DNA of 64,000 nucleotides from a virus, in IMG/VR virus record IMGVR_UViG_3300028563_000011, positions 46,592-110,591 of that record. The stretch is one strand, 5' to 3'. The notes under the pieces are model-generated. The model was not told the origin of the DNA. It searched no databases and saw nothing but the letters and a program-made list of their open reading frames with translations. The position numbers were made by a program, and so were the translations under genes. Below, piece after piece: positions 1 to 64,000 of this stretch (the stretch's first letter is position 1; each line of letters opens with the position of its first letter).

Positions 1-446
1 GCTGAAGCAACACCAGCCACTTCCGTGGTCCACTTACCAGTCGCGAACATATTGGTCGCCCAGTAACGATCTTGCTTGATCATCATCTTCTGGGTGAGCA
101 ACGTAGTCGCATTCTCGTCAAGACGGATAGGATCATCGACGTTTGCACGCTGACGATCATCCACAATATGCTCCAAGGCGTACTCAACTGCCGAGTAGTT
201 ACCTTGGCTCAGCTTGTAACTAACTTGCTCAGGGCGACCGCCTAACGGACGAGGTTTAGCCTCATCACGCCAGAAGTAACCACGGTCGTAGACCACATAC
301 AAGTCAGTCTGCTTCAAGACTGGAATAACTGAAGCTGCTCGCTGAGCAACGAAACTCTTCCGATCCTGAACGTAGTTCACTGAGAAGTTTGTAAGGTACC
401 TGTCTACGTGCAGTGTACCTTCAATGTTCTGGGCTTGGCCGGGCAT
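1..446 (-). CDS. Major capsid protein, N-terminal part (runs off window)
   Basis: The first 148 codons of a gene are seen from the ATG at 444-446 to the window edge. The product is probably the HK97-fold major capsid protein that forms the icosahedral shell. The N-terminal region has the look of phage major capsid proteins, with a stretch reading VDDRQRANVDDPIRLDENA followed by a helix around MMIKQDRYWATNMF. Position supports this: it lies just after scaffold and two decoration-type genes, the usual order. A GGAG ribosome site lies upstream of the ATG. The assignment is by overall resemblance and synteny, since the core fold lies outside the window. Confidence 0.75.
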   Translation of the reverse strand, partial: MPGQAQNIEGTLHVDRYLTNFSVNYVQDRKSFVAQRAASVIPVLKQTDLYVVYDRGYFWRDEAKPRPLGGRPEQVSYKLSQGNYSAVEYALEHIVDDRQRANVDDPIRLDENATTLLTQKMMIKQDRYWATNMFATGKWTTEVAGVAS

Positions 447-487
447 TTCAACTCACTCCTTCTTCTAAGCTTGTTTATGCGTTAAGT

Positions 488-841
488 TTAGCGACCAAAC
501 GTAAACTCAACGCGTTCACCAGAGGCAGCACTGTTGCGAGCAATGCCAAAAGCAACACCCCCAGCTAAGGTAATGGCTTTCCCTGAACCATCAGATTGCA
601 ACCGATCCCCAGCTGTCACCGCCGCACCGGCGATAGCCTTACCTTCTCCTAAAGTCTGAATGGTAACTGGTAGCGTGGTTGAACCGGGTTCAAAGATAAC
701 ACCAGCAACCGGGTCCCCATTGCCAGCTAAGGCAATAAGACCATCTGTACCTACCTTGGCAAGGTAGTGCATGTTATTAGAAAGGTCGGCACTCGCAAAC
801 GCGGCATAAGTACCGGCCCCAAACAACTTCATTGTAGCCAT
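488..841 (-). CDS. Head decoration protein (DUF2190-like)
   Basis: A 117-residue protein of small beta-rich type. Its C-terminal half reads like phage capsid decoration or stabilising proteins: VTAGDRLQSDGSGKAI followed by FGIARNSAASGERVEFTF, the typical end of the DUF2190/head-decoration group. It would sit on the outside of the capsid at quasi-threefold positions or hexamer centres. AAGGAG precedes the ATG. It is adjacent to the capsid gene and to a diverged paralog at 859-1251, which shares the same C-terminal pattern. The family is recognised from sequence pattern, the role inferred from the family and position. Confidence 0.7.
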   Translation of the reverse strand: MATMKLFGAGTYAAFASADLSNNMHYLAKVGTDGLIALAGNGDPVAGVIFEPGSTTLPVTIQTLGEGKAIAGAAVTAGDRLQSDGSGKAITLAGGVAFGIARNSAASGERVEFTFGR

Positions 842-858
842 AGTTCACTTCTCCTTTT

Positions 859-1251
859 TCACTTGAACAAGATCTCGATCTTGTCATTCAGAGCACCGTT
901 ACTTAACGCTATACCAAAAGCGTCACCAGTTGATAAGGGTATAGCGCGCCCTTCGCTATCCGACTGCAACCTACTACCCGCAGTAACTGAACCGCCAAGG
1001 ATACACTTCTGTTTATCGGAGAACTCAACTGTTACTGGAAAATCCAGCGGACCAGCCCGGCTAATAATACCAAAAACCGGCTCTCCATAACCAGAAAGTA
1101 CTATCCTTCCATCAACATCAATCTTGACTAGATAGTGCTTTTTCTCAGAGAGATCAACACCAGCCAAGGCAGCATAGCTAAAGGCAGTGACTTCATCCCT
1201 ATCATAAAGGGAAATAAGTTCTTCACTTAAGAGTTGGGTAAGCGAAGCCAT
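859..1251 (-). CDS. Second head decoration protein, paralog of the next gene
   Basis: A 130-residue protein that aligns with the product of 488-841 over most of its length: DLSEKKHYLVKI matches DLSNNMHYLAKV, and SVTAGSRLQSDSEGRAI matches AVTAGDRLQSDGSGKAI. It has an extra N-terminal segment of about 25 residues (SQLLSEELISLYDR-like) predicted to be helical. The pair looks like an old tandem duplication of a decoration gene. Two decoration proteins might occupy different capsid positions or act at different assembly stages. This is inference, as nothing in the sequence separates their roles. Confidence 0.65.
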   Translation of the reverse strand: MASLTQLLSEELISLYDRDEVTAFSYAALAGVDLSEKKHYLVKIDVDGRIVLSGYGEPVFGIISRAGPLDFPVTVEFSDKQKCILGGSVTAGSRLQSDSEGRAIPLSTGDAFGIALSNGALNDKIEILFK

Positions 1252-1273
1252 CTGCCTTTAACTCTTGTTTCCT

Positions 1274-2158
1274 TTAGTTGGCATTCCGATTTTGGTATGC
1301 CTCAAACTCATCAGGGTAATCCGTACGTGCTTTGGTCATTGCCTCAGCACGCGAGATACCTTTGATTGACTTGTGGATGTCTTCCACCCGCTTTTCAAAA
1401 GCGTCAATCCCGGGCACGCCAGGCTTACGGCTCTTGCGGTTAAGATCATCAATACCAGACCCCTTACCGATTGTCTCAAAAGCACCCTTAGCCAGTTTCT
1501 CAGACTGGGTAAAGACAGCTTCGAAAGACTTGCGGACAGCCGGATCTAACCTGCCCATGGCCTTGAGCATAGCAGCCCGCTCTTCAACCGAACCAGGGAC
1601 ATGCTTGAATTCATCGTCTGCACGCTTGCACAACTCAGCTTGCTCACGAGCATCACGTTCCTTAGCAATATCCTCATCAGCCTTCTTAAGGCGAGCATCC
1701 TGAGCCTTAAGAATAGCGAAATGGGCTTCACCAACCGCTGATTTCCGAATTTCTTGACCTTCGATCTTGAGAACTTCATCATCCTCAAGCCGCTTGTTCA
1801 TTTCTTTCTTTCGGTCAGCTTCAGGCTTACCCATAAAAGTAGCAACATCATCAGCCGACTTACCGGCGCAATGATCCTTCTCGTCTTGGGTCATCTTAGC
1901 CAAGACTTTCAACTGCTCATTTTCCTCCAGAAGCTTTTCAATAAGCTTCTGGGTATCGTCCTCATCGTCGTCCGGTTCGCTATCGTCAGGCTCTTCGCCC
2001 TTAGCCTTCGCCTTCGCCTTCTTCAATGCAGCCTTAAGGACTTCCACACCTTGGTCCTCAAGCGGCTGATTGGCAGCTTCCACAGCCTTCTCAAGCTCAG
2101 TAGCAAGCTCTTCGACCTGCTCCTCAAGCTTGGAAATTTCGGTATCATTCGTAGCCAT
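1274..2158 (-). CDS. Capsid scaffolding (assembly core) protein
   Basis: A 294-residue, highly charged protein. Residues about 8-30 form a glutamate/lysine coiled coil, residues 45-70 are a lysine-alanine block followed by an acidic DDEDD block, and residues 75-230 are mostly heptad-like helix (LIEKLLEENEQLK and later RDAREQAELCKRADDEF). Composition, length and position between the protease and capsid genes are typical of phage scaffolding proteins, which line the inside of the prohead and are removed or digested before DNA packaging. A good AGAGGAAAG ribosome site precedes the ATG. No catalytic motif is seen. Confidence 0.7.
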   Translation of the reverse strand: MATNDTEISKLEEQVEELATELEKAVEAANQPLEDQGVEVLKAALKKAKAKAKGEEPDDSEPDDDEDDTQKLIEKLLEENEQLKVLAKMTQDEKDHCAGKSADDVATFMGKPEADRKKEMNKRLEDDEVLKIEGQEIRKSAVGEAHFAILKAQDARLKKADEDIAKERDAREQAELCKRADDEFKHVPGSVEERAAMLKAMGRLDPAVRKSFEAVFTQSEKLAKGAFETIGKGSGIDDLNRKSRKPGVPGIDAFEKRVEDIHKSIKGISRAEAMTKARTDYPDEFEAYQNRNAN

Positions 2159-2228
2159 TGTTTCTTTCCTCTTCCTAAACGGTAGGTTAAAGGGATGGAG
2201 TGGCTGAGTGAGGACCTACCGCCCCACT

Positions 2229-4781
2229 TTACACTTTGAGTTCTTTTAATGTACCCCGCAAAGCTTGTAATCCTTGCATGACTTTGTCTTGTCCAGGAGC
2301 AGCTTTAGCGGCATCTGGAGGAACAGTAAAGCCCGAAGATCGCCCTACGGCAGAAAGTGGTACATGTTGTACTCCAGCTTTGCTCTGACGTTCACGAAGA
2401 GCAATAAGAGCTTCTGCCGCTTTTAAGACTTTCTGACGAGCAGCCTCACCAGAAATATCTTGAGTTTTTGCAACACGTTGAACTAAACCAGAAGCTTTGT
2501 CCTTAAGTTGACTACTTTCAGCGTATTTGATTATACCAGCCATAGCTTTAGGAGAAAGTTCTGGACCGGCATTGATTTTGTCTAAGACTGAGAAGACATG
2601 TGGAGAAGCAAACCAAGCCGCAGCAGCTAAAGCTAAAGTTGTTCCTGCTGCCAAAGCAGCTGCTCGACCAAAGCGTTTAATCCGCCCGATCTTTGCCGGT
2701 TCTTTAGCTACTTCTGCTTTTGACGCGCCCGGACTTGAAGCAAAGCGCCCACCCTTACCATGATTTGGATTGAACTTATTTATACCTTCATTTGAGATTT
2801 TATCTAGAATTTGGCTTACTAATGATAATCTATCCCTTACTGGATTGCCCTGAGTAATAGCTGGACGTTCCTTACCAATAGTATTAACTTGCTTTAATGA
2901 ATACTTTTTATTCACATCATCCACAATCCCTTTCAATATTTTAGCTGATTTTGCCTTTGATGCTCCAGTCTTTTTAGAAAACTCATTTACCATGTCAGTC
3001 ATGGTAGAAGATATTTCTTCTTTAGACTTTGCACTAATGGCTTGCTTAAAAGCCCTCTTGAATTTACTTCTTAAGTATAAGGAGCGAATCTTCTTTGCAG
3101 CAATCGCTACTCCTAATGCTGCAACTGCTGCCCCAACTGATGCTACGATTTGGGCTTGCTGTTGAACCTCTGGTCCGTACCTACCAGGTCCACTGGCCAT
3201 ATTTGGCAACCCTAACCCAGAACTAAATCTACCCTTAGAATCATGATTTGGATTTCCAACAGTAGCTCCCATACGACTCAACGCAGAAGCAGCAGCTTGT
3301 TTCTCTCCTAAGGAGGTGTTAGGATGATGGTACAAATTTCTTGCTGCAGCAATACGTTCTTGTCTACCCTTGGTTAGTAGAATAGATTTTGTTAACTTAT
3401 TTATATCTTCATTTTTTAATTCATCAAGAACTTGAATCAACATATCTACTTTATCTTTAAGCTGGGCTGGATCTACTGCTTTGTTTAGAGAAGCATTAGC
3501 TTCATGCTCCTTAATCGCTTTCATGTCTAAAGCAACAAGCCTAATACGTCCAATTGCCTCTCGAGAAGTTAACTTATCATTCCTAGCAATTTGTCGAGCT
3601 AGCACTTTTGCTCTAAACTTCATATTCTCTTTAGCAGCCGGACTCGATAAAATAGCTTTAAGTCCTTGTTTCATTGCTCGCATTGCACGAGCATTATGAA
3701 ATTTTGCTCGTAACTTACGAGCCACATTATGTACAGAGGTTGCAACCAAGACTGCAACAGGAGCAGCTACAGCTGCGGCTGTTAATTTCTCTCCGGTAGA
3801 CATTCTATTAAATTCAGCCTTAGCCCTAGCAGCCCCCCCGCTGGCTAAACCAGCTGCCGCAGAAGCAAAATGTCCTAAAGCATCATGGTAAGGATTCCCC
3901 CATTTTGTTAACTTATTTATAGGATCCATTGGCTTTTGCCAACGCGCAGGCTTGGTTGACTGCGGTTTTCTTTTCTCTGGACGCTCACGCGCTAGCTTTA
4001 GACTAGCCCAAGTAACATCAGGATGAGCCTTGGCTTTTGCATGATAAGCTTGAGCATCCGACCTACTAATAAATCGAGTTGTACGTACACGCTTGTCTCT
4101 CGTTAAAACTGTAACCGAATGTGTGCCAGTCTTATCTCCTGAAGAAGCAACAAATTTACCTGTTTTAGGATCATGGTTAGGGTTACCAATCTTAGAAACG
4201 CTTATCTTATTCTTATCTGTCAATGTCGTTGAAACAAACTTGGTCGCCCCCCTCATATGAGGCTCTTTGCTAGCCAATTCTTTAGCATGATCGTGATTTA
4301 GGGCAGTTACCATCACTTGTCCTACAGGCTGCAGTCCGCCTAGGACATGCGGATGAGGAGCAAATCCCATCACGTAGTGTGATGTTCCTTGATGAGGCCC
4401 AGAACCAGGACCGCCTTTCTTTAAAGATTGCATCCCCCTAAGAAATTTCTTGCCTCGCCTTCCCTTACCCCCCAAAGAAACTCGGCCACCTAAATACGTA
4501 GCAATATGAGTTGGACCCTCAATATTACCAGCGCCAGCACCTACACCACCATCCAAGTCCTTCTGAAACTTAAGCATGTTGTCTTTAAGTGTTTCAATTC
4601 TAGCTGCAATTTTCTTTTTACGACCAACAAGAATATCATTCACCGAGTCTGAGTTAGAACCATCCTTCTCAATATCTGCTCGTTTCATAATCACCATCCG
4701 AGCATGTTCCTGGCAAGGGTTATCCACGGCCGAAATCTCTGTAATACGTAATTTGTGAAGGATGCGCTTCTTCTCAGTCAT
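2229..4781 (-). CDS. Modular head-internal protein with repeated NPNHD/GRF linkers and membrane helices
   Basis: An 850-residue protein built from repeated modules. The N-terminus carries ITEISAVDNPCQEHA, a motif seen at the end of prohead proteases and core proteins. A GGPGSGPHQG linker follows near residue 125. Four motif copies come next: GNPNHDPKTGKF, GNPYHDALGHF, GNPNHDSKGRF and FNPNHGKGGRF. The last three are followed by an alanine/valine-rich hydrophobic helix (AAAVAAPVAVLVATSV, VGAAVAALGVAIAA, AAALAAGTTLALAAAAWF). After each hydrophobic helix comes a basic helix. Each motif is preceded by a short amphipathic helix such as LIQVLDELKNEDINK. Between scaffold and protease this is the expected place for internal proteins packaged in the prohead. 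I do not recognise a named family; a membrane-interacting ejection protein is inference. Confidence 0.6.
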   Translation of the reverse strand: MTEKKRILHKLRITEISAVDNPCQEHARMVIMKRADIEKDGSNSDSVNDILVGRKKKIAARIETLKDNMLKFQKDLDGGVGAGAGNIEGPTHIATYLGGRVSLGGKGRRGKKFLRGMQSLKKGGPGSGPHQGTSHYVMGFAPHPHVLGGLQPVGQVMVTALNHDHAKELASKEPHMRGATKFVSTTLTDKNKISVSKIGNPNHDPKTGKFVASSGDKTGTHSVTVLTRDKRVRTTRFISRSDAQAYHAKAKAHPDVTWASLKLARERPEKRKPQSTKPARWQKPMDPINKLTKWGNPYHDALGHFASAAAGLASGGAARAKAEFNRMSTGEKLTAAAVAAPVAVLVATSVHNVARKLRAKFHNARAMRAMKQGLKAILSSPAAKENMKFRAKVLARQIARNDKLTSREAIGRIRLVALDMKAIKEHEANASLNKAVDPAQLKDKVDMLIQVLDELKNEDINKLTKSILLTKGRQERIAAARNLYHHPNTSLGEKQAAASALSRMGATVGNPNHDSKGRFSSGLGLPNMASGPGRYGPEVQQQAQIVASVGAAVAALGVAIAAKKIRSLYLRSKFKRAFKQAISAKSKEEISSTMTDMVNEFSKKTGASKAKSAKILKGIVDDVNKKYSLKQVNTIGKERPAITQGNPVRDRLSLVSQILDKISNEGINKFNPNHGKGGRFASSPGASKAEVAKEPAKIGRIKRFGRAAALAAGTTLALAAAAWFASPHVFSVLDKINAGPELSPKAMAGIIKYAESSQLKDKASGLVQRVAKTQDISGEAARQKVLKAAEALIALRERQSKAGVQHVPLSAVGRSSGFTVPPDAAKAAPGQDKVMQGLQALRGTLKELKV

Positions 4782-4782
4782 T

Positions 4783-5307
4783 TTACGTCCTGCTTTTGTA
4801 AGCGTTAAGCGCAGACTTAAGTTGCTTCAAATGAAGCAAAATAAGGTCAGCTTTTGTCTTAGCAATCTCTTCTTCACGCTTTTCAATTAAGTGATCTACG
4901 ATACTACCTAAAACTTGTATAGCAACAGGAATTTTTAACGAAAAGTTCTTGGCAAAGTAGTTAACTCCTTGTCTAATAGCTTGCTGAGTTACACTTTGCC
5001 CAGCCATTTCAACAACAGCCCTTAAAACACTATTGGTACTCCAAGCAGCAGCCGCTGTACTTGCTCCAACAATAGGTAAAGCGATAGAAGCAATTGTAGC
5101 AACTGTTAGTGCTTTATCTACCCACTTTAGAATTGGGTGGTCTTCTGGTAAGGTAGAACTTTCACTCCCTGAACCTGAAGTAAATTCACCAGTCTTAGGG
5201 TCATGATTAGGATTACCCTCTTTAGCTAAAAATTTGACATCTGACCGAAGTTTGTTCAACTTCTCATTCAAATAATCAATACGAGTACGATTTCTAATCG
5301 ATAACAT
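4783..5307 (-). CDS. Small GRF-motif protein with hydrophobic segments
   Basis: A 174-residue protein. Residues 1-30 form a basic amphipathic helix (MLSIRNRTRIDYLNEKLNK), followed by LAKEGNPNHDPKTGEF, the recurrent motif of this phage, and a Ser/Gly linker. The rest contains two hydrophobic stretches (VATIASIALPIVGASTAAAA and IPVAIQVLGSIVDHL) and a charged helical tail. It shares its N-terminal 45 residues in design with the next gene (5317-5844). The linked position inside the head gene block suggests a capsid-internal protein. Function unknown; membrane insertion after ejection is one possibility. Confidence 0.6.
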   Translation of the reverse strand: MLSIRNRTRIDYLNEKLNKLRSDVKFLAKEGNPNHDPKTGEFTSGSGSESSTLPEDHPILKWVDKALTVATIASIALPIVGASTAAAAWSTNSVLRAVVEMAGQSVTQQAIRQGVNYFAKNFSLKIPVAIQVLGSIVDHLIEKREEEIAKTKADLILLHLKQLKSALNAYKSRT

Positions 5308-5316
5308 TCAAAACCT

Positions 5317-5844
5317 TTAGACTCCCCAATCTTTTGCCTTCGATTGTAAGAATGTATTTAATTTGTCCATTTGATCTTTAGATAAATGCTTGGGAAGCTC
5401 ATCCAAGAACTTCTTACCATCAGCATCCGACTTGAAATTAAGTTTGGGTACTGCTTTAGTTAAAGCATTATATATTTTACCACCAGAATAAATCCCAACT
5501 CCTGCAGCTGTTAAGGCTGCACCTATTGGGTTAAGAACACCAGCAGACATTAACCAATATGCCACTGTACCCCCTAGCAAAGAACCACCCTTAACCGCTA
5601 ATATAGCAGCAACAGTTTTTCTAAAAAGACCTGCTCCAGACCCCTTCTCTTCCTCAACCTTTGGTTTTTCCTTATCTTTTGAATCGGAAGAACTTCCGCC
5701 AGAACCTGAAGTAAATTCCCCAGTCTTAGGATCATGATTAGGGTTACCTTGATCTTCTTTAGCTAAAGATTCAATACCCATCTTGATCTTAAGAATACGA
5801 TCACTGAGCTTAGAAACTCTTGAGCGGTCCCGCAAAGACAGCAT
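5317..5844 (-). CDS. Small GRF-motif protein, glycine-rich membrane helix
   Basis: A 175-residue protein. A longer frame starts with GTG at 5853, but AAGGAG directly abuts it. The ATG at 5844 has proper spacing and gives MLSLRDRSRVSKLSDR, matching the MLSIRNRTR start of the neighbouring gene. The order is amphipathic helix, SLAKEDQGNPNHDPKTGEF motif, Ser-rich and Lys/Glu-rich linker, and then a glycine-rich hydrophobic region about residues 85-130 (AAILAVKGGSLLGGTVAYWL) typical of membrane-active helices. A charged C-terminal helix ends it. No known family; likely a head-internal partner of 2229-4781 and 4783-5307. Confidence 0.6.
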   Translation of the reverse strand: MLSLRDRSRVSKLSDRILKIKMGIESLAKEDQGNPNHDPKTGEFTSGSGGSSSDSKDKEKPKVEEEKGSGAGLFRKTVAAILAVKGGSLLGGTVAYWLMSAGVLNPIGAALTAAGVGIYSGGKIYNALTKAVPKLNFKSDADGKKFLDELPKHLSKDQMDKLNTFLQSKAKDWGV

Positions 5845-5898
5845 CAACGTCACTCCTTACTTCTTGCCGTAGTACGCACCAAGAGCCATTTGTATACG

Positions 5899-7290
5899 TT
5901 AAGCCTTTGATTTACCCTTAAATCTCTTATTGTCAGAATGGACAAAATCATGGATAAAGTCGGAAGCTTTAGCGTCTGCCCCCAAGGTCTTCAATAAAGT
6001 ATCTATATCAAAATCAGAAACAGATTTATTCATTTCAATATCTTCAAAGTTTAATTTCTTTCCACCAATGCTAAATCCTTTATACACCCCATTCTCGTAT
6101 TTAGACAATAACTCAGGAGTAGAAGGCTTCATCGCAATCATCAACCCCGTTGTACGGGTATTGATACCCATAGCTTTAGCTATATCTGTCGTCAAGGGAA
6201 AAGCAAACACGATAGAACCCTTACCATCCCCTACGTGCATTTCCTTTGCTAATCGGGAATTCTCCATAAAATCGGAAGAGGCTTCGAGCATAGATTGTTC
6301 TGGGATGTGTTCTGGAACACGTTCCCCTGAACTATCGCGATTGAGGTCGTAGTAGTCTTCCCCATCACGCTTGCATACAATGGCCCAGCCAAAGACAAGA
6401 CCGAGGTTAGAGTCAACCTTGATAACATCAACATTTTGTCCTTCAGGGTTCTCTTCTAAATCCTCAAGATTATGAGTACCTTGACCCTCACACTTCGCAC
6501 CTAAAGCAACACACTGATCATGAATTGATTGTAACTGATCGTACTCTTGTTTTGTGTGCCTAGCACCAATCTTCTTCATTCCAGCATCGCCTACAATATC
6601 TTTGTAGCGATCCATAGACAAACAATCTTCACCCTTGTTTTGAAGGTCAATAGCTCTCTCGGTTAATTCGTGTAATGATAAATCACCAGGTAATCCTTTT
6701 GGGGAGTCTTCCCGAGCGTACTCCAAAAGCCTAATAAATAATGGGACGTCAAGAGTAATAGAATGATCAGTCATATCTAACTTCTCAACAATTCCATCTG
6801 TTGCATTAGGAGTAATTTCTTCAAATGTTTCTGGTCCCAACTCAATTACTCCCTGATAAGGCTCAACCTCATCCAAATCTAAGCCTTTGGGGACCCCATT
6901 ATAGGTCAAAGTAATATGAGGCTGAAATCCCGGCCAATCCCAAGAAGCCCCCTTATTACGAATGTCCTCATTACGGTAAGCCAAATCTGGGCTAGCAAAC
7001 ATCAAGACAATAGCATCAGGACCTAAAGGCTCAACAACTCTAGGTCCTCCAGGCATGATAGTTAAAGTACCATCTACACGGAATGGGCTACCAGGATAAG
7101 TATTCTGGTTTGACCCCATTTTGATCCAATCAACCGGGGTCTTAGAATAAGCTATCGTAACGTGCATTTCTTCAGGGGGTACAACTTTGTCAAAGCCTTG
7201 GGACTTAGCCCAAGATATAATGTCTTGAGCATTCAAGACATTACGGTAAACATAAAGAGTACGAGGCTGAGCCTTCGTTATGTCTAACAT
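5899..7290 (-). CDS. Prohead protease (XkdF/S78-like) fused to an N-terminal 2H phosphoesterase domain
   Basis: A 463-residue fusion. The N-terminal about 165 residues hold two HxT-type motifs, HVTIAY near residue 42 and HITLTY near residue 124, the hallmark of 2H phosphoesterases (LigT/CPDase/Acb1 group). A middle segment carries RHTKQEYDQLQSIHDQ, common in phage head proteins. The C-terminal part (about 290-410) is a prohead protease of the XkdF type: LGLVFGWAIVCK, a catalytic-type His in KEMHVGDGKG and a Ser in YKGFSIGG. The protease would mature scaffold and internal proteins inside the prohead. The ATG at 7290 is chosen over TTG at 7302 because GGAAG is well spaced before it. Confidence 0.8.
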   Translation of the reverse strand: MLDITKAQPRTLYVYRNVLNAQDIISWAKSQGFDKVVPPEEMHVTIAYSKTPVDWIKMGSNQNTYPGSPFRVDGTLTIMPGGPRVVEPLGPDAIVLMFASPDLAYRNEDIRNKGASWDWPGFQPHITLTYNGVPKGLDLDEVEPYQGVIELGPETFEEITPNATDGIVEKLDMTDHSITLDVPLFIRLLEYAREDSPKGLPGDLSLHELTERAIDLQNKGEDCLSMDRYKDIVGDAGMKKIGARHTKQEYDQLQSIHDQCVALGAKCEGQGTHNLEDLEENPEGQNVDVIKVDSNLGLVFGWAIVCKRDGEDYYDLNRDSSGERVPEHIPEQSMLEASSDFMENSRLAKEMHVGDGKGSIVFAFPLTTDIAKAMGINTRTTGLMIAMKPSTPELLSKYENGVYKGFSIGGKKLNFEDIEMNKSVSDFDIDTLLKTLGADAKASDFIHDFVHSDNKRFKGKSKA

Positions 7291-7292
7291 AA

Positions 7293-7580
7293 TCACTTCC
7301 AACTATCAGGAAGCTGATCTTCAGCACCAAGGGCTTTTGCCCTTGCCTTGATATGAGCTTTCGTTTTACCGGGGTCCTTTGCGCGCCCTATTGCCTGAAT
7401 TGCATTATGCAAGTCAGACACATTAGCAATCGGATAACCTCCCCCTCCCATAGCCTGACCTTTATCAGCCATCTTTTGTCGTTGCTTATCTGAAAATTCT
7501 CTTTTGTGTAAATTTGTCAGAAGTGGACGTAACTTCTCAATCCTATCACTAAGTTTACGTATTCGCTGGATAGGCAACAT
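7293..7580 (-). CDS. Small DUF6582-like head-region protein
   Basis: A 95-residue protein. An N-terminal amphipathic helix (IRKLSDRIEKLRPLLTNL) resembles the leaders of the GRF-motif proteins. The C-terminal 65 residues read FSDKQRQKMADKGQAM, then YPIANVSDLHNAIQAIGRA, then HIKARAKALGAEDQLP. This conserved pattern is frequent in phage head-gene regions, where it is often attached to portals or proteases, and I associate it with DUF6582. Its biochemical role is unknown. It has a good AAGGAG ribosome site and ends where the protease begins, suggesting translational coupling. Confidence 0.6.
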   Translation of the reverse strand: MLPIQRIRKLSDRIEKLRPLLTNLHKREFSDKQRQKMADKGQAMGGGGYPIANVSDLHNAIQAIGRAKDPGKTKAHIKARAKALGAEDQLPDSWK

Positions 7581-7590
7581 TTCTTTCTCC

Positions 7591-8565
7591 TTAGAAACCG
7601 TACGTAACCGTGCAACGACAGTTAATTCTCTCAGCGGCTGAAGCGGAAGGGTCGCCTGGGTACATTAACTGTTCTCCGGAAGGAGTTTCAAATGGTGTAT
7701 CTATACCTTGAACCGTTTGACCATCCATATCTTGATGGGAATGTCGAGTACGATTACCGGGGGTTGCGTTCCAAGTCTTGGAAACATCGTCGCCACTCAT
7801 TCCGGCAGAGTCTAAAACTTGTTGCATAGCTTCTTGTCTGGCCAAAGATAAAATGGATAAGGACTCGGTCCTAGCTATAGTCTCAGCCCTATAATTCAAC
7901 ATTTGCTCGCGATAACGATCAACCATTCGATCAATTTGATCAGAGGTTAAAGAGTTACCCGTGTCAATAACGCCTTGAACTGTACCATCAAAGCGACGAT
8001 CTCGTAATTGACGAGTTAAAGCGTCAGCAGAGCCTTGTTCTAACAGAGTTCTATAATTATCAACAGCTGAAAGCTGATAGGGAGTTAATCCAATAGAGTC
8101 AACAAGCTGTCTTGCTGTTTGTCTTACACCTTGACCTTGACTTAGCCCATTAGCCAAGATCTGGCGAGTATTTGCAGTTTGGTCAGCTGTAAAATTCTGT
8201 ATAAAATCCAAACGCGAAGATCTCATCAAAGCAGAAGCCCGTTCATTTGTAGAATCAAATGAAACAGTTGGTTCTGCCTTAGCTAAAGTGGGAGTAATAT
8301 GAGCCTTTTCGCCTAATTTATCTCTCAAGTACGAAACTTCTTCATTAGCTATATCGATAAATAACTGAGGTAAGATATTCCCCAAGCGAGTTATAGCGTT
8401 TTCAATTAACTGATTGACTCTCTCAAACTTACCTTGATCCAAAAGGTTGTGTATAGCGTTATGAGTTTGTGGAGACTGAGCCTCATCTACAAATGCTAAA
8501 ATTGTACGTTTGAATTTATTAGTGGCCCAACTGTGTAAATTTATAGTCCTAACCTGATCCGACAT
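7591..8565 (-). CDS. MuF-like minor head protein
   Basis: A 324-residue protein with the phage Mu gpF-like head morphogenesis domain. The C-terminal third shows the family pattern: RAETIARTESLSILSLARQE, then KTWNATPGNRTRHSHQDMDG, then PSASAAERINCRCTV. MuF proteins sit inside the prohead at the portal vertex, a few copies each, and often carry or escort cargo domains. The N-terminal part is helical and unassigned. It follows 8566-9270 with a TGAATG junction and a GGGGG ribosome site. Confidence 0.85.
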   Translation of the reverse strand: MSDQVRTINLHSWATNKFKRTILAFVDEAQSPQTHNAIHNLLDQGKFERVNQLIENAITRLGNILPQLFIDIANEEVSYLRDKLGEKAHITPTLAKAEPTVSFDSTNERASALMRSSRLDFIQNFTADQTANTRQILANGLSQGQGVRQTARQLVDSIGLTPYQLSAVDNYRTLLEQGSADALTRQLRDRRFDGTVQGVIDTGNSLTSDQIDRMVDRYREQMLNYRAETIARTESLSILSLARQEAMQQVLDSAGMSGDDVSKTWNATPGNRTRHSHQDMDGQTVQGIDTPFETPSGEQLMYPGDPSASAAERINCRCTVTYGF

Positions 8566-9270
8566 TCAACCCCCAGCTTCTTTCGATAAATCTCCAAGCA
8601 TTTTCTTTTCTTGCAAAGACTCAACATTCTTTTGTTGCTTTACACGATCTTTAAGAGCAGCGTCAAGTTCACTAATTTTAGCCCGAGTAACCGCTAAAGC
8701 ATCGATAGCTTCTATAGTTGGCTCCTTACCCGCAGCCTTTTTTAGGTCTATGACTTCAAGCATCATAGCTAATTCACGGTTTGTTGCATCCAATTCAGCT
8801 TGCATAGCTGCTGTCATATTGGAATTAACTAATGTATGAATCACATCTAATTTATTTGTTGTAACTTTACCTTGAACTATTAAAGTGGTATTAGTAAGGA
8901 TCGCTTGCTCAGCTAACCTAGCTTGTGCATCAAGCAAGTTCTTAGAAGATGTAGCGGCAACAGTTGCTACCTTTTTATTTTCTTCCAGTAATTTCTGGGC
9001 TGCAATAGCAGCTTGACGAGCTACTTCTTCTTGGTGTTCATAAAGAACTTTAGCGTCTTCTTTTTGAACGGCTGCAACAGCATCTAAACGCGCCCAATCT
9101 TCTTTGCGTTCGGCACTACGAATTGCTGCATCTTGAGCTTTCTCAGCAGCTTTAGCTTTGGCTAAAGATTTAGCCATAAGCCAAGGAGCGACAACACTTG
9201 TTAACATAACAGGAACAGCAACAAGTAAAAGCGGGGCAACACTCTCAACTATTGTTGGATGATCCAACAT
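8566..9270 (-). CDS. Membrane-anchored coiled-coil protein
   Basis: A 234-residue protein. Residues about 8-32 are a hydrophobic transmembrane helix (SVAPLLLVAVPVMLTSVV), followed by almost unbroken alanine/glutamate/lysine coiled coil to the C-terminus. Such one-helix anchored coiled coils in phages include spanin-like, holin-associated and superinfection proteins, but no diagnostic motif is visible, and there is no lipobox. It lies next to several very small membrane proteins, which suggests a membrane-related task. I do not recognise a family. Confidence 0.55.
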   Translation of the reverse strand: MLDHPTIVESVAPLLLVAVPVMLTSVVAPWLMAKSLAKAKAAEKAQDAAIRSAERKEDWARLDAVAAVQKEDAKVLYEHQEEVARQAAIAAQKLLEENKKVATVAATSSKNLLDAQARLAEQAILTNTTLIVQGKVTTNKLDVIHTLVNSNMTAAMQAELDATNRELAMMLEVIDLKKAAGKEPTIEAIDALAVTRAKISELDAALKDRVKQQKNVESLQEKKMLGDLSKEAGG

Positions 9271-9275
9271 TTAAC

Positions 9276-9425
9276 TTAAAATCGACCTAATAAGATTAAG
9301 ATCAATACAACAACTAAAACAAGACCTAAACCTCCACCGCCCCAAGCTGGTCCACCAGAGTAATAACCTCCCCCACCGAATACAACTAAGAGTACAATGA
9401 TAAGTAAGATTGTACCTATTGACAT
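9276..9425 (-). CDS. DUF3309-like small hydrophobic protein
   Basis: A 49-residue protein too short for usual gene callers. It starts MSIGTILLIIVLLVVFGGGG, has a central Gly/Tyr/Trp segment (YYSGGPAWGGGG) and ends with a second hydrophobic stretch and GRF. This two-helix plan with a glycine/tryptophan hinge matches the DUF3309 family, common in Proteobacteria and their phages. The ATG overlaps the stop of the gene above it (TAATG) and GAGAGGG precedes it. Its function is not known; it probably inserts in the inner membrane. Confidence 0.7.
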   Translation of the reverse strand: MSIGTILLIIVLLVVFGGGGYYSGGPAWGGGGLGLVLVVVLILILLGRF

Positions 9426-9940
9426 TATACCCTCTCTAGGAGTTCTTTAGTCCAGCCTGACATGGAAGTAACCCTACCCTTCAATTCAGGGAGGTAGGTT
9501 TCCCAAGCTTTACGGTGGAGTATTGCCTCATCCCAAGAACCCGGTAAATCGAAATGGGCACGATTTGGATCTAAAGGCACCCCAGTTAGAACAACACTCT
9601 GGCACAATTTCAAACCAACAAGTGTTGCAATTAACCCGGAAGAGCCACCATTACAAGGGATACGTTGAACAGGAAATTTAGTCTTATGATGAATTGTAGC
9701 TCCACGAAACACTGACGACCAAAACGATGTTACGTCTGGGTAGCCAGCTTTCTTACGAAGATCAATCCAATGTGGAAACAAATCAATATGATAAGACACC
9801 CAGTGATCAAAAGCATCTGGATAAGACACACCAGCACTATTAATGGCAATAATACAATCAAAACAATAAAGTCTTTTAGCTTCTGCAACCTCTTCCCAAA
9901 CGCCACCTGCGCTGCCAATAACAAGGGCACAGTTAAGCAT
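9425..9940 (-). CDS. Conserved phage protein, Rossmann-like (possible glycosylation-linked)
   Basis: A 171-residue protein. It opens with a beta strand and glycine turn (CALVIGSAGGVWEEV) like a nucleotide-binding Rossmann fold. Conserved-looking stretches follow: GVSYPDAFDHWVSYH, GGSSGLIATLVGL and a C-terminal VTSMSGWTKELL. Proteins of this pattern occur widely in tailed phages as hypothetical proteins, with distant resemblance to DUF115/sialyltransferase-like folds. I do not assign a reaction. It sits at the border between the head genes and the sugar-transfer cluster. Confidence 0.55.
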   Translation of the reverse strand: MLNCALVIGSAGGVWEEVAEAKRLYCFDCIIAINSAGVSYPDAFDHWVSYHIDLFPHWIDLRKKAGYPDVTSFWSSVFRGATIHHKTKFPVQRIPCNGGSSGLIATLVGLKLCQSVVLTGVPLDPNRAHFDLPGSWDEAILHRKAWETYLPELKGRVTSMSGWTKELLERV

Positions 9941-10268
9941 CTTTCACTTTATCTTTAGCAGAAAACGCCATCAACGGCCACAACTGTCTAATAGCATCCT
10001 CGTAAGCAAACTGCTGACCTAGAGCAAAATTATAGTTTTCCGAAGACATCGGAGCACTTTTACCAATAACAACAAACCCATTCTTCATAATCAACATACA
10101 AATTGAAAGTACCTCTAAAGAAGCTAGAGCCGTATTAGGAGCATACGGAATAATATCTTTACCATTGAGATCAAACTTATAAGCAATTTGATCTTCAATG
10201 TCCTTCAAAGCAATCCGCGGTGCCTTAGCAAACTTTGCGGATTGCTTATCCGTTTCGTAAATGCTCAC
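9933..10268 (-). CDS. N4 gp49 / Sf6 gp66-family protein
   Basis: A 111-residue protein starting with GTG. The pattern APRIALKDIEDQIAYKF, then LASLEVLSICMLIMKNGFVV, then SSENYNFALGQQFAYEDAI and LWPL is that of the phage gp49/gp66 family (first named in N4 and Sf6), a widespread but functionally unexplained small phage protein. Length is normal for the family. It overlaps the start of the next gene by 8 bases. Confidence 0.8.
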   Translation of the reverse strand: MSIYETDKQSAKFAKAPRIALKDIEDQIAYKFDLNGKDIIPYAPNTALASLEVLSICMLIMKNGFVVIGKSAPMSSENYNFALGQQFAYEDAIRQLWPLMAFSAKDKVKDA

Positions 10269-10269
10269 C

Positions 10270-10440
10270 TTAACCTCGAACAGGAGGGCCGTACACCTGC
10301 CAACCCAAGAGAAGGAAGAGTATAAAAACTAAAACAGCGTTACCTGCAAATACGTAAGCTCCCACCACTCCTACATAGGAAAGCACCCCGAAGACAAACC
10401 AAATAAGCATTAAAACCCAAAACATTAAACCACGGGCCAT
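10270..10440 (-). CDS. Small two-helix membrane protein
   Basis: A 56-residue hydrophobic protein, missed by length cutoffs. It has a start MARGLMFWVLMLIWFVFGVL, a short turn, a second hydrophobic helix and a C-terminal WQVYGPPVRG tail. AGGAGGG lies just upstream of the ATG, and its stop is followed directly by the GTG of the gp49-like gene. The family is not recognised. Similar tiny inner-membrane proteins occur next to phage structural genes. Confidence 0.65.
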   Translation of the reverse strand: MARGLMFWVLMLIWFVFGVLSYVGVVGAYVFAGNAVLVFILFLLLGWQVYGPPVRG

Positions 10441-10452
10441 CACACCCTCCTA

Positions 10453-10719
10453 TTACTTATTGGGGAACGGTTTGCCATCAGAACTTACACCTGTTCCAGA
10501 CTTGCCAAGTTCAGGTTGGATCTGCATACCCCCACCCTTGACTTCTGTCCCAGGTAAGTTGGGTTGGACCTGCATATGAACAACGTCAGGGCTTTCCGGG
10601 TGATCCGTAACATGATCCCGAGGAACAGTGATTTCCGAACCATCACCTAAATGAATTGTACGTGTATGCTGATCTTCTTTAACCAGCATAACCTTTTGTC
10701 CCTTATAGTAAACAACCAT
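10453..10719 (-). CDS. Hypothetical small protein
   Basis: An 88-residue soluble protein. The first half looks like a small beta domain (VVYYKGQKVMLVKEDQHTRT, then HLGDGSEITVPRDHV); the second half is a proline/glycine-rich disordered tail with two MQ[VI]QP repeats (HMQVQPNLPG and MQIQPELGK). AAAGGAG gives a strong ribosome site. It is the first gene after a putative promoter at 10775-10803. No known family. Confidence 0.5.
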   Translation of the reverse strand: MVVYYKGQKVMLVKEDQHTRTIHLGDGSEITVPRDHVTDHPESPDVVHMQVQPNLPGTEVKGGGMQIQPELGKSGTGVSSDGKPFPNK

Positions 10720-10774
10720 GGGTTTCTCTCCTTTGAAGAGATGCTACCGCCCAACAATCAATTTGATTTTGATT

Positions 10775-10803
10775 TGTATACTACGTTTCTCGACATTGGT
10801 AAA
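10775..10803 (-). promoter_or_regulatory. Putative sigma70-type promoter
   Basis: Read on the minus strand, TTTACC is followed after 17 bases by TATACA, close to TTGACA-N17-TATAAT. It lies in the short gap between the glycosyltransferase cluster and 10453-10719 and would drive the head genes downstream. Prediction only; a two-box match of this quality can occur by chance. Confidence 0.35.
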
Positions 10804-10814
10804 GCACTAAATTA

Positions 10815-11657
10815 TTACGACAATTGTTTCCACAAAGTCCCATCAACAAGCTCTTTTTCATTCCATTGCTGATACGCTAAAGCATGTACCCACTGAGTAC
10901 GATCTGGATAAAGCGGAGACTCAATCTTGGAGAAATCAGTTTCTCCTACCAAAGCAGCTGCCGACATTGGGTCTACAAAGACAGGACAACCCATCATAAC
11001 AGCTTCCACTGCTGCTATAGACCCATGCGTCACAAGAGCATGAGCTTCTCTTAATTGATCATCCAACGGAACTCTTGATTCTTTATCTCGAACTATAATT
11101 TCTCTTGTTGTGTATTTCCTTAACTCAGTAACTGTACGGCTGACCCAATTACGATCTGCAAATACATCCCAGTAATCAAACCCTGTATCAGCTACTAGAA
11201 TATGCTTACCCCAATGCCAAGGCCAAGGATAAGCCTGACTAACTCCCACACTTGTATTTACCTCATGAAGTTTTAAGGCTTTCCATCGATCATCAGGAAC
11301 CGCGTTAATAACTTGCATCTGATAGTCATTTAACGTCCAACGATAGTACCCGCCTGGAACTCCCAATTCGTGTCCAGTAGGCATCCATGTTGCAAACACA
11401 CGTCTTAGGTATCCTCTATCCCAAAATATAAAGTTACGACCACGTAACTTCCATTCTGCAAAGTTCTGACGAAACTGAGGCGAAACCCCAACGATAGGTA
11501 TTACCTCATCTGGAAGAGTTTTGATCTTCTCATAGTCATGACGAATGATACTACCACCGCAAGCTATTATCTTTTTACCAATATCTTCAAATAGATGGAG
11601 CTTAAACTTTCTTAGGTTTGGCGGGATAAACAGACAAACTTGCTTTGGATCGATCAT
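10815..11657 (-). CDS. Glycosyltransferase-like protein
   Basis: A 280-residue protein with the look of a GT-B-like phage sugar transferase. The C-terminal part reads REAHALVTHGSIAAVEAVMM followed by GCPVFVDPMSAAALV, resembling the sugar-nucleotide binding region of capsule/LPS transferases, where a glycine-rich turn follows a conserved Glu. The N-terminal half has Rossmann-like strands (VCLFIPPN and KKIIACGGSII). It is the last gene of the cluster at 10.8-18.1 kb and overlaps 11602-11832 by 56 bases. The acceptor is unknown. Confidence 0.55.
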   Translation of the reverse strand: MIDPKQVCLFIPPNLRKFKLHLFEDIGKKIIACGGSIIRHDYEKIKTLPDEVIPIVGVSPQFRQNFAEWKLRGRNFIFWDRGYLRRVFATWMPTGHELGVPGGYYRWTLNDYQMQVINAVPDDRWKALKLHEVNTSVGVSQAYPWPWHWGKHILVADTGFDYWDVFADRNWVSRTVTELRKYTTREIIVRDKESRVPLDDQLREAHALVTHGSIAAVEAVMMGCPVFVDPMSAAALVGETDFSKIESPLYPDRTQWVHALAYQQWNEKELVDGTLWKQLS

Positions 11658-11832
11658 ATTTTAACCACTCTTCTTTTATTCGCTCTGGATCCACTTTCCA
11701 CAGAGTACAAAGATCTCCGTGAACCATCTCTACTCCCCATGGACGTAATCGATCTATCATAGCTCGAATATCTTGACCGCACAAGCCTGGACAAAGTCTC
11801 AACAAATCATACATGGAATAGACTTTAGACAT
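11602..11832 (-). CDS. Hypothetical small protein
   Basis: A 76-residue protein with charged helices (DLLRLCPGLCGQDIRAMIDR) that suggests a small winged-helix or helix-turn-helix fold (a WGVEMVHGDLCTLWKVD stretch resembles a wing), but no family is recognised. It overlaps both neighbours, typical of real genes here. Could be a DNA-binding regulator; weak inference. Confidence 0.45.
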   Translation of the reverse strand: MSKVYSMYDLLRLCPGLCGQDIRAMIDRLRPWGVEMVHGDLCTLWKVDPERIKEEWLKYDRSKASLSVYPAKPKKV

Positions 11833-12538
11833 TCAAAACTGCACCACCGTATTTCCATAAGGTACTCTTGGAGATTGGTTCCCAAACCAAATGCTGGTTA
11901 GAATTAAACCAAGCAAATTTCTCCCCTACATAGAATTTCCGCTTCTCAAATATTCGCTTCTCACAACCAAATACCATAAAAGGATAATCAGTAAAGTACA
12001 ATAAGTGCGAAGGACCACCTAATACAAAAAAGTTCATCGTAGCACCAGCGTATAACGCCATACGCTCGTGAAGATGAATAGGTTTTACTGAGTAATCTTC
12101 AATAACCAAAGCCCCAATATCAGCCGCAAATCCACGCCATAATTTCTCATCTGAATTACGCCAAGGCTCTTGCTTACTCTTACGTAAAGTCACCGTAAAA
12201 TCAACCTGTTTTGGAGGAAGCACTGTCTTAAGTCTAGGAAAGTTATAATCTGGCTTGTAGTTCTCTAAGAACTTACTAAAACTTGCCGTTCCTTTAATTT
12301 GACCTTCTTCCCCATTCACACACTCCCGACAAGGTAACCCAGCAAGGGCGGGACCAGGGAATAGTATACTCTTTGCTCGCCGCCTTACATCTTGTAAGCC
12401 CCACTCAAACATAAGCATGGGGCTAATAGTTTTAGTTTGCAGGATGATTTCGGTAGCCCCTTGAGCCTTTACATGAACTAACCAAGTAAAGAAATCAAAA
12501 CAAGGTTGGGCTTCTCGTAAATCATATTTAGCCAACAT
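11825..12538 (-). CDS. Putative glycosyltransferase-related protein
   Basis: A 237-residue protein. Sequence features include CFDFFTWLVHVKAQGATEII near the N-terminus, and IHLHERMALYAGATMNFFV followed by a GGPSHLLYF turn in the second half, which look like the donor-binding half of a GT-B glycosyltransferase. It is embedded between undoubted transferases, overlapping on both sides, so it likely acts in the same pathway. The family name is uncertain. Confidence 0.5.
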   Translation of the reverse strand: MLAKYDLREAQPCFDFFTWLVHVKAQGATEIILQTKTISPMLMFEWGLQDVRRRAKSILFPGPALAGLPCRECVNGEEGQIKGTASFSKFLENYKPDYNFPRLKTVLPPKQVDFTVTLRKSKQEPWRNSDEKLWRGFAADIGALVIEDYSVKPIHLHERMALYAGATMNFFVLGGPSHLLYFTDYPFMVFGCEKRIFEKRKFYVGEKFAWFNSNQHLVWEPISKSTLWKYGGAVLNV

Positions 12539-12539
12539 C

Positions 12540-13217
12540 TTATACCCAATTCTCCTTTACCCATTTCAAGTGAAGTAAATCCACAGGATTACGCTTACCT
12601 ACAAAAGTCACAATACGCGCATCCACTGGCAACTGATCATCTTTTGGCCATTCACGCTTACGATACACGTATATACCACTTTTGGGTCCAACAGGCCAAC
12701 CTGGCGCTCCGGGTAATTTATGCCAAAGCCAACCTTGATCATCCGGCCACTCATAGCGCGGAATATACTCAACAGCCTCCAAAGAGAAATCATCCCAAAC
12801 ACCCGGGTGTTCCCCAACCCTTACCATAACCAAAGCCCCGTTATAGGGGCAAGGGTTAGATACATTGGCTCCTTGTAGGATAACAAAAGGCTCAGGTCTA
12901 TCAAATAAAGGATCAAGAGGACCCGTTATCACAGAATCTAGATCAATACCAACAATTCTATCATCAAACTTATACTTCTTCTGCCATTCAGGTGAAAACA
13001 TTTGTAGGCGTATAAAACACCCTTTACCCAACAAATAAAACGACTCCTCAGGAATAGTAAAGACATTATCTATCTCAGGGGATTTGAGAAAAGACTCATC
13101 AGTAAATACTGAGAACTTATACGGCTGTGTAATGTGCTTCCTTAAGCTTCTTGCAAGAATATGGACGTACGCAGGAGAATATTTGACGCCCCAAAACCAA
13201 GTTATGATATTAAGCAT
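12540..13217 (-). CDS. GT-A glycosyltransferase (GT8-like), copy A
   Basis: A 225-residue transferase of the nucleotide-sugar GT-A fold. It begins LNIITWFWGVKYSPAYVHIL, has a metal-binding DxD motif in VGIDLDSVITGPLDPLF near residue 95, then a catalytic-face loop NPCPYNGALVMVRVG and a WPDDQGWLW segment. It is a paralog of 13743-14462, with the same WFWG...KY start and same DxD context. Two copies flank a methyltransferase gene. The acceptor may be phage virion protein, modified DNA base or host envelope; the sequence does not decide. Confidence 0.75.
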   Translation of the reverse strand: MLNIITWFWGVKYSPAYVHILARSLRKHITQPYKFSVFTDESFLKSPEIDNVFTIPEESFYLLGKGCFIRLQMFSPEWQKKYKFDDRIVGIDLDSVITGPLDPLFDRPEPFVILQGANVSNPCPYNGALVMVRVGEHPGVWDDFSLEAVEYIPRYEWPDDQGWLWHKLPGAPGWPVGPKSGIYVYRKREWPKDDQLPVDARIVTFVGKRNPVDLLHLKWVKENWV

Positions 13218-13749
13218 GAGGAGGATCCATCAAAGCAACCCATTCTTTAACACCAGTATTCCAAGTCCGCTTTACCTCAAACCCGTACTTAGCGAATTCC
13301 TGATGCCACCACTCACCAGGGTTTACGATCAAATGACTATTACGCCCATCTGAAAGCCAACGTCGCTTTGTAAACTTACAGGAAATAACAACAAATAAAA
13401 GTTTCTTGGTAGCTACAACTAAATCCAACATCACATCGTGTAAACATTCGGGTTCAATATGCTCCATAACATCAAGACAAGTTACAAGATCTGCTGTATT
13501 TGTCAAACGATCCTTACCCTCAACAGCTGGGTCATATTCAAGTACAGTAAAGGGCAACGGTGGGCGAATACGCTTTATTTCTTTTGCTAGTTCTCCTTTA
13601 CCACAGCCATAGTCAAAGACTGTAACACAACGCTCAATTAGAGCAATACCTGTAACAAGGTAAGCCCACTTACCCGAATTACAGGCGTACTCTTGATCCT
13701 CAGCGTGCAGACGACGCTGCTCTTCTAGGTATTTCTGAGTGATTAACAT
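13210..13749 (-). CDS. Class I SAM-dependent methyltransferase, copy A
   Basis: A 179-residue enzyme with the SAM-binding motif I VFDYGCGKGELAKEI near residue 48, motif II region VLEYDPAVEG, and a LVTCLDVMEHIEPECL motif as in many small-molecule or sugar methyltransferases. The C-terminal RNSHLIVNPGEWWHQEF is shared with the paralog at 15564-16091. Lying among glycosyltransferases, it probably methylates the sugar product or its carrier. Overlaps both neighbours. Confidence 0.75.
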   Translation of the reverse strand: MLITQKYLEEQRRLHAEDQEYACNSGKWAYLVTGIALIERCVTVFDYGCGKGELAKEIKRIRPPLPFTVLEYDPAVEGKDRLTNTADLVTCLDVMEHIEPECLHDVMLDLVVATKKLLFVVISCKFTKRRWLSDGRNSHLIVNPGEWWHQEFAKYGFEVKRTWNTGVKEWVALMDPPHA

Positions 13750-14462
13750 AATCCCGCCAATTCTTGTTTAGACATTTTGTGAACTGCTCCCCAATGGGTA
13801 TCTACCCAATCCAGGTGACCTAACTTACGAGGGTCCCGCCGTCCTGGGAATACAACAAGCCTTGCGTTCTCGGGTAAATCATCTCCAGAAGGCCAGTGTT
13901 TTTTCTTAAAGCCGTACACCCCTTGTTCAGGACCCCACTCACAAGCATTAGGGAGCATATGATGTAACCAAGCTTGATCATCAAAGATTGAGTGCTTTGG
14001 TACTTTGTGTAAAGCCTCTAACGAAAACTCATCCCAGACATCTTGATAATCTCCCGCCTTAAACATCCAAAAGGAACCATTGTATGGGTTAGGGTTTGTT
14101 GAATTAATACCTTGTAATATAGCAAACTCTTCATACATATCAAACAAAGGATCAAGTTGACCTGTAACAATTGAGTCAATATCTAAATTAACAACCTTCT
14201 CCCCCTTCTTTATGCTGTGAGCTTCCAACCATTTCCAATCAAAAAGCCTCATCCTAACAATACATCCAGGCTCTTGTAGTAATTGCGGGTCGGCTATATT
14301 CCAACGGTAGCACCCTGGGAGAAGAATGTTATTATTTTGAGCGTCAGTCACAACGTGAAAAATGAAAGGCTGTTTTATGTTACGGACTAAAGCCTTACGC
14401 AACTTCATCAAGAAGTAAGGCTTGTACTTGTTCCCCCAAAACCAAGAGACAATATGAATCAT
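13743..14462 (-). CDS. GT-A glycosyltransferase (GT8-like), copy B
   Basis: A 239-residue paralog of 12540-13217. The DxD motif is in VVNLDIDSIVTGQLDPLFD near residue 98; the product loop reads NPNPYNGSFWMFKAG and a DDQAWLHHML segment corresponds to DDQGWLWHKL in copy A. A duplicated transferase pair may add two successive sugars. Stop and start interlock with the small gene 14459-14602 (ATGA). Confidence 0.75.
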   Translation of the reverse strand: MIHIVSWFWGNKYKPYFLMKLRKALVRNIKQPFIFHVVTDAQNNNILLPGCYRWNIADPQLLQEPGCIVRMRLFDWKWLEAHSIKKGEKVVNLDIDSIVTGQLDPLFDMYEEFAILQGINSTNPNPYNGSFWMFKAGDYQDVWDEFSLEALHKVPKHSIFDDQAWLHHMLPNACEWGPEQGVYGFKKKHWPSGDDLPENARLVVFPGRRDPRKLGHLDWVDTHWGAVHKMSKQELAGLC

Positions 14463-14602
14463 TCTATATCTCTTCTATTTCTACCATTTAACCACTCAGT
14501 ATTTTCCCACCATTTCATCCACTCACTACGGGCTATACGGGAGGGACGATTAACTTTAACCCCATTTATCAAAACCCAATCTGGATAAATTTCGATGATC
14601 AT
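14459..14602 (-). CDS. Small basic/tryptophan-rich protein
   Basis: A 47-residue gene too short for usual cutoffs. It starts MIIEIYPDWVLINGVKVNR and continues with a tryptophan-rich stretch (SEWMKWWENTEWLNG). Both ends interlock with neighbours by 4-base overlaps (ATGA at 14599-14602 and TGA at 14459-14461), strong evidence of a real gene. Function unknown. Confidence 0.6.
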   Translation of the reverse strand: MIIEIYPDWVLINGVKVNRPSRIARSEWMKWWENTEWLNGRNRRDIE

Positions 14603-15381
14603 GTCAGTAACCCCAAGGCACTACGATACACCTGGTCGATACTAATCGCCTTCATCGCTTCTATACAGTGGCTGCATCGGCTAAGGGAGCCGCAGGGCTC
14701 TGTCCCGCCCGTTAAGTTGACATTGGTAGGGTAGCCCAAGATTTTTGGATCAGTGAAGCCCCCAAAGAGAACAACCGCCTTTACACCCAACGCCGCTGCA
14801 CCGTGTGCTAACCCACCTTCAGGACCTATATATAACTTAGCCTGAGAAAGAGCGACTAAAGCCTGACGGAAGTTCTTAGTTACAATTGGCTTCACCCCAG
14901 GGAACATGGTTGTATTGTAGTGATTGGTATCATACATAAATTGACAAACAGTAAACCCTGCCCGTAACAACATCTTGGCTACTTGTTGATAACGCTCGTA
15001 AGGCCATTGTTTGTTAGGATAGACCGGTTTTACCCGAGGCTCTATCAGTACATACCTCGGCTTTATTTTTCTTGCTAATTCACATTCGGCTTTATTAAAG
15101 AAAATCTGACCCGGTATTGCTCTAAAATTGGGGTCGTAAACCCAGTTAGCTCCCTGAGTGCTCTTACTAAAATAAATACGGTTATGTTTATAGTGCGCTA
15201 TCCATTCTAAGTCAGGAGCTCCTTCACTACCAGGAGGCGCTATATTAGGGTTATTCCTATAAATCAGTTCACCAGTTTGAGCCCACAAGATAGTACGTCC
15301 GTCACCAAAAGCAATACGCTTACCACGATCACGTGCGCCTCTGGCCAAGCCTGTACCCAAAATTTCGTCACCGTAACCCAT
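14599..15381 (-). CDS. GT9-family (heptosyltransferase-like) glycosyltransferase
   Basis: A 260-residue GT-B enzyme. The N-terminus MGYGDEILGTGLARGARDRG resembles the GD.ll.t...l gate of ADP-heptose transferases. The C-terminal donor domain shows PNKQWPYERYQQVAKMLL, then YIGPEGGLAHGAAALGVKAV with the family Gly-Gly-Leu-Ala-His, and a LSRCSHCIEAM segment near the end. GT9 enzymes add heptose or related sugars to LPS core. A phage copy may alter host surface or decorate virion components. Confidence 0.75.
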   Translation of the reverse strand: MGYGDEILGTGLARGARDRGKRIAFGDGRTILWAQTGELIYRNNPNIAPPGSEGAPDLEWIAHYKHNRIYFSKSTQGANWVYDPNFRAIPGQIFFNKAECELARKIKPRYVLIEPRVKPVYPNKQWPYERYQQVAKMLLRAGFTVCQFMYDTNHYNTTMFPGVKPIVTKNFRQALVALSQAKLYIGPEGGLAHGAAALGVKAVVLFGGFTDPKILGYPTNVNLTGGTEPCGSLSRCSHCIEAMKAISIDQVYRSALGLLT

Positions 15382-15567
15382 TTAGACAAAGTCTTTTTCA
15401 TCAGCTACAAAAACTTTCACCTCAGTATTAAAAGTCTTGGTAGGGGTATTTTCTTCATCATCAAGCCCCCGAGCATACCACCACAAACTATTCTGTATCA
15501 TAATTTTAAGATGTTCTGGTTTAAGTTCATAACTATCTGGTACTTGAATAGAGATTCTAAGGTTCAA
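15382..15567 (-). CDS. Hypothetical small protein
   Basis: A 61-residue protein starting with TTG, overlapping the stop codon of the gene above it (TTGA) and preceded by a strong GGAGG site, which decides the start. It has an alternating strand/helix pattern (LRISIQVPDSYELKPEHLK) and ends VKVFVADEKDFV. No family recognised. Confidence 0.5.
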   Translation of the reverse strand: MNLRISIQVPDSYELKPEHLKIMIQNSLWWYARGLDDEENTPTKTFNTEVKVFVADEKDFV

Positions 15568-16091
15568 GTCAACCTCCTAGGGTACATCAAAGCCACCCAC
15601 TCATCCTTCTCAAATTTCCAGACGGCTTTAACACTAAATTGTCTGTCTACCCTAGCTCGCCACCACAACCCCGGTTTGACGATAAGATGTGCATTAGACC
15701 CATCGGAAAGTAACTTACCTGCTGGACGAGTTGAAATTACAGCAAAGAGCGCAACCTTAGTTAAGGAATGTAAATGCTCAAGTACATTATCTAGTAAATC
15801 AGGCTCAATATGTTCTAATACATCTGTACAAATAACTAAATCACAAGGCTCAGGAAGATTTGATTTTTCTTCTATGGCTGGGTCATATTCTTCAGCAGCA
15901 AGATAGTACCAACTCAAAGCCTTAGCTAAAGCCCCAGCCCCACAGCCATAATCCAAAATTGATTGTGCCTTGAGATACCCCTTTAGATAAATGATAGGGG
16001 TGACCCAACGATCACCCCGTTCACCGTACCCGCCTAGTAAGTGTAGGCGCTTTTGTTCTTCCAAATACTCGGAAGATATAAGATCAAGCAT
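15564..16091 (-). CDS. Class I SAM-dependent methyltransferase, copy B
   Basis: A 175-residue paralog of 13210-13749. Motif I is SILDYGCGAGALAKAL; the VICTDVLEHIEPDLLDN and SNAHLIVKPGLWW segments match the other copy. N-terminal EYLEEQKRLHLLGGY matches KYLEEQRRLHAEDQ. Two diverged copies in one cluster suggest two different methylation steps or acceptors. Confidence 0.75.
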   Translation of the reverse strand: MLDLISSEYLEEQKRLHLLGGYGERGDRWVTPIIYLKGYLKAQSILDYGCGAGALAKALSWYYLAAEEYDPAIEEKSNLPEPCDLVICTDVLEHIEPDLLDNVLEHLHSLTKVALFAVISTRPAGKLLSDGSNAHLIVKPGLWWRARVDRQFSVKAVWKFEKDEWVALMYPRRLT

Positions 16092-16109
16092 CCTGCTTTA
16101 ACCTATAAT

Positions 16110-16460
16110 TCAATACTTCACCCATTCCTGGGGTAACTTACAGTTCCTGGTAGCACTAGCAAACATAGGAGCAATATCCTCGTCCTTGTAACCAGCTAAC
16201 CCACAACCGATTCTAGTAACATTAAACTCTAAATCTTCATGTATAGCCGCGTACAACAAGAAATCTGCAACGTAGCACTTTATAGCCGCTAAAGACAACG
16301 GACGTAGCGTGCTATCTTTTGTAGGGATTGCATAAGCATTACCTGTACGTCCTACCCAAGCACCATAAACAGCCCCATGATGTTGTCGAGCATGTAAAGC
16401 CGCTCCCGCCCCGTGCCTACCTTTAAGGTTTGAACCAAACACAAATATAGAATTACTCAA
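16110..16460 (-). CDS. A1S_2505-family phage non-structural protein (macrodomain-like look)
   Basis: A 116-residue protein beginning with TTG, preceded by AGAGG at good spacing. The sequence IFVFGSNLKGRHGAGAALHA then NAYAIPTKDSTLRPLSL and FNVTRIGCGLAGYKDEDIA follows a widespread phage family annotated A1S_2505. The glycine-rich FGSNLxGxHGxGAA loop and the late GCGLAGY resemble ADP-ribose-binding macrodomains. A role in NAD or ADP-ribose metabolism is only a suggestion, but it would fit the presence of an ART-like domain in the portal protein. Confidence 0.65.
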   Translation of the reverse strand: MSNSIFVFGSNLKGRHGAGAALHARQHHGAVYGAWVGRTGNAYAIPTKDSTLRPLSLAAIKCYVADFLLYAAIHEDLEFNVTRIGCGLAGYKDEDIAPMFASATRNCKLPQEWVKY

Positions 16461-16487
16461 TGTTTATAACCTCTATTTTAAGGTACT

Positions 16488-16964
16488 TCACTCAGTTTCA
16501 TCTTTCTCAATCCTTGCAGGTTGCGGACCGGATTCTTGATCCTGGTACTTACCTTTATAGGGCTGAATTGTGGGTTCATCTAATTGCTCGAATATTACTT
16601 GAGCAATTGGCGTACCCGCATCTAAGTAAATCCACTCTTTTGTTTCGTTGGATAACTCCAAGGTAAGAAAGCCTCTCCAAACAGGCTCACCAATTGTATT
16701 TTGTACAAACAAACCCTTACGAGCCCAAGATGATTTATCATGAACACGCATTACTAAAAAGGATGGGATAAAGAACTGTTCTAAAGTCGCCCCTAATGTG
16801 TAAGAACGAGGAGCAAGATTAACCATAGCTCCTAAACGAATATCATAACCTGCTGAGGACAAACCGTAGCTCATCCCACTAGGATGTACCTTACGATCAG
16901 TAAAGGGTGAAATTAAACTGGACTCAAGACACAACTTACGTATTGACTGCGCGCTTAAGATCAT
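16488..16964 (-). CDS. dcd: dCTP deaminase (dUTPase superfamily)
   Basis: A 158-residue trimeric-type enzyme. Family signatures: SYGLSSAGYDIRLGAM, VMRVHDKSSWARKGLFVQN, then RGFLTLELSN, AGTPIAQVIFEQL and the C-terminal PYKGKYQDQESGPQPAR. It converts dCTP to dUTP (or to dUMP if bifunctional), feeding dUMP to the thymidylate-synthase-family enzyme at 47.4 kb. The usual Pro-Gly before the catalytic strand reads EPVWRG here. In a phage that may replace thymine with a modified base, extra dUMP supply makes sense. Confidence 0.85.
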   Translation of the reverse strand: MILSAQSIRKLCLESSLISPFTDRKVHPSGMSYGLSSAGYDIRLGAMVNLAPRSYTLGATLEQFFIPSFLVMRVHDKSSWARKGLFVQNTIGEPVWRGFLTLELSNETKEWIYLDAGTPIAQVIFEQLDEPTIQPYKGKYQDQESGPQPARIEKDETE

Positions 16965-17281
16965 AGCCCTTCTCTACCTTCTTTGATCAAAGACAACAAC
17001 TTCCAAGAAGCTATACCTAATATTTGCGACCTTAAAGCCAAACCTTCATTCCAATCTTCATCTACAAAGTAATGGATCTTAGAACCACAATCATCATTTA
17101 GATCATAAGGGCAAAAGATTTGTACAAGTACTCCTCGTCTAACTTTAGCAAAAATTAAGTACACCTTTTTAATCTTGATACAATACTCAGAAATATCCAT
17201 TATCTTTAATGGTTTAACGGAAGGTTCTTTAGGGTCTCCAGAATCATACAATCCCATATCATACGTAGTAATATCTATCAT
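16961..17281 (-). CDS. Hypothetical protein
   Basis: A 106-residue soluble protein with mixed strands and helices (KKVYLIFAKVRRGVLVQIF followed by CPYDLNDDCGSKIHYFVDED). The start ATG overlaps the last codons of the upstream transferase and the stop overlaps the dCTP deaminase start (4-base overlap). No family recognised. Confidence 0.5.
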   Translation of the reverse strand: MIDITTYDMGLYDSGDPKEPSVKPLKIMDISEYCIKIKKVYLIFAKVRRGVLVQIFCPYDLNDDCGSKIHYFVDEDWNEGLALRSQILGIASWKLLSLIKEGREGL

Positions 17282-18084
17282 CGTCCCCTACCATAATCCC
17301 CAAACTCAACTGGAACACGAAAGGTCTCAGGACCTTGACCCGCTGCATTGGCCTCTGCTAACATACGGTCAAACAATTCAGGTATTTCGGGCATAGGATG
17401 AAGTTCATCTCTACCATTGTACCAATGAGGCTTACCCTCCAACTTTAACCTAGCACGAGCATGTTTGTGATTTGGTTGTGTGGGGATATTAGTATAGTGT
17501 ATAAGCTTTACCTTCCCATCATATATAGTCGGACGATATTGAGCCTTATCATCATCCTTACCATCTAAACAATTCCACTCACCTTGAAACACCCCCGCAT
17601 GTTTAGCTATAGTACTACGCACAGGACGATAAGCCCCCTCCACTGTCTTTAAGTGTTCAATTGGAGGTAAGACTTTCTTCATACGCTCATTATCCATGAG
17701 CATAACACATGAAGCCCCAATTTTAGACATAAGTAGGGCTTTACCATCTGGAATTGTTTGATTCCAGAGTTCTGCAACATCCGCAATAAAGATTTGATCA
17801 CAATCACAATAGATCGCCTTGCCTTGAAACTCACAAGCCGCTGGAATACCCCAACGAAGACTGGAAAAGGGTGTGGCTGCTCCTCGCATATTCCACCCCT
17901 TACGAGGATTTGCTTGTGGGTCACTATACCAAAAGCTATTCGGGTCGCGAGAAAGCATCATCCAAATAATATCAACATCATCCTGAGGGTGGTGCTTACG
18001 CAAAGACCAGGCAAAAACCGCCTGGCATTCTAAATCTTCATTATTGGCTGGAGTACCGACGAACACCCGTATTCGTTCAGACAT
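17278..18084 (-). CDS. GT-A glycosyltransferase-like protein
   Basis: A 268-residue protein with a GT-A start (IRVFVGTPANNEDLECQAVF, reminiscent of GT8 enzymes) and a DxD-type motif in AIYCDCDQIFIADVAELW near residue 95. It then has KIGASCVMLMD and a late KLIHYTNIPTQPNH stretch carrying the His of the second metal site. First gene after tRNA-Leu, it heads the sugar cluster. AAGGA lies at good spacing before the ATG. Confidence 0.65.
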   Translation of the reverse strand: MSERIRVFVGTPANNEDLECQAVFAWSLRKHHPQDDVDIIWMMLSRDPNSFWYSDPQANPRKGWNMRGAATPFSSLRWGIPAACEFQGKAIYCDCDQIFIADVAELWNQTIPDGKALLMSKIGASCVMLMDNERMKKVLPPIEHLKTVEGAYRPVRSTIAKHAGVFQGEWNCLDGKDDDKAQYRPTIYDGKVKLIHYTNIPTQPNHKHARARLKLEGKPHWYNGRDELHPMPEIPELFDRMLAEANAAGQGPETFRVPVEFGDYGRGR

Positions 18085-18111
18085 TCTTATTTTTCCTTTG
18101 GGGGATTTTGG

Positions 18112-18184
18112 TGCGCGCCGTCAGACTCGAACTGACACTGAAAGGATTTTAAGTCCCATCCCTCTGCCTTTGGGGTACGCGCGC
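18112..18184 (-). tRNA. tRNA-Leu (anticodon UAA), class I-like shape
   Basis: The minus strand folds as a tRNA: acceptor GCGCGC with GCGCGC, A73 then CC, D-arm CCC/GGG, anticodon stem GGGA/TCCT with loop CTTAAAA (anticodon UAA), and T-arm GTCAG/CTGAC with loop TTCGAGT. UAA reads Leu UUA, and the A73 discriminator suits leucine. The variable loop is only 5 nt, whereas normal bacterial tRNA-Leu has a long variable arm. CC but no A follows position 73, so the final A must be added. It lies directly after a nested hairpin leader. Confidence 0.85.
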
Positions 18185-18298
18185 TGTTTTACCTTGAAAA
18201 CCTTTTGTAGGGCAATGCAGCCGACGGTAGCGGGGAGTCGGGGGGTTTGGAGGCCAACCGTCGGCTGCACGCTCTTCCTTGCCCTTTGGGAAACAGCG
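18182..18298 (-). ncRNA. Nested hairpin leader abutting tRNA-Leu
   Basis: Three nested perfect stems span this gap: 18182-18189 with 18291-18298 (8 bp), 18209-18215 with 18279-18285 (7 bp) and 18216-18228 with 18257-18269 (13 bp). The outer stem reaches into the first bases of the tRNA. The apical loop on the minus strand has TGGCCTCCAAACCCC, a sequence found in slightly changed form in a second hairpin at 29892-29927. The strand is assigned from the flanking genes. Function unknown; tRNA processing or attenuation is possible. Confidence 0.5.
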
Positions 18299-18340
18299 GA
18301 GGGCTGGTCCTACCCAGGCAAGAAACTCTTTACTACTACC

Positions 18341-18913
18341 TCATACTCCTCGACTAAATCCGTAATCTCCGGGGAATTTAGATTTCTCATGAACCCCAAC
18401 CGCTTTATTACTCGGGAAGTTCCCAGAACCAGCTAAGTACAAACCAACCAGTTCTTGAATAATGATTGGGAACCTAGGCCCCCCAGAACCCAAGAAGGTG
18501 GCATCAATACCACGGAAGTTTGTGATAGACACAGAACCCGCGGTCAATGACCGTACACGTTCAGTTATTGACTGTTGATCTTGTACTGTAGACCCATTAA
18601 GCAAGGCCAAAGCCAACTCAATAGACCCAGCTACAATCCCGTCAGGAATTACCCCAGCAGAATCATCTAAACCTTCGATGCCCATTTCCTTACGTGGAAA
18701 TTGATTATATTGATTAGAATCAAACTTAACTCCCCGCCAAACTTGTCTATCTAGAATACGCGTAGCTGTAATTAATGAACGGTTTTTATCATCAGTGGTA
18801 GCAGATCGCCAAGAATCCCCCTGGAACGCAGCAGCCATATACTCATCTGCAGTTGCAACATCTGCGTACACAAGATAAGGCTGAGAACCTATGAAGATTG
18901 TTTCGATTGCCAT
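18341..18913 (-). CDS. Head-tail connector (DnaT-like/head completion type)
   Basis: A 190-residue protein with the pattern of phage head-tail adaptor proteins annotated 'DnaT-like': VYADVATADEYMAAAFQGDS, DDKNRSLITATRILDRQVW, NQFPRKEMG, and later IPDGIVAGSIELALALL and SVSITNF. These form a ring beneath the portal. Position, two small genes after the portal/zeta pair, agrees. The last 40 residues (SNKAVGVHEKSKFPGDYGF) are less conserved in kind. Confidence 0.7.
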   Translation of the reverse strand: MAIETIFIGSQPYLVYADVATADEYMAAAFQGDSWRSATTDDKNRSLITATRILDRQVWRGVKFDSNQYNQFPRKEMGIEGLDDSAGVIPDGIVAGSIELALALLNGSTVQDQQSITERVRSLTAGSVSITNFRGIDATFLGSGGPRFPIIIQELVGLYLAGSGNFPSNKAVGVHEKSKFPGDYGFSRGV

Positions 18914-18923
18914 AACTACACAC

Positions 18924-19163
18924 TCACTCTCTTAGCCTTAAGTTACAACCCAAAACCAATAGCGAAGAATAATTATAAGTCAATTCAGAGTATGGTTTAC
19001 CTATATTTACAATCCACAAATCTGGGAAAATATGTCCTTGTATCTCCCCCTTGAATTCCTGTCCTCTAATCTTAGCAAAGACTTTTTGACCTTCCTCGTA
19101 AGCTACACTCGAAGGGTCCTCAGTTCGGTCAGAGGCGCGTTTTTTAGGTTTGGCTCGGCTCAC
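18924..19163 (-). CDS. Hypothetical basic protein
   Basis: A 79-residue protein starting with GTG. The N-terminal 20 residues are basic (SRAKPKKRASDRT), followed by an SH3/Tudor-like beta segment (YEEGQKVFAKIRGQEFKGEI then WIVNIGKPY). It overlaps the preceding small gene by 20 bases. No family recognised. Confidence 0.5.
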   Translation of the reverse strand: MSRAKPKKRASDRTEDPSSVAYEEGQKVFAKIRGQEFKGEIQGHIFPDLWIVNIGKPYSELTYNYSSLLVLGCNLRLRE

Positions 19164-19323
19164 CTGCCTGGTCCCCTAAATGACTCCTCAGCGAGCTCTC
19201 CTGGGAGACTACGCCCCTAACCTGCTTGGCAAAGGCTTGTTGCCACTTGAGGTACTTTTCCGAATACAAAGGATCAGTCGGAAGTGTAACAGGAAAGTCG
19301 TGGTCTAGATCCTGTTCTCTCAT
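19144..19323 (-). CDS. Hypothetical small protein
   Basis: A 59-residue gene filling an otherwise empty gap. It starts MREQDLDHDFPVTLPTDPLY, followed by a helix (SEKYLKWQQAFAKQV). Its ATG interlocks with the stop of the gene above it (TAATG) and its end overlaps the next GTG. This dense coupling supports a real gene. Function unknown. Confidence 0.6.
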   Translation of the reverse strand: MREQDLDHDFPVTLPTDPLYSEKYLKWQQAFAKQVRGVVSQESSLRSHLGDQAGEPSQT

Positions 19324-19481
19324 TATAAGACTTCCTTAGCTCGATCCCAAGCAAAGAGCAATTGGTCCCAAGAAGCAAAAGGACCAACTGCTTTGTTGGT
19401 TTTAGAGCGCACACTCTTATCAGGGTCTTCGCCCCAATACCAACCACTATCTTTTATATACCAAAAATAAAGCTCTTTCAA
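19323..19481 (-). CDS. Hypothetical small aromatic-rich protein
   Basis: A 52-residue gene starting with TTG. The start is set by GGAGG six bases upstream and by overlap with the stop of the zeta-like gene (TTGA). It begins MKELYFWYIKDSGWYWGEDP and continues SVRSKTNKAVGPFASWDQLL, a compact strand-helix pattern. No known family. Confidence 0.6.
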   Translation of the reverse strand: MKELYFWYIKDSGWYWGEDPDKSVRSKTNKAVGPFASWDQLLFAWDRAKEVL

Positions 19482-21349
19482 GGCTGTCCTCCTTCTGCAA
19501 CAATCTTAGCTTTGCTACCGTTATTGTCTATAAGCACCCAATGCTTCAAGCTTGGTTTTAGAGTGTCAAAGGTTTGCTCGTTTGTACGTTGGTTAAAAGG
19601 TACCTCAGGAGGTACAAAATAACCAGTTGACATAAATCGAGACATAGCTCTACTTGTAGCGGTTTCAGGTGCTGCGTGAACGTAGTAACCTTTTACATCA
19701 TACCCCGCAGCTTTATACGCAGCAACGCGCTCTTGCGCTTGCTGAGTTACAGCCATTGTAGCGTCATATATTATATTCAAACCAGCACTACGTGCAATAC
19801 GCTCCGCCTGTGCTACTAAATCTCTCGCTTCTGGTAGATAGAGTTCTGCATTAGCGCCATTGTAGCCCGGCATAGATTCTCTAATTGTATCTGCTGATAA
19901 GTAGAAATACTTTGATTTATCGATTCCTTCTAAGGCAGAAGTCTTACCTGAACCTGGGCGACCACCCGTCATAATCAATTCTGGGGCTTTACCAGGGTCT
20001 GGAGTTGCAGCTTGAATAATGTCTTTCCTAAACAAATGCTCCAATAAGTTCTTATGCAAAGCTTGACGTGCTGGAGTATACTGACCATCAGCAGTTGTAT
20101 GCTGTTCTTTTGTTGAAGGGTTAGAAGCAATCAATTCCTTTGCTCGTGCTATTGCCGTTGTTGTATCGCCCGGTATTATTTTCAATACATCATCTAAAGT
20201 AAGTTCTGGCTTTAGATTTTGTCGTAATAAAGCTACAGCAGAACCTTTAGCCGAGTCTGATGTAGCAAAACGTCCTCGCTCATCGTGATGGGGATTGAAT
20301 TTTTCTATAGCAGCTGTAGTGAACCTTCCCAATTTGTCGTGATACGGATTAGCCTTGTTGGTGATTTCTAAATCACCATGACCGTGAGGAATAGGCTTAA
20401 CGTCAGCGTCTTTCGGCTGGTTGGTAAACGACTCCTTTTCTAATTGAGCTTCCTGACCACGACACCAAGCCGACCAAGCATCCCAATCAATATCATTGTC
20501 TTTAGCATAAGCCCGCTCAGTTGGCGTTCCAGCCTCGTTATGGGCCTTCAAGTAAAGTGTCTTCCGCTCTTCTTCGTTAGGCTCACGACCTTCTTTGTCC
20601 TTAAAATCTTGCAACAAAGCATCAATCTTGGTCTTCTCAGCGACCTCATGTTGTAAAAGCATATCAGATACAATAACTTCTTTATCTTTAATTGTAGTCT
20701 TTTCCGGTAAGTTCTTATTCTGATACATTGTCTTGCCATCTTGACTCATGCAAGACATCCAAGGCCCATCATGTTCTAAATCAACCTTAACTCCGCTTGT
20801 ATTAACTTTCTCCATATCTGGAGCATAGAGATCAATTGCTTCTTTTAATTGAGTTAAGATCTCTAAGACAGGATCAAGATCCTTCTTTATCTCAGGCTGT
20901 TTGTTACGCAAAGACTTCAACGCTGCTACAGAACTCTTCAAGATTGTTTTGGTCTGTTCTTTTGGCACACCCATTGTCGTTGACAGATTATGTACAACAT
21001 ATGAAATGTACTCATCAACATCAGGGCCATGAAGAGTATTCCAAGACCCATTCTTTGCGGCGTACCCTACGATGGAAGACAAAGCCAAGGCAACAAGGTC
21101 TTTTACCGACTGTTTTGTCTTTGGATGTTTTGCTACAGAAATTAAGACTTGTCTAGCCGACTTACCATGAATAAATTCAGACGTAGCTTTGAAGCCTACT
21201 TGTAAAAAATTTGAGAAACGCCCCTTAGCGTCATGGTAGGGGTTAGCTTTCTCTATTGGGTTGAAAGCTTTGCTCAAAGCCAAGACACAATACGTCTTAC
21301 CGTTTGACCGGAAAGTATCACCAACTCGTAACTGCGCTAACGAATTCAT
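19478..21349 (-). CDS. GRF-motif polyprotein with C-terminal zeta-toxin-like kinase
   Basis: A 623-residue multi-domain protein. The N-terminus is LRVGDTFRSNGKTYCVLALS, followed by KANPYHDAKGRF and a helical region. Near residue 233 LLQHEVAEKTKIDALL with a downstream KAHNEAGTPTERAYA resembles the metal-binding helices of phage zincin-like domains (His-Glu...Glu), though no HExxH is present. Two further motifs (KANPYHDKLGRF and KFNPHHDERGRF) precede a P-loop kinase near residue 460: GGRPGSGKTSALEG, YLSADTIRESMPGY and NIIYDATMAV. This is the zeta-toxin/NAD or UDP-sugar kinase pattern. It overlaps the portal stop (ATGA). A capsid-loaded effector is inferred. Confidence 0.7.
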   Translation of the reverse strand: MNSLAQLRVGDTFRSNGKTYCVLALSKAFNPIEKANPYHDAKGRFSNFLQVGFKATSEFIHGKSARQVLISVAKHPKTKQSVKDLVALALSSIVGYAAKNGSWNTLHGPDVDEYISYVVHNLSTTMGVPKEQTKTILKSSVAALKSLRNKQPEIKKDLDPVLEILTQLKEAIDLYAPDMEKVNTSGVKVDLEHDGPWMSCMSQDGKTMYQNKNLPEKTTIKDKEVIVSDMLLQHEVAEKTKIDALLQDFKDKEGREPNEEERKTLYLKAHNEAGTPTERAYAKDNDIDWDAWSAWCRGQEAQLEKESFTNQPKDADVKPIPHGHGDLEITNKANPYHDKLGRFTTAAIEKFNPHHDERGRFATSDSAKGSAVALLRQNLKPELTLDDVLKIIPGDTTTAIARAKELIASNPSTKEQHTTADGQYTPARQALHKNLLEHLFRKDIIQAATPDPGKAPELIMTGGRPGSGKTSALEGIDKSKYFYLSADTIRESMPGYNGANAELYLPEARDLVAQAERIARSAGLNIIYDATMAVTQQAQERVAAYKAAGYDVKGYYVHAAPETATSRAMSRFMSTGYFVPPEVPFNQRTNEQTFDTLKPSLKHWVLIDNNGSKAKIVAEGGQP

Positions 21350-24300
21350 TCGAGTATCTCTTGAGCGATGATCTCTAAACCTTCACCATCCTCAATAAAA
21401 CGTGTGATCTTAGCTATTGTTTCTTGAGGTAAGGCTTGTTCATCATTTTCACGCTGATCCATATCGTCAAGCATTCCAATTAAGTAATCTAAAATAGCAA
21501 CAACAGGATCGGACGCATCGACTTGAACTTTCTCTATCTGACCCTTACGATAAGCCTTTAAGAGATTTAGGAAAACCTTGACCGTAGCTCGCGCTTGACC
21601 AATTGTGATATCTCTTTGCTGAGCCTCTCCCAATACCGTACGCTCAATTAGGGAATTGACTTGCCTTTGAATAGGAGCAGAGAAAGGCACACCTTGGTCT
21701 TTTGTTGCTTGGTTTAACAGATGAGAAGCAAGTTGTGCAACTCCCTCACGACCCAATACTGAAGCGTGATCTTTCAAGACTTCAGCTGAAGAACTTGTTC
21801 TAAACCATTTGGCAACCTCAAAGGCTCTATCCACAAGGCTCAATCCAGCTACAGCTGCTGTTACGCTTAGAGCATGCTTCAGTGTCAAAGAACGTGTGGC
21901 CGCCTTTTGGGCGTACTCTTGATCCATAGCCAACGTTGCGGCATGTCTAGACGCAGTGATAGGACGGCGGGCACCAGCAACATCTGTAAAGCGTCCTCTT
22001 CCGTCATGGTAGGGATTAGCTTTCTCAACAGAACCCTGCTTTTTAGGAATTAAAACCATAAATAAAGTCACAGAATCAGACAGCCCTTTTTCTATACGCT
22101 CATTGAAAACTTTTGTTGTAGGCTCTTTAGCAATACCAACAATCCACTCTGGCTTAACTTCTCCTTTAAATTTGAAGTCTGAATTCTTCCCAGTAAAACC
22201 CTCAGTAACATCTGCACTAGCTCGCTTATCAAATTCCTCTTTTGGTATCTTTATTTCCAAAATTACAGGTTCTGACTTATTGATTTCAGCAGCTAAATCT
22301 GCAAACCCTGCTGCTTGTTCCCAGTCAAAAGACACGTAAACATAACCTTTAGTATCCCTTATTAGCTCCTGCTTCTCAGCCTTAGACATCCCTTTCATAA
22401 TAAAACGATCAGCACCTTTTCCTCCTTGAGGTTTTAATCCCTCTCGCATAATTTGACTTAGTGTCTTTTCATTAGTCCCATGAAAAACAGTAGTAGCCCA
22501 TTTCCCAGACTTATCCCGGGGTTCATCTGGGTTGAAGGCTTTAGATAAGTCTTCATCAGACCCCATATTGTCAAGGTCTTCTTGCAATGCCTGAAGTATT
22601 TCCAAGATTGGGTCAGTTTCATCAGCTTTCTTAATCTCAGACTCACGCAACTTTTGGAATACCTGTATAGCTAAATGCAAAGCTGCACGAGCATGTGCTA
22701 ATGTAACATAATCCAAAGCACCAGGCTTGGGCTGACCTTCAGGAGTACTCCTACTAAAGTGATGGACAGTAGAATAGATAAAATTCCTCACATCTTGATG
22801 TAAGCCTGGGTCTTGGCTACCTAACTTATGTTCAATTGCTGTACCAGCAATAAAAGTCAAGATATGCCCAATTGCTTCCTTTGCTATAAATAAAGATTCA
22901 TTCTTAACTGTTTGTTTAACAGGTTCTGACGATAACCATTCTTTTGTACGTAATACCTTACCTTTCAACCCAGGAACATTTGCAAAGGCTGAAGGCTGAG
23001 GTGGGGTTTCCTGAGGGTGTTCATGTATTCCAGGAGAGCTTGACGCACTACCGAAACCAGCTGTAAACCGACCGTGACTATCTCTAGGTTTATACCCACG
23101 ATTGGCTTTAGTGAATTCCTCGTCCCAACTCTCAACATCATCAAGGTCAAAGAACTTCTTGACGTTCTTTGGGTTTGTAACATTCTGATTCCCAGCTGAA
23201 CCTTTACCCCCAGACTTTGCTGGAGGCTGAGAACCGTTAACTGAAGGTTGGGTTCCACCGTTACCACCAGGTTGACCTCCACCCCCGCCAGGTTGTCCCG
23301 GGGTTTGGCCAGCAAACTTAGCTCTAGCTGTTGCTTCAGCCATCTTTACTGGGTCTACTGGCTTGCCATCTGGACCAAACTTCATTCCAGCCTTAGCTTG
23401 TTGCTGCTGCTGATACATATCCATATCAGGCTCAGGCTGACGCTCAATACCCAACAAATCACGTACATCATCAATCGCTGGATCATCGGGACGTAAGACA
23501 GCACCAGCTGTAGCCATTTGCGCTAATGAAGCTGTAATCTCTTGAACAGTACGGAAAGCCAACTCAGAGTGCTTTAACTTAGGACGTAATTCATCTTTAA
23601 TACCATTCAAGTCACAAAGAGGTTCAATAACATCCTTATTACAAGCATCAGTAATTTCATCCAGGGTACCATTAACAACAAGATAGAAATTCTGAGACTT
23701 GTCGGATGCTAGAGCTCTAGAACCACCACCTTTGTCTCCAAGCAATAAGTTCTCAACGCCAAGAATACGCGCCATTTCTAGAATAGTACGATCAATAGCT
23801 TGACCAATTTCAGCAAAGCCAACTGAACCACCTTGCAGGAGTTCCACACCAAACTGCATTGCACTTGAAACTGAAGGACCAGAATCAGTCTCAACAATGT
23901 ACGGGGCTGAGTCCATAACGATTGAAGTATCGTTAGACTTGGATTGCATCTTAACGAAGTCTTCAACAGCTTGAGTAATTCCAGTAGCATCTTCTTTGGT
24001 TAATTGACCCGCTTGTACAGCTTTACGTATTGCAGTGTAAGGCACCCGTCCAATGGGGATACCACGTAAGTCACGTTCAAAGCCTCGACCTTCTAGCTCG
24101 AAATATTTCTTCAAGCGTTCCCAAGGCTCGATAAGATGACGATACAAACCAATTCCTTCTGGGGAATCAGTTAAAGTATCGTCTACCATGTACATAACTT
24201 TGGAGCGTGGGATATAAAGCAAAGCCCCACCTATAGGAGCACGTTGCCACACTCCAACCACAGAACCGTTATCGTCAAGTTCCCAACGCTCAATTGTATG

Positions 24301-24816
24301 CTGAGGCCGAGCTTCAATATCATCAAAGCCCACTTTGCCATCATCGCGTTTCTTAGCTGTCCATTCCTGGATACCAAAACCGTGGAAACGGTACATAGCA
24401 GAACGGCGTACAATTCTACGCCAAGGTGTAGCTGTGTCTTGAATCACATCCTCAAATAATTCTGCAATTTGTTTGGCTGCAGGAGAATCATCTGCTGGCT
24501 CAACTTTCCATTTAGCATAAGAGATCAAGTTCAACATGTAGCGCGTACCAGCAGCTACAATGGAAGTGTTAACCATAAGGTCAGTAAAGGTAATCCACTT
24601 TTGTGGGCCAACAAGCCGAGCATCGCGCTCACGTTGTAGAATTAAACCGCCATAAACGGCGGTTCCTGACACTCCTTGTTCGGAGAAGGGAGTAGCCTTA
24701 GGTAACGGCCCGGTTCTAAACAAATTAGTAATTCTAGAACCAAAACCAGCAAGACGTGCTCCATAAGGAACTTTAGCCACAGGCTCTCTCCTCTTTTTTA
24801 GAGCCAAAGTGGCCAT
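21346..24816 (-). CDS. Portal protein with C-terminal ADP-ribosyltransferase-like extension
   Basis: A 1156-residue protein. Residues 1 to about 470 are a phage portal: FTDLMVNTSIVAAGTRYML, DTATPWRRIVRRSAMYRFHG, PEGIGLYRHLIEPWERLKKY and GDKGGGSRALASDKSQNF. A Gln/Gly/Pro-rich linker follows. Three GRF motifs mark later modules near residues 580 (PRDSHGRF), 767 (EPRDKSGKW) and 934 (ANPYHDGRGRF). Between the last two lies an ART-like domain: VFHGTNEKTLSQIMREGLKP with H779, and YVYVSFDWEQAAGFA. Portals are normally 400-700 residues. The extension probably projects into the head. The start partly overlaps a homing endonuclease gene. Confidence 0.85.
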   Translation of the reverse strand: MATLALKKRREPVAKVPYGARLAGFGSRITNLFRTGPLPKATPFSEQGVSGTAVYGGLILQRERDARLVGPQKWITFTDLMVNTSIVAAGTRYMLNLISYAKWKVEPADDSPAAKQIAELFEDVIQDTATPWRRIVRRSAMYRFHGFGIQEWTAKKRDDGKVGFDDIEARPQHTIERWELDDNGSVVGVWQRAPIGGALLYIPRSKVMYMVDDTLTDSPEGIGLYRHLIEPWERLKKYFELEGRGFERDLRGIPIGRVPYTAIRKAVQAGQLTKEDATGITQAVEDFVKMQSKSNDTSIVMDSAPYIVETDSGPSVSSAMQFGVELLQGGSVGFAEIGQAIDRTILEMARILGVENLLLGDKGGGSRALASDKSQNFYLVVNGTLDEITDACNKDVIEPLCDLNGIKDELRPKLKHSELAFRTVQEITASLAQMATAGAVLRPDDPAIDDVRDLLGIERQPEPDMDMYQQQQQAKAGMKFGPDGKPVDPVKMAEATARAKFAGQTPGQPGGGGGQPGGNGGTQPSVNGSQPPAKSGGKGSAGNQNVTNPKNVKKFFDLDDVESWDEEFTKANRGYKPRDSHGRFTAGFGSASSSPGIHEHPQETPPQPSAFANVPGLKGKVLRTKEWLSSEPVKQTVKNESLFIAKEAIGHILTFIAGTAIEHKLGSQDPGLHQDVRNFIYSTVHHFSRSTPEGQPKPGALDYVTLAHARAALHLAIQVFQKLRESEIKKADETDPILEILQALQEDLDNMGSDEDLSKAFNPDEPRDKSGKWATTVFHGTNEKTLSQIMREGLKPQGGKGADRFIMKGMSKAEKQELIRDTKGYVYVSFDWEQAAGFADLAAEINKSEPVILEIKIPKEEFDKRASADVTEGFTGKNSDFKFKGEVKPEWIVGIAKEPTTKVFNERIEKGLSDSVTLFMVLIPKKQGSVEKANPYHDGRGRFTDVAGARRPITASRHAATLAMDQEYAQKAATRSLTLKHALSVTAAVAGLSLVDRAFEVAKWFRTSSSAEVLKDHASVLGREGVAQLASHLLNQATKDQGVPFSAPIQRQVNSLIERTVLGEAQQRDITIGQARATVKVFLNLLKAYRKGQIEKVQVDASDPVVAILDYLIGMLDDMDQRENDEQALPQETIAKITRFIEDGEGLEIIAQEILE

Positions 24817-25579
24817 CCGGCCCCCTACGTGAGGCTAATAATTCCCGCATTGCTTGGGTCTTGTTATGTATATTTAAGTGGGCAACTAACTTTGCTTTAT
24901 GCTCCAAAGATTTAGGCTTGTTTTTAAGCTTGTTTGCGTATTTATTCCCAATATGTATATCAGTACATATTCGTTTGTAGTTATTTCTTTCTTCAACAGA
25001 AAGACTAGCTCTAAATCTTTTTAGCCCCATACTAATATTTGTCTTATGTTCTTCTGAAAGTTTACGTCCTTTTGTACGCGTATTCCCCACCAAGGAATCT
25101 GAAATTGCCTTACGCCAATTTACCAATTCTTCTTTAGTCTTATTAGACTTCGCTAATCTGAGTGCGGTCTTATGAGCATCACTCAACTTTCTACCTTTAG
25201 TATAACCCCCATTTTGTTGATTATATCTATTTCTCTCTGAGAATTTTTGTTTTGCTTCTTCAGAATGCTTAAACCCAGTAACAGATTTATCTCCACCATT
25301 CGTCAAATTACAAAGAGTGCCTGTACCTAGATTTATTCTACCGTATTTCTTTACTAATTCCCGCTCTAGTGCCAAAGCTTGAGTCTCAGTTAGTAATGTC
25401 TTCACCATCCTTACTTCAATTGATAAACCCAAATTTTTTAGTTTGGCTACTATTCGCTTATGTAAATTACTTCTACCTCCAAAGTTGGAGGCCCGGCTAC
25501 CCTTGCCTTTACCCACGTAAAAAACTTGTCCGGTATCTGGTCGAACATGCTCATACACATAAAAGTATAATGGTTCCAT
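24773..25579 (-). CDS. GIY-YIG homing endonuclease with NUMOD3 repeats
   Basis: A 268-residue free-standing mobile endonuclease. Residues 5-95 form the GIY-YIG nuclease (YFYVYEHVR, VFYVGKGKGSRA, then catalytic-type region LERELVKKYGRINLG). The rest has DNA-binding NUMOD3 repeats: GFKHSEEAKQKFSERN, GRKLSDAHKTALRLAK and GRKLSEEHKTNISMGL. Its last 44 bases overlap the portal start in another frame. Upstream lies a remnant of a portal 5' end (25586-25690). The ribosome site AAGGAG directly abuts the ATG, an odd spacing implying weak expression. Confidence 0.85.
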   Translation of the reverse strand: MEPLYFYVYEHVRPDTGQVFYVGKGKGSRASNFGGRSNLHKRIVAKLKNLGLSIEVRMVKTLLTETQALALERELVKKYGRINLGTGTLCNLTNGGDKSVTGFKHSEEAKQKFSERNRYNQQNGGYTKGRKLSDAHKTALRLAKSNKTKEELVNWRKAISDSLVGNTRTKGRKLSEEHKTNISMGLKRFRASLSVEERNNYKRICTDIHIGNKYANKLKNKPKSLEHKAKLVAHLNIHNKTQAMRELLASRRGPDGHFGSKKEERACG

Positions 25580-25585
25580 CTCCTT

Positions 25586-25690
25586 TTAATCCCCCCTTTC
25601 CCTAAAAGGCGTTGCTTTGGGCAACGGCCCAATGCGAAATAGGTTATAGATACGGGTTCCTAGAGCGTTTAAGGCGTTAGGCGTTGCCAT
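25586..25690 (-). pseudogene. Remnant of a portal gene 5' end
   Basis: A 34-codon frame from an ATG preceded by AGTTTGAA. Its residues GTRIYNLFRIGPLPKATPF align with GSRITNLFRTGPLPKATPF in the intact portal protein. The reading then ends in a stop. Codons differ at many synonymous sites, so this is not a recent duplicate but a diverged portal allele. It sits just upstream of the homing endonuclease, suggesting that the endonuclease with a new portal 5' end replaced the old one. Confidence 0.75.
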
Positions 25691-25706
25691 TTCAAACTAT
25701 ACCTTT

Positions 25707-26090
25707 TTAGGTCTTAGCTCCAGGAGCGTAACAACGTATGTAAAGCTCACCAGTTCCGTCAGAGCCCCCCCACCAAACCGCAGGTAACCCCCATTTATTA
25801 CTGGAATTTATTATAGCTCCATCAGGAACAGGCACCCATTGTCCCTTTGTTTCTTCACTACGTATCCAATAATGACCATTCCGAATGTCTTCCTCAACAA
25901 AGCGCCCATCAGCTACATCACAACACCGCTCACGACTACCAGGTATACGTTGGTCATGAAACCACTGATCCATTTCAGGGTCCCCAGAACTTACCCAGTG
26001 TCCCGGGCGGGAATGAACAACCAGACTCCCTAAAATAACCCCTAACCAAGCTATTACAGCGATGTAAGCAACAATACGTAAGATCTTCAT
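25707..26090 (-). CDS. Exported or anchored cysteine-containing protein
   Basis: A 127-residue protein. The longer frame starts at 26171, but AAGGA precedes the ATG at 26090, giving MKILRIVAYIAVIAWLGVIL, a signal anchor. The rest is extracytoplasmic in type: DQRIPGSRERCCDVADGRF, GHYWIRSEETKGQWVPVPD and ELYIRCYAPG. Proteins with a CC...W pattern like this occur in alphaproteobacteria and some phages as unannotated secreted proteins. Role unknown; lysis or envelope modification is possible. Confidence 0.55.
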   Translation of the reverse strand: MKILRIVAYIAVIAWLGVILGSLVVHSRPGHWVSSGDPEMDQWFHDQRIPGSRERCCDVADGRFVEEDIRNGHYWIRSEETKGQWVPVPDGAIINSSNKWGLPAVWWGGSDGTGELYIRCYAPGAKT

Positions 26091-26100
26091 TGAGCATTCC

Positions 26101-26322
26101 TTATATTGAAGTACCACTTTTGATTTCTTTACACTCAAGCTTTGCGTCTTTGAACGTAACAGTTGATCCAAAGATTGTCTTTATCAATTTGTTCACATCG
26201 CTCTCTAACTCTCGCTTCTGACTTTGACACATCTCTAAAGTATCATAGCCAGTCTTTGAAGACACCAAAGCATGAACTGAGTGTGGAGTAAGCATCATAA
26301 ACTGCAAGATTATAAACCACAT
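26101..26322 (-). CDS. Small exported protein
   Basis: A 73-residue protein with an N-terminal hydrophobic signal (MWFIILQFMMLTPHSVHALV) and a charged remainder containing two cysteines (EMCQSQKRELES and KLECKEIKSG). It lies in a run of four small membrane or secreted proteins (25707-27045) between terminase and portal. No family recognised. Confidence 0.5.
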   Translation of the reverse strand: MWFIILQFMMLTPHSVHALVSSKTGYDTLEMCQSQKRELESDVNKLIKTIFGSTVTFKDAKLECKEIKSGTSI

Positions 26323-26323
26323 C

Positions 26324-26818
26324 TTAGGGTTGTCCTTGTTTGACTTTGTCTTTGGGGGCTCTTACCGTAAACTTGATGTCTGGCCGGTTTACACAAACCG
26401 GCCAAGCGTATTGCAACATATTACAAGCAAAGCAAGCACTACTCCGATACGTTGCTAACCCAGGAGCAGTGCTGGGATGAAGAGTAAACACACGATTGAG
26501 TTGGTTAGGATCACCTTTAGCAGATTCTCTCCCATACACTGAAGGAAAGTAATCATAACTCCAAATAGCACCAGTCTTATCCACAATTTCTCGTGTAACA
26601 TTTCTCGGAGAAGAAGGATTACATACACGTATTGTTTGGATATCCCAAGAAATTTCAATCTCATCTCCTGGGTAAGGCTCTTCAGGAATAACCCTACCAT
26701 CCTTCCTTATGTAGGGCGGCTCCCGGTCAATTAACATGTAAACAAAAGGACCCATAAAAAGTATGGCGACAAGAGCGGGGATTAAATTACTTACAACGCG
26801 TTTCATAGACTCTCTCAT
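26324..26818 (-). CDS. Membrane-anchored extracytoplasmic protein
   Basis: A 164-residue protein with one N-terminal transmembrane helix (LIPALVAILFMGPFVYMLID). An Ig-like beta domain follows: PYPGDEIEISWDIQTIRVC, a NRVFTLHPSTAPGLATYR strand pair, and RSSACFACNMLQYAWPVC with three cysteines. Such anchored beta domains are common but unannotated in phages. It starts 4 bases inside the gene above it (ATGA-type coupling). Confidence 0.5.
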   Translation of the reverse strand: MRESMKRVVSNLIPALVAILFMGPFVYMLIDREPPYIRKDGRVIPEEPYPGDEIEISWDIQTIRVCNPSSPRNVTREIVDKTGAIWSYDYFPSVYGRESAKGDPNQLNRVFTLHPSTAPGLATYRSSACFACNMLQYAWPVCVNRPDIKFTVRAPKDKVKQGQP

Positions 26819-27045
26819 TTTGCGAGACCCCTCACAACTTTTACAAGAAAGTCATAACTTGAAATAACTGCGACTGAAATCCCTCCAAGCCAAAGTACCC
26901 AACGCCTGAACATAGCCCAAAACCAAGAAGCCTTATCGTCAGCGTCCAGTAACCTACGTACACGAGCAAGTTCTTCTGGAGCTAACGGTTCTCTGGAGTA
27001 CGTTTTTACGTAGAGGTCTTTACTTGCTTCGTCAGTCATGCCCAC
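26815..27045 (-). CDS. Small membrane protein
   Basis: A 76-residue protein with a charged N-terminal half (EPLAPEELARVRRLLDADDK) and one transmembrane helix near the C-terminus (WVLWLGGISVAVISSYDFLV). The topology would leave the N-terminus in the cytoplasm. The arrangement is like phage holin/antiholin-type partners with the neighbouring gene, but there is no specific motif. Confidence 0.5.
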   Translation of the reverse strand: MGMTDEASKDLYVKTYSREPLAPEELARVRRLLDADDKASWFWAMFRRWVLWLGGISVAVISSYDFLVKVVRGLAK

Positions 27046-27066
27046 ACCCCTTCAGTCTTTTGATAA

Positions 27067-28881
27067 TCACTTATCCGGGTGTTTAGAATCATACACCTCC
27101 CCGTCCTTGAAGACTTTAGGACCCATTCCAAGCATGAACGTAGGTTGGACTACCGGCCAGTAATTCATAACAATTGAATCTGCCAGGTTAGGTGATACCG
27201 TACCATCTGGTGATTTGTCAACTAAAAGTTTTAACCTAGAGTTCTTAGACGCAGTAGCTTGTGACAACTCTTTCTCAATCTTACGTAAAAGAGGTAGCTT
27301 AGAGTCAAGTGAGATTAACGTGTCTGGATCGTGTTTAACACCTTGTGTAACAACTTGATATGTACGAAGGAAACGGTTGCGCAATTCCCACCAAGCTTGT
27401 GCTTTTAGGTTGGCATAGAAATCTTTGTTCTTAGGTGAGTCTAGGTCACCTTCATTGACTCTTGCATTAGGGTATAACACAGATGAACCAGCATTCCATG
27501 CAATAAACTGTAATCCTTTTGGTATAATTAGCTTACCTTCACTATCTTTTTCTTCCATTAAGCGATTTGTCTCAGCTTTAACAGCGGCACCAACTCCAAT
27601 ACAATCGTACTGAAGGGATAAGGCTCCTAAACCTAAGACAGCTGCTACAGCACGTCTAGCTGTTACGCCGGGGTCTCTAGCACCCCACTCTTCCGCAAAG
27701 CGTAGGACTACCCCCTGGCGCTTAGATAGGGCATTACGGTCACCACCTTCATCAGCTACGTCTAAAGCTGCACCCCAGGGCCCACCTTCGTGCCAACCTT
27801 CAAGAGAAGTTACATTGGCATGTAAGTGAGCGTCAATTGACGCTTTCACCCACTCATTAGGTATAATGACACCAGCTAATGCTGCAGTATAGTTACGATC
27901 TACTTCTTGAGCTAAAAGATGTAGTGTACCTTTGTCTTCTGCGTTTCTTCTACGTTCAGCGTACCACTCTTCTGTTTTATCAGGGTGATCCCTCCAATCC
28001 ATAACAAGAACACGTGTTTTGCCTCTCGGTATTACAGCACCAGGGTACCAATCAATACCACCCTCACGAGTTCTATGGAATAAGTTACCAGGCCCATTAA
28101 CAGAAGACATATCAATTGGGACACGAGTAGTATCCCCTAAAGACGCTTCAATCAACTCTGGATGCTCGTAATGGCTACTCTCATCTTTCATGTAGAGAAG
28201 TGTGCGCCCACCTCTACCAATATTATCCCCAATTTCTCCTTTTATAACTGATCCGTTTGAAGGGTTAATACAACGCATAAAGGTAAGATGATCACGCGGT
28301 TCTAATCCTTGAGGTAAAAACACTTCTGGTAAACCGCGAATCATCATCCTAATCTTTTCAAAGATTGAGTCGGGATCACCCAGCTTATCCACTTTTGGTT
28401 GGGTAGCTGAGCCCCAACCAATTTGAGAGCTAGGCCAAAATAACCAAAGCCAAACTGAGAAAGCAACTCCAATCCAAGTTGCTCCCATATCTCTCGACTT
28501 TTCAATTAAGCCCGGTTGCTCATCTTTCAAACAAGAAAGAAGGAACTGTAACATTTCTACTTGCTTAGGAAACATAATAAATGGAAATCGAGTAAGCTTA
28601 CCTTCTTTACCAACATTACGTGGCTCATATAAATCAACCCAATGATTAATCCACTCTAATGAGTGTTCCTTGTAGTAAGCTTTAGCTGATTCGATAAGTT
28701 CAGGTCTAAACTCAAACTTATCCAACTGGTTTTTACGCCAAACTAAAACGCTGTCGTAATTAGGCGGCCAGTTTTCTCTTGAACAAGGCTGTGGTGGTTT
28801 AAGTTTAGTCGCACTTGCTCTTAACAGACGTTCAACACGTACTGTACGTAAAGCCTCAGATACGTCTATTAAGCCAGACAC
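27067..28881 (-). CDS. terL: Terminase large subunit
   Basis: A 604-residue packaging motor. The ATPase half has a Walker A-like EKSRDMGATWIGVAF near residue 125 and Walker B RTLLYMKDESSHYE near residue 228. The C-terminal nuclease has the first acidic residue in AALDVADEGGDRNAL near residue 369 and later LADSIVMNYWPV with the last Asp. It uses ATP to fill the prohead through the portal and cuts the concatemer. The start overlaps the end of 28869-29438 by 13 bases. The probable small subunit is at 31388-31891. Confidence 0.9.
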   Translation of the reverse strand: MSGLIDVSEALRTVRVERLLRASATKLKPPQPCSRENWPPNYDSVLVWRKNQLDKFEFRPELIESAKAYYKEHSLEWINHWVDLYEPRNVGKEGKLTRFPFIMFPKQVEMLQFLLSCLKDEQPGLIEKSRDMGATWIGVAFSVWLWLFWPSSQIGWGSATQPKVDKLGDPDSIFEKIRMMIRGLPEVFLPQGLEPRDHLTFMRCINPSNGSVIKGEIGDNIGRGGRTLLYMKDESSHYEHPELIEASLGDTTRVPIDMSSVNGPGNLFHRTREGGIDWYPGAVIPRGKTRVLVMDWRDHPDKTEEWYAERRRNAEDKGTLHLLAQEVDRNYTAALAGVIIPNEWVKASIDAHLHANVTSLEGWHEGGPWGAALDVADEGGDRNALSKRQGVVLRFAEEWGARDPGVTARRAVAAVLGLGALSLQYDCIGVGAAVKAETNRLMEEKDSEGKLIIPKGLQFIAWNAGSSVLYPNARVNEGDLDSPKNKDFYANLKAQAWWELRNRFLRTYQVVTQGVKHDPDTLISLDSKLPLLRKIEKELSQATASKNSRLKLLVDKSPDGTVSPNLADSIVMNYWPVVQPTFMLGMGPKVFKDGEVYDSKHPDK

Positions 28882-29438
28882 GAGTACCTACCTTTGATCA
28901 ACTTAAGTTGTTTTTGTAGTCTTTTAATAGTGCTTGTACGTACTGTAGCTAATGAATCATAATACCCTACATCCCTTGGCTTACCGTAATGACGAGCACC
29001 ACTAACCCGGTCTCCAGATATTGTCTCTGCTTTAGGGTAAAGACGTTTGAGTTGTCTAGCTATATCTCGAACACTACTAGAGCCAAGACCCAAAGGTTTA
29101 TCAAAAGCTGATACTGCACTTTCATTTTCTGGACTAGACTCAATACTCAAATCCTTACCTACCCATTCTACGTACAAATGCTTAGGATCTGCAACATTCA
29201 AAACAACTGAACCAACCCTTTGGTTAAATACATCCCTAATATGATAATGATCGTATTGTTCTCCTGGCTGTACAATTTCTTTATGACTAAATACAAGGTA
29301 AGGTTTAGAACCAGAAGAGGACCACTTCCCAGATTTATCTCTAGGCTCTTCCGGGTTGAAAGCTTTGTTCATTCCCTGCTGGACCTTTACCAGGTCCAGT
29401 TGAAGGTTCATGATCTGTAGTTGTGTTTGAAGGCCCAC
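28869..29438 (-). CDS. GRF-motif protein with possible acetyltransferase-like fold
   Basis: A 189-residue protein. The N-terminal leader MGLQTQLQIMNLQLDLVKVQ is followed by NKAFNPEEPRDKSGKW, identical in plan to the motif that introduces the ART-like domain of the portal. The rest has strands and a helix: VVLNVADPKHLYVEWVG, then LGLGSSSVRDIARQLKRLYP. The latter resembles the acetyl-CoA loop and helix of GNAT enzymes, but the match is weak. Likely another packaged cargo module. First gene after the long intergenic region. Confidence 0.5.
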   Translation of the reverse strand: MGLQTQLQIMNLQLDLVKVQQGMNKAFNPEEPRDKSGKWSSSGSKPYLVFSHKEIVQPGEQYDHYHIRDVFNQRVGSVVLNVADPKHLYVEWVGKDLSIESSPENESAVSAFDKPLGLGSSSVRDIARQLKRLYPKAETISGDRVSGARHYGKPRDVGYYDSLATVRTSTIKRLQKQLKLIKGRYSCLA

Positions 29439-29478
29439 AGATAAGCGTCCTTAACTTTAGGGTTTAGAAAAACACTAA

Positions 29479-29675
29479 AGAGAATTTTATTCTTCGCAAC
29501 CTTAAGCGACGTGAAGAATTTTATTCTAGATCTTCCTAGGACGAAGAGAATAATTTTCTTTTACGGGGTAAAGCATATTTGTACTTTATTACAAAAGGAT
29601 CAGCTTTTAGTGTTTTAACTTGTAAAGAGAATAATATTCTCTGGTCGCCTGGGCGAAGACGGAATAATATTCTCT
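29479..29675. repeat. Five AGAAT-W4-ATTCT palindromic boxes
   Basis: Boxes near 29479, 29515, 29545, 29626 and 29661 share a palindromic core of the type AGAATWWTATTCT. The best is AGAGAATAATATTCTCT at 29626-29642, an 8-bp perfect inverted repeat about one central base. Spacing is about 36, 30, 81 and 35 bases, three of them near three helical turns. This suggests binding of a dimeric protein, either as an operator array or origin iterons. They are not intrinsic terminators because no T run follows. Confidence 0.6.
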
Positions 29676-29757
29676 AAAGACACTTAATCAATAAATAATT
29701 CATTAATCAGTAATTTAGGCAACAAAGATTTCAGCAACACAAAGGATACCACTCACG

Positions 29758-29779
29758 CTTTTGTATTAATATACAAAAG
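29758..29779. promoter_or_regulatory. CTTTTGTAT palindrome
   Basis: Perfect 9-bp inverted repeat (CTTTTGTAT, spacer TAAT, ATACAAAAG). On neither strand is it followed by a T tract, so an operator or RNA hairpin is more likely than a terminator. It lies about 80 bases on the higher-coordinate side of the palindromic box array. Confidence 0.4.
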
Positions 29780-29891
29780 GGAAACATATTCCAATCAAAA
29801 CTACCATCCACGAAAAGTATTCTACCAACTTTAATCTTTGATTCTCACTCATACGCTCTCAAATTCTTATAGAAGGCCAAGGGCGAGTTTT

Positions 29892-29927
29892 ACAGGTCCG
29901 CCGCTAGGGGTGTGGAGGGCAACCCGT
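29892..29927 (-). ncRNA. Hairpin with the same loop motif as the tRNA-Leu leader
   Basis: On the minus strand ACGGGT pairs with ACCTGT (one G-U) around a loop that begins TGCCCTCCACACCCC. The tRNA-Leu leader has ACGGT/ACCGT around TGGCCTCCAAACCCC. Loop conserved, stem changed: this suggests a common structured element. The function is unknown. Confidence 0.4.
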
Positions 29928-30011
29928 TTTAACTTTCCTACGACGATCCTTGAGCCTTACAGACTTAGTCCATCAAGGATGGAAGCTCGATGTCACCTAA
30001 AAAGTGCGGGC

Positions 30012-30119
30012 TTATCCTATGCCGGCCCCCGCTTGCACCAAGTTGCAACCAATATTCCAGATCACAACCAGACCTCCGCTCCACTTTGAGTTCCGGAACT
30101 CATTGGTAGGGGCCACCAT
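30012..30119 (-). CDS. Possible small hydrophobic protein
   Basis: A 35-codon frame starting MVAPTNEFRNSKWSGGLVVI and ending in a hydrophobic glycine-rich stretch (NLVQAGAGIG). It begins 9 bases after the stop of the gene above it. The only ribosome-site candidate (TAGAG) is too close to the ATG. The region also folds into RNA hairpins, so it may be non-coding. Confidence 0.3.
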   Translation of the reverse strand: MVAPTNEFRNSKWSGGLVVIWNIGCNLVQAGAGIG

Positions 30120-30127
30120 CTCTAAAG

Positions 30128-30322
30128 TTACACCCAGAAAGCCCTAGGAGGGTCAACTAACGTACCATTAGCTTCAAGCACAGCAGCCCAAAAAGCCTTA
30201 GCCTCTGGGGTTTTAGATTTGCACTTTTGCATACGAGCGTGAGTAATACGATGATTTCTCGGCCAACTACGATCTTGCTTAAGGAATTCCTCAACGCTAA
30301 GAGTTGTAATATCTACGTTCAC
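30128..30322 (-). CDS. Hypothetical small protein
   Basis: A 64-residue protein. A longer frame begins at an ATG (30349), but the GTG at 30322 overlaps the stop of the preceding gene (GTGA) and has AAAGGAAG at proper spacing, so I prefer GTG. The sequence is basic and helical: TTLSVEEFLKQDRSWPRNHR, then KCKSKTPEAKAFWAAVLEAN. No family recognised. Confidence 0.55.
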   Translation of the reverse strand: MNVDITTLSVEEFLKQDRSWPRNHRITHARMQKCKSKTPEAKAFWAAVLEANGTLVDPPRAFWV

Positions 30323-30504
30323 TTGACTTCCTTTATGCTTTGCTGGCATAGGATTTCTGCTGCCTCCGCTAGAGTGTGGATGTCTACAAAGAATTGTCTT
30401 GCTATTTGTAGCATACTCCTACGAGCGTCTTCGTCAGGTTCCTTTTCTTCAACAAAAGAAGCCTCAATAATCAAAAAGGCAGCTTCGATTTCTCTAACAC
30501 TCAT
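30319..30504 (-). CDS. Hypothetical small helical protein
   Basis: A 61-residue protein. The open frame extends into tRNA-Thr, but the ATG at 30504 with GGAG upstream clears the tRNA and is the likely start. It is an acidic all-helical sequence (MSVREIEAAFLIIEASFVEE, then DARRSMLQIARQFFVDIHTL) likely forming a small helical bundle. Coupled to 30128-30322. Confidence 0.55.
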   Translation of the reverse strand: MSVREIEAAFLIIEASFVEEKEPDEDARRSMLQIARQFFVDIHTLAEAAEILCQQSIKEVK

Positions 30505-30524
30505 TTTGATGTTTCTCCATAGTG

Positions 30525-30601
30525 TGGTGCTGCTAGATAGATTCGAACTACCAACCGACTGCTTACAAGGCAGCTGCTCTACCAATTGGAGCTATAGCAG
30601 C
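30525..30601 (-). tRNA. tRNA-Thr (anticodon UGU), CCA encoded
   Basis: A clean cloverleaf on the minus strand: acceptor GCTGCTA/TAGCAGC, D-arm GCTC/GAGC with GG in the loop, anticodon stem GCTGC/GCAGT with loop CTTGTAA (anticodon UGU, reads ACA), T-loop TTCGAAT, A73 and an encoded CCA. Length 77 with CCA. It follows structured element 1 by 11 bases on the transcript. Confidence 0.95.
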
Positions 30602-30612
30602 AAAGAGTGTAA

Positions 30613-30710
30613 GACTGATAAAGCCTGCCTCGACAGCTTTTTGATCGAAGTGGCTAGATAAACTGTTTGACCGCGAGCGAGGACGGTCCAGGCCACTTAC
30701 TTTATCAGTC
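30613..30710 (-). ncRNA. Structured element 1 (paired with element 2)
   Basis: P1 is an 11-bp perfect closing stem (30613-30623 with 30700-30710). P2 is 7 bp (30648-30654 with 30692-30698). P3 is 30669-30673 with 30684-30688, with a 10-base loop that on the minus strand reads TCCTCGCTCG. The same plan with the identical P3 loop and changed but still paired stems is found at 31220-31405. Lies between the GRF-motif gene 30764-31204 and tRNA-Thr. Strand is assumed from the transcription direction. Confidence 0.65.
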
Positions 30711-30718
30711 CAACCTCA

Positions 30719-30754
30719 CTTCATCCAAAGGCGTACACCTTACTGTGGATGAAG
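30719..30754 (-). terminator. Hairpin after the 30764-31204 gene
   Basis: CTTCATCCA pairs with TGGATGAAG (9 bp) with an inner AAGG/CCTT pair, just past the stop of 30764-31204. No T tract follows on the minus strand, so it is either a processing or stabilising hairpin or a factor-dependent terminator. Confidence 0.35.
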
Positions 30755-30763
30755 CGAAGGATA

Positions 30764-31204
30764 CTACTTCTCAAAGACTTTGGGTACGTGACCTTCACGT
30801 ATCTTAGCCTTTATCTGTGATGCTAGACGCGTAGCAAGTTGCACATCATAATCTGGCCTACTCGCCCAGTACTGCATCTTATCACTTGCATGAGCAAGCT
30901 CAGTATGAGCACGTTTAGCCTTTGCAGGGTCTTCAGCTGTCTTTGCTAAGTGACTCAAGTATACATACGCTGCAAAGTGCTTAGCCCAATTTGCAGTTGG
31001 GTTAGGTTGCCTGCCTGACCAAGGGACTTTCTTACCACCCCCATACATCTGCTTATCAGAATAAACAATCCCCATACCAGGAGAAGAACTAAATCGACCA
31101 AATTTGTCATGATAAGGATCAGCTTTAGCCAAACAACCAAACAATGCTACTGACTCTCGTAAAGAGTCAATTCTCTGGGCTAGGACTTGAGTTGTATTCA
31201 CCAT
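30764..31204 (-). CDS. GRF-motif small protein between the two RNA elements
   Basis: A 146-residue protein. The leader VLAQRIDSLRESVALFG is followed by CLAKADPYHDKFGRFSSSPG, the recurrent motif, then a helical domain (WAKHFAAYVYLSHLAKTAED, AKRAHTELAHASDKMQYWA). It is the smallest free-standing member of the family. The AAGG site overlaps the end of structured element 2, which might influence its translation. No known domain. Confidence 0.55.
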   Translation of the reverse strand: MVNTTQVLAQRIDSLRESVALFGCLAKADPYHDKFGRFSSSPGMGIVYSDKQMYGGGKKVPWSGRQPNPTANWAKHFAAYVYLSHLAKTAEDPAKAKRAHTELAHASDKMQYWASRPDYDVQLATRLASQIKAKIREGHVPKVFEK

Positions 31205-31219
31205 CCTTAGTCCTTTAGG

Positions 31220-31405
31220 GAGTTAGAGGAAGACTAACAGCTGGCCCCGACCAGTTATGCCAAGTGTCAAGCTATATTCTTCAGGCCTTTCGGTGTTCCC
31301 AGTATACGTACCAAGATTGTACATAGTAACCGAGCCGGTTATCTCCCAAAGCCAACAGCGAGCGAGGACTGTCCAAGACACTTACTTTTAGTCTTCCCCT
31401 AACTC
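31220..31405 (-). ncRNA. Structured element 2
   Basis: P1 pairs 31220-31236 with 31389-31405 (16 of 17 pairs), P2 pairs 31262-31268 with 31377-31383, and P3 pairs 31355-31358 with 31369-31372. The P3 loop is the same 10 bases as in element 1. Relative to element 1, P2 GGC/GCC became GTC/GAC and P3 CCG/CGG became CAG/CTG: compensatory changes. The P1 arm lies within the last codons of the terminase small subunit gene. This copy has a longer insertion between P2 and P3. Confidence 0.65.
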
Positions 31406-31891
31406 TTCTACATACGCCGCTGCATCAATATCAAGTTCATTAACATGTCCATTTGTATACCCACTAGACTCACCTGATGCAATCTTACCCAGTGCCTTCT
31501 CCATAGTCAATAACTCAGTCTCTGACAAACCCTTCAAAGCCTCAGGAGGTAATGCTAGAACCTGCACTGTACCTTTAAGAGTAGTAGCTGTAAGCTTTGG
31601 TGTGAAACAATTAAGCAATCTATCAGCAGCCCACTTCTTATCATCCCAAGAAACAGGATACTCCCATTTATTTCTACCACTACCACCAGTAGCCCTATTT
31701 GCTCTAAGCACCATCAACATAAAATCCAGTGGCATAATACCACCATTTGCTATATGTGCCTCTGCTGCTTTTTCTCGTAATTGCACAGGCATTTTGTTCT
31801 TAGCACCCTGTGGCCTACCCTGTGTATGATTACCACCATTAAAATGACGATTATCAACAGTACCCTCTTTCGTGATACGTACACGCTTCAT
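31388..31891 (-). CDS. Probable terminase small subunit
   Basis: A 167-residue protein. It opens with basic residues and TQGRPQGAKNKMPVQLREK, the GRPxGxxNK start common in phage small terminase or DNA-binding proteins, then PLDFMLMVLRANRA, and KKWAADRLLNCFTPKLTATT, a pattern seen in small-terminase-like families. It would recognise viral DNA and hand it to TerL at 27067-28881. The structured element 2 at its 3' end is a natural candidate for a packaging-linked site. Assignment by pattern and synteny. Confidence 0.55.
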   Translation of the reverse strand: MKRVRITKEGTVDNRHFNGGNHTQGRPQGAKNKMPVQLREKAAEAHIANGGIMPLDFMLMVLRANRATGGSGRNKWEYPVSWDDKKWAADRLLNCFTPKLTATTLKGTVQVLALPPEALKGLSETELLTMEKALGKIASGESSGYTNGHVNELDIDAAAYVEELGED

Positions 31892-31922
31892 GACTTTTTG
31901 ACCCTCTTTTTATCTGATCCCC

Positions 31923-32009
31923 TGATTTTATGAAATCAAGGAAATCAATTTATTAGGGTGTATATTACTTCAATTGATTAATCAAGTTGATTTTAATAAT
32001 ATAAAATCA
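31923..32009. promoter_or_regulatory. Palindrome cluster with TGATT half-sites upstream of the small terminase gene
   Basis: Three palindromes in 90 bases: TGATTT-tatg-AAATCA (31923-31938), TTGATTAATCAA (31974-31985) and TGATTTTA-N6-TAAAATCA (31988-32009). All use a TGATT-type half-site. On the minus strand a promoter-like CTTGAT-N16-TATACA (31959-31986) overlaps the middle palindrome, so a repressor bound there could block it. Operator and promoter are predictions. Confidence 0.4.
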
Positions 32010-32060
32010 TTAGTACTACAAAACAATAACACTAGCACCCATAGCAATATATTTGTGTAT

Positions 32061-32633
32061 TCACTTGTATTTACCTTCAAACTTTGCTCGCTCAAGCCAC
32101 TTATCAACAAACTCAGCATCATATTTACGTTCTAATGTAAAAGCATCATCCAACCCCAACCAACAACGAAATCTTTCCCATAACGTCAACCAGTGTATTT
32201 TACCACTACGCATATACAACAAAGGACCATCAATGTGATCCCAATTAATTTCTGGTACAGCATCTTTGTCAAACTGAACTGCAACACCAAATCCTATGTA
32301 AATAAAATTGGCTCTTATCATTGCGTCTCTTGCTTGGTCATTCATTATCTTATTTACTTCTTTGGTTACTTCACGAAACGTTGTTTCAAACATATCTGAC
32401 TTACAAGGGTAATACCCACCTTTGATACCACGAATTATCCAATCTCCTGAAGTAGCCGTCATTTCCCCTTCTTTAGTCTGAACAACAAGAACAAAAGCAT
32501 TCATTAGTGGCAAAAGTTGGGCAGAAGTATTACCCCCTGACCAAGCTTCTATCTCATCTGCTGATGTAATTGAGCCATCCCATTGGATTGCCTCAACTTC
32601 AACAGGTTTGTTTACAAATCTACGTGCTGCCAT
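32061..32633 (-). CDS. Conserved phage protein
   Basis: A 190-residue protein. ATG at 32633 is preferred over the upstream TTG (32654) that would overlap the previous gene. The N-terminal domain has RRFVNKPVEVEAIQWDGS, then VQTKEGEMTATSGDWIIRGI and GGYYPCKSDMFETTFREV, the pattern of a widespread small phage protein of unknown function. The C-terminal half (WDHIDGPLLYMRSGKIHWLT) is a separate unrecognised region. First gene after the palindrome cluster. Confidence 0.6.
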   Translation of the reverse strand: MAARRFVNKPVEVEAIQWDGSITSADEIEAWSGGNTSAQLLPLMNAFVLVVQTKEGEMTATSGDWIIRGIKGGYYPCKSDMFETTFREVTKEVNKIMNDQARDAMIRANFIYIGFGVAVQFDKDAVPEINWDHIDGPLLYMRSGKIHWLTLWERFRCWLGLDDAFTLERKYDAEFVDKWLERAKFEGKYK

Positions 32634-32640
32634 TTTGAAC

Positions 32641-32919
32641 TTAACTTTCTTCAATAACTCTAATCAAGACTTTGACTATATCACGCATTAAGGCTAATTC
32701 CACACTTGTAATATTGAATTGTATCTGAAGTTCTTGATTCTTTTTTACATAAGACTCAACCTCTTCCATATACTTATTTCGTTGATCCTGCAATACTTTA
32801 TTCGTTTTATTCAAGTTATTAATACGTTGGTGAAGAGCATTATTCTCTTCTAACCACCTCTTACTCTCTTCCAACCACTTCTTTCTGTCATATGGATTTT
32901 TACGTAAAGTGGGCGGCAC
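32641..32919 (-). CDS. Small coiled-coil protein
   Basis: A 92-residue, almost entirely helical protein, with heptads in SKRWLEENNALHQRINNLNK and KVLQDQRNKYMEEVESYVKK. It probably dimerises. No family recognised. Confidence 0.45.
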   Translation of the reverse strand: MPPTLRKNPYDRKKWLEESKRWLEENNALHQRINNLNKTNKVLQDQRNKYMEEVESYVKKNQELQIQFNITSVELALMRDIVKVLIRVIEES

Positions 32920-32964
32920 GTTCGGGTACTTGTTTCATTTTCGGTTGCAATTTTCTTTTCGTGT

Positions 32965-33246
32965 TCATTTTGTGAGGTCTACCTTTTCCAAACCAGCTTC
33001 CATCCAATAACGATACAAAGCACGCTCAGCTAGGACAATATTGTCCTCTATATCTGCAAGAGGTAACACATACTCATTTAGTTCCACTGAATTTTCTTTG
33101 GGATCCCGTTTGGTATAAGATCCCCCCTTAAGATCGTGAAGTACTCTTACAAACGGAGTTATCTTCACTACTGTTCTTGTTGTGCCTTTTGGCCATTCGG
33201 GATGAGTTACTATATCACCAGGCTTAAGAGAATGAGGATCCGCCAT
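32965..33246 (-). CDS. Hypothetical small protein
   Basis: A 93-residue protein with an SH3-like start (SLKPGDIVTHPEWPKGTT) followed by a strand, and a helical end (LAERALYRYWMEAGLEKVD). The start is almost in contact with the stop of the gene above. Unknown function. Confidence 0.5.
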   Translation of the reverse strand: MADPHSLKPGDIVTHPEWPKGTTRTVVKITPFVRVLHDLKGGSYTKRDPKENSVELNEYVLPLADIEDNIVLAERALYRYWMEAGLEKVDLTK

Positions 33247-33247
33247 T

Positions 33248-33796
33248 TTAACTTATTCCCTTGTTTTCTGTTTTATTCTTTAAGCGCCAAATAGCTCCCG
33301 CCAAAGCGCTATGAGAGACTCCGAGTAGACGTTCTATATCGTTTCTAGGCATTTTTAGCTTCAAACACTCTTCTAATTTATCATACTCCACTTGAGTCCA
33401 ACGCATTTTAGAACCCCTCCAATACACAGCACGAGGGTCTTGAGCTTTGTGAGCATCTGCAATAATTTGTCTCACTACATGCAATTCAAGGCTAAGTCTA
33501 TCACAAATTGCCTTTACTGGTACATCATTGGAATACAACTCTAAGCACATATCTGTGATTGTCTTTACCTTTTTCTTAGGTTTAACCGTTAAAATTGGTG
33601 GTGTTTTAAGTTCTTCTACCTTATTCTTTGGAGGGTTATACCCATTAGGGTAATACTCTTCAATCCTTGTGCCTTTAGGCAAGGCTGACTGCAAAGCATG
33701 CAGAGTTGGTTCTCTAACACCATCAACTTCCCAAAGTTTGGTATCTAGGTAAAATATAGGATGAACCGTATTAGCCACCTGAGGAATTATCCTCAT
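33248..33796 (-). CDS. Helix-turn-helix DNA-binding protein
   Basis: A 182-residue protein. The start at 33796 is chosen because the ATG overlaps the preceding stop (ATGA). The C-terminal half carries two helix-turn-helix-like units: SNDVPVKAICDRLSLELHVV and MPRNDIERLLGVSHSALAG, the second within a Myb/SANT-like context (WTQVEYDKLEECLKLK). Probably a regulator of phage or host genes. Confidence 0.55.
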   Translation of the reverse strand: MRIIPQVANTVHPIFYLDTKLWEVDGVREPTLHALQSALPKGTRIEEYYPNGYNPPKNKVEELKTPPILTVKPKKKVKTITDMCLELYSNDVPVKAICDRLSLELHVVRQIIADAHKAQDPRAVYWRGSKMRWTQVEYDKLEECLKLKMPRNDIERLLGVSHSALAGAIWRLKNKTENKGIS

Positions 33797-34095
33797 TTCG
33801 GAACTATAACAACACAACTTCCTTTTATTTCTTTGGATGAAAACTGTGCAGTACGTTCTTCAAACAAAATAAATCCTTTTTCTATCATTGCTTCTAATAA
33901 GCTATTAGCAATTGATCTCTTCTGATAAGAAATCATGAGCTCTTGATACAAGTTAGCTTGATTTAATACAGCCTCTGATATAAGCGCAGTGTTCATCAAT
34001 AGTTGAATCCGCTCTTTTGGATAAACCTTGAATCCACGCTCTTCAAGTTCTTTCTTCAAAGACTCAGTTGAAGTTAAAGCTAGATTAGTCTTCAT
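33793..34095 (-). CDS. Hypothetical small protein
   Basis: A 100-residue protein, mixed helix and strand, with a degenerate repeat around ELEERGFKVYPKERIQLL and LEAMIEKGFILFEE. Overlaps the next gene by 4 bases. Unknown. Confidence 0.5.
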   Translation of the reverse strand: MKTNLALTSTESLKKELEERGFKVYPKERIQLLMNTALISEAVLNQANLYQELMISYQKRSIANSLLEAMIEKGFILFEERTAQFSSKEIKGSCVVIVPK

Positions 34096-34097
34096 AT

Positions 34098-34394
34098 TTA
34101 CATCCCTTTGTACTTACCAATCCTTACTTTGTGTAGAGTTTCTCTCACAATTGATCGCCAACACTTTTCAGCAGCTATGATGCTATCCCGTAAGTGAGCT
34201 TCTGCTCTTAATGCTCGATACCTCCAAGTTGCTCCTACTGAATCATAAATCTCAGCAGGCTTCAAGGAAGCAGCATTAACAACAGTTAATCCTCTTACTC
34301 TTAATTCTGACATAATCCAAGGTGTGTCAAAAGGCCAATTAGACATGTCAGGCGCTTTAACTGTACGCCTAAACTTCTCATCTTCAGGTAACAT
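34098..34394 (-). CDS. Hypothetical small protein
   Basis: A 98-residue protein just downstream of the reductase gene. It has FDTPWIMSELRVRGLTVVNA and a basic helical C-terminus (KCWRSIVRETLHKVRIGKY). No family recognised. Confidence 0.5.
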   Translation of the reverse strand: MLPEDEKFRRTVKAPDMSNWPFDTPWIMSELRVRGLTVVNAASLKPAEIYDSVGATWRYRALRAEAHLRDSIIAAEKCWRSIVRETLHKVRIGKYKGM

Positions 34395-34400
34395 TTAGCT

Positions 34401-37400
34401 TTATCCACACTTGGAATCCCCACAATTAATACATACCCAACAACTCGATTGCTTAATTACGGTAAATCCTCCGCATTTAGTACATTTGGTTCCATGCAAA
34501 TTGGTTGAATCAGTTACTTGAAACTTTCCTTCAAGATTTTCTGGTAACTTAAAGACATCCTGTTCTGGAGGTATTAACTCAAGCCAACGGAAGTGTTCTT
34601 CAATCGTAAAGCCTACAGCAGCGACTAGAGAGTTAACATATTTTTGTTTATACCAAGTCCCCCCTCTTGCTGAACAAACTTGCTTCAACTCCTCAATGAT
34701 GAAAGAAGAATCCACTTCTCGCCTAAAGATTGCAGTTATGAGTAAAGATAAAGCTTTTATCCATTCCTCGTGTTCTGAGTTTTTAGAGTTAATGAAGATC
34801 TCAAAGGGACGACGTTGGCCCTTTTGATCTATATAGTCATTGATGTTTATATACAATGCGTTATCAGACAAGGGCCATTTGATCCGATAACGTCTCCCAT
34901 CCAAAACTTCCTGCATGGGGACTTTTTCAAGTGGAACTATAGGAGCCTCTTTCTTCTCGGAAAGAACCTCTCCACGCTCAGACCTGGGGTCTGGGCGGTA
35001 CGTTGTACAACCCTTCAACCCCAACTTGTAAGCCTTAGTGTAGACTTCCTTAAAATCCTCGAAAGACATCTCGGTAGGACAATTGATAGTTTTAGAGATT
35101 GCGGAGTCTACAAATTCTTGAGCCGCAGCTTGCATCTCTAAATGCTGATCAACAGTAAGGTCTTTGGCAGTTACAAAGTATTCTGGTACCTCAATAGAAC
35201 CAATAGGGGAGTGAGGGGAAGTCACTTCATGATACTGAAGATACCCATAATCGTAAACCTCATAAGTCTTCTTAGTCCCATCTGGACCTAAAACCTTACG
35301 CTCGTAATTGTGTAAGAAAACAGGCTCAATACCTGAAGACACATTCCCCGCTAACAAAGATATTGTACCTGTTGGCGCTATTGACATCAATAGCGCATTG
35401 CGAATACCATACTTTTGGATATCTCCAATAATGTCTTTTGGTAAAGTTTGTACAAACTTACCTAGTGTGTACTTGATCCTATCAAATAACGGGAACGGCC
35501 CCCGCTCTTTTGCTAGTTCAATAGAAGCTCTATAAACAGCATAACACAACTCCTTTGTTATCTTCTTGGTTAATTGTATTGCAGTTGTAGAACCATAAGC
35601 AACACGAAGTTGCTGTAAAGCATTTGCTAATCCAGTATAACCAATACCAAGCCTACGCTTGTTTAACGCTTCTTCACGCTGAGCCTCTGTAGGGAAACGG
35701 GTTTCATCTAAAACATTATCTAAAAAGCGAACAAGGCTTGTTGCTGCAGTACGTAAAGCATCATAATCAAACCTAGGACTACTTGTAAATGGGTCCTTGA
35801 CCATAACTGCTAAGTTAACATGTCCTAAATTACAGTCACCATTTGCCGGAAGCATTTGCTCCCCACAATTCGAGATTTTTATACCACTAAGTGCTTGATT
35901 TTCATACCTTTCTACAAAGTTAGAACTTGTTATCACTGCATAGTTATGAAACTCGTCTACCGTCAGGTTATAGACATCCCCATAGCCGCAAGGTTGTACT
36001 AAAACGACCTTATGATTAGACCCAGAACCGGCTCTAAATTCTCCTGTTCTTCGTGACAAAGCAACCTTTGCTGTATGTTCTGCAGAATGCTTCCGCCCTT
36101 TCATCTTCAAACTGTGTTTTCTACCAGTCTCTAATTTTTCCTCTAGAGAACGGTTAGCACTAGCTTGAGATGCTAAAACCATAGCACATTTACGTGAACA
36201 ACACTTACGCTTTCCAGCCCCTGTCTCTAATGATTTAGCTCTTACTACAAACGCCTTGCCACAACCCTTACACACCTTTTCAAAGTTAAAGGCTAACTTT
36301 GACATAGAAATGCTCAAAGTTTCTCTGTGCTCTTCGGTCCAACCTTCTTTCACTGATTGTTTCCACCCCTCAAAATAATCAGGGTCTTGATTACGCTCAA
36401 TAGTTTTATCCCCAATCTTACGCTTAGTTTCAACTGAATGTTGCTTACCCCACATTCCATTCGATTCACCAGAAATTGAGGCACTCATATTATTACGATA
36501 AACTTGCTTTTGTTCTTCAGTTAACCCCTGCCACCAAAAACGCATGGGATTATTATCGCCTAGCTTATGATCCCTATTATGATCTTCAGCCAATTTAACT
36601 TCAATGTTATCCCAATCATTATTTTGATGATTACCGTCTACGTGATGGCAATGATATTGACCTCGCTTACGGCCCCAATCAAATTTACGACCGTACTTTG
36701 CTTCAGCAATTAAGTGGTATTCAGGCGTCTTAACCCCTCCTCCAAAACGAGTAACACTAACATCACCCCACTTGGTTAAAATTTGATCGTGTCTAAATAG
36801 ACTATCACCCTCTCTCAAATCCTTAGCCTCAACCTCTCCTCCATCCCGTAGCGGAAATTTATGATCAGGAGTAACCTTAAGACAACTACTATCATCTAAT
36901 ACTACCTTAACAAGCTCTGCATTCTTCCGAGTCAACCTAGGATTACGCCCCCACCTAACAATAGTTTCGCCACTTTGGGGATCAACAGCAAACACAGGAA
37001 TGTCTTTACCCTCATCAGCTAATTGTTGAATTGTAACTGAACCCCGACCTGCTACTGCAATCAAAGTCTCTCCTACTACACAAGGATTACAGCAATGAAT
37101 ATGCTCACAATAGTAAAGATTATTCCATGTATTTACTCTATCGATAAAAAGAATACCAGGCTCAGCATAAATATAAGTATTCTCAATAATGAGATTCCAT
37201 AACTCTCTGGCCTTTAACCGCTTATAAACGTAATGTGTCTGACCATCACGCTCATAAACGTCAACATGATTATTATCCGCTCTTGGAACCGTAAAATACA
37301 AGTCCCAATCTTTATCATTCTCAAGGGCTTCCATAAAAGCATCAGTAACAAGTACTGAGATATTAAAATTTGTCAACTTTCCTTTCTCACGCTTTGCTAA

Positions 37401-37934
37401 TACAAAATCAACAACATCTGGGTGCCAAATAGCAAGTGTCCCCATCATAGCTCCACGACGATGTCCTGCAGACATAATCGTATTAGAACTATGATGCCAC
37501 ATATCCATAAAAGGAAGAACACCTGAGGATTGTGAACTTGTACGTTTTACAACGGCTCCATTAGGACGAATAGTGGAAAAATCCATACCAATTCCACCCC
37601 CCATCTGCAAAGTAATAGCTGCAACTTTTAGGCTATCCATAATACCCAAACCAAGGCGGTCTGGCTCGGTATCCATAGAATCTTGAATATCAGGGGAGAC
37701 AAAACAATTAATTAGCGTAACACGTTTATCTGTTCCTGCTCCGGCATGTATACGCCCAGCAGGAATAATAGTACGAGCTCGCAAAGCTTCCAAAGCCTGA
37801 ATCCTAGCATTGGTATTGGGGTCTTTAGAATAAATACAATTAACAATACGCTGAAACGTATCCTCAATATTAGCCTCATCCCCATAGCGGTACTTCTCGC
37901 TCCAAGTATCAAGGGTTATCTGCTGCTTAGCCAT
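34401..37934 (-). CDS. nrdJ: Class II ribonucleoside-diphosphate/triphosphate reductase with an intein
   Basis: A 1177-residue precursor of an adenosylcobalamin-type reductase, which makes deoxynucleotides from ribonucleotides. Extein motifs: TLINCFVSPDIQDSMD (first active-site Cys), MGGGIGMDFSTIRPNG, HCCNPC, then CGEQMLPANGDCNLGHVN after the intein, GYTGLANALQQL and MSIAPTGTISLLAG. The C-terminus is a zinc-ribbon-like CTKCGGF...CWVCINCGDSKCG. No separate NrdB is seen, and none is needed for class II. The intein interrupts residues 285-689 at the most conserved active-site loop. Vitamin B12 must come from the host. Confidence 0.9.
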   Translation of the reverse strand: MAKQQITLDTWSEKYRYGDEANIEDTFQRIVNCIYSKDPNTNARIQALEALRARTIIPAGRIHAGAGTDKRVTLINCFVSPDIQDSMDTEPDRLGLGIMDSLKVAAITLQMGGGIGMDFSTIRPNGAVVKRTSSQSSGVLPFMDMWHHSSNTIMSAGHRRGAMMGTLAIWHPDVVDFVLAKREKGKLTNFNISVLVTDAFMEALENDKDWDLYFTVPRADNNHVDVYERDGQTHYVYKRLKARELWNLIIENTYIYAEPGILFIDRVNTWNNLYYCEHIHCCNPCVVGETLIAVAGRGSVTIQQLADEGKDIPVFAVDPQSGETIVRWGRNPRLTRKNAELVKVVLDDSSCLKVTPDHKFPLRDGGEVEAKDLREGDSLFRHDQILTKWGDVSVTRFGGGVKTPEYHLIAEAKYGRKFDWGRKRGQYHCHHVDGNHQNNDWDNIEVKLAEDHNRDHKLGDNNPMRFWWQGLTEEQKQVYRNNMSASISGESNGMWGKQHSVETKRKIGDKTIERNQDPDYFEGWKQSVKEGWTEEHRETLSISMSKLAFNFEKVCKGCGKAFVVRAKSLETGAGKRKCCSRKCAMVLASQASANRSLEEKLETGRKHSLKMKGRKHSAEHTAKVALSRRTGEFRAGSGSNHKVVLVQPCGYGDVYNLTVDEFHNYAVITSSNFVERYENQALSGIKISNCGEQMLPANGDCNLGHVNLAVMVKDPFTSSPRFDYDALRTAATSLVRFLDNVLDETRFPTEAQREEALNKRRLGIGYTGLANALQQLRVAYGSTTAIQLTKKITKELCYAVYRASIELAKERGPFPLFDRIKYTLGKFVQTLPKDIIGDIQKYGIRNALLMSIAPTGTISLLAGNVSSGIEPVFLHNYERKVLGPDGTKKTYEVYDYGYLQYHEVTSPHSPIGSIEVPEYFVTAKDLTVDQHLEMQAAAQEFVDSAISKTINCPTEMSFEDFKEVYTKAYKLGLKGCTTYRPDPRSERGEVLSEKKEAPIVPLEKVPMQEVLDGRRYRIKWPLSDNALYININDYIDQKGQRRPFEIFINSKNSEHEEWIKALSLLITAIFRREVDSSFIIEELKQVCSARGGTWYKQKYVNSLVAAVGFTIEEHFRWLELIPPEQDVFKLPENLEGKFQVTDSTNLHGTKCTKCGGFTVIKQSSCWVCINCGDSKCG
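35868..37082 (-). mobile_element. Intein with HNH homing endonuclease inside nrdJ
   Basis: About 405 residues from C285 to N689 of the precursor. Block A is CVVGETLIAVAG, block B LKVTPDHKFPLRDG, block F VYNLTVDEFHNYAVITSS, block G SGIKISN before Cys+1. An HNH nuclease reads YHCHHVDGNHQNNDWDNIEV. NUMOD3-like DNA-binding motifs GKQHSVETKRKIGDK and GRKHSAEHTAKVALS and zinc-type CKGCGKAF/CCSRKC follow. The penultimate residue is Ser instead of the usual His. It splices itself out so the joined exteins read NP-CGEQMLP. Confidence 0.9.
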
Positions 37935-37980
37935 AGGACTTCTTCCCTCTAGGGTTGTTTGGAGGATACACTACCGCTAA

Positions 37981-38011
37981 TTAGGTACAACGGGTTTTTC
38001 GTTATACCTAA
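37981..38011 (-). promoter_or_regulatory. Hairpin in the nrdJ 5' leader
   Basis: On the minus strand TTAGGTA-T-AACG pairs with CGTT-G-TACCTAA around AAAAACC: a 12-pair stem including one T-G wobble. It lies 47 bases before the nrdJ start and just after the NusG-like gene. No T tract follows, so it looks more like a regulatory or processing hairpin than an intrinsic terminator. Confidence 0.45.
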
Positions 38012-38044
38012 CAGATTGTGAACTGAAGCTGAAATCCTAATAGA

Positions 38045-38551
38045 TTAAGTAGCCTCAAGCTGATCGTCTGCAATGAGGACTTTAGTCTTCCGACCTAAAA
38101 TATCTAGTAATACTTGTTGGCGCTCTTTATCGGCTTGACCATAATAAATCCCTTGCCTATTAACAAAGGCTCCGTCAGTTATTCTGACACTTTGACCTGG
38201 GATAAACCTAGGCTTTGGTAATACTACCAAGCCTTGCTCATCCTCTTTGGATCGAAGTTGTTGGATAACATCATCAGGTAGTATTGCTGGTTTATCTCCA
38301 TTCAATACTACCCCTATAACTCCATAAGTATTCATCAAAAACTTCCATTGCTCATCCGTCTGGACAAACAAATAACTAGTAAATAAAGGCCGGGAAACTG
38401 CAAGGGTTCTCCCACCTTTCGTAACTATAGAACTAATGCTTGGAAGATAAGGTATACGACCTTGACGCGCTACATTTTCTGCAGCCCACTTCTCACGATT
38501 AGGCTTAGTCCGAACGACTAACCACTGAAGTGTTTGATTTCCGTCGCCCAT
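38045..38551 (-). CDS. NusG/RfaH-like transcription elongation factor
   Basis: A 168-residue protein with the two-domain NusG plan. NGN domain: WLVVRTKPNREKWAAENVAR, RPLFTSYLFVQTDEQ and GVIGVVLNGDKPAILPDDVI. KOW domain near the C-terminus: FIPGQSVRITDGAFVNRQGI. Such a protein binds RNA polymerase and reduces pausing or termination. A phage copy would act as a phage-specific antiterminator. It sits next to replication genes rather than next to ribosomal genes. Confidence 0.85.
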   Translation of the reverse strand: MGDGNQTLQWLVVRTKPNREKWAAENVARQGRIPYLPSISSIVTKGGRTLAVSRPLFTSYLFVQTDEQWKFLMNTYGVIGVVLNGDKPAILPDDVIQQLRSKEDEQGLVVLPKPRFIPGQSVRITDGAFVNRQGIYYGQADKERQQVLLDILGRKTKVLIADDQLEAT

Positions 38552-38608
38552 GCCCCCAGCTTACCCCCTAAAACCTTCCCGATAAAGCCTTTTATATGCT
38601 TCACAAGT

Positions 38609-39625
38609 CTAACCATACTTCTTACGCGTAGGCTTAAATCTTCCCTCCACTTCTTCCCAAGCGTTAATCACTGCCAAACTAACATCTCTTACCAATTTTC
38701 TATAGTCCTGAGTGCTTAAACCATCACTCTCTGCAATAAACCTATCCACCATAGCAGGTGTTAAGTCAATATCCCCAAGATGCTTAACCTCTTCTAGCCA
38801 ATCCAAACTCGCTACAAGATCATCTACCCCATACCCAAAGCGAATAGCAAACTCACATTCCCCAAACGGAACAGTTACTTTGTTCTTTTTACAATTTGCC
38901 TTTATACGCACACCAATTGCTCGCTTAACTCCACCAATTGTCTTAACAATACGCTTCAAGTGAGAAAGCCAAATAATATGGCTCGCATAAAAGTCCAGAG
39001 CCTTGCCTCCAGAACGAGTATGCTTTTCTCCAACCACAAACCCTATTTTGTCTCTAACTTGGGAAATAATGATAACTGCAATGTGAGCTTTCTTTAATTC
39101 TCCAGCAATCTCACAAAACATTTCACTTAAAAGCTTTTGCTTATCTAACCGAAAAGATCCTTGATCCAAATCGCGGCCAACACCAGCACGAGCGCCAACA
39201 GCATCGAGGGAATCAATAATATACAAGCCAGGAACATCATTCTCAATAGAGAACTTAATACACTCCCGAATATCTTCATAGATATCTTCAATCGTTTGCC
39301 AAAGGGAATCTTCCCCTTCCGGACCAAAGTCCACACGATCAATCGGGAGACCTAGAGACTGAGCATAAAAAGTATCGAAAGCCGCTTCAGATTCTCTGTA
39401 CCATATCTTACCAGTAGGGAAGAGATTTGCAAAGTTAGCAACGGCTTCAATCGCGAGCAAAGTTTTACCAACGGACTTATCTCCAACAATGTTAGCAACC
39501 CGACCAAGACACCATCCTCCGCCTAAGACACAGTCTAAAACTGTACATCCTGTTGAAAAGAACCGTTTGTTATTCCTGCCGGGGAAGTAATCTCCCCCAG
39601 CAGATACCTGTACACGCTCAGCCAT
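38609..39625 (-). CDS. recA: RecA-like recombinase
   Basis: A 338-residue recombinase. Walker A is VGDKSVGKTLLAIEAV near residue 48, then YRESEAAFD with the catalytic Glu, Walker B GLYIIDSLDAVGARAG, and the L2-region VREKHTRSGGKAL-like segment (GEKHTRSGGKALDFYASHI). It polymerises on ssDNA and exchanges strands during replication-linked recombination. It lies between the ssDNA-binding protein and the NusG-like factor. No separate UvsY is certain. Confidence 0.85.
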   Translation of the reverse strand: MAERVQVSAGGDYFPGRNNKRFFSTGCTVLDCVLGGGWCLGRVANIVGDKSVGKTLLAIEAVANFANLFPTGKIWYRESEAAFDTFYAQSLGLPIDRVDFGPEGEDSLWQTIEDIYEDIRECIKFSIENDVPGLYIIDSLDAVGARAGVGRDLDQGSFRLDKQKLLSEMFCEIAGELKKAHIAVIIISQVRDKIGFVVGEKHTRSGGKALDFYASHIIWLSHLKRIVKTIGGVKRAIGVRIKANCKKNKVTVPFGECEFAIRFGYGVDDLVASLDWLEEVKHLGDIDLTPAMVDRFIAESDGLSTQDYRKLVRDVSLAVINAWEEVEGRFKPTRKKYG

Positions 39626-39638
39626 TTGGTTTTAGCCT

Positions 39639-40769
39639 TTAAGACCGAGTACGGCTACGCAACCGCTCCAAACCACGACGGGCTTGGGTTTCCGGCGGAG
39701 CGTCTTTGTCTCCTACATCAGAGTCGGTAGGATCGTCCTCCACGACCGCACGTCGGGTGGAAGGCCGCTCCCTCGCGGCGGGCTCGTTTACCTCCCCAGC
39801 GGGCTCCTCTGAGGCCGTACGACGCACTCTAGAACCGCGCTCCCCTTCATCGAAGGGAGGGTCTTGTGTGGTCTCTACAGTTGCACGCCTCGATCCATTT
39901 GTACCACTACGACGTGAGCCTTCTGTTTCGTCCAGATCAGCAGAACGACGTACAGGCGTACCCCTCCGAGACTCAGTTTCATCCACAACGTCATCAGTTG
40001 ACTCGGAACGCCTAGAATTACGCCGATTGCTTGTTTCGTTAGCCTCCTCACTCGTCTTAGACTTAGATTTGCCCATCAAAACCTTCTGGATGTAATCATA
40101 GTCGTAATACTGCAATACATCAGGAAGGGGGTGGTCCATAATGTAGTCAACCCAACGGTCCTGAAGCTTTTCATTGTTGTGGATAGGAGAGGGATCCCTA
40201 CTAACCTCAACCCCAAGATAATTGGTATTTTCCTTGTTTGTCCCTTCACGATTAAAATTAATGTCGTAACCCTCTTCAGGATCATCCAACAAAATTGGAG
40301 TATTGGTCTTCTTGTCAATACTCCGTGCTACGATGTCTCGGAAAAGCTTACCACCAAAATTCCAAACCTGTGGTCCAGCTTTCTCGTCTCCCCGATCCAA
40401 AGCCCAAGCCAACCCTCGCCAAGCAGGACGCAACTGATCCTTCTCGTCCTCATCACGGGTCTCTGCCCGAGCTTCACAGCAAGGACAAGGTTTACCCAAC
40501 ATCTTTTCAAGACAAAGGTAAGCTGCACTATCAGAACCAATATTATAATGCAACCAAACCTGGATTTCCCAAGAATCCCCCCATCTCTCCATATCTTCCC
40601 AAGTCGGGGGGAGAATTCGGATTGATACCTCACCTTCCTTAACCTTTAATTGGGTGTATTCCGACTTGATATAACTATCGTAAGAACTTGAAGCCTGCTT
40701 CGCCCGCCGAGTAACCCCCTCAACAGAACGCTCAGCCCCTCTATATACAAAACCTTTACTCTTTGTCAT
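39639..40769 (-). CDS. gp32-like ssDNA-binding protein with long Arg-Arg-rich tail
   Basis: A 376-residue protein. The N-terminal half has IRILPPTWEDMERWGDSW and a cysteine cluster in CLEKMLGKPCPCCEAR, resembling T4 gp32-like ssDNA-binding proteins. From about residue 240 a low-complexity tail contains at least nine RR pairs mixed with Ser, Asp and Glu (SNRRNSRRSES, SRRGTPVRRSADLDE, GSRVRRTASEE). Usual SSB tails are acidic and short. The tail DNA is clearly more GC-rich than its surroundings. It sits directly after the UvsY-region gene. Confidence 0.75.
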   Translation of the reverse strand: MTKSKGFVYRGAERSVEGVTRRAKQASSSYDSYIKSEYTQLKVKEGEVSIRILPPTWEDMERWGDSWEIQVWLHYNIGSDSAAYLCLEKMLGKPCPCCEARAETRDEDEKDQLRPAWRGLAWALDRGDEKAGPQVWNFGGKLFRDIVARSIDKKTNTPILLDDPEEGYDINFNREGTNKENTNYLGVEVSRDPSPIHNNEKLQDRWVDYIMDHPLPDVLQYYDYDYIQKVLMGKSKSKTSEEANETSNRRNSRRSESTDDVVDETESRRGTPVRRSADLDETEGSRRSGTNGSRRATVETTQDPPFDEGERGSRVRRTASEEPAGEVNEPAARERPSTRRAVVEDDPTDSDVGDKDAPPETQARRGLERLRSRTRS

Positions 40770-40908
40770 TTGACTCTCCTGTTAGTTTCATTACGGAACG
40801 CATGAACTCAAGCTTGGTGCGGAAGTAACCAATACTAGCAAAACGCGAGGAAACGTAAGCTAGTATCACAAAAAACAACCCTAGTATAATATAATCCCAC
40901 CAAATCAT
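40756..40908 (-). CDS. Small membrane protein overlapping the SSB gene
   Basis: A 50-residue protein too short for usual callers: MIWWDYIILGLFFVILAYVS, then a basic tail. ATGA overlap with the gene above it and a 14-base overlap with the ssDNA-binding protein gene indicate translational coupling. Unknown function. Confidence 0.6.
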   Translation of the reverse strand: MIWWDYIILGLFFVILAYVSSRFASIGYFRTKLEFMRSVMKLTGESNDKE

Positions 40909-41456
40909 AATTTTCCCTCTTCTCTAAGCCTTCGCTCTTCATCTTTACCGCGACGCTCTGCCCGCAACCGGCTGGCAGCGTTGTAATTATTCTCTGCTTG
41001 AGCATCCATAAAGTTCCGGTGAACTTTATGGGATCCCTTTTCGATGGAAAGGTTTTGCATCTGAGCAATACGTGAAGCCCCTAATTCCCGTATAATCCAA
41101 GATCTCTCCTTAAAAGACTCCTTCAAAGCTAACCAACGGTCTGCTAACAACCGTTTATCAGCATACTCCCGTGTTGCATCCTGTATCACAGGCACTAGAG
41201 TTAGCTGACGCTGAATCATTACCTCAGTTAGCTTTTGCTCAGACCTAATGGCTTCATCGCGTATATCTTTATCTACCTGCGCAGTAAGTTCTTCTAATCT
41301 CAATTTGGCAGCGTCTCGGTCTGCAATAGCTAAGGCTAGTTCATCTGCAGCTGAAAAGAACAATTGCGGGTGTTGCATAATACAACGGTCAAAATCGTCC
41401 TCATCAATGGCTAAACAACTCTTTAATTCTTCACGTTTGCTTGTACGAGCAATCAT
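40905..41456 (-). CDS. Helical protein, possible recombination mediator
   Basis: A 183-residue, strongly helical protein: HPQLFFSAADELALAIADRD, RLEELTAQVDKDIRDEAIRS and RSWIIRELGASRIAQMQ. Proteins of this type occur beside phage ssDNA-binding proteins and recombinases, similar in place and kind to UvsY, which loads UvsX/RecA. No diagnostic motif is visible, so the role is inferred from context. Confidence 0.5.
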   Translation of the reverse strand: MIARTSKREELKSCLAIDEDDFDRCIMQHPQLFFSAADELALAIADRDAAKLRLEELTAQVDKDIRDEAIRSEQKLTEVMIQRQLTLVPVIQDATREYADKRLLADRWLALKESFKERSWIIRELGASRIAQMQNLSIEKGSHKVHRNFMDAQAENNYNAASRLRAERRGKDEERRLREEGKL

Positions 41457-41686
41457 TATTTCTTCTCCTTTACAAACCTAGGAGCACCCTCCCTATTAAT
41501 CCCCAAAAAAGAAGCTAAAGACCTTGTGTAAGCTTGCTTGGTATCCAAATTTAAGTAGACAACCCAAAATTCCAAGTCAACTTCATTAGGGGCATCAGCC
41601 CATAACGGTAAAGACACAATGTGATACCGTATTCCCCTACGAGTATTAACCCAAATTTCACCGACCTTCGGTAGCTCTACGATCAT
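41456..41686 (-). CDS. Small beta-rich protein (DUF1653-like appearance)
   Basis: A 76-residue protein. ATG at 41686 overlaps the stop above it (ATGA) and is preceded by GGGGGGAAG, so it is preferred over 41704. The sequence PKVGEIWVNTRRGIRYHIVS and FWVVYLNLDTKQAYTRSL has the small SH3-like look of DUF1653 proteins. Role unknown. Confidence 0.5.
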   Translation of the reverse strand: MIVELPKVGEIWVNTRRGIRYHIVSLPLWADAPNEVDLEFWVVYLNLDTKQAYTRSLASFLGINREGAPRFVKEKK

Positions 41687-41904
41687 TGTTTCTTCCCCCC
41701 ACAATCCACACCTTCCCTACCACACTCACGTTCATACTCTTCTTTAGAAGAAAGACTCATTAAGTGACCAGCAGCTTTGCTAAAAACGCCACTCCGTTGA
41801 TGAATCTCTTTATCACAAAATGCTGCAGAACTAACTCTTATGCGCTCAGTAACACTGCAAATGAATGCTCCACAAACAACAATCCAACAAACTAACGGTA
41901 CCAT
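41683..41904 (-). CDS. Small protein with N-terminal hydrophobic segment
   Basis: A 73-residue protein with MVPLVCWIVVCGAFICSVTE, a short hydrophobic anchor or signal, and a charged remainder containing two cysteines at the C-terminus (YERECGREGVDCGGKK). Unknown. Confidence 0.45.
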   Translation of the reverse strand: MVPLVCWIVVCGAFICSVTERIRVSSAAFCDKEIHQRSGVFSKAAGHLMSLSSKEEYERECGREGVDCGGKKQ

Positions 41905-41919
41905 ACCTATACATACTCC

Positions 41920-42849
41920 TTACTGCTCGGTCAGTAATATCAACCGTCCGCAAGCTATCAACAACGGAGAGATATCTGTACTATTGTTAAAGGGGTCAGA
42001 AAAGGCACTCATAACCTCTAAAGCATGACCAGAAACCCCTTCATTGCTCGTTAGAGCTATTTTGGTACCATAAGCTACAATTATACGACGAACGGACTCA
42101 GCGTTGACTTCACTCATGCCAGAAAGGATACGTTGAACTTCCTTCCAATTTGTACCCTTAAACAAAGCCCGAGCTAACTCAATAGCAGCAGGAGAACCCT
42201 CTGCTGATTGCAGTAGTTCAGCGGCTTCTTTGGTTGTTGTAGCGGAAAAAGCAACAGCAATATTAGCCAGAAGCTGCCGAGCAGAACCTTGAGCTTCTTT
42301 AATGATTAGATCACCAACATCCTCATTTGTACCAAAACCTTCTGCTTCTATGACTTTATCGTAGAGTTCTCCTAATACCTTATTAGGTATACTTTTTAAG
42401 TCATAACTCAAACAACGGGTCTTTACCGTTGCTGGAACCTTATTAGCCTCAGTTGTACAAAGAAACCAATAAGCGTATTCTGGGGGTTTCTCCAAAGACT
42501 TAAGAAGAGATTGCCAAGCTGATTTCGATAACGCGTGACATTCATCAATAATAATTGCCCGAGTAGGACCGGACAAAGGTCGATACATCATATCAGTAGT
42601 GATGGAACGCATATCATCAATACCAGTAAAAGTCGCAGCATCAATCTCTTGCAGATCGGTAGGACTACAACCAACTTCATTGGCTACAATTCGAGCTAAG
42701 GTAGTCTTACCAGTACCAGAAGGACCAGTAAAAAGGAACACTCTCCCCGCTTTACGCTTCAGCGCAGACTGAATAGACTTCACAACTGAGTCTTGTCCAA
42801 CCACATCCTGGAACTTAGTTGGACGATACTTATTCAACAAATCGGTCAT
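41920..42849 (-). CDS. Clamp loader ATPase (DnaX/RFC-like)
   Basis: A 309-residue AAA+ ATPase that opens and loads the sliding clamp. Motifs: KYRPTKFQDVVGQDSVVKSI, Walker A FTGPSGTGKTTLARIVA near 42, Walker B AIIIDECHALSK near 98, and TEANKVPATVKTRC with the SRC-like arginine. C-terminal helical collar follows. The clamp is encoded at 45565-46605, with the polymerase between. Confidence 0.85.
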   Translation of the reverse strand: MTDLLNKYRPTKFQDVVGQDSVVKSIQSALKRKAGRVFLFTGPSGTGKTTLARIVANEVGCSPTDLQEIDAATFTGIDDMRSITTDMMYRPLSGPTRAIIIDECHALSKSAWQSLLKSLEKPPEYAYWFLCTTEANKVPATVKTRCLSYDLKSIPNKVLGELYDKVIEAEGFGTNEDVGDLIIKEAQGSARQLLANIAVAFSATTTKEAAELLQSAEGSPAAIELARALFKGTNWKEVQRILSGMSEVNAESVRRIIVAYGTKIALTSNEGVSGHALEVMSAFSDPFNNSTDISPLLIACGRLILLTEQ

Positions 42850-42968
42850 TTTTCTCCCCTCTTAAGTTTTTCTAGGCGCTCTAATATGGTTAAAACCTTT
42901 CCAGATTCAATCCACAGTAGTACAAGTACCAAAAGTATTAAGATGAGTAAGGTCTCAATTAAAGACAT
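42846..42968 (-). CDS. Small membrane protein
   Basis: A 40-residue protein: MSLIETLLILILLVLVLLWI then a charged helix (TILERLEKLKRGEK). The stop overlaps the clamp loader ATG (ATGA), and GTTAAGATC precedes the ATG. The coding frame fills the gap between polymerase and clamp loader. Unknown; possibly a membrane tether for the replisome, speculative. Confidence 0.55.
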   Translation of the reverse strand: MSLIETLLILILLVLVLLWIESGKVLTILERLEKLKRGEK

Positions 42969-42997
42969 GATCTTAACACCAATCACCACTTACCGGG

Positions 42998-45565
42998 CTA
43001 CCTACCTTTGAACCAAGAGTCAGAAGAGAACGTACCAAACTCAGTCATATCAGCCCAATTAGGGCCCTGTGAAAGCTCAACGGATATAGGAACATTGACA
43101 AAGTCAAATGGAACATCCAACATAATATCCAAAATCTTTTCTGCCAATATGTCTACACGACTTTCATCAATCCGTACCCAAGTTAAGTCATCATGGACAT
43201 TCAACTCAGGTTGAAGCTCAGGGTCTCCAGTTTCGGATAAGCGACACATAGCATCCATAACAATCTCAGCAGCGGTCCCCTGTATCGGGGAATTATAGAC
43301 CATATTTACGCTAAGTGGGCCATGTCTCCGTCGTCCGGTTAAGCACTCTACGTAACCATACTTATTGTAGAATTCTAATTGTTTCTGCTGCCAATTATAA
43401 ACACCTTCGTATTCTTGCCAGAAAGCATCGTAGTGTGGCCTTAAAACATCCACAGGGATATTCAAATACCCCGAAGCTGATTCAATTTTTGCTCCAAAGA
43501 ACAAGGGGAACGTCCACTCATTCTTAATGTCTCCACGGAAGGTCTTCATAACCTTCTTGTCTTTAAGGAATTGCTCCCCTCCTATTCTCCTAGGGTAAGA
43601 GTAAGCAATACGCTCAGCCCAATCCATATGCACATCATAATTCTCCCAAAGAGCCTTACAAAATGCTCTATCCCTTGTAGCCATAGCTATAACACGAGCT
43701 TCAATCTGCCCAAAGTCAATAGCTAGGATCGTATTACCCTTTAAGGCTTTAACAATACGCCGGAGCTCCTTAAGCTCCTCAGCGCGCTTGGGCCAGTTTT
43801 GCCAATTAGGAGATTCAGCACTAAGTCTACCTGTTTCTGCAAAGATTGTATTAAATATGCCATGAGACAACCCATCAGGGTAGATAATCTCGCTACCCAA
43901 CTTCATAGGTTCAATATAAGTTGACTTACACTTGGTATCCTTCCGTAAGCTAACAAGCAACTTAGCTAAGGGGTGGTTTATCTTTGCTAGAACTTCTTCA
44001 TCACAAGAATACTTTTCCTTCTTGGTAAATTTGTCAACAACAATACACTCATCACGTTTGAGCATATCGTAAAATACGTGAAGAGTATCAGGGTGTGAAG
44101 CTGGGTTGTAGTTCCTTCCAGTCTCTCTACGGAATTGTTGCACGACAGGAAGAGAAGCAATTTCTTCCTCAACCTTTTTAATTCTAGTCTCAAATTTCTG
44201 CCCAAGAACATTAACGGTTTCTTGGTCTATCGGAATACCCTTCATTTGGGTAAGCACAACTGTAGGCACTCTACGTAAAGACAACTCATAGACATTCATT
44301 AGGTTTTCGCGCTCTAATTCCTCCTCAAGCTGCTCCCAAAGCTTGGTATGATACTTAGAATCCAGAGCATTATAGCGTAAAACCCTATGAAGTTCTTGCT
44401 TGTCTAAATTCTTTCTATCAACATTTGATATCTTCTTTAGGTTAAATCCAAAGTAACGCTGGACCAAAAACTCCAAAGCAAAACAACCTGGCTTACCCTT
44501 TCCTTTACGCTCATCTATAACCGACGCTGCACTTGCTGTATCCTCCCAAGGACTACAACGGAGGTACTCCTTACCAAAAAATACGCCTGTCCATTCCATC
44601 TCGAAAGAGAGATTATGGACAACCTTTACAGCTTTGGAGCGTAAAAACTGGCACCAATGATCAATAATTATTGCTTTTTGCTCAGAATTAAACTGAGCAC
44701 TGCGGTGATCGAATGGAAACGCAATACTTCTAATACCATCACTAACCGCAGCACTCAGTATCTTGGCCTTAGACTCATAAGGTCTAAGACAATTTGTTTC
44801 ATAGTCTAGACCAATAACCTTTTGAGTGGAAGCCCAACCCAACGCCTCAATTATTTTCTGAACCCCTTTGTCTCCACCTTCCAAGATTATCTCAACCCCT
44901 TCCAAGGCCTGCTCAGTGGTGTGACATTCTGGAACCGGTAACCCAACCTTAACCTCAGCAAAGGCTCGCTTCAAATCTAGAACAAAAATCCGCTCTTCTT
45001 CCGACCCAACAACTTCCAGGGAAGAACTCTTCTTCCGACCTTGTCGTAGTAAATACGCTGGATGTGTAAAAGGGTAGTACCAACAAGTATGGTTCCCAAC
45101 CCGAACAGGCATCTTACGCCCACGCCAAAGCGTTATGCCGGAAAGACCACTCACCCAATTTAGGGGGACATTACCAAAACCAAATATAGCTTCAGGCTTT
45201 GATAATTCAATATCCCTTGTAACCGAGGGCCGACAACATTCGATCTCAACACGTTCCGGCGTACGATTTTTAGGAGGCCTACTTCTTACAGTATTGTTCC
45301 ACCTTAGATGCTTTTCCCAGTATTTAGGAACACGCGGCCGTAAAAGTTGTCCACTCTCACCTATAAATTGTATACCTTCGTCAATCTCGTCGGCACCAGG
45401 GGCTTCCCCCAACATATAAATTTTAGGGCGTAAAGAACCAGTAGGTTCCATACGCCCCGGTTGAACACGTAATGGACAAGCTTTACATTCCAACCTATGG
45501 AGTAGGCCAGCCTCCTGCTTGGAGGCTACATCTCCCGATCCTTCATCTGAAAATAGTAGCCCCAT
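42998..45565 (-). CDS. UDG-like domain fused to family A DNA polymerase
   Basis: An 855-residue fusion. N-terminal residues 25-200 resemble family 4 uracil-DNA glycosylase: CKACPLR, YMLGEAPGADEIDEGIQFIG near 52 and YPFTHPAYLLRQGR near 164. The Fe-S ligand context is altered (RSRPPKNRTP instead of KCRPPGNRTP). A 3'-5' exonuclease follows with VIGLDYETN near 250, VVHNLSFEMEW and YNALDSKY. Polymerase motif A is LAIDFGQIEARVIAMA near 613, motif B KNEWTFPLFFGAK and motif C NVHDDLTW near 788. It is the replicative polymerase of the phage. Confidence 0.85.
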   Translation of the reverse strand: MGLLFSDEGSGDVASKQEAGLLHRLECKACPLRVQPGRMEPTGSLRPKIYMLGEAPGADEIDEGIQFIGESGQLLRPRVPKYWEKHLRWNNTVRSRPPKNRTPERVEIECCRPSVTRDIELSKPEAIFGFGNVPLNWVSGLSGITLWRGRKMPVRVGNHTCWYYPFTHPAYLLRQGRKKSSSLEVVGSEEERIFVLDLKRAFAEVKVGLPVPECHTTEQALEGVEIILEGGDKGVQKIIEALGWASTQKVIGLDYETNCLRPYESKAKILSAAVSDGIRSIAFPFDHRSAQFNSEQKAIIIDHWCQFLRSKAVKVVHNLSFEMEWTGVFFGKEYLRCSPWEDTASAASVIDERKGKGKPGCFALEFLVQRYFGFNLKKISNVDRKNLDKQELHRVLRYNALDSKYHTKLWEQLEEELERENLMNVYELSLRRVPTVVLTQMKGIPIDQETVNVLGQKFETRIKKVEEEIASLPVVQQFRRETGRNYNPASHPDTLHVFYDMLKRDECIVVDKFTKKEKYSCDEEVLAKINHPLAKLLVSLRKDTKCKSTYIEPMKLGSEIIYPDGLSHGIFNTIFAETGRLSAESPNWQNWPKRAEELKELRRIVKALKGNTILAIDFGQIEARVIAMATRDRAFCKALWENYDVHMDWAERIAYSYPRRIGGEQFLKDKKVMKTFRGDIKNEWTFPLFFGAKIESASGYLNIPVDVLRPHYDAFWQEYEGVYNWQQKQLEFYNKYGYVECLTGRRRHGPLSVNMVYNSPIQGTAAEIVMDAMCRLSETGDPELQPELNVHDDLTWVRIDESRVDILAEKILDIMLDVPFDFVNVPISVELSQGPNWADMTEFGTFSSDSWFKGR

Positions 45566-46605
45566 TACTCTTCATACGCGCCAAGGATATAGATCTCAGA
45601 ACTCTTACCAGTCAAAATCAAAGCAGTTTTACCTATAGCAAAACTAGTAGAACACCTTGACAGTTTAGTCAGCTGCTTCAACCCCAAAGCAATCTGTTCT
45701 GTTCCCCCTTCTTTTGCTAATACCAACTTTTCGTTCAAAGAACCTTGAGCCAATTTACCAGTAACACTTAATTCCTTCTTGTTTACAGAAAGCTTAACAT
45801 AATTCTCTTTAGGCCCAGCCAAAATATTAGCGCGGGATAAAGCCTCCCCAAGAAGTTCTGGAATATCAACAAAGTTGTCTGTATCAGAAGCGTGCGTGTC
45901 CAAGACATTGGGCAATTCGACAACATTCTCATTATCTAATAAGGTTGAACAAACCTGAATATCTCCTAAATTAGCTACAATCATGTCTTCAGTAAAGACA
46001 ACTTCATGACCTTCCTTTCCCAAGGAAATAAGTTGAGCAACAAATTTATGAGGCAATATCATCTTGTGAAGTTCAGGAGCAAACTTACCATCCACTTCAA
46101 CCGAGGCCAAAGCCTTGGAGTCAGTAGAATACAACCCTATAAAGTCTCGACTAGGGAACAACACTACACCGTAGTGTTCCGAACGCTTGGGTTGCTCAGC
46201 CTCCAATACACTAACAATCTTCAACCCCTCTATAAACTCTTTCGACAGATTAAACGAGAAAGACCCAGCTTTCTGGTCTGTAAATCCCCAAGGATTACTT
46301 GACTCAGCCATAATAGGGATAGAAGTCTTAGAGCGCCCCATTTGAACAACAAGTTCACCCTTAACTACATCCAAAAAGATCTCTTTAAGTGTTGAACTAT
46401 TAACCAAAGAAAGTAAGGTACTACCTAAAACCCCACCCTTAATATCTCCTTCAAAGGGTAACCTAATCCCTAAGCCACCATCATAAGCGTAAAGATATTT
46501 ACCATCAAACCAAAAGTGTTTAAGCTCAGGTATAGCCCCACCAGAAGAGAGAGCTGGCTTTAAGCTCTTGAGAGTTTCAGAGAAAGTACTGCGATCTACG
46601 TTCAT
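45565..46605 (-). CDS. DNA sliding clamp (DnaN-like)
   Basis: A 346-residue protein that has the three-domain length of bacterial beta clamps: TFSETLKSLKPALSSGGAIP at the start, a central region with FSFNLSKEFIEGLKIV and YSTDSKALASVEV, and the end TGKSSEIYILGAYEE. It encircles DNA and tethers the polymerase; gene order with polymerase and clamp loader fits. Recognition is by overall pattern; no short diagnostic motif. Confidence 0.7.
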   Translation of the reverse strand: MNVDRSTFSETLKSLKPALSSGGAIPELKHFWFDGKYLYAYDGGLGIRLPFEGDIKGGVLGSTLLSLVNSSTLKEIFLDVVKGELVVQMGRSKTSIPIMAESSNPWGFTDQKAGSFSFNLSKEFIEGLKIVSVLEAEQPKRSEHYGVVLFPSRDFIGLYSTDSKALASVEVDGKFAPELHKMILPHKFVAQLISLGKEGHEVVFTEDMIVANLGDIQVCSTLLDNENVVELPNVLDTHASDTDNFVDIPELLGEALSRANILAGPKENYVKLSVNKKELSVTGKLAQGSLNEKLVLAKEGGTEQIALGLKQLTKLSRCSTSFAIGKTALILTGKSSEIYILGAYEE

Positions 46606-46901
46606 TTGAATCCTGTTTCTTCTGGAGTACCCATAGGTAATCCTTTACGCACATTCATAACCATACGTGCTAATTGCCTTCTACTAATACTTAATGCTCC
46701 TAACTTTATAGCTTCCTTTCTCTTTGACTTTGTTATGTCATAATGATCCCCCTGATACCACTTACGTAAAACGCCAATACTATCCGCCATACTATGGAGT
46801 TCTTCCTCAGTATCAGCAATCATATGACACATAATATATGTCCGACCAGGAACATGTTTAAGCTTGAACTCGGCCTCCATATCGTCCACGTATACTGTCA
46901 T
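46602..46901 (-). CDS. DUF4031-like protein
   Basis: A 99-residue protein. ATG at 46901 overlaps the stop of the preceding gene and begins MTVYVDDMEAEFKLKHV, with MCHMIADTEEELHSMADSI, KWYQGDHYDI and LSISRRQLARM. This closely follows DUF4031, found in phages and bacteria, possibly a nuclease-like fold (conserved D, H, D residues). Function not established. Confidence 0.7.
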   Translation of the reverse strand: MTVYVDDMEAEFKLKHVPGRTYIMCHMIADTEEELHSMADSIGVLRKWYQGDHYDITKSKRKEAIKLGALSISRRQLARMVMNVRKGLPMGTPEETGFK

Positions 46902-47383
46902 AACGCGGTACAATTAGCACGGTCAGTATGATGGTTTTCTTCAGTCAGAGGAACCGGCTTTGCTTCTACAGCCTGTTCAAGCTTTGCTTTTTCAAACATA
47001 TCCTTTAGGATATCCTCCGCCTTAATAAGATCTTCTTCACTAGACCACTTAGCAAGATAAAGAATTACTCTTGCTTCTTCATTTGGTAAGTCATTCGCTA
47101 ATACAAACTTAGAAACTTCATGATAGATCCATTGTTGACTAAACCGGGCCGAACCTCGGAACGCAACCACTTCATACATAACAGAATGAAGCTTTTGCAC
47201 AGCGTGCAAGGCTTTCTCTAAATCCTGAATACCTTCAATACCTTCCTTTTGACGCCAACGCACAAGGTACTTTGAAGCATAGCCTTCGAGATAAGACATT
47301 CCAACTCGAACAGCAAAGTCCCAATGCTGGTAAGAAGAATTATAGTGGTTTCCACCAATTTGGTAGTTATTCGGATCAGTCAC
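46898..47383 (-). CDS. DUF3310-like protein
   Basis: A 161-residue protein. GTG at 47383 is chosen because AAAGGAG is six bases upstream and it overlaps the previous stop (GTGA). The N-terminal YQIGGNHYNSSYQHWDFAVR followed by MSYLEGYASKYLVRWRQKEG and IQDLEKALHAVQKL matches DUF3310, a phage family sometimes called nucleotide kinase. The C-terminal half (VILYLAKWSSEEDLIKAEDI) is not in the core family. Confidence 0.7.
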   Translation of the reverse strand: MTDPNNYQIGGNHYNSSYQHWDFAVRVGMSYLEGYASKYLVRWRQKEGIEGIQDLEKALHAVQKLHSVMYEVVAFRGSARFSQQWIYHEVSKFVLANDLPNEEARVILYLAKWSSEEDLIKAEDILKDMFEKAKLEQAVEAKPVPLTEENHHTDRANCTAL

Positions 47384-48462
47384 TTCATTCTCCTTTCCAT
47401 CCACTCAACAACTGCTAATTTCCAATCTGGAGCTATCTTTGAAGCTTTAATACCCTCTAAAGCCTTAAGGCGGTCCCCTGAACGCCACAACTCATACCCT
47501 TCAAACAAAGGCGAAGCCGTATTCGTAAACCAACTATTATAGTAAGTTATAGGAGGTTCCAACTTATACACCCGTAACACTCGGCCCCCTCTAGTACCCA
47601 TAAAGCACATAAGATCTCTGTCAAACTTATCGGGAACTGTAACTATTGGAGTTACTCCCTCATCATAGTAGTTATTGAAGTTATACCCCAAAGTTGTCTT
47701 AAATTCCCTGACCACCCCCTTCACCTTATGCAAGATGTGCTCATAAATGTGGTAATTATTAGAAACTTGGTAATAGTAGCCAATTCCAACACCAATTCTA
47801 GCGGCCATGTATTCTTGCAATACCGAAAAATGTACTGCATTTGCGCCGTATGCTCCCCAAACAATATCATTTGAACGACAACACACTGTTATATCTAACT
47901 TAGATTGAGTATACCCCCCAATAAAATTGGCCACCTCCTCTTCAGTATCTCTAATCCTAAAATAAATATGTGTGTTACACGGTAAGTCCTTTTTCTTTGC
48001 CCCAAGATCAGCTACTGGATCCCACATTGTAAGAACCGCTTGACGACTCTTCGGATCTGCTCGCAACAACTCCACAATAGTATTAAGCTGGTCTGGAAGA
48101 CAAGGATGACCGCCGGCATCAAGATCAAAATGATTCCTCCAACGAAAACCATAAGCTCCATGCTGTATCCCCCCCTCTTCAGCAAAACGTGAAGAAAAAT
48201 CCTTCACAAAGTAATCTAACCAACGAGCATCATTACTCCCACTTAACATCCATAAACTCTCCATCAAATGAAAGAATGGATTAGCATCTCGAATTGGGGA
48301 AAGTAATACCCTCTCCTGAGAGTTGTGATAAACCGTTGTAACCGGGCAAGGAGAGACCAATACCCTTCCTACTCTAGAATCCTCATAATGACCCTCAGTC
48401 AATAGGTATTCAATCCCCATCGGCAAGGCTTCACGAACGTTCCGTACATGTATAACTCTCAT
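47380..48462 (-). CDS. Thymidylate synthase/dUMP hydroxymethylase family enzyme
   Basis: A 360-residue enzyme with active-site Cys in KKDLPCNTHIYFRIRD near 160 (PCN instead of the PCH of ordinary thymidylate synthase), and CCRSNDIVWGAYGANAVHFS, which carries the Asn that reads the uracil ring. Further features are SRQAVLTMWDP with the arginine for phosphate binding and VSNNYHIYEHIL. It uses methylene-tetrahydrofolate on dUMP. With the downstream hypermodification genes, formation of 5-hydroxymethyl-dUMP is an attractive possibility, but ordinary dTMP synthesis cannot be excluded. Confidence 0.8.
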   Translation of the reverse strand: MRVIHVRNVREALPMGIEYLLTEGHYEDSRVGRVLVSPCPVTTVYHNSQERVLLSPIRDANPFFHLMESLWMLSGSNDARWLDYFVKDFSSRFAEEGGIQHGAYGFRWRNHFDLDAGGHPCLPDQLNTIVELLRADPKSRQAVLTMWDPVADLGAKKKDLPCNTHIYFRIRDTEEEVANFIGGYTQSKLDITVCCRSNDIVWGAYGANAVHFSVLQEYMAARIGVGIGYYYQVSNNYHIYEHILHKVKGVVREFKTTLGYNFNNYYDEGVTPIVTVPDKFDRDLMCFMGTRGGRVLRVYKLEPPITYYNSWFTNTASPLFEGYELWRSGDRLKALEGIKASKIAPDWKLAVVEWMERRMK

Positions 48463-48746
48463 TGAAACAAATCCTCTTTATAACTTGAGATACCACCTTG
48501 TTCAGTACAACGTACCCCTAACCTAAAAGGAAGGAGATCAAAACGCCAGTACTCCTTATGGCCACACTGACTACAATGACAAATCTCTACATTTTCATAC
48601 TGAGAAAGAACCCAAATATCAGGTTGGTCTTTCTGATAAGCCCATAACTTACAGTTGGGACATTTTGGGGAGACTCCAGACAAATCTCGGATTTTGCCTT
48701 CCACATACTTCTTTACCCATCGCCAAAATTTAACATTCAAAAACAT
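48459..48746 (-). CDS. Zinc-ribbon small protein
   Basis: A 95-residue protein with CPNC at about residue 29 and CHCSQCGHKEYW later, giving a zinc ribbon of CxxC...CxxC type. The start MFLNVKFWRWVKKYVEGKI is basic. Zinc ribbons like this bind nucleic acid or proteins. Overlaps both neighbours. Confidence 0.6.
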   Translation of the reverse strand: MFLNVKFWRWVKKYVEGKIRDLSGVSPKCPNCKLWAYQKDQPDIWVLSQYENVEICHCSQCGHKEYWRFDLLPFRLGVRCTEQGGISSYKEDLFQ

Positions 48747-49282
48747 GGATTCCCTCTCACTTTAGCCATATACTTAATAACATTATCAGCGTCTTCCACC
48801 ATCCTATTCATAGTAGAAAGCATGTTCTGTATTGAATCCTCAACATCATGAATAATTGGTAACGCATACTTATTCCCCATATTCAGTTCAACCCTACCAC
48901 ATTCCCAAAGATCTAACAAATCACACAACTTAACCCTTACTTTATACAACCGCCAACTAGGATCATTCTCAAAATTAGAGACATCTCCTCCCATTGCTTC
49001 TATACTTTGCTTCTCGATACGGTCATGTTCCTCCTTAAACACAGGATTCTTACTCTTTACCGGGTAAGGAGCATCCCCAGAAACTATTTCCCCACAATCA
49101 TGCCAAAGAATGTAATTACTTACTTCCGGAGGCATCATACCCCATATTTGGGTATAAATCCTCATGACCTGGAATACATGTTCTCCAACCGTTTGCCGGT
49201 GATGAACTGGCCAAGTATGGTAACGCAAAACCTGGCCTGCAAACCTAGCTGTCGTAAGAAAAGCTTGGCGAGTTAATCTCAT
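48737..49282 (-). CDS. HD-domain 5'-nucleotidase (YfbR-like)
   Basis: A 181-residue HD phosphohydrolase. Metal ligands are in RQTVGEHVFQVMRIY (His), YILWHDCGEIVSGD (His-Asp) and KVRVKLCDLLDLWECG (Asp). YfbR-type enzymes dephosphorylate deoxynucleoside 5'-monophosphates. In phages with unusual bases it may remove an unwanted nucleotide such as dTMP or excess dUMP, which fits the surrounding genes. Confidence 0.8.
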   Translation of the reverse strand: MRLTRQAFLTTARFAGQVLRYHTWPVHHRQTVGEHVFQVMRIYTQIWGMMPPEVSNYILWHDCGEIVSGDAPYPVKSKNPVFKEEHDRIEKQSIEAMGGDVSNFENDPSWRLYKVRVKLCDLLDLWECGRVELNMGNKYALPIIHDVEDSIQNMLSTMNRMVEDADNVIKYMAKVRGNPCF

Positions 49283-49292
49283 TAAACACCTT

Positions 49293-50174
49293 TTAGTAAG
49301 CTGTTTCTGGTCTGTATTTAGACCGAGGACGACCCTCCCCGTTCTTTACCCTTAGGTATTTGTCAGCCTCACAAAGACAATTTTGAAGATCCATCAAAGT
49401 AATATCCTCATACTGAGGACCCAACCTTGAGATTACTTCTTTACGCCATTGCTGTAATTGATGGTTCCAAACCGAAGGAGCATGTCTTGTCCTCAAAGGG
49501 TATTCCATAAGGCGATTAAAGCCTCGGATACTACCCGGACCTTGAGGAGCCCAAGTATAAATATCCGTAGCTTTAGCTAACAACGGTGTCCAAGTCCAGT
49601 CATCAACAACCTGGCCCGCCATAAATCCACCCCAAAACTTTAGGGTAGTTAATTCTCGCCATACTTCAAACTTGGATGGTGCTTTCATTTCCATCAAAGC
49701 TAATAGTAAACCAATATGTGGCCCCAACCCATGAACAATTATCTCGTTGATTATACCAAAATGTTTCTTCTTACCCTGCCATTCCCTAGCAGACTTAATC
49801 ATATACGCCCCAGTCCACAACTTCTCCTTATTCAAATGCCTTGAATCCATAACCTCAAGTACAGATCCCCAATCTATTCCATTCTGATACAACCCTGCAT
49901 CTATTACTGCTTTAATAGTAGGAGGCCAATTACACCACCTACAAAAGGCTGAGAACTGTAGAAAAGAATGAGCCCCAACCCGTACAAACTGAGCCTCTGT
50001 CAATACGTTATTACATAACCAAACTGAGACCCTATCTTCCCTTCTCCGCACATTACAAAACCTAAAAGTTTGCAGAATGGGGTCTTCCGTCCAAGGAGAC
50101 GGAAGCCCTGCAAGCTTCTTATTACGTATAGAATCCCGCTCTGCAATCCAATAGATCAAGGGCTCTATATTCAT
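49293..50174 (-). CDS. 5-hmdU DNA kinase helical-domain / aGPT-PPlase family protein
   Basis: A 293-residue protein. The N-terminal NIEPLIYWIAERDSIRNKK followed by PWTEDPILQTFRFCNVRRRE and DRVSVWL is the pattern of the helical (DNA-glycosylase-like) domain associated with 5-hydroxymethyl-deoxyuridine DNA kinases, earlier called alpha-glutamyl/putrescinyl-thymine pyrophosphorylase. In known phages it works with a P-loop kinase on 5-hydroxymethyl-uracil in DNA. Here the kinase-like P-loop is a separate gene at 51416-51982. Confidence 0.75.
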   Translation of the reverse strand: MNIEPLIYWIAERDSIRNKKLAGLPSPWTEDPILQTFRFCNVRRREDRVSVWLCNNVLTEAQFVRVGAHSFLQFSAFCRWCNWPPTIKAVIDAGLYQNGIDWGSVLEVMDSRHLNKEKLWTGAYMIKSAREWQGKKKHFGIINEIIVHGLGPHIGLLLALMEMKAPSKFEVWRELTTLKFWGGFMAGQVVDDWTWTPLLAKATDIYTWAPQGPGSIRGFNRLMEYPLRTRHAPSVWNHQLQQWRKEVISRLGPQYEDITLMDLQNCLCEADKYLRVKNGEGRPRSKYRPETAY

Positions 50175-51136
50175 TTGGGCTGTTCTTGAGGTTGAGGGTT
50201 GGGTTTAGTCATAATGTTTGAGATAGCTTCAAACATTCCTGGAGTAATAACCATCGGCGGGCCTTTTGTCTCAAGCCCCTTACCTAAACCCTCCTGGATT
50301 TTAAGCTGAGCCAAAGCTTCTAAGACCGACATGACCGGCAAAAGCTTCTCGGCTGCATAGCGGTCATTCACAGCCTTTTGTACGTCCTTATCAAACTCAA
50401 AGGTATTTGCCCAACCAATAAAGTCGAGCGAAATACCTTTTATTTCTGCCCACTGTTGAAACTCTTTTTCAACAATGTCCATAATCTGAACAGCTTGAGC
50501 ATTTGCCTCATCAAAGGTACGCTGATTAATCTGGTTGCAAACTAAGGTTTGTACCTTCTTACGCCCCACATCATTCATTACATCGCCCAAACTGCGACCA
50601 TAGTACACAGAAGTAAAGATCACTTCACCAGAAGTGCGGTCGCCTTTAGGAGGAGTCACTCCAAATTTATAGAGAAACTTAGCAGCATCCTTTTCCTGAA
50701 CCGAAGTCCCAATGGAAACTCCAACAGTAATATTCAAACCTTCCTTACTTTGACAAGGGAAGCCCTCCTTTCGAGGAGAACTCCCTCGATTAACATCATC
50801 CACCCATTCATGGGAATACGTGGAACGATCAAGAATAACCAAACGTCCTGTTGGAACATAGTAATCCCAAGCCAAGTACCCACCAGAGTTGGTTAATTTC
50901 TGATGAGGAATAATAAAGCGCTTTACGGCTAGTTTATTAGAATTTAGGAAATCTTCTGTCTCAAACTTAGTCTGAGACCCTTTCGTATCCCCAACATCAG
51001 GGATCCAAAAGGCAGATTCATTAGGCATAATCGTATACGCCTCGGTACGCTCGGTCTTCTCAAAGAAGGCAAAAGTAGGAGTTGACGCCACAATCACTGC
51101 GGTTGTTGTCAACAACATTTTCCATTTGTTAGTCAT
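50171..51136 (-). CDS. SPFH (prohibitin/stomatin) domain protein with signal peptide
   Basis: A 321-residue protein. A signal peptide (MLLTTTAVIVASTPTFA near residues 7-23) is followed by an SPFH-like beta/alpha domain with GLNITVGVSIGTSVQEKDAA and VRRKVQTLVCNQINQRT-like segment (GRKKVQTLVCNQINQRTFD), then a long coiled region (EFQQWAEIKGISLDFIGW, VNDRYAAEKLLPVMSVL). SPFH proteins make large membrane-associated rings. A phage copy within a DNA-modification operon is unusual. Role unknown; it may work with the membrane protein encoded next. Confidence 0.65.
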   Translation of the reverse strand: MTNKWKMLLTTTAVIVASTPTFAFFEKTERTEAYTIMPNESAFWIPDVGDTKGSQTKFETEDFLNSNKLAVKRFIIPHQKLTNSGGYLAWDYYVPTGRLVILDRSTYSHEWVDDVNRGSSPRKEGFPCQSKEGLNITVGVSIGTSVQEKDAAKFLYKFGVTPPKGDRTSGEVIFTSVYYGRSLGDVMNDVGRKKVQTLVCNQINQRTFDEANAQAVQIMDIVEKEFQQWAEIKGISLDFIGWANTFEFDKDVQKAVNDRYAAEKLLPVMSVLEALAQLKIQEGLGKGLETKGPPMVITPGMFEAISNIMTKPNPQPQEQPK

Positions 51137-51407
51137 TAGTCTTAATACTCCTAATAAGGGTTTTGATAGGCTTTATCCAGATACTCACCAACAGAACAAC
51201 AAAAATTGCTGTTATAGCAAATGTTGTTCCCAACAACAGGTGATTCCCATAAGAAAACACTAAATACCCAGGGTCGCTACTATTGAATTGCTCTCCAGCA
51301 AGTTTAGACTGGACCAAGGTAGCAACAGGAGTGTAAGCCGCCATTATAGATACGTACATCCCTCCTAGTACTACACTAGCGGTAACTCTAAGCGGTATAC
51401 TCATCAT
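51129..51407 (-). CDS. Small membrane protein, partner of SPFH protein
   Basis: A 92-residue protein with two transmembrane helices (VTASVVLGGMYVSIMAAYTP and TTFAITAIFVVLLVSIWI) and a short extracytoplasmic loop containing SSDPGYLVFSYGN. It overlaps the SPFH gene by 8 bases, suggesting joint expression. No family recognised. Confidence 0.55.
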   Translation of the reverse strand: MMSIPLRVTASVVLGGMYVSIMAAYTPVATLVQSKLAGEQFNSSDPGYLVFSYGNHLLLGTTFAITAIFVVLLVSIWIKPIKTLIRSIKTND

Positions 51408-51415
51408 ATTTCTCC

Positions 51416-51982
51416 TTATTTTGCTTCCCTTAGTAGTTTCAAGATAACCTCAACACCATCCTTTTGTGATAAAGGAATCACTGTCATCTTATCATCAGAG
51501 GTTATTCTCTTTGTGGATACAAATAGAGACTTGTACTTGTTTACAAGGTTTTTAGGATCAAAAGGACGAGTAATACCTTTCTTATCCCGACGACCTTGGG
51601 TATTACTTATACATACTTCTAATGAAGTATCCATAACCGCAACAATAGACTCTTTACCGTAAACCTCCATCGCTTTTTGAACACAACCAAAAGAACCACT
51701 ACAAAGTACTCCTTCAAACAAGACATGCCCACGCTTAGCGTATTTCTCAATTAATTCGGGGATGAGACTAAAGGGTTGGATCTGATCCGCACCCCCCGTT
51801 GGGGTACGGTAAGGCCCTAACACAAAAACCGGCTTGGCCCAATACTTCCAAGAAAGCTGATAAGCCTCCGGCTGCTTAGGACCTAAAACCCCATACAACG
51901 GCTTAGGTGAGTACATACGTAATATAGCACGTACAATTGTGCTTTTGCCACTTCCATTTGTTCCAGATATATTTATTACCAT
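51416..51982 (-). CDS. P-loop kinase (probable 5-hmdU DNA kinase subunit)
   Basis: A 188-residue P-loop protein with Walker A ISGTNGSGKSTIVRAIL at residues 5-21, a Walker B-like GHVLFEGVLCSG and an Arg-rich lid (ISNTQGRRDKKG). In phages such as Salmonella ViI and Pseudomonas M6, P-loop kinases phosphorylate 5-hydroxymethyl-uracil in DNA before amine transfer. Placement between the transferase-like and helical-domain genes makes this role likely. Confidence 0.75.
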   Translation of the reverse strand: MVINISGTNGSGKSTIVRAILRMYSPKPLYGVLGPKQPEAYQLSWKYWAKPVFVLGPYRTPTGGADQIQPFSLIPELIEKYAKRGHVLFEGVLCSGSFGCVQKAMEVYGKESIVAVMDTSLEVCISNTQGRRDKKGITRPFDPKNLVNKYKSLFVSTKRITSDDKMTVIPLSQKDGVEVILKLLREAK

Positions 51983-52761
51983 TAGAATAACATACCTTTT
52001 GTCTTTATTTCTTCAGGACAATTCACTAATAGTTTCTCTGCGGTTGATCCCCATCCCTTCAAACCTTGTCTTATTTCATGAATATCTTTACCTACCCAAT
52101 AGTGACCTTTATGATATGATTTGTATTTACAAAGTATGGTCTCGACCTCCTGTACCCCACAAGGTCGATCCCTTGTAGGGGGGGCCTTAAATCGGCTAAA
52201 AACGGCCAAGAGGCGCTTCATTTCGACTTCGGGGGACTTACCCCCAGCAACGAGCTCTAGCCCTTCCCTAGGCTCCTTATAGATATAGCAAAGATCTTCC
52301 GGAAAGGTAATAGGAACACTCAAACACCTTTCCAACATATCTGCAGCTTTGAATGCAATCCAAGGACCAAACAAAGGCCATCTCGTTATATAATTAAGAA
52401 CACTTTCAAGTGTTCTTGCTTCAAGCAAAGTTATAATATAGGTAGTAGGCTTATTTTTACTTAGCACCTCAACAGCCTCAATACACTTCTCCCCTCGAAA
52501 ATGACGGCGTTCCGCTCCACGAGGCCAACGTCCTCGAACAAAAGATGGCTGCTTATTTAAGGCGGCCATCTTCATACACTCCCAGAACTTACTTTGTTCA
52601 CTAAGCCAAGCAGCAGACCCCAAGTGGTAAAAGCACCAATATGCCAAAAGTAGCTTAGATAATTGTTCCTGATCTAGCTTTGCTTTTACTATGGCTATAT
52701 AAACAGGGTCGAGATCCCCCATCTTGATAAGTTGTTCACCAAATTCTTCGATCTTCATCAT
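51982..52761 (-). CDS. Amino-acid:DNA transferase-like protein (AADT)
   Basis: A 259-residue protein. Conserved-type stretches include VRGRWPRGAERRHFRGEKC, TRWPLFGPWIAFKAADMLE and the end motif KSYHKGHYWVGKDIHEIRQG, the kind of pattern found in phage amino-acid:DNA transferases that replace the phosphate on 5-hydroxymethyl-uracil with an amino acid. The mid segment FGPWIAFKAADML is a helix-hairpin-helix-like DNA-binding unit. It is bracketed by kinase and radical SAM genes with 1-4 base overlaps. Confidence 0.65.
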   Translation of the reverse strand: MMKIEEFGEQLIKMGDLDPVYIAIVKAKLDQEQLSKLLLAYWCFYHLGSAAWLSEQSKFWECMKMAALNKQPSFVRGRWPRGAERRHFRGEKCIEAVEVLSKNKPTTYIITLLEARTLESVLNYITRWPLFGPWIAFKAADMLERCLSVPITFPEDLCYIYKEPREGLELVAGGKSPEVEMKRLLAVFSRFKAPPTRDRPCGVQEVETILCKYKSYHKGHYWVGKDIHEIRQGLKGWGSTAEKLLVNCPEEIKTKGMLF

Positions 52762-53885
52762 ATGAAACGGTCGAATTCTTCTACGCTTCCAATCTGGACA
52801 CCACTACTCAACTTGTCTTTGATTGCTATTAACTCCACATTTGTATCGTGTCTTAAACAATGAAAATTACAATCTTTGGACGCATCCAACCGTTCCATCA
52901 CTTGTTGACGCTGCTGGCCTTTCCAAACCTCACTAAAACTGTGTTGATTCACATCCCCCACCTGCATCCTATCTTTCCCACGCCAATAAGGGCATACAAA
53001 AACACCTGTAGGTGTCACTGTTGTCCTCATATGTGTTGAGGGACAACTCTTGTAGCTTTTGGATTGATTGGACGTTACTCCTTCCAGGGAATACTTGAGA
53101 TTAATCGCCTTAATGATCTTAAAGCTATCAGTCTCCAACTCATCAAGCCGAGCAACCTCTCTAGCAGCCTCTTTCATCAAGTCTGGAGAATGCTTCATCA
53201 AAGCATGATTTATTCCATCCCGCCATTGATACGTAGGCTTCACTTCAAAATAATCACATCCAATATCTCTTGCTAAAACTGCTCCATCGTAAATTTCACC
53301 GATGTTACTTGGAATACCAACACCATCAGCGGGGGTCTGAATCAAAAACGAGTACCCTAACTTACCTTTCTTGGACTTTGACAATAACCTCATATTATTT
53401 ACAATCTTGTCAAATTTGCTCTTCCCACCCTTTGTCGGACGTAAAACGCTAAACATCCTATCAGTAGCAGCATCCATAGATACTCTTGTCCACTTTGAAT
53501 ACTCAGAAATCACTTCTAAGTGGCGATCTATGAAACTACCATTTGTAGTAATGCCAATATGAATATCATTCTCCCCCAACAACCTAATCAATTCCCCAAT
53601 CTTTCTATGAGCTAACGGCTCTCCCCCACCAATCAAAATTACGGCCTTTACTCTGCAATCAATAAACTCTCTTCCTAGATTCAACAACCGCTCATCAGTA
53701 AAACGATTACCTAAAGCAACCAAATCCTCACTAATACACCCAGGACAAGCAAGGTCACAAGCTGCAGTCGGGTCTAACTCAACCACAAACGGAGAATGAT
53801 TCCCCTCAATCCAATCTGTATTACTCACTCGATCAAGAACTTTCTCTTGATACAATTTCTTGGTTAGATTCATTGTGATTGACAT
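52758..53885 (-). CDS. Radical SAM enzyme with SPASM-like C-terminus
   Basis: A 375-residue enzyme; ATG at 53885 follows AAAGGA at good spacing, and avoids a long overlap. The [4Fe-4S]/SAM motif is ACDLACPGC (CxxxCxxC), followed by VILIGGGEPLAHRKIGELI (GGEP) and HIGITTNGSF. A SPASM/twitch-like end has CPSTHMRTTVTPTGVFVCPY, GDVNQHSFSEVWKG and CNFHCLRHD. In other thymidine-hypermodifying phages a radical SAM isomerase rearranges glycyl-thymidine. A similar reaction is plausible here. Confidence 0.8.
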   Translation of the reverse strand: MSITMNLTKKLYQEKVLDRVSNTDWIEGNHSPFVVELDPTAACDLACPGCISEDLVALGNRFTDERLLNLGREFIDCRVKAVILIGGGEPLAHRKIGELIRLLGENDIHIGITTNGSFIDRHLEVISEYSKWTRVSMDAATDRMFSVLRPTKGGKSKFDKIVNNMRLLSKSKKGKLGYSFLIQTPADGVGIPSNIGEIYDGAVLARDIGCDYFEVKPTYQWRDGINHALMKHSPDLMKEAAREVARLDELETDSFKIIKAINLKYSLEGVTSNQSKSYKSCPSTHMRTTVTPTGVFVCPYWRGKDRMQVGDVNQHSFSEVWKGQQRQQVMERLDASKDCNFHCLRHDTNVELIAIKDKLSSGVQIGSVEEFDRFI

Positions 53886-53898
53886 TTGAAAGAATCCT

Positions 53899-54843
53899 TT
53901 ATCCGTACTTTTGTGTGGAGTCTTGGTCTTCTCGCTTTTTAAGCCACTTCTCAATGTGAGTCTTTACAAGCTCAACCGAATTACGATTGTTATGAAGGCT
54001 AGTATAATGCCAACCTTCATCAAGCCAAGCATCATAAGGCTCGCACTTTGGCCAAGCCTTACCATCAAACCTATTCTTCAATAGCCCTTCATAGCAAGAG
54101 ACACTTGGAACATTACCCAAAGCCTCTTCTAAGAAAGCTTTACACCAAAGCGTAGCATTCAATAACTCCTCGGGAGTCTTCGGCATAAAAAAGTGTCTAA
54201 ACTCAACTGTGTCCGTCTGCATCAACTGTCGTAAATTTACACAATTCCTGGGCACGATTGCCCAATGAAATTTGCCAGTTTCCTCATGAACAACTTCAGC
54301 CTGAAAGAACTCTAAAGGTGTCCTTGCCTTCATCTGTACTTCTAATCGGCGTTTTGACAAGAGCGTATGATGATCCCTCAATCGCTTCTTATAATTTTTC
54401 ATAGACATCCTTGGGTTTATTAAAGGAGCAGGCCAAGATATAGGGTCAATAATTGGTAATAACTCCGGCATAGCCAAGTGAATAAAAGTCTGGAGCCGCT
54501 TCAACTTACTCAAATCATCTCTTAACCCCGGTACCCGAACATGGATATTCAACCCAGAGCGATAATTGGAAGTTGTCTCTGGCCACCTATGCATAATCCA
54601 ATCAAACTGATCAACAGGCCCACCAGCAGACTCTGAAGGTACAGTAAGAATTTCTCCACCTAAATGATAGGCTTTGCCTTTTCCATCAACCGCAACTCCA
54701 TTTGAGTTTACGTTGTGATGTTCTGCTTCATCAATAGCCATCCCCGGCATCAGGGGTTCACTATTGGGCCAATCAACAAGTTCGAGCTCCGCACCATATG
54801 TCCACTTATTTGAATCACAACTATATTTATGTGTTGTAGCCAT
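53899..54843 (-). CDS. Amidoligase (COOH-NH2 ligase family)
   Basis: A 314-residue protein of the amidoligase group: TYGAELELVDWPNS near the N-terminus (catalytic acidic cluster), NYRSGLNIHVRVPG, the central WPAPLINPRMS region, and the metal or ATP segment TDTVEFRHFFMPKTPEELL. These ATP-grasp-related glutamine-synthetase-fold enzymes join amines to carboxylates. In this operon it could add an amino acid or amine to the base-linked amino acid. No amidoligase step is known to me in the well-studied ViI or M6 pathways. Confidence 0.75.
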   Translation of the reverse strand: MATTHKYSCDSNKWTYGAELELVDWPNSEPLMPGMAIDEAEHHNVNSNGVAVDGKGKAYHLGGEILTVPSESAGGPVDQFDWIMHRWPETTSNYRSGLNIHVRVPGLRDDLSKLKRLQTFIHLAMPELLPIIDPISWPAPLINPRMSMKNYKKRLRDHHTLLSKRRLEVQMKARTPLEFFQAEVVHEETGKFHWAIVPRNCVNLRQLMQTDTVEFRHFFMPKTPEELLNATLWCKAFLEEALGNVPSVSCYEGLLKNRFDGKAWPKCEPYDAWLDEGWHYTSLHNNRNSVELVKTHIEKWLKKREDQDSTQKYG

Positions 54844-54857
54844 ACATAAGAGCCTTC

Positions 54858-55694
54858 CTACGAAAGTGCTGACATTAATTCATGAGCACACCAACCAGCC
54901 GCTAACGTACCATTCTTAGCTCCGCCGGTCGCAACCCATAACCCAGGTTTTACCTCTTTGAGCAAACAAGGCTTCTCCACATGGTAAGGACGAATACCAA
55001 ACAAACGACTGGGCGCTGTTGTTAACCCAACCGCCTTAGAACAACGGTCCAAACTCTTCAACTCATACGCCTTGTTCCAATTCTTCCACAGAATTGAAGT
55101 CCCATCCCCAACCCACAGACCATCCCCACGATTAAATCCTACAATTTGCTTGTATGGGGCCCAAGGTTGCACAAAAGGCTGATCAAGTTGATTTTCAGGC
55201 CACAAAAAAGCTACACCCGCTAATCCCTTTTGTTCCACTTCAGGTACTAGCAACTCAGTCCAAATACCTGCTGCTACTATCAGCGTCTTGGCTCTTATAG
55301 GGTAATGCAAATTAGATTGACACAAATTAGATTGACAATGAAGTAACCAACAATCACTTTCTTTCCTGATTCTTTTTACTGAGGCCTGCTCACGTTCCAG
55401 ACACAAAATGTCTATGGGCGGTATCCAAAAGACCCTTGTATCGATTAATTTGCCAACCTTAAAAGAAACTTCAAGTACCCTATACAATTTATTCAGAGTT
55501 TCTAATGCCGGATCATAAATGGTTTTGCCTAATGATGTAAACCAACTGTGTTTCATTAAACAAGCAGCAGGAATGCTCCCCGAATCATTATAACCTCCAT
55601 CTATAACAAGAACCCTCCGACCAATTGATCGAAGGGCTTTTGTAATAACCGAGCCAAATATACCGGCTCCTATAACAACAACGTCTTGAATCAT
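54858..55694 (-). CDS. FAD-dependent amine oxidoreductase (DAO-like)
   Basis: A 278-residue flavoprotein with the FAD dinucleotide-binding start VVVIGAGIFGSVITKAL, then AKTLIVAAGIWTELLVPE and a C-terminal WVATGGAKNGTLAAGWCAH, the pattern of D-amino-acid or glycine oxidases. In known hypermodification pathways a FAD enzyme cleaves the amino-acid-linked thymidine to an aminomethyl base. First gene of the modification run. AGAGGG precedes the ATG. Confidence 0.8.
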   Translation of the reverse strand: MIQDVVVIGAGIFGSVITKALRSIGRRVLVIDGGYNDSGSIPAACLMKHSWFTSLGKTIYDPALETLNKLYRVLEVSFKVGKLIDTRVFWIPPIDILCLEREQASVKRIRKESDCWLLHCQSNLCQSNLHYPIRAKTLIVAAGIWTELLVPEVEQKGLAGVAFLWPENQLDQPFVQPWAPYKQIVGFNRGDGLWVGDGTSILWKNWNKAYELKSLDRCSKAVGLTTAPSRLFGIRPYHVEKPCLLKEVKPGLWVATGGAKNGTLAAGWCAHELMSALS

Positions 55695-55779
55695 TCAAGA
55701 AAATGCCCTCTAAATCATGTCCTATCCTGTAGGCCTGGCCAAGCCAATGACCACTTAGACTATTAGGTCTTATCAGCTA

Positions 55780-55947
55780 CTAAGATACACAAGGGTTAGT
55801 CCAGGCAGAGATATCCTTTTCAGACCAATCCTCTGGGTATATGTCGTATACCGCAAATAGAATTGGATCAATAGGCTCTTTCGTGGTTACCTTATTACCA
55901 CCTTGGCGATACTTATATTCCTCTTTTGGCTTGTCTTCTTTAGTCAT
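55780..55947 (-). CDS. Hypothetical small protein
   Basis: A 55-residue gene below usual cutoffs: MTKEDKPKEEYKYRQGGNKV then DPILFAVYDIYPEDWSEKD. The composition is ordinary and soluble. About 85 bases after it (55695-55779) are empty. Ribosome site is weak (GTAGTAGG). Moderate support. Confidence 0.5.
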   Translation of the reverse strand: MTKEDKPKEEYKYRQGGNKVTTKEPIDPILFAVYDIYPEDWSEKDISAWTNPCVS

Positions 55948-55985
55948 AGCCTACTACCCCATTATTAGGAAGTGTACCCCCTTGC

Positions 55986-56105
55986 CTAGGCCGGTGAGGT
56001 ATCAAAGACCCTTAAATGTTGGGTTAAGGGGCCTTCCCATTCTCCGTTTAAGGTCCAACCGCATTTCCACCAACAATAGCGCGCTTTAGACCCAAGGTAT
56101 TTCAC
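55986..56105 (-). CDS. Possible small cysteine/tryptophan protein
   Basis: A 39-residue frame from GTG with AAGGAAAG upstream: MKYLGSKARYCWWKCGWTLN. The CWWKCGW resembles half a zinc knuckle. No overlap with neighbours, so support rests on the ribosome site and composition. Confidence 0.45.
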   Translation of the reverse strand: MKYLGSKARYCWWKCGWTLNGEWEGPLTQHLRVFDTSPA

Positions 56106-56171
56106 CTTGCTTTCCTTACCTAGGTTCGGGACGCTTGCCGAAGTTGATCGTCCAATCAAAGGCGACTTGCG

Positions 56172-56357
56172 TCATAGCGACGAAAACCACATGACGAACA
56201 ACCAGATCCCGCCACCGGAAGCGAGCAGCAGTCCGCCGACCAGAGGGATGGCTAAAAATGCGGGAACCACGTCCCCACGGATAGTGGATGTCAGCCACAT
56301 GGCGCCAAGGGAAAGGAGCAAACCAGTAACGACCATCAAGAGGGCGATCCACTTCAT
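56172..56357 (-). CDS. Small two-helix membrane protein
   Basis: A 61-residue protein from the ATG at 56357: MKWIALLMVVTGLLLSLGAM, short loop TSTIRGDVVPAF, second helix LVGGLLLASGGGIWLFVMW. A holin-like size and topology, but no further support. A 19-codon frame (MTQVAFDWTINFGKRPEPR) overlaps its stop by ATGA and might be a coupled mini-gene ending near 56116. This 250-base stretch is visibly more GC-rich than its surroundings, suggesting separate origin. Confidence 0.55.
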   Translation of the reverse strand: MKWIALLMVVTGLLLSLGAMWLTSTIRGDVVPAFLAIPLVGGLLLASGGGIWLFVMWFSSL

Positions 56358-56464
56358 TGTCTTACATCTAATCCTTAAGTCTAACCCTATACGGGCTTCG
56401 CACCTGTAGGAGCCTAAAGGGAATGAAACCAACTAGGTTTCAAACCCTCCAACTTAGCATACCT

Positions 56465-57109
56465 TTACTCAGTAACCTCAACTTCACCCAAACCTTGGAA
56501 ATAACGCAGGTTTGAGTAAGGCACCCCAGAGGCTACAAGTTCTGCCACGGTCATACCATCTCGATACTTTTTGAAGTAGTTAAACAACTTCGTACCGGCG
56601 CGGTGCGGGTTTTCCTTAACCATGACCTTGATTTTAGCATCCTTACTGAACAAAGGCTTACGACCCTTCGGTCCTACACCATTTCCAGATTTGGCGGCTT
56701 TTGCAGGCTTGTCAGCTTCAGTTGTTGACTCCTCAGCCCCAGCCTCAACACTTTCGGTAGCTTCACCTTCAGTAGCTCCCTCAACGGGAGCCTCCTCCGG
56801 CTCATAAACATGAGTCTCAGCATTACTCACTTTACTACCCTTCTTCTTTGCCATTGCTTGATCCTTTGTAGGTTTGATTTCAGGAAGAACCAAAAGCGTA
56901 AAGGGTTTCTTTTCCGCCTTGGCTACGATTGTAGCGTTAACCCAAACCTGGGCTTCCTCCGAGAGTTGATCCCACTGTGCATCCGAAAACTTACCGTGTG
57001 CCTTTTCAGCCACACGAAGAGTAAAATGTTCAGCGGTCTCACCAGATTTCGGAGTTAGCTCAGTTGCAGCTAACAATTCCGCCTGTACTTCTGCTTGCAC
57101 TTCTGCCAT
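56465..57109 (-). CDS. Basic phage protein with disordered middle
   Basis: A 214-residue protein. The N-terminal 90 residues are helical (QAELLAATELTPKSGETAEH). An acidic/alanine-rich disordered linker (EEAPVEGATEGEATESVEAG) follows. The C-terminal domain has KDAKIKVMVKENPHRAGTKL and FNYFKKYRDGMTVAELVASG, a pattern common in phage and bacterial proteins annotated as hypothetical, possibly DNA-binding. Lies between the sigma-like factor and the modification block. Confidence 0.6.
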   Translation of the reverse strand: MAEVQAEVQAELLAATELTPKSGETAEHFTLRVAEKAHGKFSDAQWDQLSEEAQVWVNATIVAKAEKKPFTLLVLPEIKPTKDQAMAKKKGSKVSNAETHVYEPEEAPVEGATEGEATESVEAGAEESTTEADKPAKAAKSGNGVGPKGRKPLFSKDAKIKVMVKENPHRAGTKLFNYFKKYRDGMTVAELVASGVPYSNLRYFQGLGEVEVTE

Positions 57110-57175
57110 TGTTCTATACCTTATGTTCGTTTGTTCGTCAACTCAAAAGTTGAGTTTATTTGCTAACATACTCCT

Positions 57176-57850
57176 TCAAACTTCAAGGAAATACGCTTTC
57201 AATAATTCAAAACCACGATAGCCAAGACGCCTCGCGTAGTATTCCCTACTGGTTTCCCTCAACTGATAACGCCCCACAACAACCCGAGGCGTATTACTCA
57301 TGATATATGCTCCAGTCTTATGGAACCACCCCAACTCTGTATAAACACGGGAACGCAAATAAACGCCCGCATCCTTCACATCCTTCACCAAAATCATAAG
57401 GGCTTCTACCACTTCTTGAGGAGCCTGCATCAAAGCAACATGCAAGCTTGTCTCCTCTGGCTGAGGCACCTCAAGATTTGACTTAACTTCATCTTCCTTC
57501 TCTATCGGCAAGGAAGCAAAGTTGGTCTCTGGAACCTTTTCGGTTGCCAACGTACGTAAACGGTTCTCGTAAGCAAACTTGAAATAAGCCATGAAAGTCT
57601 TTTGACGTTCCTTTTCCCAAACCTTGTTTTTACGCTGACGTTGCTCCTCAAGCGTTAGAGCTTTTCCGTGTAATCCTCCTACCCCATTAACATCCCAAGG
57701 CTCAAAACGGAACCCCTTCACACACTTGAAATACACAAGATACCCTTCCTGAATCAAATCATCAAGCTCATACCAAGAACCCATCTTCCAAAGATTATTT
57801 TTTGCCGTCTTGATCATCCAACCTTTCAGACCCTCATCCAGGTATTGCAC
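57176..57850 (-). CDS. Sigma-factor-like protein
   Basis: A 224-residue protein. Residues 12-45 contain MIKTAKNNLWKMGSWY followed by DDLIQEGYLVYFKCVKGF, the sigma70 region 2 core pattern (DL.QEG...). The C-terminal half (RVYTELGWFHKTGAY onward) has a helical region that could serve as region 4. It may direct host RNA polymerase to phage promoters. The promoter specificity is not visible; the AT-rich palindromic regions are possible targets. Confidence 0.65.
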   Translation of the reverse strand: MQYLDEGLKGWMIKTAKNNLWKMGSWYELDDLIQEGYLVYFKCVKGFRFEPWDVNGVGGLHGKALTLEEQRQRKNKVWEKERQKTFMAYFKFAYENRLRTLATEKVPETNFASLPIEKEDEVKSNLEVPQPEETSLHVALMQAPQEVVEALMILVKDVKDAGVYLRSRVYTELGWFHKTGAYIMSNTPRVVVGRYQLRETSREYYARRLGYRGFELLKAYFLEV

Positions 57851-57884
57851 GGGATTTCTCCTATTTTGTGCTTGGCTTTCTCTA

Positions 57885-58934
57885 CTAAACTCCTCTTAAC
57901 CAGGATTGAATTAACGTATTTGCCATATCTTCAGATAGTTCACCGGGGTCTTTAACACCAACGGGTAAAGTACCAAAACAAACAAGGCGTTTTAGCTGAG
58001 GCTGTCTTGATAACGCATCCCAAATACGGAGCCTTGCCATGTCAGCGTCTGGATCAAGTAATAATACAACTGTATCAAAGCAGCTTTCAACTAAATCCTC
58101 TAATAATTGCACCTGAGCATCACTTACGTTCAAGCCAAAAAGGCAAGTGCCATAAACCCCAAACTTATGCCCAAATGCGCTTATGCGCAAGGCGTCGAAG
58201 GGACCCTCGCACAGAACCAAGACGTTGGCGTTTCTTACGCGCCATAGCATTGGCAGACCTAAAAGTAAATTGGATGAGGACTCAACAGCTAAGGGTCCAT
58301 TATAGCCCTCAATCGTCTGTAAAGAAAGCGTTTTATAACGGATTTCCTCCTCTTTTACAATGGTACGGCCAGTCCAAGACAACAAGTTTTGGTTTACGTC
58401 ATAGATAGGTATAATCAACCTATACCTAAATAAACCATTCAAACAATGTCTCAAATTATAATTCAAAGTCAGCCACTCAATTTGAGTGTCAGTATACCCA
58501 CGCTCTTTCAGGTATTCCCAAAATATAGAGCCCAACCCCGTCTTTCGGAGAGGCTTAAATTCAACCGGCATATTTAGAGGCGACTTGGTGATCATGACCC
58601 TATTGTCCACTTCCCCTAAGTTCTTTAACACAAGCCCAGTCAAATCCTCATCCAAAGGCAACGGACTAGCAGTTTCCTCACCAGCCAGCCTCTGAGCCTC
58701 TTCAAAAGAACACAAAAGTAACGCTTGAATGAGTTTAGACCGACTGTTACCCCGGTGTTGAGAGTTACGTAAGCACCCCCAATGGGAGCCTTTTAAGGAG
58801 ATCCCCAAATGCTGGCTGGGGTCGGCCTCTCGACACCAAGGACACTTGATGGATATACGGCCTCGCCCCGTGTTAGGACCGCGAGTCACGTATTCAATGT
58901 TGTGGGAGCTTAGGAAGCGAGGCCAGTCGAACAT
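57885..58934 (-). CDS. DnaG-like primase
   Basis: A 349-residue primase. Zinc-binding N-terminus: SIKCPWCREADPSQHLGIS and GSHWGCLRNSQHRG (CxxC...CxxxxxH type). Toprim domain: VLVLCEGPFDALRISAFG near 240 and VVLLLDPDADMARLR near 296. It lays RNA primers at the fork with the DnaB-like helicase at 60847-62256. A hairpin AAAACCC/GGGTTTT precedes its ATG and may cover the ribosome site. Confidence 0.85.
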   Translation of the reverse strand: MFDWPRFLSSHNIEYVTRGPNTGRGRISIKCPWCREADPSQHLGISLKGSHWGCLRNSQHRGNSRSKLIQALLLCSFEEAQRLAGEETASPLPLDEDLTGLVLKNLGEVDNRVMITKSPLNMPVEFKPLRKTGLGSIFWEYLKERGYTDTQIEWLTLNYNLRHCLNGLFRYRLIIPIYDVNQNLLSWTGRTIVKEEEIRYKTLSLQTIEGYNGPLAVESSSNLLLGLPMLWRVRNANVLVLCEGPFDALRISAFGHKFGVYGTCLFGLNVSDAQVQLLEDLVESCFDTVVLLLDPDADMARLRIWDALSRQPQLKRLVCFGTLPVGVKDPGELSEDMANTLIQSWLRGV

Positions 58935-59025
58935 GAAAACCCAAACCGATTAGGAAGGGGTTTTACTTCAATTCTCGAAATTAGTCAAATTCTTTTTGCT
59001 TTTTATAGCAATTTTATAATCACAC

Positions 59026-60588
59026 TCATTTTAATACATCCTCAGGATTGGCACGTAAAGCCTCAAGTAGAGAGGCACCCTCAGAGTGATAGTCTAAAAT
59101 TTTTTGATCAAGGGTACCTTGTACAACAAGATCATACTGAAATACTCGACGAGTTTGACCTGAACGCCTTGCCCGCCGTTCGGCTTGCTCCCGATCAATT
59201 ACACTCACTGGGCTTTCATAAAACATAACGTAATTGGCTACCTGCAAACCATCTAACGAATACGCCCCAATTCGATTATTCAATACAGCAACCTCACAAT
59301 TGGGGTCCTCTTGAAACTTGGCTAGCTCCTGCTTGTAGTTCTTGGTACCTGACCAAATCCAAATACTGGACTGCTTTCTCGCCTTCAAGGCTTCATGTAT
59401 TCTTCTACCAGAAAAAGTAAAGTCATAGAACACCAAAGCTTTACGGCCCCTAGGAAGGTCATCAAGTAACTCCAATAAACGATCCAACTTTGGGTTTTCT
59501 TCAAAAGCAATCTCAGCCCGCTCACCACTTTCTTCATCCCTAAAACCTAGGAACCCCGAAGAAAGTTGACGCATGCGCATAAATGCGTTCTTCATCTCTT
59601 GAAGATTACCCCGAGCCGATATTATACCATCAACAACACGTTTGTAATAAGCTTTGGCTTCTTCCGGTAATCGAATTGTTTCAACCATAGGCACAAGTTT
59701 AGGTAAGTCTCCACACTCACTTTCACCGTAAGAAATTGAGCGATGATGTGCCAACCTCATCAAACTCGGCATTGTTCTCTTATCAAAAGAATAACTCTTT
59801 ATGTGTTCATTGTCTGTCCAAGGATGAGGCTCTTCACTGTAAAATGCAGCACGGAACAACCCAAGAGTTTCCCCCAAGCTCTCCCCACCATCAATAATAA
59901 ATTGCTGAGCCCACAACATCAATGGGTCTCGACCAAAAGGTCGGCCAGCCAACGCGTACCTTATATTGATTGTTTCTTTTAATTCTTCACAAAGCTTATA
60001 GGCCAAACTCCCATGGTGACCTACACAAGTAGACTCATCCATTACAATCGCTTGAACATTATTGGCTAACCGTTGGACTTTATTTGGGTCAATGACCAAC
60101 TTGTTCTTATTTTTCTTCTTTACAACTTCAGTCACCATCCGAGTAACCCCCGGATAAGCAACCAAAATTAAACCATTACCAAAACTTTCTAGAGTACGCC
60201 ACTTACGCTCAGAAGAATCTTCCAAAGTAGTAAAAGGTATACCTATATTGTACTGCTTAATCTGTTTCTCCCAAGTTGGGAAAGCTTTGTCGCTCTTCAC
60301 AAAAATCAAGGCTCGCTTAAGCCTACCTATACCCCACCAATATTTCAATAACTCTAAAGAAACAAGGGTCTTACCTCCACCCATGTCAATATAAAAGGCA
60401 AACTGAGGGTAAGCAATACCCAAATACAAACTTGCCTTCTGGTGGAGCCTTAAATCCTTATACGGTTTCGGGGGTGGGTTTAATTGACTTAAAGCTTTAT
60501 CAAGATGATCGTGAGTAAGCTTTTTGATCCAACGGTGATCATCCCTTGGTTCTTCTAAGTACGCCTCTATTGCAAACTTGGGTATCAT
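59026..60588 (-). CDS. SNF2/SF2-type helicase
   Basis: A 520-residue superfamily 2 ATPase. Walker A (motif I) AFYIDMGGGKTLVSLELL near 66, motif II VMDESTCVGH near 181 (DEST), and the last motif REQAERRARRSGQTRRV near 469 with arginine fingers, typical of SNF2-like and phage DEAD-type helicases. It may remodel replication forks or recombination intermediates. The start overlaps the stop of a small gene (TAATG). Confidence 0.85.
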   Translation of the reverse strand: MIPKFAIEAYLEEPRDDHRWIKKLTHDHLDKALSQLNPPPKPYKDLRLHQKASLYLGIAYPQFAFYIDMGGGKTLVSLELLKYWWGIGRLKRALIFVKSDKAFPTWEKQIKQYNIGIPFTTLEDSSERKWRTLESFGNGLILVAYPGVTRMVTEVVKKKNKNKLVIDPNKVQRLANNVQAIVMDESTCVGHHGSLAYKLCEELKETINIRYALAGRPFGRDPLMLWAQQFIIDGGESLGETLGLFRAAFYSEEPHPWTDNEHIKSYSFDKRTMPSLMRLAHHRSISYGESECGDLPKLVPMVETIRLPEEAKAYYKRVVDGIISARGNLQEMKNAFMRMRQLSSGFLGFRDEESGERAEIAFEENPKLDRLLELLDDLPRGRKALVFYDFTFSGRRIHEALKARKQSSIWIWSGTKNYKQELAKFQEDPNCEVAVLNNRIGAYSLDGLQVANYVMFYESPVSVIDREQAERRARRSGQTRRVFQYDLVVQGTLDQKILDYHSEGASLLEALRANPEDVLK

Positions 60589-60749
60589 TAGTCTTTCTTA
60601 ACCAAAGAAGTCAAAAACCGACTCAAAAATATACGAATAGTCCTTTCCACTATATCCACTTCATATGACGACATAGGCTCACCGTAACCATAGGTCTTTT
60701 CCATTTCCTTTTGAATATCTTTTACCCAAAAGTTCAATACAATCTTCAA
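60588..60749 (-). CDS. Hypothetical small protein
   Basis: A 53-residue gene starting with TTG, with AAAGGAG upstream and the stop interlocked with the helicase ATG (TAATG). Sequence MKIVLNFWVKDIQKEMEKTY then YEVDIVERTIRIFLSRFLTS. It fills the gap between tRNA-CAU and the helicase. The ATG nearby (60753) gives only a 24-codon frame, so TTG is preferred. Unknown. Confidence 0.55.
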   Translation of the reverse strand: MKIVLNFWVKDIQKEMEKTYGYGEPMSSYEVDIVERTIRIFLSRFLTSLVKKD

Positions 60750-60772
60750 GCATTATATCTCCTTTATGTTGG

Positions 60773-60843
60773 TTGGCCAGGAGGGAATCGAACCCTCGTC
60801 AAACCGTTATGAGCGGTCGGCTCTACCATTGAGCTACAGGCCA
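60773..60843 (-). tRNA. tRNA with CAU anticodon (Met or Ile2)
   Basis: Minus-strand cloverleaf: acceptor TGGCCTG/CTGGCCA with one T-T mismatch (position 6:67), D-arm GCTC/GAGC, anticodon stem GACCG/CGGTT with loop CTCATAA (anticodon CAU), T-arm GAGGG/CCCTC with loop TTCGATT, A73 then CC. Elongator Met is the simplest call; Ile2 (lysidine-modified, reads AUA) cannot be excluded from sequence alone. Three bases separate it from the dnaB stop. Confidence 0.85.
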
Positions 60844-60846
60844 ATT

Positions 60847-62256
60847 CTACTCTGCCGAAGACTCATTTCCACGCACCAATTCCCAATAACGACTAGATTG
60901 AGGGTGGCTGTATAATACATACTGCCCTACATCGTAGGCTTGGGAAATTGCAATTGTTTGACCAGCCCGTGCATATCGAGCATGAGCAACATGTACCCTT
61001 GCTAAATTATCCCGTTGCTCAGCAACCGTCCTAGAATAAGTTAAGGTATTATCTGCCGTAAAAACCTTGCTAATATCCTCAGAAACATCATTGGAGTTTA
61101 CCATACGTGCATCAATCGTCTGCCTCCCCCCTTGAGTGGGTACAATTAAAGCCATAGAACGCTCCACAGCTAATCCCCTCAAAGCTACATAAGTACGGCC
61201 TAAATCTATACGCTGATTACTAGGACTAATTTTCATCAAATCTGGGTAATCCAAAATAATCATTGTCGGAATAAATTTATGGACTGACTCCAAATAGTCC
61301 AAGTACCCATAAAGTTGGGGAACTGTTAATTGTCCAGTAGGAAATTGCTTAATCACTAAACGTCGGAACCGTAACCCCCATTGTTTGAGTTTTTCCCGAA
61401 GAAGCTTTTTACCCTCATCTGTAGAGAATACTATCTTAGGTTTACGCCCCCGAGTACGAAACCCTTCAATACGATCCAAACTATCTAGTTCAAATTGAAC
61501 AACTTTATAAGAATCATCCGACCAAGATCCATTGAAGAAACGCTGATAGTACCTTGCAACTACATCCTCTTCACCCATCTCCAATGTTATATGTAAGATC
61601 TTAGCTTGATGAAGAATACCTTGTGTGCCCATATGGACACAGAACCAAGTCTTCCCTGAGTTCTTGGGCCCAATATAGAGCAACATTTGCCCTTTGTTTG
61701 CACCAATATTATTGGCATCTAGCTCTTTAATACCAATTGGGTAATCAACCTTTGGCTTGTTCAAAAAGCTAAGGGCTTTAGGATCATTTAGAAAAGTTCC
61801 AGCATCGAGCATATCCTGCCGAGTACTTAAAGCAGTATGAAGAATACGCTCAACTTCTGGTATTAAATCATCCCCACCTTGCTGGTACCTCTCTGAGGCT
61901 TGAAGCAAAGCAGCCTTCAAAGTCTGCTGGCGAATATGGCTTTGAGTCTTACTGGCAATATACTCTGGATTGATACCCTCACTTAAAGTGAGGATCCCAG
62001 ACATAAGACGCCGGAGGCGAGGAGCTCGCTCACCCTTCTCTAAAGCCCAACCAAATAAGTCGTCTAGCTGGGCTTTACCGGGAGGCTTACCGTACTTAGC
62101 CCGGTAAGCGAGTATCCTGGTAGCGACTTCTTGATACGGCCCATCAAAATGCTCAGGTTTGACTTGAGCTGCAACTGCTGACCCATGCTTTACATCAAAC
62201 ATAAGGAGAGCCAAAAGGCTCTCCTGTAAAGATGTTGGGAGCTCTTCCTGAGCCAT
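60847..62256 (-). CDS. dnaB: DnaB-like replicative helicase
   Basis: A 469-residue hexameric helicase. N-terminal ESLLALLMFDVKHGSAVAAQ and DnaB-type helices are followed by a RecA-type ATPase: Walker A YIGPKNSGKTWFCVHMG near 192, LEMGEEDVVARYYQRF (switch), Walker B-like TMIILDYPDLMKISPSN and later ALIVPTQGG with the sensor Gln. It unwinds DNA ahead of the polymerase and works with the primase. Confidence 0.85.
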   Translation of the reverse strand: MAQEELPTSLQESLLALLMFDVKHGSAVAAQVKPEHFDGPYQEVATRILAYRAKYGKPPGKAQLDDLFGWALEKGERAPRLRRLMSGILTLSEGINPEYIASKTQSHIRQQTLKAALLQASERYQQGGDDLIPEVERILHTALSTRQDMLDAGTFLNDPKALSFLNKPKVDYPIGIKELDANNIGANKGQMLLYIGPKNSGKTWFCVHMGTQGILHQAKILHITLEMGEEDVVARYYQRFFNGSWSDDSYKVVQFELDSLDRIEGFRTRGRKPKIVFSTDEGKKLLREKLKQWGLRFRRLVIKQFPTGQLTVPQLYGYLDYLESVHKFIPTMIILDYPDLMKISPSNQRIDLGRTYVALRGLAVERSMALIVPTQGGRQTIDARMVNSNDVSEDISKVFTADNTLTYSRTVAEQRDNLARVHVAHARYARAGQTIAISQAYDVGQYVLYSHPQSSRYWELVRGNESSAE

Positions 62257-62267
62257 ATTCTACCCCA

Positions 62268-62699
62268 CTAGAACCACCAACGAAATCCCCATTTATTTGA
62301 AAACTCTTCGTTAAGCTGATCAAAATCCAACCTAAACTGAGCTTCATGCAAACGTCGCTCATAATCCCGTTGGCGTTGAGTTGCTATCTTAACACACATT
62401 GACCAAGAACGCTTACAAGCAATATCTGAATCAAGGCGATACGGATAACGTGTTTCTTCCCACAAACGACGGCGATGATGCTCCGGGACCCCAAAAGACC
62501 TTAAGAACCAAGATGCTTTCTTACTAGCAACTTTGGCTTCTTCCTCATAACCATCTGATGGGGAACTTATCGACGCTGAAAACCCACCCAACCCATTTGT
62601 TACAACTCCTGCTCCATCTGCAGTTGCTTGATCTAACATACCCTTTGCAGCTAGGGGGGTAGAAGCAAGAAGACCAAAAAATTTACGACGACCAATCAC
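62268..62699 (-). CDS. Phage protein with Tat-like signal
   Basis: A 143-residue protein from a GTG, with AAAGGA upstream. It begins MIGRRKFFGLLASTPLAAKG: a twin-arginine pattern and hydrophobic helix ending in an AxA-like site. The remainder is helical and charged, with LRSFGVPEHHRRRLWEETR. A folded protein could be exported by Tat, but the arginines may be coincidental. No family known. Confidence 0.5.
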   Translation of the reverse strand: MIGRRKFFGLLASTPLAAKGMLDQATADGAGVVTNGLGGFSASISSPSDGYEEEAKVASKKASWFLRSFGVPEHHRRRLWEETRYPYRLDSDIACKRSWSMCVKIATQRQRDYERRLHEAQFRLDFDQLNEEFSNKWGFRWWF

Positions 62700-62748
62700 C
62701 CATTTATCCTTTGATAATAATACTAAATCTTCATTTTGAAAAATAGAT

Positions 62749-62878
62749 GGTTAGTGCCCCTTCGAGGACCTCTCAAAAGAAACGCAAAAGCAGGAACCGC
62801 GCGGACTGCTTTCACTAGCACTAACCCGATTTGGTGACTTGCCGTAAGTGCCCTTACGTGCTCCTGTTTTCCAAATCG
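62749..62878. ncRNA. Two adjacent structured hairpins
   Basis: Hairpin A pairs 62749-62757 with 62818-62826 (9 bp) with an inner 62787-62793/62806-62812 stem (7 bp). Hairpin B follows with no gap: 62827-62834 with 62871-62878 (8 bp) and inner 62843-62848/62853-62858 (6 bp). They fill the 185-base gap between the Tat-like and DUF932-like genes. The strand is not known. A 32-codon frame from GTG within hairpin A on the minus strand lacks a ribosome site. Confidence 0.5.
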
Positions 62879-62884
62879 TTTCCT

Positions 62885-63847
62885 TTACAGGGACGCATAA
62901 CACTCAGGACAATGCGCCGCAGAAACCACTTCTAACTCACGACCCCCCAATTCCTGGAGGCGGTAGCGAGTACGGTCTGTTAGGTTACTACCATTTGCAG
63001 TGCGAGTGATGGCCTGAAGCACTCCATAAGCCGTACCGTCTCCCTCAACAACATGAGCCGCTAAAGCTTCATTCAGCAGTGTTGGGCTAATACGGTTCTG
63101 CTTAAAAATACGACGAATGGCTTGTTCGCCATTCACCTTCATCTCCGTAGCCTTTTTCAGCTGGTCATTGATCTTTGTATTCAATACTTCCTTAGCATCA
63201 CGGACAGCCTTCCCCACATTCGCCAAGAAGCTTTCTACATCATCAAAGCTCAAGACATTGAAGTACTCAGGGAAAGTCATCCCATTCAAGCAACCCAACC
63301 GCTCAGTATACGGTTCCACGGTAGGCCGCTTAAACATAAACTCCGAGTATCGACAACGGATACCTCCATTTGTGATATCTCTAAGCTTAGGCTGAAGCTC
63401 AATAGACTCACTCACAACATCCACGTCAAAGAACATACCATAATCCCGGTAAGTAACCGTCTTAATCTCTGGTAGTTCTTCAAACACCTTCTCGAAAACC
63501 GGCAGAGCCGACTGATTAACGGCTTCCTTAGGCTTTGCCGTAAGGATCTTATCCTTATTCAAAACCAATTGCTTCTTTTCTGCAACGTCGCTTTCTTTGA
63601 ACATACGTTGAACAATAGTATTGCTCAAATCAATAGGAGCTCGACGCAAAAATCCAGCCGGAGCCTTAAACAAGTCTCTACAGATAAGATCAAAAGTATT
63701 CCCCTCCGCAAAAATTTCATCGTTGATGCGGAGACGCCGATGGCCCGTAAAGTCTTGCGGAGGGATAACCTCAACTTTCTTTAGGTCAACCGTCCGCAAG
63801 GACGTTTCACGGTCTTCCAGGACTTCCATAAACTCATCACGTAACAT
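62885..63847 (-). CDS. DUF932-like phage protein
   Basis: A 320-residue protein; the ATG at 63847 is preferred because AAGGA directly abuts the upstream ATG (63856) and is well spaced from this one. The central NGMTFPEYFNVLSFDDVESF and C-terminal LLNEALAAHVVEGDGTAYGV then QAITRTANG follow the DUF932 pattern (often in phages and plasmids). Function unknown. Ends with two cysteines in HCPECYASL, possibly a zinc tail. Confidence 0.6.
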   Translation of the reverse strand: MLRDEFMEVLEDRETSLRTVDLKKVEVIPPQDFTGHRRLRINDEIFAEGNTFDLICRDLFKAPAGFLRRAPIDLSNTIVQRMFKESDVAEKKQLVLNKDKILTAKPKEAVNQSALPVFEKVFEELPEIKTVTYRDYGMFFDVDVVSESIELQPKLRDITNGGIRCRYSEFMFKRPTVEPYTERLGCLNGMTFPEYFNVLSFDDVESFLANVGKAVRDAKEVLNTKINDQLKKATEMKVNGEQAIRRIFKQNRISPTLLNEALAAHVVEGDGTAYGVLQAITRTANGSNLTDRTRYRLQELGGRELEVVSAAHCPECYASL

Positions 63848-63878
63848 TGCACACATTCCTTCTGTTTTGGGTTTTAGG

Positions 63879-63911
63879 GGGGGGGGGGAGGTTTATACTG
63901 GGTATAAACCA
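63879..63911 (-). terminator. Hairpin plus C-tract after an upstream gene
   Basis: On the minus strand GGTTTATAC pairs with GTATAAACC around CCA, followed by T and a run of 12 C. The 3' arm contains the stop of the upstream partial gene. Shape is terminator-like but the tract is C, not T, so termination would not be intrinsic in the usual way. It lies before the start of 62885-63847. Confidence 0.35.
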
Positions 63912-64000
63912 ATCAATTCCCCATCTTCACCTACCTGTCCACTTAGAAAGTGCTTCCCTTCAGCACAATCAATATAAAGTGATTGAAACCGATCTTTGAA
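63893..64000 (-). CDS. C-terminal end of an upstream gene
   Basis: The last 35 codons of a gene entering from the right edge, ending SLYIDCAEGKHFLSGQVGED then GELIGLYPV and a stop at 63893-63895. The visible part is too short to identify. Confidence 0.6.
   Translation of the reverse strand, partial: FKDRFQSLYIDCAEGKHFLSGQVGEDGELIGLYPV

Follow-up and report, generated by a model that had tools for sequence, protein, structure and literature searches.

The window analysed here is a stretch of 64,000 nucleotides from a virus (positions 46,592 to 110,591 of IMG/VR record IMGVR_UViG_3300028563_000011), which carries on its minus strand two copies, A and B, of a structured RNA element. The features of this locus are as follows, with the loops of hairpins in brackets.

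27067–28881 (−): large terminase gene, terL (phrog_2, E = 8e-14)
30525–30601 (−): tRNA-Thr gene, 11 nt downstream of A
30613–30710 (−): element A, whole RNA domain (78.2 bits, E = 7.6e-14 with covariance model R1, which includes A)
30700–30710 (−): A, P1 5′ strand, GACUGAUAAAG, pairing with 30613–30623 (11 bp)
30613–30623 (−): A, P1 3′ strand, CUUUAUCAGUC
30692–30698 (−): A, P2 5′ strand, AAGUGGC, pairing with 30648–30654
30648–30654 (−): A, P2 3′ strand, GCCACUU
30669–30688 (−): A, P3 hairpin, GACCG[UCCUCGCUCG]CGGUC, with CCUCG at 30678–30682 kissing the P4 loop
30625–30636 (−): A, P4 hairpin, CUG[UCGAGG]CAG, with CGAGG at 30628–30632 pairing with CCUCG of the P3 loop
30764–31204 (−): GRF-motif gene between B and A, without a family match
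31220–31405 (−): element B, divergent second copy with an insertion of about 83 nt (31.5 bits with R1)
31388–31405 (−): B, P1 5′ strand, GAGUUAGGGGAAGACUAA, overlapping the final codons and the stop codon (31388–31390) of the probable terS
31220–31237 (−): B, P1 3′ strand, UUAGUCUUCCUCUAACUC
31377–31383 (−): B, P2 5′ strand, AAGUGUC, pairing with 31262–31268
31262–31268 (−): B, P2 3′ strand, GACACUU
31354–31373 (−): B, P3 hairpin, GACAG[UCCUCGCUCG]CUGUU, with CCUCG at 31363–31367
31271–31353 (−): B, insertion of about 83 nt in the P3-to-P2 linker
31241–31254 (−): B, P4 hairpin, CUGG[UCGGGG]CCAG, with CGGGG at 31245–31249 pairing with CCUCG
31388–31891 (−): probable small terminase gene (terS), directly upstream of B, without a confident family match

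Helices P1, P2 and P3 and the identical P3 loop, all described by the first-pass annotation of this DNA, are present on the minus strand in both elements. Its count of 11 bp for P1 of A is retained, while the 16 of 17 pairs given for B were recounted as 18 pairs, of which one is G-U. Missing from that annotation were hairpin P4 (30636–30625 in A, 31254–31241 in B) and the loop-loop pairing of P4 with P3. The core TGGACNGTCCTCGCTCGCNGT, common to A and B, occurs exactly twice in the window, where 0.01 occurrences are expected by chance. The fold of A is better than those of all 200 shuffled sequences (z = −3.6); that of B is not outstanding (z = −1.35), probably because of its insertion, for which no homologue was found among the carrier loci compared. 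Covariance model R1, built from A and 11 homologues with B left out, recovered B at E = 6e-4.

The GRF-motif gene does stand between the two copies, which had earlier been described as bracketing it, but it is absent from every other carrier locus compared and is judged to be separate from the element. Its short motif, (D/R)xxGRF/RDKSGKW, is also found in 28869–29438 and is repeated in the long C-terminal extension of a portal-like protein (21346–24816, −), which may include an ADP-ribosyltransferase-like or phosphotransferase-like segment. As read from the translation, a GIY-YIG-like endonuclease gene (24773–25579, −) runs about 40 nt into the start of this portal-like gene (1156 aa). The ribonucleotide reductase gene (34401–37934, −) is apparently split by an intein that carries an HNH-like segment, spanning CVVGETLIA... 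to ...KISNCGEQ as judged from the translation alone. Between the block of tRNA-Thr and small open reading frames and the terL block lie about 250 nt without convincing genes (29870–30122, −), which contain a GCGGG/CCCGC hairpin and a T-run; the fold of this region is nothing unusual against shuffles (z = +0.5), and no homologue of it was found among the carrier loci compared.

Assembly of the A/B RNA family

Pattern and covariance-model searches gathered 19 distinct copies of the element from 18 genomes. Of these, 14 are virus records dissimilar from one another, and the remaining four genomes come from a single alphaproteobacterial family, to which a Microvirga MAG belongs. A scan of IMG/VR with the exact core matched six contigs, five of which are true members, and extra members were obtained with further patterns and one tolerant loop pattern; pattern hits L001, L009, L010, L012, L013, L016 and L022, together with most of the later new pattern hits, were discarded as chance or coding matches. 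A scan of bacterial genomes yielded one Microvirga MAG contig containing the element. Members score 71–97 bits with R1, which detected three more, diverged copies in 397 genomes of the MAG's family, and none beyond the MAG in samples of about 400 genomes from each of its class, order and phylum, where the filters are stricter at this size. One clear copy is present in each carrier searched whole, and two are present only in the window virus. Alignment A2 comprises the 19 distinct copies from the 18 genomes and leaves out contig L019, which repeats the copy of L018.

At the gathering score, Rfam 15 identifies only tRNAs in the window, and on the window region up to E = 5 it returns only tRNA and chance hits; the element likewise has no Rfam 15 hit in L137–L140 and other carrier loci. 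No homologue was detected by blastn with two family members against annotated phages, where three weak hits are chance matches of 18–19 nt, or with one family member against plasmids, both being searches that divergent copies could escape. No description of A/B RNA was found in open-licence papers. A/B RNA is thus a new RNA family, with no Rfam family, no blastn match in annotated phages or plasmids and no published description found.

A three-way junction with kissing loops

The RNA domain of about 80 nt is composed of the closing helix P1 (five core pairs, up to 18 pairs in B), an arm formed by P2 (seven pairs) and P3 (five pairs and a 10-nt loop), and the short hairpin P4 (three to four pairs and a 6-nt loop). 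Covariation establishes that P1, the P2–P3 arm and P4 form a three-way junction in which the loops of P3 and P4 kiss, and intramolecular and intermolecular kissing look alike to covariation. No unpaired bases lie between P1 and P2 or between P4 and P1, and P2 and P4 are joined by at least five bases, usually containing AA.

Double (compensatory) changes occur in A2 at 20 of the 25 pairs, the loop-loop contact included, with four of the five core pairs of P1 and all seven pairs of P2 doubly changed. Paired cells make up 97.7% of A2, against 82% in shuffles and 30–44% in slid structures, where the shuffles ignore relatedness, the slid controls account for it, and the carriers are mutually dissimilar. 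None of 500 shuffles matches the covariation of A2. The kissing helix alone has double changes at four of five pairs, a number reached by none of the 500 shuffles, and its pairs lie outside the nested structure of the model to which A2 was fitted. The first-pass annotation had proposed homologous RNA-like elements with compensatory base changes, to be checked by searching for further covarying homologues with covariance models; the 19 copies found and the 20 doubly changed pairs strongly support this proposal.

The kissing contact, of 5–6 bp, is CCUCG/CGAGG in most copies. It is replaced by CCCCG/CGGGG in L054 and L141, by CCUCG/CGGGG (one G-U) in L015 and B, by CAACG/CGUUG in L139, by UCGGGG/CCCCGA with the register shifted by one in L140, and by UCUCG/CGUGA (one U-U mismatch) in L138. 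The sequences of the P3 and P4 loops are therefore free to change so long as their mutual pairing is kept. The idea that the UCCUC loop serves as an antisense or anti-Shine-Dalgarno sequence was rejected, since the loop turns into CAACG or CGGGG along with its partner. The P3-to-P2 linker is a tolerant site, being about 10–17 nt in most copies, about 83 nt longer in B, absent in L138 and deleted in G587. The shortest copy, L142 (G587, 7581–7645), is without the P3-P2 linker, and its kissing helix contains a U-U mismatch; most genes on its contig, which is possibly a decaying prophage remnant, look cellular, and a partial match resembling tRNA or tmRNA lies near the copy.

Wobble cells comprise 20 G-U and four A-C, and because G-U outnumber A-C, it is the coding-strand RNA that is under selection, not the DNA or the opposite strand. 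A/B RNA is almost certainly a real, conserved family at the RNA level, and the earlier suggestion of a phage ncRNA is supported.

Genomic position and possible function

In every copy examined, the adjacent gene is co-directional with the element, and most copies lie upstream of terminase genes. The element is located directly before terS in G541 (a bacterial locus), directly after terS in G553 and in the window (where terS is only probable), before terL in G005, and 1–3.5 kb upstream of terS/terL in G002, G006, G007, G009, G010, G012 and G013. Exceptions are G008, where it follows terL and a head-tail adaptor gene; G014, where it follows the major head gene; G003, where a dATP triphosphohydrolase gene lies downstream in a region without a terminase; and G004, where one small co-directional gene is followed by opposing genes. 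A further exception is L141, whose copy lies within the reading frame (627–1565) of an Erf-like annealing gene, in its N-terminal non-conserved region, so that the RNA can coexist with translation. The copies of G013, G006, G010 and G553 are near the start of a co-directional block, and those of G008 and G014 are mid-operon. A candidate start codon follows P1 at a distance of 0–37 nt in about 14 of the 19 copies. A tRNA-Met gene lies about 230 nt before the G541 copy, and the G009 copy is followed by two T-arm-like sequences (weak evidence, with no tRNA called there) and then by a strong terminator, an intrinsic-terminator-like hairpin 175 nt after the element and before the terminase genes. 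Strong terminators within 200 nt downstream were found only in G009 and G587, and terminators downstream of the copies showed no clear enrichment over those upstream, on which grounds a stand-alone gene with its own terminator was rejected. A promoter search around the copies gave no usable signal.

An all-against-all comparison of the proteins of eight long carriers (46–110 kb) revealed no protein family common to more than three of them. A shared phage protein partner is accordingly rejected, and A/B RNA probably acts either unaided or together with factors of the host. The phage NusG paralogue encoded in the window (38045–38551, −) was dropped as a partner, as NusG-like proteins are encoded by 5 of 15 carriers and by 10 of 43 controls, a difference that is not significant. 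This NusG/RfaH-like protein matches PF02357 (E = 6.8e-16), and such paralogues are also present in 10 of 34 viruses with a terminase related to that of the window. Since the longer carriers have almost no proteins in common and the bacteria found to carry the element all come from a single alphaproteobacterial family, we infer that a host machine is a likelier partner than a phage protein; contact with such a machine best explains a shape-dependent domain which accepts varied complementary loops and has no evident phage partner. The term mobile RNA, also offered by the first-pass annotation, may apply in a loose sense, since the element occurs in phages with hardly any proteins in common, but no mobility machinery of its own was seen.

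By analogy with the put RNA of phage HK022, the A/B RNA domain, embedded in coding-strand phage transcripts, may act in cis on host RNA polymerase during transcription (probability roughly 0.3) and would let the enzyme resist pauses or terminators in phage operons that are long and mostly late. Consistent with such an action are the co-directional copies, mostly upstream of terminase genes and several near block starts, the terminator-like hairpin between the element and the terminase genes of G009, and the lack of any protein family beyond three of the eight long carriers. Against it count the terminators not clearly enriched downstream and the promoter search without usable signal, the single small gene before opposing genes in G004, the L141 copy inside the Erf-like gene, the mid-operon copies of G008 and G014, and the NusG paralogues, which are not enriched in carriers. 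The put RNAs of HK022 (putL and putR) confer processive antitermination without a dedicated phage protein (PMC9378689). Both put and A/B RNA are phage-borne and structured, of about 70 and 80 nt, respectively, and put occurs in two copies per phage genome (PMC9378689), as A/B RNA does in the window virus. They are also alike in having no dedicated phage protein, to judge for A/B RNA from the eight long carriers. However, put lies downstream of early promoters and is built from two stem-loops with an RNA triplex, an arrangement not seen in A/B RNA; the latter, unlike put, combines a closing helix with a three-way junction and kissing loops and is mostly near late genes, with several copies mid-operon.

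Ranked about equal with this put-like action in cis, and just as tentative, is a stable small RNA acting in trans, cut out at its P1 ends from polycistronic phage transcripts, which would bind or sequester a host factor or assist a late step. Stable RNAs derived from the tRNA cluster of phage T4 are comparable. This reading agrees with a self-contained domain closed by a P1 of varying length (5–18 bp), with a genome position that varies among carriers and with the lack of a phage protein partner among the eight long carriers; the tRNA-Thr gene directly after A, the tRNA-Met gene before the G541 copy and the T-arm-like sequences and terminator downstream of the G009 copy suggest that tRNA processing enzymes could free the RNA. 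Most copies, however, are without a terminator signal of their own, and the co-directionality of all copies with their neighbours is unneeded for action in trans. Somewhat less probably, the element sits just before genes and influences in cis how the mRNA is processed, how stable it is or how it is translated, for instance as an exonuclease block or by insulating the next ribosome-binding site. Compact pseudoknotted three-way junctions are able to block exonucleases, as in viral xrRNAs, and the candidate start codons shortly after P1 and the overlap of B's P1 with the upstream stop codon point the same way; the downstream genes, on the other hand, are unrelated, short gaps are usual in compact phage genomes, and in A a tRNA gene comes next. 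There is a small chance, of about one in ten, that the explanation is other than any of those named here.

The pRNA of phi29 (RF00044) has a three-way junction, paired ends and two mutually complementary, sequence-variable loops, and A/B RNA is alike in all three. A packaging or capsid-associated RNA ring on the prohead beyond the phi29 group, with P3 and P4 loops kissing between neighbouring molecules, would fit the covariation as well as intramolecular pairing does, and many copies are near terminase genes. It is nonetheless improbable. Carrier terminases match phrog_2, 9, 38 and 979 (large subunit) and phrog_51 and 1206 (small subunit), which are ordinary TerS/TerL proteins of differing families with no phi29-type packaging ATPase in their place, and none of 80 relatives of the window's TerL (51–60% identical) carries the element according to both models, with filters off for six of the 80. 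A/B RNA further differs from phi29 pRNA in having no match to RF00044, which Rfam includes, in its host group and in its variable genomic position, some copies lying outside the packaging region; and according to a recent review pRNA is found only in phi29 and its relatives among Bacillus phages (PMC11476376). Most improbable of all is a DNA-level packaging site (pac or cos) beside the terminase genes: copies do adjoin terS, on one side or the other, in the window, G541 and G553, but the 20 G-U against four A-C cells and the covarying loop-loop contact indicate RNA, and the element is not bound to one terminase type. A terminase-linked packaging signal was rejected on the 0 of 80 TerL relatives, and the pac element proposed in the first-pass annotation is weakened by the same result, by the differing terminase families and by the several copies away from terminase genes.

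Two further systems share features with A/B RNA. The LoaP leader hairpin, the partner of a NusG paralogue, and the EAR element are likewise structured and located in or before long operons, but the five carriers encoding a NusG-like protein are not significantly above controls, and no Rfam match was found. Junctions of the purine riboswitch type are similar in architecture only, with a three-way junction and kissing loops; A/B RNA differs in having no Rfam match, unrelated downstream genes and no expression platform seen.

Phages with almost no genes in common have retained this small RNA fold, which must serve a need that they share; contact with a conserved machine of the host is the likeliest. 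Were put-like action demonstrated, A/B RNA would represent a further form of RNA-only antitermination, outside the lambdoid phages. The other outcomes, if true, would add a new member to the stable RNAs of phages or a new RNA to phage assembly, and in the case of the RNA ring, late assembly would involve an RNA component in phages with conventional terminases too.
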